Below are positions 1-21,383 of a stretch of DNA of 21,383 nt, in pieces. The first letter of the stretch is position 1. The number at the start of each line of letters is the position of its first letter. The DNA comes from a virus. The stretch is taken from the IMG/VR virus record IMGVR_UViG_3300027754_000504, positions 1-21,383 of that record; one strand, 5' to 3'. The notes under the pieces were generated by a model. The model worked only from the letters and a program-made list of their open reading frames with translations, ran no database searches and had not been told where the DNA came from. A program made the position numbers and the translations under genes.

Positions 1-38
1 AATCAGGCCCGGCAGCTTAGACACAATCAAATTTTTTT

Positions 39-224
39 TTACTGCACAACGCTCTTGCTCAACATATCGAGCCGGGCATCTAATAAATCGTCAATGCTCG
101 ACATTAAAATTTCTTTCTTTTTCCAAGTCATGCGATCCCCATAGGTATCAGTTTTTAATTGGGCCGCAACATGAGCCAATGCTTCATCGAGTTCTAACAC
201 GGTAACTTCTTCTTCGATTTGCAT
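39..224 (-). CDS. small hypothetical protein, acidic and helical
   Basis: A 61-residue protein that I do not recognise. The N-terminal third is rich in Glu and Asp and looks helical, the middle carries a basic patch (WKKKE), and no cysteine motif or membrane segment is visible. It starts at an ATG 9 bases after the stop of the winged-helix gene at 234-419, so it is probably the next cistron of the same leftward operon. Only 38 bases remain to the window edge and I see no terminator there, so the operon may continue outside. Coding status rests on tight packing with its neighbours and a clean start. Confidence 0.6.
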   Translation of the reverse strand: MQIEEEVTVLELDEALAHVAAQLKTDTYGDRMTWKKKEILMSSIDDLLDARLDMLSKSVVQ

Positions 225-233
225 AGGAAAATG

Positions 234-419
234 TTACTGCGAATTACGGTCATCGCGCTTCTTTCGATAAGCCCGAACATCATCAGCTAGGTAAAAGACT
301 TCCTTACCTACTTTTTTAACCCACCTAATCGCGCCTCGGTGCTGCATTTGGCGTAAGTTATTAAGGTTAACTTCTAAGTGTGCAATTACTTGGAGTGATG
401 ACCAAAGTTCCTCGCTCAT
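234..419 (-). CDS. small winged-helix (MerR/excisionase-like) DNA-binding protein
   Basis: A 61-residue protein resembling the HTH_17 or AlpA/excisionase type of mini winged helix. A first helix (LQVIAHLEV, residues about 9-17) is followed by a recognition-type helix (NNLRQMQHRGAIRW), a short beta wing (KKVGKEVFYL) and a final basic helix (DDVRAYRKKR). Proteins of this class bind DNA as regulators or as architectural factors in phage excision. The ATG overlaps the TAA of the ssb gene in a TAATG junction, so it is translationally coupled to SSB. No integrase is present here, so a regulatory role is at least as likely as excision. The fold call comes from pattern recognition only. Confidence 0.6.
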   Translation of the reverse strand: MSEELWSSLQVIAHLEVNLNNLRQMQHRGAIRWVKKVGKEVFYLADDVRAYRKKRDDRNSQ

Positions 420-790
420 TAGAAGGGTGCAGACTGATTAGCGTTAGTATCTGCGCTCTCCAATTTTGTGTAACGCTCAACCTTTACAATATCAAAAGCA
501 ATTATTTCGTGTCCTGATTTATCTTCGCCGTCTTTGGTAGTGTAGAAAGATTCTTCTAACTTGCCAGATACGGTAACGGTATCGCCTTTCTTAAAGCGAT
601 CTACGGTTTTCTCAGCAGGGATGCCAAAGAACTTAACCTGCAACCACATAGGTTTGCCATCTACCCATTGCCCGTTATCTTTTGTGCGTTGACCAACAGC
701 AAGTGAGAAACTTGCAATAGCTTTGTTTTCTTTTGAAAACTTTAACACCGGATCATTACCTAAGTTTCCTGTTATTACTATGTAGTTCAT
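419..790 (-). CDS. ssb: single-stranded DNA-binding protein
   Basis: A 123-residue SSB with one OB fold. The N-terminus (MNYIVITGNLGNDP) and the following FSLAVG, WLQVKFFG and GDTVTVSGKLEE segments match the bacterial/phage SSB family in order. It would coat single-stranded DNA at the phage replication fork and during recombination, and present its C-terminal tip to partner proteins. The tail is short and ends in SAPF, so it keeps the terminal Pro-Phe but lacks the acidic DDDIPF-type run of most bacterial SSBs. That may change its partners. The gene overlaps the HNH nuclease upstream and the winged-helix gene downstream, both through TAATG junctions. It belongs to the same set as RecT, the Cas4-like nuclease and the resolvase-like protein. 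Confidence 0.93.
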   Translation of the reverse strand: MNYIVITGNLGNDPVLKFSKENKAIASFSLAVGQRTKDNGQWVDGKPMWLQVKFFGIPAEKTVDRFKKGDTVTVSGKLEESFYTTKDGEDKSGHEIIAFDIVKVERYTKLESADTNANQSAPF

Positions 791-1122
791 TATTTTCCCT
801 TTCCTAGTTCAAACACGCTTCCATCATCTTTTAATAGAACGCTACTGCCATCGGGTCTTAACATTGGTGCTTCTTCGGGGTCTTGCCACGATGCAACCAT
901 CCAACCTTTTTGTTCAGCCTTCGCTGGATTTAGGTGGATACTATAACTTGCTAGGTTATGGCAGTCATGGTGGACACAGATCAAGTTAGCAATAGAATCT
1001 TTACCCCCACGGGATTTTAATTTCCTGTGGTGAAGTGCGTAATCGCTTGCTAATGAAAAGCCACAGACTTCGCAATGCCCCTTAGCTCGCTCTAGGACTG
1101 CTTCTGCGACCTTTTTATCCAC
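790..1122 (-). CDS. HNH endonuclease
   Basis: A 110-residue HNH nuclease. Zinc ligands appear as C17-x2-C20 and C49 with C54, the catalytic HH pair is H31-H32, and the central Asn is N46, in the usual beta-beta-alpha order. Such proteins nick or cut double-stranded DNA. In phages they serve in packaging when beside terminase, or as free-standing homing or replication-linked nucleases. Here the neighbours are SSB and small DNA-binding proteins, so a packaging role is not favoured. The start is a GTG preceded by GGAG, chosen because it gives a complete N-terminal helix before C17. The C-terminal 50 residues after the motif are not diagnostic. Confidence 0.85.
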   Translation of the reverse strand: MDKKVAEAVLERAKGHCEVCGFSLASDYALHHRKLKSRGGKDSIANLICVHHDCHNLASYSIHLNPAKAEQKGWMVASWQDPEEAPMLRPDGSSVLLKDDGSVFELGKGK

Positions 1123-1130
1123 TTAACTCC

Positions 1131-1511
1131 CTAATACCAGGCATTACCTCTCTTAGCCTGGCGTTGCCAAAACGACCAAGCCCGGCAAGGAGTCGAATAT
1201 CTTTTATAGATATAACGAAGTCCTGCCGTAATCTGAACACTAGCCTCTTTTGGCTTAAAAGGAAACTTATAGTTTCCCCATGTTTCAGGCATAAATTGGG
1301 CAATCCCGTATGCACCAGAACTTTTATTGTGCGCTTTTGGATTCCAATGACTTTCGTGTTCCCACAAATTTTCCAAACAACGATACTCAGCTTTGGAATT
1401 CCATTGCTGCATGACTTTAGTTTCAGCGAAGACCTTTGGGGCCATCTGAATACTGATCCCCATTTTAGGCGCTTGTGCTTGCGCTGGAATCATATTAAAG
1501 AGTCCTACCAC
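1131..1511 (-). CDS. secreted lytic transglycosylase-like (SLT/Rpf-type) enzyme, N-terminus uncertain
   Basis: The conserved part (residues 43-126) reads like the actinobacterial SLT-type transglycosylase domain: catalytic Glu in WEHES (E53), then GAYGIAQFMP, a GLRYI helix, and a C-terminal WY. C45 and C109 could form a disulfide in an exported protein. It would cleave the glycan backbone of peptidoglycan. The start given is a GTG, but the same frame stays open upstream to about 1568 and encodes a classic signal-peptide pattern: basic RFRRR, hydrophobic VLVIALVVGLF, then AQAQA. No ATG, GTG or TTG lies at the head of that segment, although an AGGAG sits at 1531-1535. Either a non-standard start is used or a base differs from the true sequence. 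It lies far from the lysis cassette, so it may act outside normal lysis. Confidence 0.75.
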   Translation of the reverse strand: MVGLFNMIPAQAQAPKMGISIQMAPKVFAETKVMQQWNSKAEYRCLENLWEHESHWNPKAHNKSSGAYGIAQFMPETWGNYKFPFKPKEASVQITAGLRYIYKRYSTPCRAWSFWQRQAKRGNAWY

Positions 1512-1546
1512 AAGGGCTATTACAAGAACTCTCCTACGGAAACGAA

Positions 1547-1639
1547 CTACTCTCTCGTTTCGCCTTTCTTACAGACTTCGCAAGCATTAGTTGCGTATAT
1601 CCAACTGCCACAATTACAACGGTTTACATTCTCATCCAT
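1547..1639 (-). CDS. 30-residue zinc-ribbon-like microprotein
   Basis: A very short open frame (MDENVNRCNCGSWIY, ending KKGETRE). Four cysteines are arranged as C8-x-C10 and C20-x2-C23, which is enough for a minimal zinc ribbon. A purine-rich GGGGGAAAT stretch directly before the ATG fits a ribosome binding site. It lies between the transglycosylase-like gene and the 72-residue gene at 1675-1893, filling what would otherwise be an empty gap in a tightly packed operon. Several other small CxxC proteins lie just upstream in the same operon, which supports its being real. Function unknown. Confidence 0.6.
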   Translation of the reverse strand: MDENVNRCNCGSWIYATNACEVCKKGETRE

Positions 1640-1674
1640 GATTTCCCCCTTAAAGGTGTTGGTTATGGACAGTA

Positions 1675-1893
1675 TTATTTTAGCGTAATTGAATCCTTTA
1701 TTTGTGCTTTTGCCATATCTCTAGCCCACTCCAAAGCCCGCTTATACGCTTGTTCGGGTGTATCATCCTCAACTTTTTGGTATTCATCGAGTAATTTAAC
1801 CTGGATATTGCTAGCTATATTCTCGGCGCTCTTATTATGAAAGGTCAGCATCAACGCATTGATCTGCCCCATTTTTTTAATATCAGGAATCAT
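1675..1893 (-). CDS. small hypothetical protein
   Basis: A 72-residue, mostly helical protein that I do not recognise. The frame is open further upstream, but the start chosen is the ATG at 1891-1893 because it overlaps the TGA of the FmdB-like gene in an ATGA junction, the usual coupling in this operon. It starts MIPDIKKMGQ, is rich in Lys, Glu and Ala, and has a Tyr/Trp-containing amphipathic helix in its C-terminal half (EQAYKRALEWARDMAKAQIK). No cysteine or membrane segment. The longer N-terminal version would overlap the FmdB-like gene by about 80 bases and is rejected. Confidence 0.65.
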   Translation of the reverse strand: MIPDIKKMGQINALMLTFHNKSAENIASNIQVKLLDEYQKVEDDTPEQAYKRALEWARDMAKAQIKDSITLK

Positions 1894-2054
1894 TTTCTTG
1901 ATATTCCTTTCACTCGTATATTTGGTGTTGGTCGAATCATTTTCCGCATTGGCAATATGCAAGCCTGGCAATAAACAATTTGTTCAAAGTTGATTGGAAT
2001 ATAAACCTCGCGTTCAGTTTCGCATTGGTCGCAAATAAAATCGTAATTAGGCAT
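1890..2054 (-). CDS. FmdB-like zinc-ribbon protein
   Basis: A 54-residue protein starting MPNYDFICDQC, the hallmark of the FmdB/CxxC zinc-ribbon family (usually MPxYxYxCxxC). Zinc ligands are C8-x2-C11 and C29-x2-C32, followed by a KMIRPTPNIRVKG tail like the one in cellular members. The family is widespread in bacteria and phages with no firm biochemical role. Regulatory or nucleic-acid binding is the usual guess. The ATG at 2052-2054 is preferred over one six codons upstream because family members begin exactly at MP. It overlaps the preceding gene by 8 bases and the next one by an ATGA. Confidence 0.8.
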   Translation of the reverse strand: MPNYDFICDQCETEREVYIPINFEQIVYCQACILPMRKMIRPTPNIRVKGISRK

Positions 2055-2235
2055 GGCTAGTTTTAACCACACTTGCCGCTTTTAACATTCCGTCAATAAA
2101 GTAACTTGTTCTTGGGGCTAAATCAATGTTATCCATTTTTGCCTGCATCTTTTTGGCTTCATCTTCGATTTCCTTGATGATTTTTGCTCGCCAATAGGCT
2201 TCGGCAATTGGATTATTTAACACTTCTTCGGTCAT
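2047..2235 (-). CDS. small hypothetical helical protein
   Basis: A 62-residue protein of unknown role. Residues 5-38 look like a continuous charged helix (AYWRAKIIKEIEDEAKKMQAK), possibly coiled coil, followed by a short C-terminal segment. The ATG overlaps the TGA of the upstream Cys-rich gene (ATGA at 2232-2235). No domain recognised. Confidence 0.65.
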   Translation of the reverse strand: MTEEVLNNPIAEAYWRAKIIKEIEDEAKKMQAKMDNIDLAPRTSYFIDGMLKAASVVKTSHA

Positions 2236-2522
2236 TGGTTTACCAATCTTGAAATCTCGCGTTCATCTTCCCGTGGGTCTGCATATTCGCGTTCCCCATC
2301 TAGGACTAAAGCTGCTTCGGCTTCAGTATGGCAACAAGGAGTAACCATAAATTCATTAGCAGGATCAAAAAGCATTTGAGGCAAGAACCATTCATTTTGA
2401 CCTGCATTGCACCATCCACAAAGCCAAGATTCATTCATTGAAGAATCCATATCGCTTACGAATTTGGAAATTTCTTCTTGGGTAGGTTTTCTTAAATCAG
2501 AACAACTGCGAACTTCACTCAC
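2232..2522 (-). CDS. Cys-rich small protein, probable zinc binding
   Basis: A 96-residue protein with C35-x2-C38 and a C63-C64-H65 group spaced for a zinc ribbon or treble clef, plus an acidic, Arg-rich C-terminal helix (REDEREISRLV). The GTG at 2520-2522 is chosen over one three codons upstream (2531) because an AAAGG lies about 8 bases before it, whereas the upstream GTG abuts that motif. It overlaps the end of the preceding zinc-ribbon gene by 8 bases. Function is unknown. It forms part of a cluster of tiny Cys-rich genes. Confidence 0.65.
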   Translation of the reverse strand: MSEVRSCSDLRKPTQEEISKFVSDMDSSMNESWLCGWCNAGQNEWFLPQMLFDPANEFMVTPCCHTEAEAALVLDGEREYADPREDEREISRLVNQ

Positions 2523-2694
2523 TTTTTTCACCTTTCTCTATAAATTGACCACGCTTTGATGAACGCAGAACAGCGCCCATTGAACACCATTCACACTCTA
2601 TAACTGCATTAACCCCGGTGCGGTGAATAATTAACTGATTAGCAAATCCACCTTTTGAGCCACACCAAACACAATATAAATGTTCGTTGCTCAT
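2515..2694 (-). CDS. 59-residue zinc-ribbon protein
   Basis: The protein begins MSNEHLYCVWC and has two CxxC knuckles, C8-x2-C11 and C34-x2-C37, separated by about 22 residues, a typical zinc ribbon. The basic, acidic C-terminal tail (RGQFIEKGEKSE) has no motif. The frame is open upstream to a GTG at 2778, but the ATG at 2692-2694 is chosen. It overlaps the TGA of a 26-codon membrane-peptide gene in an ATGA junction and has GGTGGT upstream. Function unknown. Confidence 0.7.
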   Translation of the reverse strand: MSNEHLYCVWCGSKGGFANQLIIHRTGVNAVIECEWCSMGAVLRSSKRGQFIEKGEKSE

Positions 2695-2771
2695 TTTGAC
2701 CACCAAGTAAGAAGTTGATCCGCAGCGACTGCCACTAATGTAATTACAAGAGCCATTAAAACTATAATCAT
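2691..2771 (-). CDS. 26-residue single-span membrane peptide
   Basis: A 26-codon frame: MIIVLMALVITLVAVAAD followed by QLLTWWSK. Residues 1-17 are uniformly hydrophobic, enough for one membrane span, with an aromatic/basic end (WWSK) as expected at a membrane interface. Three signals argue it is real. The ATG overlaps the TAA of the upstream 51-residue gene (TAATG). An AAGGTAGGTG ribosome-binding stretch precedes it. Its TGA overlaps the ATG of the next zinc-ribbon gene (ATGA). It is well below common gene-calling length limits and would be missed. Role unknown. Confidence 0.6.
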   Translation of the reverse strand: MIIVLMALVITLVAVAADQLLTWWSK

Positions 2772-2926
2772 TATGCACCTACCTTACTAAGAGCTTCTAA
2801 CAACTCATAAGGCATACCTTTTGTATTTTCTAAAAAGCAATTGCGACACATACCTAAAACAAATGCTTCAAGAAGATAAGTTCCAATCTTTTGTGGTTCT
2901 AAACCACATTTGTTACAAGTTTGCAT
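2771..2926 (-). CDS. 51-residue zinc-ribbon protein
   Basis: A 51-residue protein beginning MQTCNKCGLEP, with C4-x2-C7 and C27-x2-C30 (MCRNC). The pattern resembles the actinophage and bacterial families in which a CxxCG knuckle and a CRxC knuckle flank a short helix, as in HNH-derived or 'recombination endonuclease VII-like' zinc ribbons, but no catalytic residues are visible. A GGTGAAG ribosome-binding stretch lies about 5-10 bases before the ATG. It is coupled through TAATG to the downstream membrane peptide. Function unknown. Confidence 0.7.
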   Translation of the reverse strand: MQTCNKCGLEPQKIGTYLLEAFVLGMCRNCFLENTKGMPYELLEALSKVGA

Positions 2927-2976
2927 TTACTTCACCTTTTCTATTTGTGGGGTTCTTCGCCCCTGTAATGCGTAAT

Positions 2977-3354
2977 CTATGACTTACCGTAATCTTTGTC
3001 AATAGAATCGCCGTAACCTGCATCCCTTAATAAATCTAGGACTTGTCCAACGGTCATTACTGCCCACCAATCGGACACAGAGCCAAGACCTACGCCGTTA
3101 GGTTTGACGATTAACACGCCATAATCAGCTTTAGCGTTTACGCGCTCGACTTCAGTTTCCTTTAGCCATTCGGGGAATTTGTAAGACTTATGGTTCTTGA
3201 TCTCGAACACAAGTCCAGGAGCGCCTGCAACATCACCCATGTCATTAACCCCGGATAAAGCTCTGCGCTCAACCATAGGAAATGATTTCAATACACGCTC
3301 GTTTTTAACGAACGCAGATTCTGCTGAAGTTCCTTTTTGTTTGCTTTTACTCAT
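2977..3354 (-). CDS. PDDEXK nuclease, Holliday-junction-resolvase-like
   Basis: A 125-residue protein with the layout of small archaeal/phage Hjc-like or RusA-replacement PDDEXK nucleases: an N-terminal helix with Glu (GTSAES, E12), a strand with the metal-binding Asp (NDMGDVAG, D41), then the E-x-K strand (VFEIKNHK, E51 and K53). Similar genes in actinophages are annotated as resolvases or VRR/PDDEXK nucleases. It would resolve branched recombination or replication intermediates before packaging. It overlaps the upstream gene by 8 bases. The neighbours, an initiator-like protein, a Cas4-like exonuclease and RecT, fit this job. The exact substrate cannot be read from sequence. Confidence 0.72.
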   Translation of the reverse strand: MSKSKQKGTSAESAFVKNERVLKSFPMVERRALSGVNDMGDVAGAPGLVFEIKNHKSYKFPEWLKETEVERVNAKADYGVLIVKPNGVGLGSVSDWWAVMTVGQVLDLLRDAGYGDSIDKDYGKS

Positions 3355-3535
3355 TGATGATTTGTATTGGGTCTTGAACTACTTTATGGCAATCGCCACT
3401 TTCGTTAGACAAATACAAGTCAAATGTCAAATTGTGATCTGGGCCGTCAATGGAACGAACAATCCAACGTTCGCCACCAATAATTACAGGGTCGCCAATT
3501 TGTAGTGTTTCGGGTCTGACTGCTACAAGTGTCAT
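3347..3535 (-). CDS. small beta-barrel-like hypothetical protein
   Basis: A 62-residue protein with alternating hydrophobic strands and the phrase LQIGDPVIIGGERWIVRSI, which resembles SH3-like or KOW-type small barrels. There is a single Cys and no recognised catalytic motif. The ATG is preceded by GGAG at about 8 bases. It sits between the initiator-like gene and the resolvase-like gene, so a nucleic-acid-related role is possible but unsupported. Confidence 0.65.
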   Translation of the reverse strand: MTLVAVRPETLQIGDPVIIGGERWIVRSIDGPDHNLTFDLYLSNESGDCHKVVQDPIQIINE

Positions 3536-3557
3536 ACATCACTCCATTTCGTAAGCA

Positions 3558-3974
3558 TTACGGTTCAGGATACGCTCGCTTGGACCATAATTCAAGTAGT
3601 TGTTGTTTGATTTCGGGCGGCATTGGAACTGCGTTCTTACGGGCTTCCTCAGCCTCTCTGTGGGCTTCTAAAGCCCTTTTGCGTTCTACCTCATCTCTTT
3701 GCTTAGAGAACCGCAAATCTCGCTCCTTGAGTTCATCTAAGGTCAATTTACGGGGTGGGGCAGGGTCATCCATCCACCTTTCTTCCTCTAACCATTTGGC
3801 AGGTGCAGAGGTGAAAGTAGGGTCGCGGTTTGGATCGCTCGCATACTTTTTTACTGCTTCTAAAATAACCGCCGGGGATACTTTAGTTATGGCAACTGCC
3901 CATGCCTGGCGTGTGCTGACAACACTTATCTTTCGAGGATAGGCGTTCCAGAACAAACCAAAGTCATCAATCAC
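3558..3974 (-). CDS. replication-initiator / helicase-loader-like protein
   Basis: A 138-residue protein. The N-terminal half carries the pattern FWNAYPRK, AWAVAITK, VKKYASD and WLEEERWMDD, which recurs at the C-terminus of many phage replication initiator and helicase-loader (DnaD/replisome-organiser type) proteins. The C-terminal half is a highly charged helix rich in Arg and Glu, probably coiled coil. The start chosen is the GTG at 3972-3974, which overlaps the TGA of whiB (GTGA). A TTG four codons upstream is possible but less likely. The usual N-terminal winged-helix domain of full initiators is absent, so this may be a minimal version. The role assignment is by pattern only. Confidence 0.55.
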   Translation of the reverse strand: MIDDFGLFWNAYPRKISVVSTRQAWAVAITKVSPAVILEAVKKYASDPNRDPTFTSAPAKWLEEERWMDDPAPPRKLTLDELKERDLRFSKQRDEVERKRALEAHREAEEARKNAVPMPPEIKQQLLELWSKRAYPEP

Positions 3975-4315
3975 TTTTCTCTCCAAACTAAATCCAAAAC
4001 ATCAGCTTCTGAAATTCCAAATACTTCTAATATCTTTACTGTTCGGTTTTTTATATCTGAAAATCTATAAGTCTTAAATGAATTTCTTTCGGTGCTAGTT
4101 AAACCACCCCATACACCGAATTCTTCATTCTTCATTGCATAACGTAAACAATCTTGCCAAATAGGACAACTAAAACAAGTCGGGCGTATTACTTCCATCA
4201 TTTCCATTTGGAGTTTGACGGTTTGGCGCTTTTCTTCCACGGTATAGAAATCATTAGTTTCCATACCGCGACACTTCGCCTTCTCCCAATCTATCCCCGT
4301 TTTAAGGAAGGACAC
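3971..4315 (-). CDS. whiB: WhiB-family iron-sulfur transcription regulator
   Basis: A 114-residue WhiB-like protein. The four cluster-binding cysteines are C15, C47, C50 and C56 (CFSCPIWQDC), followed by the family turn GVWGG at 67-71. Cellular WhiB proteins hold a 4Fe-4S cluster, bind region 4 of the main sigma factor and change promoter choice. Actinophage copies such as TM4 WhiBTM4 can downregulate host WhiB targets. The usual basic AT-hook-like tail after GVWGG is weak here. Instead there is a mixed helical tail that may be a different DNA- or protein-binding part. The GTG start at 4313-4315 is needed to include C15 and has GGGG upstream. It overlaps the Cas4-like nuclease gene by 25 bases. 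Confidence 0.92.
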   Translation of the reverse strand: MSFLKTGIDWEKAKCRGMETNDFYTVEEKRQTVKLQMEMMEVIRPTCFSCPIWQDCLRYAMKNEEFGVWGGLTSTERNSFKTYRFSDIKNRTVKILEVFGISEADVLDLVWREK

Positions 4316-4974
4316 CCATCCACCCCTGTTTCGTCATACCATTCGCAATACATTTTGCAGAAATGTTTAGGCTTTTCAGGATCGGGAATTTCCTTGTTTT
4401 CAGCCATAGTTTTCACTTCATCAAGCCATTTCAATCCGGCTTCAGCAATTTCAGGGTTATACGGTTCATGGTGAACCATAATTTCTTCTAACTTTCCATC
4501 TCTAGGAATAGTTACCAAAGAAACTGTCTTAGGGTCTTCGCCATTAGCTTTGAGAATATGCGCATAGATTTGAACCTGCATAATCTGTTGTTCGCTAGGA
4601 AAGTAACGTAAAGATTTGCGAGTAGTTGTTTTCCAATCTACAACTAATTGCTTATCTCGAATATACAAATCAGTATGAGCAGGAATACCAAAGGCATCTA
4701 TCTTCTGTTCAATTAAGAAGTTATCGCCAAATGGGTCTTCGCGTTTAATCGCATCGGCAATTCCTGCATGGATAAAAGTTCCAAGAATGGCAGCCAATGG
4801 CTCAGTTCCATTAAGAATAGGCTTCTCGGTTAATTGGTAATACACCTGACGGCGGCATCCACCAATTTGCGAAGGCCCAATCTCGGTCTGCATTGAGCGA
4901 TCCCTAAGATTATCCTGGGCAACAATTGCTCCTGTTAAGAGTTTGTATAAATAAATCCCTGTATCTTCGCTCAA
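4291..4974 (-). CDS. Cas4/RecB-like PDDEXK exonuclease with probable Fe-S cluster
   Basis: A 227-residue nuclease of the RecB/Cas4 superfamily. Visible elements in order: GPSQIGGCRRQVYY with C40; GTFIHAGI with H69; HTDLYI with D102; the metal-binding VVDWKTTT (D113 and K115); and QIMQVQIYAHIL, the QhxxY-type helix. Three more cysteines near the C-terminus (C-x3-C-x10-C), with C40, reproduce the one-plus-three arrangement that binds a 4Fe-4S cluster in Cas4 and AddB. It probably resects DNA ends for the RecT annealase encoded three genes upstream. The start is a TTG overlapping the preceding TGA (TTGA), with GGAG five bases before it. A much longer upstream start would overlap the previous gene by about 90 bases and is rejected. 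No CRISPR array or cas1/cas2 is present. Confidence 0.82.
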   Translation of the reverse strand: MSEDTGIYLYKLLTGAIVAQDNLRDRSMQTEIGPSQIGGCRRQVYYQLTEKPILNGTEPLAAILGTFIHAGIADAIKREDPFGDNFLIEQKIDAFGIPAHTDLYIRDKQLVVDWKTTTRKSLRYFPSEQQIMQVQIYAHILKANGEDPKTVSLVTIPRDGKLEEIMVHHEPYNPEIAEAGLKWLDEVKTMAENKEIPDPEKPKHFCKMYCEWYDETGVDGCPSLKRG

Positions 4975-5339
4975 GATAACTCCATAGAACTGCGAACTGA
5001 TGACCCAATAGAACGAGTAATGTCCACTTGGGTTTTGATTCTTGCTGCATTTCCACGGCAAGCTCGCACTAGGATTTCGGCAGAAAGCATTTGAAGGTGT
5101 AAATCTTCATTAGCAATCAGCGCCATATCTTCTTTTTCAGTAGCGGTTAAGGATTTGCCTTCACCACTTTTAGCCCCGGCAAGAGCGCGCCTAGCCTTTG
5201 CGAGCGCAATTTCATATTGTCCTTTGATCGTGAAGTATTGTTTTTCCGCTTCATTGAGTTCGACTTGAACTGTGTCAATCTCTTTGGAAAGCGAAATCAA
5301 TCTTGCTTCGACCTGCATTGGAGTTACTGTTTGGCTCAT
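4971..5339 (-). CDS. coiled-coil hypothetical protein of the recombination operon
   Basis: A 122-residue protein that is almost entirely helical with heptad-like spacing (EIDTVQVELNEAEKQYFTI and onwards), probably a coiled coil, ending in a Ser-rich tail. I do not recognise a family with confidence. Small coiled-coil proteins often sit between annealase and exonuclease genes in phage recombination operons. The ATG at 5337-5339 is chosen because it overlaps the previous TGA (ATGA). Its own stop overlaps the TTG of the nuclease gene. Confidence 0.65.
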   Translation of the reverse strand: MSQTVTPMQVEARLISLSKEIDTVQVELNEAEKQYFTIKGQYEIALAKARRALAGAKSGEGKSLTATEKEDMALIANEDLHLQMLSAEILVRACRGNAARIKTQVDITRSIGSSVRSSMELS

Positions 5340-5641
5340 AACTTTTCCCAAAGAGCAATCATTCGAGCATGGGATGCAGAGCGCGTTGATTTCATAAACC
5401 CAATGCGAGTTATTGATTTGTTATGCGCCCAAAAACGAATCTTTGCACCGACTGCATTATTAGCATTTGGACATTTATCATCAGGAAATCCAATTGCATT
5501 AGTTAAATCTTCTGAAGTTATGCGGAAGCCTGGCTCTAAACTATTTAACCAAATGTCAGCTTTGCAAGACCAAACTGCTTTGGCTAGCAATGCAGACTTT
5601 GCACCAACATCGGCTAGCGATTGACCTACCGCAACGCTCAT
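5336..5641 (-). CDS. hypothetical protein, coupled to recT
   Basis: A 101-residue protein with a helical N-terminus and a winged-helix-like middle (ITSEDLTNAIGFPDD, then a Gly/Ala-rich turn and KIRFWAHNKSITRIG). That layout could be a small DNA-binding domain, but no family is recognised. It is coupled by ATGA junctions to recT upstream and to the coiled-coil gene downstream, so it is likely made together with the recombination proteins. Confidence 0.6.
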   Translation of the reverse strand: MSVAVGQSLADVGAKSALLAKAVWSCKADIWLNSLEPGFRITSEDLTNAIGFPDDKCPNANNAVGAKIRFWAHNKSITRIGFMKSTRSASHARMIALWEKL

Positions 5642-6453
5642 TCTGTTACCTCAACCGCCGGGGTTACTGCTTTAAGTTCAGCAACACGATTTGAAATTAA
5701 ATCTTTCAAAGTAATGCCATCAATGTTGACATCTAAATACTTTTTATCTTCTGACCAAATTTCACGCAATTGGTCAATGTCAGTAATGGTTTTAACTTCA
5801 TTAAAAACATCTTTTATGTATTTTGTTTCTTCTTCTGTAAAGATTACAACTGCTGGCTCAATATGAAGCGCAGGAGTTTTTGCTTTAGAAGGAGATTCAG
5901 GTTTCTTTTCAACCGCATCTGCCTGGTTCATTTCCTCGGTTGTGTAAACGCCGGATAGATCGTTAGGAAATGCTTTGCGTAGTGCAAGTGCTTCTGCACA
6001 TTTAGCCAACATTAAGTCAGGCATTTTCTTCCAAATAGGACTTGAAGGATTTGCATAAGAATCCCATTTAGCAGAAGCGTAAGTTGCTTTATCAGAACCT
6101 TTGTAATAAACGCCAATACGAGCAGCAACAGGTGGAGTTGATTCCAACCAAATATCTTTCCAAACTCCATCCGTTCCACACCATTCAGCCATTGTTTGAC
6201 CGCCGTAATTGCCAGAGCGTTGCGCAACAATGCGGAATCCATCAATAGAGGTTTGAATTGTGTAACGACCACCGCGTTCAATCATATAAATTTGGCGGGC
6301 AAATGGGTCTAACCCTGTGCGTTGTGATTGGTGGAAGAAAACCTGCAAATCGCCCTTAGAAGCTCTTGAGAGTCCAAGTTGGCTAAGTGCAGCTATCTGT
6401 GAATCTGACCAAAAATCTTGGTCTGCTTTTAGAACTAATCCATGATCGCTCAT
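5638..6453 (-). CDS. recT: RecT/Bet-family single-strand annealing protein
   Basis: A 271-residue annealase of the Bet/RecT superfamily. Recognisable stretches include FFHQSQRTGLDPFARQIYMI, YTIQTSIDGFRIVAQRSGNYGG, the KWDSYA region, and KKMPDLMLAKCAEALALRKAFP followed by LSGVYTTEEM. These match the core domain (residues about 25-190). The C-terminal 80 residues are linker plus a variable tail. It anneals complementary single strands during phage replication and recombination, usually fed by a partner exonuclease, here the Cas4-like protein three genes downstream. It is the first gene of the leftward replication operon: a TTGACA/TATAGA promoter and an AAAGGG ribosome binding site lie just upstream. 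Confidence 0.9.
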   Translation of the reverse strand: MSDHGLVLKADQDFWSDSQIAALSQLGLSRASKGDLQVFFHQSQRTGLDPFARQIYMIERGGRYTIQTSIDGFRIVAQRSGNYGGQTMAEWCGTDGVWKDIWLESTPPVAARIGVYYKGSDKATYASAKWDSYANPSSPIWKKMPDLMLAKCAEALALRKAFPNDLSGVYTTEEMNQADAVEKKPESPSKAKTPALHIEPAVVIFTEEETKYIKDVFNEVKTITDIDQLREIWSEDKKYLDVNIDGITLKDLISNRVAELKAVTPAVEVTE

Positions 6454-6470
6454 GTTTACCCTTTCGTTTG

Positions 6471-6486
6471 GGCCTTTGAATAGGCC
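6471..6486 (-). promoter_or_regulatory. small inverted repeat in the recT leader
   Basis: GGCCT and AGGCC flank a 6-base loop, giving a short hairpin between the predicted transcription start and the ribosome binding site of recT. It could be an operator half-site pair or a leader hairpin. Five base pairs are too few to be sure. Confidence 0.3.
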
Positions 6487-6505
6487 ATTGGTAGTAATCT
6501 ATACG
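6476..6505 (+). promoter_or_regulatory. candidate divergent rightward promoter
   Basis: On the plus strand TTGAAT (6476-6481) and TATACG (6500-6505) are 18 bases apart and each matches consensus at four of six positions. It would overlap the leftward recT promoter, so the two directions could exclude each other. Weak call, made because the plus-strand gene pair at 6564-7309 needs some promoter and this 110-base gap is the obvious place. The run TTGGTA-16-TAATGT nearby is an alternative. Confidence 0.25.
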
Positions 6506-6525
6506 AGCGTAATGTTTGGTGTCAA
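6498..6525 (-). promoter_or_regulatory. sigma-70-type promoter for the recT operon
   Basis: On the minus strand TTGACA (6520-6525) is a perfect -35 box. It is followed after 16 bases by TATAGA (6498-6503) as the -10 box. It faces recT, with the predicted start of transcription near 6490 and the ATG at 6453. It is the best promoter match I see in the window. It lies in the only divergent intergenic space, so it is likely the early leftward promoter and a natural control point. Confidence 0.65.
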
Positions 6526-6563
6526 TAACCCCCTCGTTCTGCGTGTCGTGAGAGGATGACCCC

Positions 6564-6764
6564 ATGACATTTTCATCAATCGAAATACGGCTAGGTGGGT
6601 TATCCGTTTCTGTCCAAACAGAACTCACCTACCCCGATGGATTGCATGATATGACTTCTAGGGCGTTGGAAATGTTCCATGAAACTATTGAAACTGCGAC
6701 CACAAAAGGTATTGACATTACAACTATGACTTTGCATACAGGGGTTGACGAGGAAGATTTTTAA
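6564..6764 (+). CDS. small hypothetical protein coupled to the HslV-like gene
   Basis: A 66-residue protein of unknown family. It has a beta-like N-terminus (IEIRLGGLSVSVQTE), a central helix (MTSRALEMFHETIETATTKG) and a strand followed by an acidic C-terminus (VDEEDF). A GAGAGG ribosome binding site lies about 8 bases before the ATG. Its TAA overlaps the ATG of the Ntn-hydrolase gene (TAATG), so the two are made together. With its partner it is the only believable plus-strand transcription unit in the window. A role as partner, activator or inhibitor of the hydrolase is inferred only from position. Confidence 0.7.
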   Translation: MTFSSIEIRLGGLSVSVQTELTYPDGLHDMTSRALEMFHETIETATTKGIDITTMTLHTGVDEEDF

Positions 6765-7309
6765 TGACCACGATACTTGGAATCGAACATGAGGATAGTT
6801 GCACCTTAATAGCCGATAACCGGGTAACGGATGATGGGGGAAGAATCTATACCCACCCGACAATGAAGAAACTTTCTCAGGTTGGGGAGTTTATTATTGG
6901 GGGATCAGGGGAAGTTAGCCCTTGTGATATTGCCCAACACCTTTGGAAGCCACCAACGGTTACTTCTAAAGACCGCCAAGACATCTACCATTTTATGATT
7001 TCAAAGGCTATGCCTTCGCTTCGTGAATGTCTTAAAGCCAATGGTTACAACTTTGACGAAGACCAGGAAAAAAATTCAGGTTCAAGATTTCAATTCCTTA
7101 TTGCAGTCAATGGCGAACTCTTTGATGTTGACCAAGACCTTGCAGTAATGAAATCTAGCAATGGGTTATATGGAGTTGGATCAGGAGCTGCTTACGCTCT
7201 TGGCGCTTTATCTGCCGGAGCAGAACCAATGCGGGCTATGGAAATTGCAACCGAACTTACTGCTTTTACTGCACCGCCGTATCAGACAATGATTCAGTAT
7301 TCAAAGTAA
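6764..7309 (+). CDS. HslV / proteasome-beta-like Ntn hydrolase
   Basis: A 181-residue protein, close to the roughly 175 residues of bacterial HslV. After the initiator Met it begins TTILGIE, as HslV begins TTI; the first Thr would be the nucleophile. Counting from that Thr, D17 in ADNRVT matches the conserved D17 of HslV (GDGQAT), and K35 in MKKL matches HslV K33. IIGGSGEV corresponds to the IAGFAGG region, and GVGSGAAYALGAL to IGSGGPYAQAA. These are the active-site and core elements of the T1 peptidase fold. HslV normally forms a double hexamer fed by the AAA+ unfoldase HslU, and no unfoldase gene is in the window. The substrate is unknown. The 3' end overlaps the convergent DNA methyltransferase by 44 bases. 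Confidence 0.78.
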   Translation: MTTILGIEHEDSCTLIADNRVTDDGGRIYTHPTMKKLSQVGEFIIGGSGEVSPCDIAQHLWKPPTVTSKDRQDIYHFMISKAMPSLRECLKANGYNFDEDQEKNSGSRFQFLIAVNGELFDVDQDLAVMKSSNGLYGVGSGAAYALGALSAGAEPMRAMEIATELTAFTAPPYQTMIQYSK

Positions 7310-7940
7310 CTAAGCGTTTAATAATATAATCAACAACAGGAACTGCTACTGCGTTTCCCATTTGCTTGTAACGGTTTGTATCGGCTTGGTCATCAGTCCA
7401 ATTATCAGGAAATCCTTGAAGGCGCTCGCACTCAACAGGAGTTAAACGGCGAACAATAGGAGAATCTGCAATAAACAATTGAGCATGGTGCGATTGAACT
7501 GAAGGCTGATGTGCCTGAACTGTCAATGCGGTATCCGTTTCTGTCGCACTAAAAGTATTTGCCTTAGCATCTTCTCTTATTGAATAAGCCACGGCTTGCC
7601 CACCTGTTCTGTCAAGAGTATAAGAAGGATCAGTTTCATCACCAATGCCTAAACCATTTTGGTTTTTTTCCATATCGCGCCCATCTTGTATTGGGTAAGA
7701 GATCATTGGAACATTTCCCCCGCCTGTTCCCATTCGTGCTTGCAATGTGTTGATTACATCGCCCTGAATTCTAATGTCATCAACCCTATGTCCATCAAAA
7801 ATTAAAACGGTTGCTCTTGTATCCCCATTATCAAATGCGTTCAATGTAGGAACTGCCCCCCCCTGAATCCAAGTTTCAAAATCTTCCGCGCTTTGCGCTC
7901 TACGAGCTTTCGTGAACCAAGAAGGTTTCACTTCCACCAC
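7266..7940 (-). CDS. C5-cytosine DNA methyltransferase, C-terminal part (frame-shifted)
   Basis: This frame holds the C-terminal half of the methyltransferase that begins at 8637. Motif IX (RRLTPVECERLQGFPDNWT) and motif X (QMGNAVAVPVVDYI) are intact. Before them lies a variable region with the phage-type segment KARRAQSAEDFETWI and a long target-recognition-like stretch. The listed start is a GTG that gives only a few meaningless residues before the conserved KARRAQ, so it is unlikely to be a true start. One base too many (or two too few) near 7905-7915, in GAAAGCTCG, separates this frame from the N-terminal one. Either the gene is broken, the base is a sequence or assembly error, or a shift of frame occurs in translation. 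Confidence 0.8.
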   Translation of the reverse strand: MVEVKPSWFTKARRAQSAEDFETWIQGGAVPTLNAFDNGDTRATVLIFDGHRVDDIRIQGDVINTLQARMGTGGGNVPMISYPIQDGRDMEKNQNGLGIGDETDPSYTLDRTGGQAVAYSIREDAKANTFSATETDTALTVQAHQPSVQSHHAQLFIADSPIVRRLTPVECERLQGFPDNWTDDQADTNRYKQMGNAVAVPVVDYIIKRLVTLNTESLSDTAVQ

Positions 7941-8637
7941 CTAGGACACCACCAGATTGTTTAAGAGTGCTTACTTGTCCTTCTTTGTATTGTCCAAAAC
8001 TTGATTCGCCAAATGCTCCAATGCTTTCTGAAGTTGATTCGGCAATGTTTTTTCCCTTCGGTTTGCTCTGCGCAAGATACCCTGCGCGGCCTTCGAGGAT
8101 AGCGAGTATTTCAGCAGGTGTTCGCCAGTCATCTCCAAGACATCCGACAATGAAGACTCTGCGCCGTCTTTGGGGAACTCCGAAGTATTGAGCATCAAGC
8201 ACTCGCCACGCGATGCTATACCCGAGGTCATCCAACGCTCCGATGACTGTTCCCATATCTCTTCCTTTGTTGCTTGAAAGTAAACCTGGGACATTTTCCA
8301 AAATGAAGAATTTTGATTTGGTTTCTTCGAGGATTCTAACAATTTCCCAAAATAAACCTGATCTGCCGCCAGCCAATCCAGCACGTTTGCCAGCCACGGA
8401 GAGGTCTTGACAGGGGAATCCACCGACAATAATTCCATCTGAATTAAATCCGAGTTCAAAGAGTTGCTTTCCTGTAACATCGCACACATCCTCTAAAATT
8501 GTTGAATTGGGAAACCTTTTCGCCAATACCTTTCGTGCATTTTTATCTATCTCTACTGAAGCAACAACTTCCATTCCATTGCGTTCAAGTGCTAAATCAA
8601 AGCCACCTACTCCTGCAAATAGTGATACCGCTTTCAT
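7900..8637 (-). CDS. C5-cytosine DNA methyltransferase, N-terminal part
   Basis: This frame encodes the SAM-binding and catalytic half of a Dcm-type enzyme that methylates cytosine at carbon 5. Motif I is SLFAGVGGFDLALE (residues 5-18), motif IV is GGFPCQDLS with catalytic C76, motif VI is ENVPGLL with E114, and motif VIII is QRRRRVF at about 156. The frame ends after GGGSETFLVHESS at a TAG, before motifs IX and X, which continue in another frame at 7266-7940. The ATG at 8635-8637 overlaps the TAA of the phosphoesterase gene (TAATG). A start four codons further up is less likely. In phages such enzymes protect DNA from host restriction or mimic host methylation. Without motifs IX-X it should be inactive unless the frame is restored. 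Confidence 0.88.
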   Translation of the reverse strand: MKAVSLFAGVGGFDLALERNGMEVVASVEIDKNARKVLAKRFPNSTILEDVCDVTGKQLFELGFNSDGIIVGGFPCQDLSVAGKRAGLAGGRSGLFWEIVRILEETKSKFFILENVPGLLSSNKGRDMGTVIGALDDLGYSIAWRVLDAQYFGVPQRRRRVFIVGCLGDDWRTPAEILAILEGRAGYLAQSKPKGKNIAESTSESIGAFGESSFGQYKEGQVSTLKQSGGVLGGGSETFLVHESS

Positions 8638-9665
8638 TAGTCTAACCAAACTTGATATTGAGCCGTTACGCGACCTTTATCGGGATCAACAAAGTGAAGT
8701 CGCTGACTAGGCATACCTGATGCAGCCATTGAATCTCTCGCATATCGGTTATCGCTTTCAGTAGAACCAGTCCAATAAAGATTAAAGTTCTTTTGGATTG
8801 GCTCTTGTGCGTGGCGATGGTAATGTCCTAAATAAATATCGTGGAAATCGTAATCGTGAGCGCCAGCCTTCCAACGGTTAGCACCAGCAATCCATGCAGC
8901 AGGACTAGCAAATCCTGATCGCCCTAGTTCGTCACCATGCATTAACAGAGCGCGGTAATTGCCAACTGCTACTTCTTGTATATCTTCAGGGCAATCTTCC
9001 CAGGTTAGTCTTTTTTCATTAGAAAGTATTTGTCTAGCCATTTCATAAACCATACGATCAACATTGTCATTCTTGGGAACTTCAGCTCGCTTGCTACCTA
9101 TGCGCCCGTGGTTTCCCCACTCAGCAACAACAGTTACCTTTTCAAAGTTGGTAAGCATTACTCGAACAAAGTCCACACATAATCTTGATACGCTGGTAAA
9201 TTGCCCAAATAATGAGGCATCAATTTGCCAAAGTTGTGCCGGATAATTGAATAAACCTTCAACCATATCTCCACCGAACATAACTACACATTCCTTTACG
9301 GGATGATGTTGGCGTTGGAGTTCAGTAAGGTGAACAATTTTATCTGCAAATTGAAGAACTCTTTTTCTCATTACTTCACTATTGTAAGAAGTAGTAATTT
9401 TAGAGCCTTGCCAATCCGTTGAATGGACTAAAGCTACTTCAGGTTTTGCTTTACGATTATCTGTTTTTGGAGCAACAACTGGTGTTACTTTTCCAAGAGC
9501 AAGCATCGCTTCATAAGCACCACGTTGAGTAGCAATTACAAGTTCATCATTGCGAATTTTGGCTTTGGCTAATTGTTTTTGGGTGTTGTTTAGCGCTTTG
9601 CGCAATTCAACAATTTCAGGATCAGATTCTTTTTTTAATTCTTCTAGTTCATCCTTTAGAGCCAT
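8637..9665 (-). CDS. calcineurin-like metallophosphoesterase
   Basis: A 342-residue protein with an N-terminal charged coiled coil (residues 1-55) and a metallophosphoesterase domain. Motifs in order: HSTDWQG (D84), GGDMVEG (D123), WGNHGR (N175 and H176), LMHGDE (H233), and GHYHRH (H271 and H273). This is the metal-binding set of the calcineurin/Mre11 fold. The first motif is normally D-x-H, but here the third position is Gln (D84-W-Q86), so one metal ligand or its helper is changed. Relatives in actinophages are annotated simply as metallophosphoesterases. A DNA-end nuclease or phosphodiesterase role is possible. It overlaps the upstream gene by 17 bases and is TAATG-coupled to the methyltransferase. 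Confidence 0.85.
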   Translation of the reverse strand: MALKDELEELKKESDPEIVELRKALNNTQKQLAKAKIRNDELVIATQRGAYEAMLALGKVTPVVAPKTDNRKAKPEVALVHSTDWQGSKITTSYNSEVMRKRVLQFADKIVHLTELQRQHHPVKECVVMFGGDMVEGLFNYPAQLWQIDASLFGQFTSVSRLCVDFVRVMLTNFEKVTVVAEWGNHGRIGSKRAEVPKNDNVDRMVYEMARQILSNEKRLTWEDCPEDIQEVAVGNYRALLMHGDELGRSGFASPAAWIAGANRWKAGAHDYDFHDIYLGHYHRHAQEPIQKNFNLYWTGSTESDNRYARDSMAASGMPSQRLHFVDPDKGRVTAQYQVWLD

Positions 9666-9897
9666 TAAGACATATTCCTCTACGATGGCGGGCTAGCGTT
9701 CCTTCTTGAATGTTATGCCCGTTATTCTTAAGAACTTTGCTTAAAGCAGAACTTGAGGTGTTTTTATCTTCTAGTCTTTCTTTGATGGCTAGAGTTTCTT
9801 CTTTATTTAGCGATTCTAGGAATGTGCATACGCTGCAAATACCTCTACGAGAATGTAGGAAATTGCCATCATTTTTAAGATCGTCTAGTAATCCCAC
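9649..9897 (-). CDS. small Arg/Lys-rich putative DNA-binding protein
   Basis: An 82-residue protein. It has a CSVCTFLESL segment, a helix-turn-helix-like pair (LAIKERLEDK and SALSKVLKNNG), and a basic C-terminus with EGTLARHRRGIC. Proteins with this pattern, a CxxC-like start, a predicted HTH and an RHRRG motif, recur in actinophages as hypothetical or HTH proteins. The GTG start overlaps the TAG of the upstream gene (TAGTG). Its role in the phosphoesterase/methyltransferase operon could be regulatory. Confidence 0.62.
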   Translation of the reverse strand: MGLLDDLKNDGNFLHSRRGICSVCTFLESLNKEETLAIKERLEDKNTSSSALSKVLKNNGHNIQEGTLARHRRGICLNGSKG

Positions 9898-10136
9898 TAT
9901 GCACCCGTGATTTGTATGCCGTGTTTGATATAACCAAGTTTGTCGTGCCAGGAATCTTTGTGGTCAGGATTGGCAATACATCTAACTGACTTAAAGGCAT
10001 CCATCATTAAAGCTACTTGCCAAGCAGGTATATCTTCCATTTGGAGCATTGCCCCCCAAATACGCCCTGCAATAGCAAAATTGACTTCAGCATCGCCGTA
10101 TTGTTCTTGCCGATCTTCAAGAATTTTGTCAATCAT
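9897..10136 (-). CDS. DUF6378-like phage protein
   Basis: A 79-residue protein starting MIDKILEDRQEQYGDAEVNF. The phrases RQEQYGDAEVNF, IWGAML and MMDAFKSVRCIANPDHKDSW follow the small phage family I know as DUF6378, whose function is unknown. The ATG at 10134-10136 is chosen over an in-frame TTG two codons upstream because AAAGGG stands at proper distance only from the ATG. It is the first gene after the late-region terminator, and so the likely first cistron of the phosphoesterase/methyltransferase unit. Confidence 0.78.
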   Translation of the reverse strand: MIDKILEDRQEQYGDAEVNFAIAGRIWGAMLQMEDIPAWQVALMMDAFKSVRCIANPDHKDSWHDKLGYIKHGIQITGA

Positions 10137-10165
10137 CTTCAACCCTTTCTATGAGTTGCGTAAAC

Positions 10166-10195
10166 ATTAACAGATTATGGTGATTTAATCCTCAA
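10166..10195 (-). promoter_or_regulatory. candidate promoter for the DUF6378-methyltransferase unit
   Basis: On the minus strand TTGAGG (10190-10195) and GTTAAT (10166-10171) are 18 bases apart, each a four-of-six match to consensus. The place is right: just after the terminator of the late genes and about 30 bases before the first gene of the next unit. The match is weak and other AT-rich hexamers in this gap are possible. Confidence 0.3.
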
Positions 10196-10214
10196 TGGAA
10201 AGTTCGTGTCGCAA

Positions 10215-10250
10215 AGAAAAACCCCCACAAGTGATCGGCCTTGTGGGGGC
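10215..10250 (-). terminator. intrinsic terminator ending the late (virion/lysis) operon
   Basis: On the minus strand a perfect 10-base-pair stem (CCCCCACAAG pairing with CTTGTGGGGG) with an 8-base loop is followed directly by TTTTTC. Stem arms lie at 10222-10231 and 10240-10249, with the T run at 10217-10221. It is placed 25 bases after the stop of the last late gene. It separates the late transcript from the middle unit. Confidence 0.92.
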
Positions 10251-10275
10251 TAGGGGCGCATTATCTACGCAAAAA

Positions 10276-10545
10276 TTAGGATACTACAAAAGACCCGCAA
10301 TTTATAACAGGTATCTCTGGCGAGTCGGTAATGCGCGCCCAAACATTCCAAGTTCCTGCTTCAAGGTCTTGAACTAAGACTCCAACATCTCCATTAAGAG
10401 CATAGGCAGTTACCCAATCAGACTCTGCGGGGCGAGCGCTTGGCAAGAGAACTGCTGTTTCTACAGCTGTTGTTACCGGAACTCCATCTAAAGTAACCAA
10501 GATAGGTTGGAATTCCACACTCTCGCGTGGGTAGATATTTGTCAT
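10276..10545 (-). CDS. small beta-rich virion-type protein
   Basis: An 89-residue protein starting MTNIYPRESVEFQPILVTL. The strands look Ig- or beta-sandwich-like (VTLDGVPVT, VLVQDLEAGTWNVWARITDSPEIPV). Such short proteins often decorate tails or heads in actinophages, but no family is named here. The ATG at 10543-10545 is chosen because it overlaps the TGA of the upstream repeat protein (ATGA). It is the last cistron before the late terminator. Confidence 0.65.
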   Translation of the reverse strand: MTNIYPRESVEFQPILVTLDGVPVTTAVETAVLLPSARPAESDWVTAYALNGDVGVLVQDLEAGTWNVWARITDSPEIPVINCGSFVVS

Positions 10546-11546
10546 TGTAAGATTCCTTCCCAACGCTTTTGAGCGAGTGAGCCAAACTTATTTCTGTCGC
10601 CAAGCATACCATTAGACCAACGCTTAGAACCTAGTGATCCTGCAAAATTAAGCATAGGAGATACTTCTCCAACCCACCTGCGGTCTTTAAGTTCACCCGC
10701 CCATGGTCTAGGGTAAATCTGACCAAATACCACAATATCGTGGTCAGTTATTGGGTTAGCTTTTTTAACCTTAGTCGTAGCGGTAAAAGTTGTGCTTGTT
10801 TGAGAATCAACTGTATGCCCACGGATTATCTCGCCTGTTAACCCTGCGACTATATCTAAGGTTGATTCAACATAAAATAAACTAGAAATAACTGTTTGTG
10901 AAGTTTCAATAATTGTAAGAAGTGAATCGGCTACAACACCCTTAATAACATCGGCAGTTAAAGTAGCACTAACAGAAGTAGTTGTATTTGCATTTTCGGT
11001 TTTTAATGAATCAGTAGTTAGGGCAACAGTTAAAGCGGTAGAAGCACTAGCGTATCTAGTTACAATTGAATCAGCAGTAAGAGTTGTAGTTATAGAAGTT
11101 GTAGTCTGAACGCGCATATTAAGCGTTGCAGTTCCACTAACCCCGGCAGTTGCAGTAAATGTTTCATCCGCAAATTCTGCGTGGAGTGCATCAGCAGTCA
11201 AACTTGCATTGGCAGTAGTTGAAGCAGCCAATAAAGAGTTGCGAAGTCCTGCTGCGGTTAATGCAGCACTAATAGAAGTATTAGCACTAGCAAAACCATT
11301 CTTTTGCGCAATCGAAGTAAGGGTTGCAGTTACTGTTGTTGAAACATCAACATAATAAACAGGAGTTGGGCCAAAATAATAACGCGGTGTTCCATAAGAA
11401 GTTCCGTAAAACGGTGCTTGATATGACAATACTCTCGGATCATAACCCGAGAGATTGCTTGTTATTTGTCCTACATAAAACCCAGGAGCAGGTGCAAAGA
11501 AAGGGGTATCAAACTTTAATTGGGTATAACTAATGCCATACGCCAT
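10542..11546 (-). CDS. tail-associated protein with 20-residue Thr/Ala repeats
   Basis: A 334-residue protein in three parts. The first 65 residues are rich in Tyr, Phe and Pro (for example YGTPRYYFGPTPVYY). Residues 69-207 are seven roughly 20-residue repeats with a TTxSVxATLTADSL core. The C-terminus has conserved aromatic/charged phrases (GQIYPRPWAGELKDRRWVGEV, GSKRW, AQKRWEG) that look like a folded attachment domain. The composition (Thr, Ala, Ser and Val) and position between tail-type genes suggest a virion fibre or appendage. The repeats could form a beta-strand stack or a coiled rod. Starts at an ATG with no overlap upstream. Confidence 0.7.
   Translation of the reverse strand: MAYGISYTQLKFDTPFFAPAPGFYVGQITSNLSGYDPRVLSYQAPFYGTSYGTPRYYFGPTPVYYVDVSTTVTATLTSIAQKNGFASANTSISAALTAAGLRNSLLAASTTANASLTADALHAEFADETFTATAGVSGTATLNMRVQTTTSITTTLTADSIVTRYASASTALTVALTTDSLKTENANTTTSVSATLTADVIKGVVADSLLTIIETSQTVISSLFYVESTLDIVAGLTGEIIRGHTVDSQTSTTFTATTKVKKANPITDHDIVVFGQIYPRPWAGELKDRRWVGEVSPMLNFAGSLGSKRWSNGMLGDRNKFGSLAQKRWEGILQ
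10929..11342 (-). repeat. about seven coding repeats of 60 bases in the tail-associated gene
   Basis: Lining the protein up on its LTAD/LTxD core gives units of 20 residues at about 69-88, 89-108, 109-128, one degenerate unit of 19 at 129-147, then 148-167, 168-187 and 188-207. The unit length is nearly constant although the sequence has drifted, so length is under selection or expansion was recent enough to keep it. Confidence 0.7.
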
Positions 11547-11571
11547 GCAAGCACCCCCGAACTACCGATAA

Positions 11572-11955
11572 CTAGGCAGCCAAAGGTGTAAGCGCGACTC
11601 CAAGTGTTGTGAAGGTAAGTGTATCTGTATTAACAACTGACTTAGAAGTAGTCAACGCAGCAGTCCAAAGAAGATTGCCAGCAGTAGAAGCATCCCAAAC
11701 AGAAATATGAGTAATAGTTTCTGTCGCAGTCATAGTGAAAGCAGGTGAGTTTGAAAGTGCAAGCGCTCCTGATGATGCGGCAGAAAATGTTGCAGCTTGA
11801 CGAGTGGTAACTGCTGAAGCGTTTGAAGTTCCAGCAGCACCCGGATCGGCTGTGTGCAATTTGATATAGGTTGCAGATGGAGCAGTAAACGCAGTTCCGC
11901 GAAGCATATTAAGCCAATTGTTTGCCAAAGTTGTTGTGGCTAGTCCTACTGTCAT
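11572..11955 (-). CDS. phage tail fibre/minor tail-like protein
   Basis: A 127-residue protein with the recurrent phage phrase YIKLHTADPGAAGTSNAS near residue 30, followed by FTMTATETITHISVWDAS and a C-terminal strand region (TDTLTFTTLGVALTPLAA). Many actinophages and other siphophages carry a protein of this type, often named tail fibre or minor tail protein. The start overlaps the TGA of a 26-codon gene (ATGA). It lies between the lysis genes and the repeat protein. Confidence 0.72.
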   Translation of the reverse strand: MTVGLATTTLANNWLNMLRGTAFTAPSATYIKLHTADPGAAGTSNASAVTTRQAATFSAASSGALALSNSPAFTMTATETITHISVWDASTAGNLLWTAALTTSKSVVNTDTLTFTTLGVALTPLAA

Positions 11956-12032
11956 TCTGACTCCTTAGTTCCGTCTGCGTGAGTTACTTCCGCATCGGCG
12001 GTAATAACTAATTCCATTGCGACCTTATTCAT
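11952..12032 (-). CDS. 26-residue microprotein upstream of the tail-type gene
   Basis: A short frame beginning MNKVAMELVITADAEVTH and ending TKESE. An AAGG stretch lies upstream and its TGA overlaps the start of the following gene (ATGA), as in other coupled pairs here. It fills an 87-base gap that would otherwise be empty. The composition is ordinary and no motif is visible. It may be a real small protein or a translated leader that helps load ribosomes on the next gene. Confidence 0.5.
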   Translation of the reverse strand: MNKVAMELVITADAEVTHADGTKESE

Positions 12033-12042
12033 TTATTATACC

Positions 12043-12234
12043 TTAACCTTTAATTCCATATTGCTTTGTCAGAGCAGATACGCGAAGGACTGCTGATGTT
12101 AAAAGCGCTCCAGCGATAGGGGCGATACTTGCAGGAAGATTTACATTTGGAAGTTGGTTAGCCAATTCGCCTAGAAGTGAACCTAATAAAGCGATTACCA
12201 TGTGGCGATTTGCAGGTGATAGTTTGTCTAGCAT
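12043..12234 (-). CDS. small membrane protein, holin-like
   Basis: A 63-residue protein beginning MLDKLSPANRHMVIALLGSL. Two hydrophobic segments (about residues 12-26 and 34-52) are joined by NQLPNVNLP, and a short polar tail ends TKQYGIKG. Relatives with this layout are common downstream of endolysins in actinophages and are often marked as holins or membrane proteins. It follows the CHAP endolysin by 8 bases. Confidence 0.6.
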   Translation of the reverse strand: MLDKLSPANRHMVIALLGSLLGELANQLPNVNLPASIAPIAGALLTSAVLRVSALTKQYGIKG

Positions 12235-12242
12235 ATTTCTCC

Positions 12243-12728
12243 TTAGTCTTTGTATTTTGGTCGAACAACCATTCGAACTAGGCTTGGTGATCTATGTCGG
12301 ATGTGGACACCTTCTCCATTATCCTGACTGCCAGCTTTGCCTTCTCCCGAAGTATTGCCTTCGACAGTTTCAATCAAATGCTTCTTCTTATCATAGCCGA
12401 TAACAAGCCCAACATGGATTGATTTGCCTTGTTTATTGAAGTCAAAGAGGACAATATCCCCTGCTTGAACAGTATCAACAGGCACGTTTAATTCTTTTTT
12501 CTTAGCCCATGCTTCAAATGCTTCGCATCCAGCAAATCCTTTAGGGGATTGGGCGATTAGGGAAGTAGCGCCCGGCACTTTTGAGAAACACCATGATACG
12601 AACATAGCGCACCAAGGCTGACCATTCATTCCATACCATTTGCCGTATTTGGTTTTGTTTACAGGTTCTTCTTCTGTGCCTACTTCGGCTTTAGCAATTT
12701 CAATAATTTTGTCAGCAGTTAGGCTCAT
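12243..12728 (-). CDS. CHAP-domain endolysin
   Basis: A 161-residue single-domain CHAP hydrolase. The catalytic Cys is C40 in QPWCAMFVSWCF, the catalytic His is H105 in SIHVGLVIG, and the third polar residue is probably E123 or N125 in ETVEGNTS. The KYGKWYGMNG segment before the Cys is typical of phage peptidases of this type. The enzyme would cleave amide bonds in the peptidoglycan peptides at lysis. There is no separate cell-wall-binding domain and no signal peptide, so it needs a holin to reach the wall. Two small membrane-protein genes lie just upstream and one downstream, forming the lysis cassette. Confidence 0.9.
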   Translation of the reverse strand: MSLTADKIIEIAKAEVGTEEEPVNKTKYGKWYGMNGQPWCAMFVSWCFSKVPGATSLIAQSPKGFAGCEAFEAWAKKKELNVPVDTVQAGDIVLFDFNKQGKSIHVGLVIGYDKKKHLIETVEGNTSGEGKAGSQDNGEGVHIRHRSPSLVRMVVRPKYKD

Positions 12729-12729
12729 G

Positions 12730-12963
12730 TTATTCCTTTGGCTTCTTTACAGCTTTTGAAAAAACTTCATTAATTTCGGCTTTAGTTAATTTTCCATCAT
12801 CAAGATAGGCTTTAGCCAAGTCTTTAATTACTTCAGAACAGGCTATCAAGCCAGCAATACCAGCGCCAATAATAGGATTTACATTTAGGATAGCAGCAGC
12901 ACCGATAGTTCCTAATGCGCCTAGAATAAATACTGATCCAACTCGGATAAATATGTCTTTCAT
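12730..12963 (-). CDS. holin-like membrane protein
   Basis: A 77-residue protein with two hydrophobic spans (about residues 8-26 and 30-44) rich in Gly, Ala and Ile, then a charged cytosolic-type helix with LDDGKLTKAEINEVF, an EF-hand-like turn seen in several phage holins. It would make lesions in the membrane that let the endolysin out. The ATG overlaps the TGA of the upstream small membrane gene. It ends one base before the endolysin start region. Confidence 0.72.
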   Translation of the reverse strand: MKDIFIRVGSVFILGALGTIGAAAILNVNPIIGAGIAGLIACSEVIKDLAKAYLDDGKLTKAEINEVFSKAVKKPKE

Positions 12964-13142
12964 TTTTTATCCTTTGGATTGCGCAAACGGAATGTAGTTA
13001 CCCATAGGAAAATAGAAATCATAATAGCGTAACCAACAACAGTCTTAGCAGAGCCAGTAAGAACTAGCCAAGCTGAAAATAAACCCACGAATGTCCATAT
13101 TTGATGGGCTAAATCAGATAAAACTTCTTTAATAAATGTCAT
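12960..13142 (-). CDS. small two-span membrane protein, possible second holin/antiholin
   Basis: A 60-residue protein with two hydrophobic segments (about 15-30 and 35-50) and a basic C-terminal tail (RLRNPKDKK). The layout suits a holin or antiholin. It is coupled to the proline-rich gene by TAATG and to the next membrane gene by ATGA, so all three are made together at lysis time. Confidence 0.65.
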   Translation of the reverse strand: MTFIKEVLSDLAHQIWTFVGLFSAWLVLTGSAKTVVGYAIMISIFLWVTTFRLRNPKDKK

Positions 13143-14533
13143 TAAAATCTCCTTCTAAGTGCCGCTATCTGTCCAATTGTCGCAGTAATTACAAGAATTT
13201 TCTTGGCTTTCTTACGGGTAATCGGCGACATATCGTTACCTATATTTTGTAATGTATTAAACGCTTCATTGATTGTTTCTGCTCCAGGTATTGCAGCAAT
13301 TGCTCCTTCGAGTGGAATTAAAGGAATAGGAATAGCAACGTCAGGTGAGTTAAATGTTGTGCCACCTGGTTGACCAATGAAAGTATCTTCAACTGTTATT
13401 GCATCAGCAGGGATTGGCAAACCTGATCCTGGGGGTGGTGGTGGTGGTGTGAGGTTTCCATCTTCGCCAATTACTTGTGGTTGAGATTTAGTTCCAAAGA
13501 ATTCAATACCACCATTTTCTACACCTGCTTTATCTTCTTGTATATGCGGTGTCAATAAGTTATCTTCTGGCATCTTTGGTATATCGTCAGGCAATTGATT
13601 TGGGCTATTAGGTTCAAGTCCTTCAACTAAAGGTGGTTCAGATGGAAGTTCAGGCGCAGGTTCGGGAATTTGAGGAACAACAACTTCCTCTTGCTGAGGA
13701 ATTGGAGCAGGCTCAGGAGCAGGTTCGATTGGCACAACTTCGGGTTCAGGTTGTGGCTCTTGAGGTGCAGGTGGCGGCTCTACGGGGGGTAATGGCTCAG
13801 GTTCGGGTTGAGGTAGGACAATTGGCTCAGGTTCTATAATTGGTGGCTGAGGTTCTATTGCTGGCGGTGGATCAGGTATTGCAATAGGTGGGTCAGGAAT
13901 AAAAACTGGCGGGTCAGGAATAACAATTGGTGGTTGAGGCGTAGGTGTTGGTTCGGGAGTTGGTTGCGCCGTAGGAGTTTGTGTTGGTGTCGGTTCAGGG
14001 GTTGGTGTAGGAATTATTGTTGGCGCAGGAGTTGGGTCAGGCGTTGGTTCTATTGTTGGCTCGGGAGTTGGTTCAGGAGTAGGTTGAATTAAATTACTGC
14101 TCAAAACATAAGTTCCTGTTGGAGTTCCATAGCCAACTCTGTTTAAGTATGAAGTGGCACGAATTGTATAAGTGCCAATATCAATAGTTCCTGTTAATTT
14201 AGAAGCATATTCATTAACCCCGGCAACATGGTTGCTGTCATCATCTGCTCTAAGAACAACATCATTTTGCCGCAGTTCAATCCAAGAATCTACCCAACCA
14301 GCACGAACTGTCATCGTTCCATCGGGCGCTGTTTCAAAGCGTGGGCCAGTAATTGTTTCAATTACATACTCACTTGAGGCTATTACTTCTATTGTTGTAT
14401 CTACATAAGCAGTATCGGGGTTTAAGTTAATAATAATGTCATCTGCCATCGCCAAAGCAGGAAACAAAAATACTGAATTAAATACTAAAAATGTTACTGC
14501 AAGTAATCTTGAAAACTTTGGGGGAAGTTTCAT
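13142..14533 (-). CDS. secreted proline-rich protein
   Basis: A 463-residue protein. Residues 1-30 form a clear signal peptide: KLPPKFSR, hydrophobic [15 protein letters not shown], and a likely cleavage site AMA before DD. Residues 31-150 look like a beta domain. Residues about 151-330 are a long Pro-rich segment of PTPEPTP-type and then PEPEP/PPIV-type units, which would be extended and rigid. The C-terminal 60 residues hold a conserved-looking [20 protein letters not shown] stretch, and a hydrophobic [14 protein letters not shown] flanked by KK and RRR, possibly a membrane anchor. Wall-spanning or adhesion functions fit this layout. Phage proteins with signal peptides are uncommon in tail/lysis modules. 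Function not known. Confidence 0.75.
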
Positions 14534-14542
14534 ATCAACTTT

Positions 14543-14761
14543 CTATCTATTTTTGCAAAGGATTTCGTAGATTGAATCTACTCTTTCTTCCAATCGTTCT
14601 AAACGGGTGCTATTTACATTAACTGCATCTCGCATACTGCTACCGCCGTTAGGTTTAAGTTCAGATAAATAAGATTTAACTAAAAATCGCACTCCCCCGG
14701 CTAAAGCCCCAAGAAGGGTGCTAAAGCCGAGAAGTGCTACTAGGTAATCTGAGGTTTTCAT
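14543..14761 (-). CDS. single-span membrane protein with coiled-coil tail (DUF2746-like)
   Basis: A 72-residue protein starting MKTSDYLVALLGF. One membrane segment (about residues 6-28) is followed by a polar linker with PNGGSSMRDAVN and a short coiled coil (RLERLEERVDSIYEIL). This layout resembles DUF2746-type proteins near actinophage lysis genes. The ATG at 14759-14761 has AAGGTG seven bases upstream and is preferred over a start 25 codons further up that would overlap the previous gene. Confidence 0.65.
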   Translation of the reverse strand: MKTSDYLVALLGFSTLLGALAGGVRFLVKSYLSELKPNGGSSMRDAVNVNSTRLERLEERVDSIYEILCKNR

Positions 14762-14784
14762 TGCTTGCACCTTACGGTTATAGG

Positions 14785-15030
14785 TTAATTTTCCATTACA
14801 TAAACTGAGGCTGTGCTTGAAGCTGTAACGCCCCAAATTTCTGTTCCACCTGAAATGGTAAGGACCAACTTTTGGTTAGCATCTAACTTTAATCCAGTAG
14901 AGGAAGTAACGTTACGATCACCAATAAATATAGGAGTTGTTTCAACGTGTATATTACAAACACGCGAAGACCCTGCTTGGTCAAATAATTTTGCTGCTGT
15001 GGTGCTTACTGAGTATTGGCCTGTGCGCAT
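14785..15030 (-). CDS. small beta-rich virion-type protein
   Basis: An 81-residue protein with alternating strands and a phrase pattern (CNIHVETTPIFIGDRNVT, KLVLTISGGTEIWGVT) seen in short phage proteins that sit near tail fibres. No signal peptide or membrane segment. Probably a small tail or baseplate decoration protein, but the assignment comes from context. Confidence 0.62.
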   Translation of the reverse strand: MRTGQYSVSTTAAKLFDQAGSSRVCNIHVETTPIFIGDRNVTSSTGLKLDANQKLVLTISGGTEIWGVTASSTASVYVMEN

Positions 15031-15039
15031 ATTTGCTCC

Positions 15040-15273
15040 TTAGATAACGAGTGTGTCTACTTCTTCTGCTGTCAAAGGTTCGCCAGCAATTAACTTTGCT
15101 TTAGCTGATGCTTTTAGGGCAGCCTTGGCTGCTGCTTCGGCTTCTGCTGCTGCTTGTTGGTCTGCTGCTGCTAAGGCTGCTGTTTCCATATCAGCAATCT
15201 CAGCATCGGTTAGTTCGATAATAGAAGTTTCCCCTGTTGTGCAGTTGATTTCTATTCTGGTTGGTTTATCCAT
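15040..15273 (-). CDS. small Ala/Glu-rich tail-region protein
   Basis: A 77-residue protein starting MDKPTRIEINCTTGE and then IIELTDAEIADME, an N-terminal phrase found in many small phage proteins next to tail fibre genes. The middle is an Ala/Glu helix of low complexity (AAADQQAAAEAEAAAK) and the end is LTAEEVDTLVI. A strong AGGAG ribosome binding site precedes the ATG at 15271-15273, which decides the start. A much longer in-frame version would run through the previous gene and is rejected. Possibly a tail fibre chaperone or assembly factor. Confidence 0.68.
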   Translation of the reverse strand: MDKPTRIEINCTTGETSIIELTDAEIADMETAALAAADQQAAAEAEAAAKAALKASAKAKLIAGEPLTAEEVDTLVI

Positions 15274-15283
15274 TGTTTTCTCC

Positions 15284-15790
15284 TTATGAGTTCTTGATGC
15301 CGTATAGATAAAAGGTTGAGTATTGGGCAAAATTATTAGCATTTGGGGTGCAAGTAATTGAGGTAATTGCCGCAGGAGTTGCAGCCCATAGACCTGCGAG
15401 AAAATCAGCGTAAGCAGTTGCAGCATTATTTTCGCTGACCGTATCTGTACTAACAGCCTTATAATTGCTGGTGCTAAGGTAATTAGGTATGTAAACATCG
15501 CTGTTTGAAAAAGTAGAAGCAGTATAACTAGAAGGTACTAATTCGCTGTCCAATCCAGTAATACTTCCTGCGGTAGATGAAGCGGCTGCACCATTTCCAG
15601 TGAGAATTTTATTTGTATAACTGCTTGATGAACCATTAAAAGTAATTACACAATTTCCACCCGTAGAAGTGTTGCGAGCAGATATTTTAAGCAATAAATC
15701 AGTAAAGGTAGCAGGAATACTAGAAAAGGTAACGCTCGCTGTTGAGGTAGTCAAAGTCTTTGCCTCAATCAAAGTATAAGTATTAGCCAT
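15284..15790 (-). CDS. tail-associated beta protein, third of three paralogs
   Basis: A 168-residue protein, Ser/Thr-rich and beta-like. It shares with its two upstream neighbours an N-terminal FSSIPATFTDLLL block, a central region with NGxxxxYT and GNGAAAS, an LAGLW...AITSI block and a C-terminal STFYLYGIKNS. Similar modules occur in phage tail fibre regions and are likely capsid- or tail-tip decoration proteins. The start has no overlap, and the gap to the upstream gene is 3 bases. Confidence 0.72.
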   Translation of the reverse strand: MANTYTLIEAKTLTTSTASVTFSSIPATFTDLLLKISARNTSTGGNCVITFNGSSSSYTNKILTGNGAAASSTAGSITGLDSELVPSSYTASTFSNSDVYIPNYLSTSNYKAVSTDTVSENNAATAYADFLAGLWAATPAAITSITCTPNANNFAQYSTFYLYGIKNS

Positions 15791-15793
15791 AGT

Positions 15794-16306
15794 CTATGCC
15801 GCCGCAATTCCGTAAAGGGTAAAGGTTGAGCCAGATACAAAATTGTTAGAATTGTCATTGTAAATTTTTATAGTATTTATTGCACCTGTTGAACGCCACA
15901 AGCCAACTCCCGCAACTGTTTCACCAGCAGCATCATTGTAACGGCTTAAAATTGTTTTATATGTGGTTGTATTTTTATAGTTTTGGAACTGGATAATTGC
16001 ATTTGCTGTAACGCTTAAAGGTAAAACCACTCTTGCATCTATGTAAAGATAAGAATTTGAAGTTACTCTGCCACTTGCTGCATTTGTGCCGTTTCCAGAA
16101 AGCCAAGTTGTTGAATAATTTGTGGCAGTATCTAATGACCCAGTTCCCATTTGAACCGCCAAAGCCGCAGCACCGCTTACACAGCCACAATTAGTTACCA
16201 AAATTAAGTCGGTGTAACTAGCCGAAATAGAACTAAAAGTTACAAAACTTACTGAACCGCTTGCAGTAGTTGTCGCTATCGGTTCGTAGGTTGCGCCAGC
16301 AGCCAT
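15794..16306 (-). CDS. tail-associated beta protein, second of three paralogs
   Basis: A 170-residue protein with the shared FSSISASYTDLIL block near residue 25, a LSGNGTNAAS central phrase, a GLWRSTGAINTIKI block and the C-terminal STFTLYGIAAA. It carries a CGC pair near residue 40. AGGAG lies nine bases before the ATG. The order and spacing of blocks match the genes on both sides, while intervening residues differ widely, so the duplications are not recent. Confidence 0.72.
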   Translation of the reverse strand: MAAGATYEPIATTTASGSVSFVTFSSISASYTDLILVTNCGCVSGAAALAVQMGTGSLDTATNYSTTWLSGNGTNAASGRVTSNSYLYIDARVVLPLSVTANAIIQFQNYKNTTTYKTILSRYNDAAGETVAGVGLWRSTGAINTIKIYNDNSNNFVSGSTFTLYGIAAA

Positions 16307-16309
16307 TGT

Positions 16310-16882
16310 CTATGCTCCTTTTATTCCATATAGGGCGAATGATGAGTATTCATTTAACAAAGTGCCTGTTTGGGGCGCAATAACTATTGAAGTAATAGCA
16401 GAAGTGGATTGCCACAACCCAGAGTTAAAAAATACCGCGCCGCTACCGTTCAAATCAACGCCACTTAAAGTTCTAATTGTTTTGTATTTGTTAGTATTGG
16501 CGTAATCCAATATGTCGCAGGTAAATGCACCAAAGAAACTTGTGTTGGCATTTCCAGCAGTTCTAGCAATAGCAGCAAAAGCGTTGGAAGTTGCGTTATC
16601 GGAAAGCGCACTAGCGCCATCGCCAATTAATTCGTGGTAAGCGTAATTTGTGGCAGTATCTCCGTTAAATTGAAGTTTCAGAGAGTCAACACTTGCAGTT
16701 GTGCGGTTTGTTTTGCTTATTGCCCTAATTTGTAAATGAGTAAAAGTCGCAGGGATAGAACTAAAAGTTACATTGGCAGTGCCACCAGAGCCGACTGTTG
16801 AGGTAGCAATAGATTGATAAGAGTTTGTCGAGATTTTGCTGCCACTTATTGAACTAGCCATTATTCCTAACATTGGAGTCAT
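16310..16882 (-). CDS. tail-associated beta protein, first of three paralogs
   Basis: A 190-residue protein with the shared FSSIPATFTHLQI block, an LIGDGASALS central phrase, a GLWQSTSAITSIVI block and the C-terminal SSFALYGIKGA. The start given, ATG at 16880-16882, overlaps the TAA of the tail fibre (TAATG). A second ATG at 16861, with AGGA before it, would give 183 residues beginning MASSISG and lines up better with the two paralogs, so either is possible. A still longer version is rejected because it runs into the tail fibre gene. Confidence 0.72.
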   Translation of the reverse strand: MTPMLGIMASSISGSKISTNSYQSIATSTVGSGGTANVTFSSIPATFTHLQIRAISKTNRTTASVDSLKLQFNGDTATNYAYHELIGDGASALSDNATSNAFAAIARTAGNANTSFFGAFTCDILDYANTNKYKTIRTLSGVDLNGSGAVFFNSGLWQSTSAITSIVIAPQTGTLLNEYSSFALYGIKGA

Positions 16883-18729
16883 TAGGAAAGGTCTCCAAAA
16901 ATAATCCAAGAGTTTGCAGCCAGTTTCTTACAAGTTGCGCCAGAGTTCGCCACACGCAATTTTGGCGTTGCAGATGTAGCACCTGTTGAAATGACCGTGG
17001 TAGTTCCAGGAGTTACTGCGCCGATTGTTGGCTGCCCTGCACCTGTAATCCAAAACACATTTATCTCTGTTCCAACTGCGAAGTTAAAGGTTGCATCTGT
17101 TGGAATATTGAATTGCGCGGTTGCAGCGTTGTTCATTGAGAACAGTTGACCTTCATCGCCAGAGGCGAAGGTATAGGCAGCAGTCTTTGCAGTGTAAGTG
17201 CTAGATATTTTAGGAGATGAAATAGTTGGTGTAGTCAAAGTTTTGTTAGTAAGAGTATCGGTTGAAGAAGTTGTAACAATATTGACACCTTCAATGGATG
17301 CAACACCAGCAGAAACTCTAGCAATGGTTGTATCAGTTGCGTGTCCTAATTCAACACTTCCTACTCCAAGTGCAGTAGTGGTTGAAGCAGTTATTCCGCT
17401 TACAGGTAAACCAGTAGCATTAGTCAATGTTGCCGATGTTGGAGTTCCAAGAACAGGTGTAACTAATGTTGGGCTAGTAGCAAAGACTAATGCACCCGAA
17501 CCAGTTTCATCTGAGATAACTCCTGCTAGTTGAGCAGATGTAGTAGATGAATGAACGGCAAGAGTATCTGCTGTCTTAACTAAAGTAGCAGATGACGGAA
17601 TAGTTGTACCGTTAATAGATGTGGCTGTAGCCACACCTAACACGGGTGTAACAAGTGTAGGGCTAGTATCTACTACAAACTTAGTTCCAGTTCCAGTCTG
17701 AGAAGCGATAGATGTTGCTGGACCTACAGATGTAATTGGACCTGTTAGGTTGCTAGGGGCAGTAGTTACTGACTGAACAAAAGCAGTAGTAGCAATCTGA
17801 GTTGTATTGGTAGCCGCTGTTGCGGTAGGTGCAGTAGGAATACCAGTCAAAGCAGGAGATGCAAGTGGTGCTTTGAGTGCCAGGTTAGTAGTAACTGTAG
17901 TTGCAAAGTTAGCATCATCACCCAAGGCTGCAGCCAACTCATCAAGAGTATCTAACAGCGCAGGAGCAGAGGCAATAACATTTGTTACTGCAGTAGTAAT
18001 TGCTGCATCTACATAAGCAGTATTGGCTGCATCTGTTGTGTTAGCAGTAGGTGTGCCTAGACCTGTAATCTTATTAGCACCCATAGCAATAGCACCAGAC
18101 ATAGTGTCACCACTCTTAAGTAGATTAAGAGATGCACTACCAGTGACCGTTCCAGTTAAGTTACCAGTCACATTACCTGTTACGTTGCCAGTCAAAGGAC
18201 CTGAGTGCAATGCTGCAGTTACCGTGCCAGAGGCAGTCAGGTTAACCGCAGTTACAGTTCCAGTAATGTTAGGTGCGCTAATACTAGGTGTTGTAATTGT
18301 TGGACTAGTAAGAGTTGTATTAGTAGTCAAAGTTTTGTTAGTTAAAGTCTGTGTGTTGGTTGTTCCAACTACTGCACCTGTTACACCGTGTGCTGTGGTT
18401 GTATTTTCTGTATGAGTGTTAGCCTCAGTTAAGTCACGACCAATAACCATATGCCGAACTACTGCGCCAGCGGAGTGGGCTACACCAGTAGAACCATCAA
18501 TGCCTCTAGCAATAGTAAGGGTGTTACCTGATGCATAGTTACTTACATCTACAATTTCTTCGGAGGCTGTATCAGGGTCAATAACAACGGTATAGGTTTC
18601 ACCTACTGCAGGTGTCTTACCACCCATTAGGTTAGCACCAGAACCTACTGTCATAGATGTATCACCAGAGGTGATGCCACTTGATAACGTAGTCTGTTGA
18701 GCGCGGGATGAATACTTTCTAGTTGTCAT
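16882..18729 (-). CDS. tail fibre protein, probable receptor-binding fibre
   Basis: A 615-residue fibre. Residues 1-105 form a compact N-terminal domain (TTLSSGITSGDTSMTVGSGA, then TIARGIDGSTGVAHSAGAVV) likely to attach to the virion. The shaft has repeated phrases typical of phage fibres: TQTLTNKTLTTNTTLTSPTI, a run of TGNVTG units, MSGAIAMGANKITGLGTPT followed by DAANTAYVD, and SPTLVTPVLGTPTSATLTNATGLPV. The last 110 residues (from TYTAKTAAYTFASGDEGQLF) look like a folded tip. Such proteins trimerise and bind the host surface. It follows the connector-like gene by 11 bases and is coupled to the first paralog by TAATG. Confidence 0.87.
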   Translation of the reverse strand: MTTRKYSSRAQQTTLSSGITSGDTSMTVGSGANLMGGKTPAVGETYTVVIDPDTASEEIVDVSNYASGNTLTIARGIDGSTGVAHSAGAVVRHMVIGRDLTEANTHTENTTTAHGVTGAVVGTTNTQTLTNKTLTTNTTLTSPTITTPSISAPNITGTVTAVNLTASGTVTAALHSGPLTGNVTGNVTGNLTGTVTGSASLNLLKSGDTMSGAIAMGANKITGLGTPTANTTDAANTAYVDAAITTAVTNVIASAPALLDTLDELAAALGDDANFATTVTTNLALKAPLASPALTGIPTAPTATAATNTTQIATTAFVQSVTTAPSNLTGPITSVGPATSIASQTGTGTKFVVDTSPTLVTPVLGVATATSINGTTIPSSATLVKTADTLAVHSSTTSAQLAGVISDETGSGALVFATSPTLVTPVLGTPTSATLTNATGLPVSGITASTTTALGVGSVELGHATDTTIARVSAGVASIEGVNIVTTSSTDTLTNKTLTTPTISSPKISSTYTAKTAAYTFASGDEGQLFSMNNAATAQFNIPTDATFNFAVGTEINVFWITGAGQPTIGAVTPGTTTVISTGATSATPKLRVANSGATCKKLAANSWIIFGDLS

Positions 18730-18740
18730 TTATCTGCCTA

Positions 18741-19667
18741 TCAAAGGGAGTAGTGGATACGGATAGGATAACTGTCTTGTTGCTTTTTAACTTCTTCATT
18801 TAATCGTTGATTAAACAAAGCGTAAACTTGTTTAGTAAGTGATTGAGATGAACCGTATGGACGTTTGCTATCTGTCTCATCTGCTTGTGGGCTAACCATT
18901 GATGCACGTGCTGGGTCAAGGTTAGATAGCAAACGATAGGTAGCACCAAGAATAACTAAGTCTTTACAAGACTCAGGTAACCCAGTTTGTGTTGTAAACA
19001 CATCTTCATTAGTAGAAAAAGAACTTGGATTAGTAGCATATACAACTTGAACAGTACGTCCTGAAGGAATAGCATCATAGATAGAAATAGTCTGACCGCT
19101 AGTAAATGCAGTTGAGTTAGCATTACCATCAAAACGGTATGTACGAAGTGGAATCCATTCTTTACTTGCACCTAGTGATTGATATGCAACAGCAAGAATA
19201 GAACGAATATTTAAAGTAGTACCAGTAGCAGGTAATCTAAAGGCTGCAACGGCAGCATTAGATGTAATTGTAGTTGTTTTTGCTGCAAAGATAGATGAAC
19301 CAATAGCAGTAATAGTATCGTTGATTGCTCGCTTAATTACAAACCTAGGGAATGTAGGAGCAATAGTAACCTTAGTGCCTTCTGTATGTGCAGCAAGAGT
19401 AGTTCCTAGATATGCTCTACCATAAGGAGCAATAGTTGCAGTGTTACCAACTCGGTCATAGTTATCTACCCAGAATAGTTCTTCATCAATCTCAACAATG
19501 CCTTTACCAACACTGTCGGTAGATGCAAGAGATAGAGTAATTGGTGCTGCAATAGTTGAGGCAGTTGCTGCTACGGCTGCTGTAATGTGTGTAGCACGGT
19601 CTTGTTGAAGTGTGTAACCTGAAAGGTTCATTGACACTTCGTTAATCATATCGGTTAATGTAGTCAC
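18741..19667 (-). CDS. virion structural protein, connector/adaptor-like
   Basis: A 308-residue protein starting MTTLTDMINEVSMNLSGYT. It has a central EIDEELFWVDNYDRVGNTATIAPYGRAYLGTTLAAH-like region (a phrase recurrent in actinophage virion proteins) and then FPRFVIKRAINDTITAIGSSIF, a helix pattern reminiscent of head-tail adaptor proteins. The C-terminal half is helical with many charged residues (LFNQRLNEEVKKQQDSY). The GTG start overlaps the TAG of the upstream gene (TAGTG). The structural role is firm by context, and the connector role is a guess. Confidence 0.68.
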   Translation of the reverse strand: MTTLTDMINEVSMNLSGYTLQQDRATHITAAVAATASTIAAPITLSLASTDSVGKGIVEIDEELFWVDNYDRVGNTATIAPYGRAYLGTTLAAHTEGTKVTIAPTFPRFVIKRAINDTITAIGSSIFAAKTTTITSNAAVAAFRLPATGTTLNIRSILAVAYQSLGASKEWIPLRTYRFDGNANSTAFTSGQTISIYDAIPSGRTVQVVYATNPSSFSTNEDVFTTQTGLPESCKDLVILGATYRLLSNLDPARASMVSPQADETDSKRPYGSSQSLTKQVYALFNQRLNEEVKKQQDSYPIRIHYSL

Positions 19668-19912
19668 TATAGAGTCCTTAATGCATCGCTTGCAGATTTA
19701 CCAGTAGTACCAGCAAGTTCATTACAGATAGCGTTGAGTCCTTTGTATGCAGAAGGTTGACGTACTGCACTAGCCTTAATGTTAAGGGCTGCGTTTAGAC
19801 TTAGACCAGATGTGCCTGCATAGGTGTTTGCTGCGCCTTGTGCAGCCTTGCCAGTTGTGCCAGCAAGACGATTTAATTCTGCTGTTAAACTACTACCCGC
19901 TGTTCCTGCCAT
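19667..19912 (-). CDS. small AGTTG-repeat protein
   Basis: An 81-residue protein built on repeated short units LN-x-LAGTTGKxxxxAAN: LNRLAGTTGKAAQGAAN, TYAGTSGLSLNAALN, and LAGTTGKSASDALRTL, with one degenerate unit between. Proteins with AGTTG units occur beside tail and connector genes in phages, and sometimes as parts of larger tail proteins. The ATG overlaps the TAA of the DUF6321-like gene (TAATG). Confidence 0.68.
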   Translation of the reverse strand: MAGTAGSSLTAELNRLAGTTGKAAQGAANTYAGTSGLSLNAALNIKASAVRQPSAYKGLNAICNELAGTTGKSASDALRTL

Positions 19913-20202
19913 TATTTTTTACCCTTGTTTCTATTAGATATTGCTGCAGCCTTGGCTCTAGCATCAGCCTTAGATGATGCACCCCAAGCCTGTAGAGATA
20001 AAAGTAATCTTGTTGGCTCACCATTTGGCTTACGCTCTGGTCCAGGATTGCCAGCCATACGTGCTAGAAAAGATGCCCGTCTAGGGTTGTCTCCAGCCTT
20101 TACAGGGGCTTTTAAGGTGCCACCCTTATAGGATGCTCTGCCTTTAGCATTAAGCCCACCTTTAGGGTTCTTGCCTTCTTTACGTGTCCAGGCTGCTGTC
20201 AT
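19912..20202 (-). CDS. DUF6321-like phage protein
   Basis: A 96-residue, very basic protein with the family phrases KEGKNPKGGLNAKGRASYKGG, PVKAGDNPRRASFLARM, PGPERKPNGEPTRLLLSL and WGASSKADARAKAAAIS. This order matches what I know as DUF6321, a phage family of unknown role found next to virion genes in aquatic phages. High Lys/Arg content suggests DNA or capsid-interior contact. AAGGA stands seven bases before the ATG. It overlaps the methyltransferase gene by 23 bases. Confidence 0.78.
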   Translation of the reverse strand: MTAAWTRKEGKNPKGGLNAKGRASYKGGTLKAPVKAGDNPRRASFLARMAGNPGPERKPNGEPTRLLLSLQAWGASSKADARAKAAAISNRNKGKK

Positions 20203-20773
20203 TATTTTTCCTTAGCCATACTTGTGAGTTTGATAGTAAAACTTCTGATTCTTCTTTGACTGCCCCTACAAAGGTATCTATTGACCAGCCTGGCTGGAAC
20301 TCAATACCTCTAGGGTCTTCCCATAAATAGTCATCAAATGCCATAATGCCACCTGGCTTAAGTAATCGCCAAGCAAGGACTGCATCTTGCAACACACCCT
20401 CTGCGGTGTGGTCTCCATCAATATAGATAAAGTCAAAGGTAGGTTCTTCTACAGAACGTAGATACTCTCTGCTATCCATCTTGTATTTAATTACGTTAGG
20501 TCTAAATGCAATACGTGAGTCATACACACGTTCAACATCTGCCCAGTCCATAGCCTTATGCTCATCTTCATCTGAGCCAGTCCAAATATCTATATCCTCT
20601 AGGATTGAATCCTTTTGAGTTAGTATGTTATCTACCATCCATACAGTTGCATCGCCTGTAAAGGCACCAATCTGTAGGAATCTTAATCCAAACTTGCCAG
20701 CAAGCGGAGTAAGTTGTGACTCAAAGTTCTGCTTTGCAGTCATCTCAAACCAGTTAGGATATTTAGTTTGCAT
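20180..20773 (-). CDS. class I SAM-dependent methyltransferase
   Basis: A 197-residue enzyme of the Methyltransf_24 type. The SAM-binding motif I is FLQIGAFTGDATVWMV (about residues 32-47). The acidic motif IV is FDFIYIDGDHTAEGV, followed by LAWRLLKPGGIMAFDDY. In this group the IDGDH Asp/His pair often helps bind a metal or the acceptor. Acceptors are usually sugars or small molecules, which fits the glycosyltransferase directly upstream. The ATG at 20771-20773 is chosen because it begins close to the upstream stop, with AGGGG eight bases before it. A start eight codons earlier overlaps the glycosyltransferase end more deeply. Confidence 0.85.
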   Translation of the reverse strand: MQTKYPNWFEMTAKQNFESQLTPLAGKFGLRFLQIGAFTGDATVWMVDNILTQKDSILEDIDIWTGSDEDEHKAMDWADVERVYDSRIAFRPNVIKYKMDSREYLRSVEEPTFDFIYIDGDHTAEGVLQDAVLAWRLLKPGGIMAFDDYLWEDPRGIEFQPGWSIDTFVGAVKEESEVLLSNSQVWLRKNNDSSLDT

Positions 20774-21383
20774 AACCCTTGCCCCTACCAAATGCATCGT
20801 AATAGTTTTCGTCCATATTAAATCGTTTCATATGCCCTACTGTTGCACCAGTATCACACCAGAGTGGAATCTCTGCTTTGTTTACTACTGCAAAGAAGTA
20901 GATGTCCTCACCAGTAAACTGCTTGTTAGCACCCACTTCTGTAAAGAAGGGGACTCCTGGTAATGCTTCTTTAATTCTTGTTATTACACTGCGGTGCATT
21001 AGGCAAAAGCCCATACCAGCAGCACTTACTTTCATAAAGGTATTCTTAGGCAATGGGTCTAACCTTCTAATCCCAATACCGTCTGCTACCTCAGCAAACT
21101 CATAGACAGTTGCTAACGGCTTCATCAGTGGTTGCTCTGGTTCATTACTTGTAAAGTAAACACCTGTGAGCAATGGTATGTCCTTGGCATCTCTACGATT
21201 CCAGAGTTTAAGAAATTTATCTGGAGTAATCATAATGTCTGAGTCAAGCCAGAGTAGCCAATCAGATTTGTTATTGTCATACCAACGATTGACTAGCATC
21301 TCTCGCTGTTGTGCTATCTGATTACCGTGTGCTCTAAGTGAGCCACAGAACTCTACGCCTGAGTTTATCAGGGTGTCTACAAC
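20763..21383 (-). CDS. GT-A glycosyltransferase, 5' end beyond the window
   Basis: The frame is open to the window edge, giving 206 residues of the C-terminal part. It shows NKSDWLLWLDSDIMITPD, where DSD is the DxD-type metal/nucleotide-sugar motif of GT-A transferases, then PLLTGVYF, AAGMGFCLMHRSVI, GEDIYFFAVV and CDTGATVGHM, typical of the phage/actinobacterial family 2-like transferases. Upstream of an internal ATG at 21299 the same frame continues with CGSLRAHGNQIAQQRE, which belongs to this family, so the true start is outside. It would add a sugar to a virion protein, DNA base or host surface molecule. It overlaps the methyltransferase by 11 bases. Confidence 0.85.
   Translation of the reverse strand, partial: VVDTLINSGVEFCGSLRAHGNQIAQQREMLVNRWYDNNKSDWLLWLDSDIMITPDKFLKLWNRRDAKDIPLLTGVYFTSNEPEQPLMKPLATVYEFAEVADGIGIRRLDPLPKNTFMKVSAAGMGFCLMHRSVITRIKEALPGVPFFTEVGANKQFTGEDIYFFAVVNKAEIPLWCDTGATVGHMKRFNMDENYYDAFGRGKGYAN

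Follow-up and report, generated by a model that had tools for sequence, protein, structure and literature searches.

A putative accessory peptidase of the proteasome/HslV type in freshwater actinophages

The window analysed here is a viral DNA stretch of 21,383 nucleotides (IMG/VR record IMGVR_UViG_3300027754_000504, positions 1 to 21,383). It encodes a 181-aa protein that is a genuine relative of the T1 (proteasome/HslV-type) peptidases, and the gene for this protein is gained, lost and exchanged between genome positions among phages. With a probability of roughly 55%, we interpret it as an accessory T1 peptidase of freshwater actinophages that is carried as an interchangeable cassette, forms a ring, acts without an unfoldase and degrades host proteins. 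Phage-borne HslV-like proteins are an already described and annotated kind. To judge from the literature consulted, the genomic contexts, the exchange, the absences and the connection with cultured actinophages seem not to have been observed before.

Gene organization of the island

The original prediction described two coupled plus-strand ORFs of 66 and 181 aa, and both are present in the window, joined by a TAATG overlap. The features of the locus are as follows.

3971..4315, minus strand: WhiB regulator (PF02467, E=3.6e-13)
5638..6453, minus strand: RecT recombinase, left flank of the island (PF03837, E=1.1e-27)
6454..6563, no strand: divergent intergenic region between recT (minus) and the island (plus), from the ORF layout
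6550-6555, plus strand: Shine-Dalgarno-like GAGAGG of the 66-aa gene, from the sequence
6564..6764, plus strand: 66-aa CDS, small island gene with a beta-beta-alpha-beta model, from orthologues and AF2
6750..6756, plus strand: Shine-Dalgarno-like GAGGAAG of the protease gene, from the sequence
6764..7309, plus strand: 181-aa CDS, HslV/BPH-like T1 (threonine) peptidase, from profile, AF2 model and Foldseek
7266..7940, minus strand: C-terminal part of a split C5-cytosine methyltransferase, right flank of the island (PF00145, E=1.4e-15)
7900..8649, minus strand: N-terminal part of the split C5-cytosine methyltransferase (PF00145, E=6.4e-59)

Transcription of the island presumably starts in the intergenic region at 6454..6563. 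The C-terminal methyltransferase ORF overlaps the 3' end of the protease gene. The presence of a WhiB gene identifies the window phage as an actinophage. Its full gene order was taken from IMGVR 3300009181_000167, a 38.1-kb assembly of this phage with a 100% identical protease. The island had been described as the sole plus-strand unit; this holds within the window, where ORF inspection revealed no other convincing plus-strand genes, but the 38.1-kb assembly contains more plus-strand ORFs just left of the island. The division of the methyltransferase into two overlapping ORFs (7266-7940 and 7900-8649) recurs in L279, L281, L283 and L284, and the split therefore looks conserved. It may reflect a two-subunit enzyme or recoding.

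Family, fold and catalytic residues of the protease

Profile searches placed the 181-aa protein in PHROG_1040 ('peptidase HslV family'; E=2.7e-27). The Pfam profile PF00227, which had also been proposed as a check, gave a match below the cut-off of 22.4 bits for the window protein and matches above it for alleles in the same island slot (L287, 40.1 bits; L286, 27.9 bits). A family profile built from 34 viral relatives retrieved BPH (E=5.7e-10) and HslV (E=3e-8) from the PDB. The AF2 model of the protein alone, another check that had been suggested, is a confident proteasome fold (pLDDT 90.3, pTM 0.87). Among solved structures, Foldseek matched this model best to BPH 5ovs (E=2.3e-11, TM 0.73), and also to HslV 3ty6 (E=2.6e-10, TM about 0.67) and proteasome beta, with a probability of 1.00 for these matches. 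In a viral structure library, a protein named HslV from an uncultured phage scored best (E=1.2e-18). The scores against the equivalog models stay under their cut-offs, both for HslV of HslVU (NCBIfam; 18.5 vs 157.75 bits) and for the archaeal 20S beta subunit (TIGR03634; 20.8 vs 224 bits).

The dN/dS of the protease gene against close relatives is 0.08-0.15, and the gene is under purifying selection. Because of this value, the PHROG_1040 match and the more than 100 encoded relatives found in one viral scan, the ORF is not a chance reading frame.

The residues on which the T1 assignment was originally based, namely a Thr directly after the initiator Met, D17, a lysine in MKKL and a glycine turn, are all conserved. 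Their positions, and that of an acidic loop, are given below.

6767..6769, plus strand: codon of Thr2, mature Thr1, the predicted nucleophile; invariant in 49/49 homologues, aligned to Thr1 of BPH/HslV
6815..6817, plus strand: codon of Asp18, mature Asp17; invariant in 49/49
6869..6871, plus strand: codon of Lys36, equivalent of the catalytic Lys33; invariant in 49/49, aligned to the NQKV lysine of BPH
7040..7087, plus strand: acidic loop after helix 2, residues 93-108, at the 'pore loop' site of BPH
7178..7186, plus strand: GSG turn, residues 139-141, equivalent of the Ser129 region; both glycines invariant in 49/49

The protein starts with MTT. No substitution of T2, D18, K36, G139 or G141 occurs among 49 divergent phage homologues, some with as little as about 25% identity, and the profile alignment places Thr2, Asp18 and Lys36 on Thr1, Asp17 and the catalytic Lys of the PDB matches. 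Of the two lysines in MKKL, only the second is invariant, and it is the catalytic one; it is K36 with Met counted and K35 in the mature protein, two positions later than K33 of HslV. Among the 49 homologues, variation is seen at residues 164-168, towards the end of helix 4. The acidic loop is net negative in all 49 of them (27% acidic residues vs 12% in the whole protein) and forms a low-confidence stretch of the AF2 model. With the PHROG_1040 profile, the proteasome-type Ntn fold and the invariant Thr/Asp/Lys in agreement, the predicted T1/HslV-type identity is borne out.

Comparison with known proteasome homologues

In the AF2 model, two helix pairs are seen (51-60 and 74-92; 142-150 and 155-165) and a C-terminal fifth helix is absent. 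As modelled, this is the compact layout of group I of Fuchs et al. PPH and AAH are proteasome homologues found in phages and hosts; the window protease shares with them a phage-borne occurrence and the compact group I layout lacking C-terminal helix 5. PPH is about 140 aa long and has no helix H2 (Fuchs, Alva and Lupas 2021, PMC8665760), whereas the window protease has 181 aa and H2 is present in its model; assignment to PPH is therefore ruled out. The modelled layout would be compatible with AAH, with which the protease was compared by layout alone. No Actinobacteria-specific phage carrier of AAH was found in the earlier survey (PMC8665760), and membership of the protease group in AAH, if true, would bear on this stated gap.

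The closest solved fold is that of BPH, the beta-proteobacterial proteasome homologue (PDB 5ovs/5ovu; TM 0.73, 21-24% identity). BPH has no known unfoldase and possesses a long acidic pore loop (PMC8665760). BPH and the phage protease share the long acidic loop and the lack of an unfoldase gene; BPH is a bacterial gene, and a ring architecture of the phage protein is drawn from it by analogy only. HslV of HslVU resembles the phage protein in fold (TM about 0.67), in the N-terminal TTI, and in D17, the Lys and GSG. The phage protein differs from it in an equivalog score far under the cut-off, in the lack of HslU and in its extra acidic loop, which is long where the corresponding loop of HslV is short. 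The absence of an unfoldase near the protease, as noted originally, extends to six related phage genomes, in which no match to AAA_2 (PF07724) of HslU/ClpX-type unfoldases was found (14/14 controls positive).

PHROG_1040 includes members from Aeromonas, Erwinia, Pantoea and Psychrobacter phages and from Actinomycetia phage DSL-LC01. By profile they belong to the same family as the window protease and have the same invariant T/D/K, but they share only 23-31% identity with it over the first 130 or so residues, and their genes lie in other contexts, near recombination, nucleotide or early genes. The proteins of the cultured Planktophila phages LanE43-AprF5 (OX376641, F5) and E7 (OX376640) are 37-39% identical to the window protease over the full length and have the same residues. 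Like the window phage, these are actinophages, with freshwater Nanopelagicales as the host group. The F5 protease gene lies directly behind the portal gene without a 66-aa neighbour, whereas that of the window lies in the recT/dcm island.

Distribution and genome positions

Single scans of viral sequences retrieved 103 relatives with the window protein as query and 199 with the Planktophila-phage protein as query. Related freshwater phages with versions of the protease thus number hundreds. One large actinophage lineage, to which Planktophila phages E7 and F5 belong, has the protease gene directly behind the portal gene (confirmed by phrog_104, E=8e-28); most representatives have 14-18 nt between the portal stop and the protease start. 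Counting informative loci found by portal only, the protease is present in 60 of 70 loci of this portal type (portal-A) and cleanly absent in 10, where the next small gene directly follows the portal gene. Three of these ten loci are on full contigs (30.5, 37.5 and 39.9 kb), and the protease is found nowhere on them. The 39.9-kb contig (G022) contains TerL, portal, scaffold and capsid genes; its first 95 bases recur at the end of the stretch examined, so it is probably complete.

The portal of the window lineage is about 23% identical to that of the F5 lineage. The protease was found in 9 of 14 records of the window lineage and is absent from G019 (39.3 kb) and G020 (35.9 kb). Where present, it lies on the strand opposite to the head genes and well away from them, in the plus-strand island that recT and dcm/phosphoesterase enclose. 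In G019, the place of the protease and the 66-aa gene is filled by an ORF (L288, 531-1451) with a DNA-methyltransferase-like SPPYW motif, recognized by eye. A third position, behind a CHAP endolysin gene, is seen in L011 and L014, and other phages carry the protease among metabolism or early genes.

Exchange of protease alleles

Post-portal proteins of L007/L009 share 77-81% identity with the window protease, although they come from a lineage whose portal shares only about 23% identity with that of the window lineage. In the maximum-likelihood tree, the island position requires 8 changes, at least 6 of them forced by well-supported branches; the tree has some long branches, and individual placements are uncertain. 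Alleles are also replaced within a single position: L192 and L205 have portals that are 96% identical and proteases that are 33% identical. Likewise, in G018 and G011 the right-hand phosphoesterase-like neighbour is 91-92% identical and the protease 30-36%. Between the window and L003, identity of the protease genes is 0.53-0.76 per 45-nt block in the first 180 nt and 0.89-1.00 thereafter. Over L003 1838-2380 and window 6764-7306, it is about 67% in the first 165 nt and 95% after. This mosaic identity points to recombination inside the protease gene. The repeated moves between positions, together with the absence from near-complete genomes, identify the protease gene as an accessory, interchangeable cassette.

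A late gene close to the protease varies just as much in the portal lineage, unlike TerL. The turnover is therefore regional and not specific to the protease, which softens its reading as the signal of a protease-specific arms race. The gene in question encodes a low-complexity protein of 130-160 aa shortly behind the protease slot (L178 16425-16907 and orthologues); it is even more variable than the protease, whereas TerL and portal are conserved.

The neighbouring 66-aa gene

Orthologues of the 66-aa protein occur on at least 8 contigs and share 20 invariant columns. Its AF2 model is a weak beta-beta-alpha-beta structure (pLDDT 71.5). Profile searches gave no family match, and the fold search against the PDB returned nothing significant (best E 0.48). 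The original prediction paired the small gene with the protease and named related phages lacking the small partner as decisive against the pairing. A functional pair, either a protease with its inhibitor or cofactor or a toxin-antitoxin-like unit, would agree with the TAATG overlap and with the 66-aa gene preceding the protease gene in at least 8 island relatives, even where the proteases are strongly divergent (G011 and G017). The co-occurrence survey, however, found the 66-aa gene without the protease in L085-L089, in the same kind of island and within the flanks examined. The protease in turn occurs without the 66-aa gene in the island relatives G010, G012 and G018 and throughout the portal lineage, and most protease relatives lack the small gene. 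As each gene is found alone, the pairing fails the criterion named in the original prediction; it is not obligate, and an obligate pair was rejected. A functional pair of any kind is very improbable, and the 66-aa gene is better read as another, independent resident of the insertion island than as an obligate cofactor.

Proposed function and alternatives

Judging from sequence, the phage protein is expected to have Thr1-dependent proteolytic activity. Removal of Met would expose Thr1, which would be activated by Asp17 and the Lys33 equivalent. By analogy with BPH, a self-compartmentalised ring is the most likely assembly of the subunits; its entrance would be lined by the long acidic loop, and it would have no need for a dedicated unfoldase. 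The substrates would most likely be host proteins in the infected cell, either unfolded or specific ones, and their degradation may help takeover or counter a host factor. A regulator or restriction protein, as originally suggested, is a possible target. The phages probably employ the protease as an optional means of acting on host proteins and not as a virion component. Swapping between unrelated phages, probably with common hosts, fits such an accessory, host-directed function. On the other hand, a virion role would be consistent with the portal-lineage gene being part of the late head operon, and its fast turnover is equally seen in the nearby late gene. A scan of defence and counter-defence families gave no match to the protease, and we found no paper on its function; the phage isolation paper mentions genes for degrading host proteins and, in the part consulted, does not name the protease. 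We tentatively consider a more specific possibility, an exchangeable weapon against the host in which one slot at either of two positions receives alleles of 25-35% identity, swapped between unrelated lineages and each adapted to a host protein, for instance a defence factor. If true, this would give phage proteasome homologues a first function.

A virion role could be that of a prohead or portal-associated protease processing scaffold, portal or ejection proteins. This is attractive because in the main lineage the gene immediately follows the portal gene, where prohead proteases are usually encoded, at a spacing of 14-18 nt, and because it is present in 60/70 loci. A prohead protease would be kept wherever head genes are kept, but this one is missing from G022 and nine more portal-A loci, and a gene that is dispensable with head genes present is unlikely to act in capsid maturation. 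The idea is further weakened by the other locations, beside recT/dcm on the other strand and far from the head genes in the window lineage, behind the endolysin gene in L011/L014 and among metabolism or early genes elsewhere. We regard it as unlikely. Somewhat less improbable, yet still doubtful, is docking onto a host unfoldase of the ClpX/ClpC or Mpa/ARC type, in which the phage protein would serve as peptidase subunit and redirect host protein degradation. The HslV-like fold would allow this, and the host would have to supply the unfoldase that these phages lack. The low score against the HslV equivalog, the closest fold being BPH with no known unfoldase, and a long acidic loop where that of HslV is short all argue against it. 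An Ntn enzyme of other chemistry, such as a small-molecule amidase or a connectase-like protein ligase, is conceivable since proteasome homologues with other functions exist; connectase acts as a ligase and lacks the first helix pair (PMC8665760). The AF2 model of the phage protein shows both helix pairs and no connectase-type long insertion, and the closest solved matches are proteases, which makes such an enzyme quite improbable.

PPH, AAH and PHROG_1040 have been catalogued without a known function or a telling genomic context. The optional host-directed protease proposed here belongs to a large group carried by phages of the bacteria that are most abundant in fresh water, among them Planktophila phages E7 and F5, whose host is in culture. 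The cultured phages, the natural presence and absence of the gene and the allele swaps at fixed positions make the question of proteasome-like phage proteases experimentally approachable.

HslV-like genes in other phages and plasmids

Genome-contig scans, which reach close relatives only and are therefore weak in this respect, gave no host homologues. Actinomycetia phage DSL-LC01 carries an HslV-like gene for 229 aa with a basic tail directly before a WhiB gene (L092 5001-5954). Aeromonas phage 2L372X (L094) has two adjacent 'peptidase HslV family' genes, as if the subunits had been duplicated. Homologues with 25-28% identity, mostly annotated as hypothetical, are encoded on plasmids of Rhizobium, Sinorhizobium, Mesorhizobium, Paraburkholderia and Streptomyces, for example at L292 2501-3091 (rhizobial) and L293 2501-3043 (Streptomyces plasmid).
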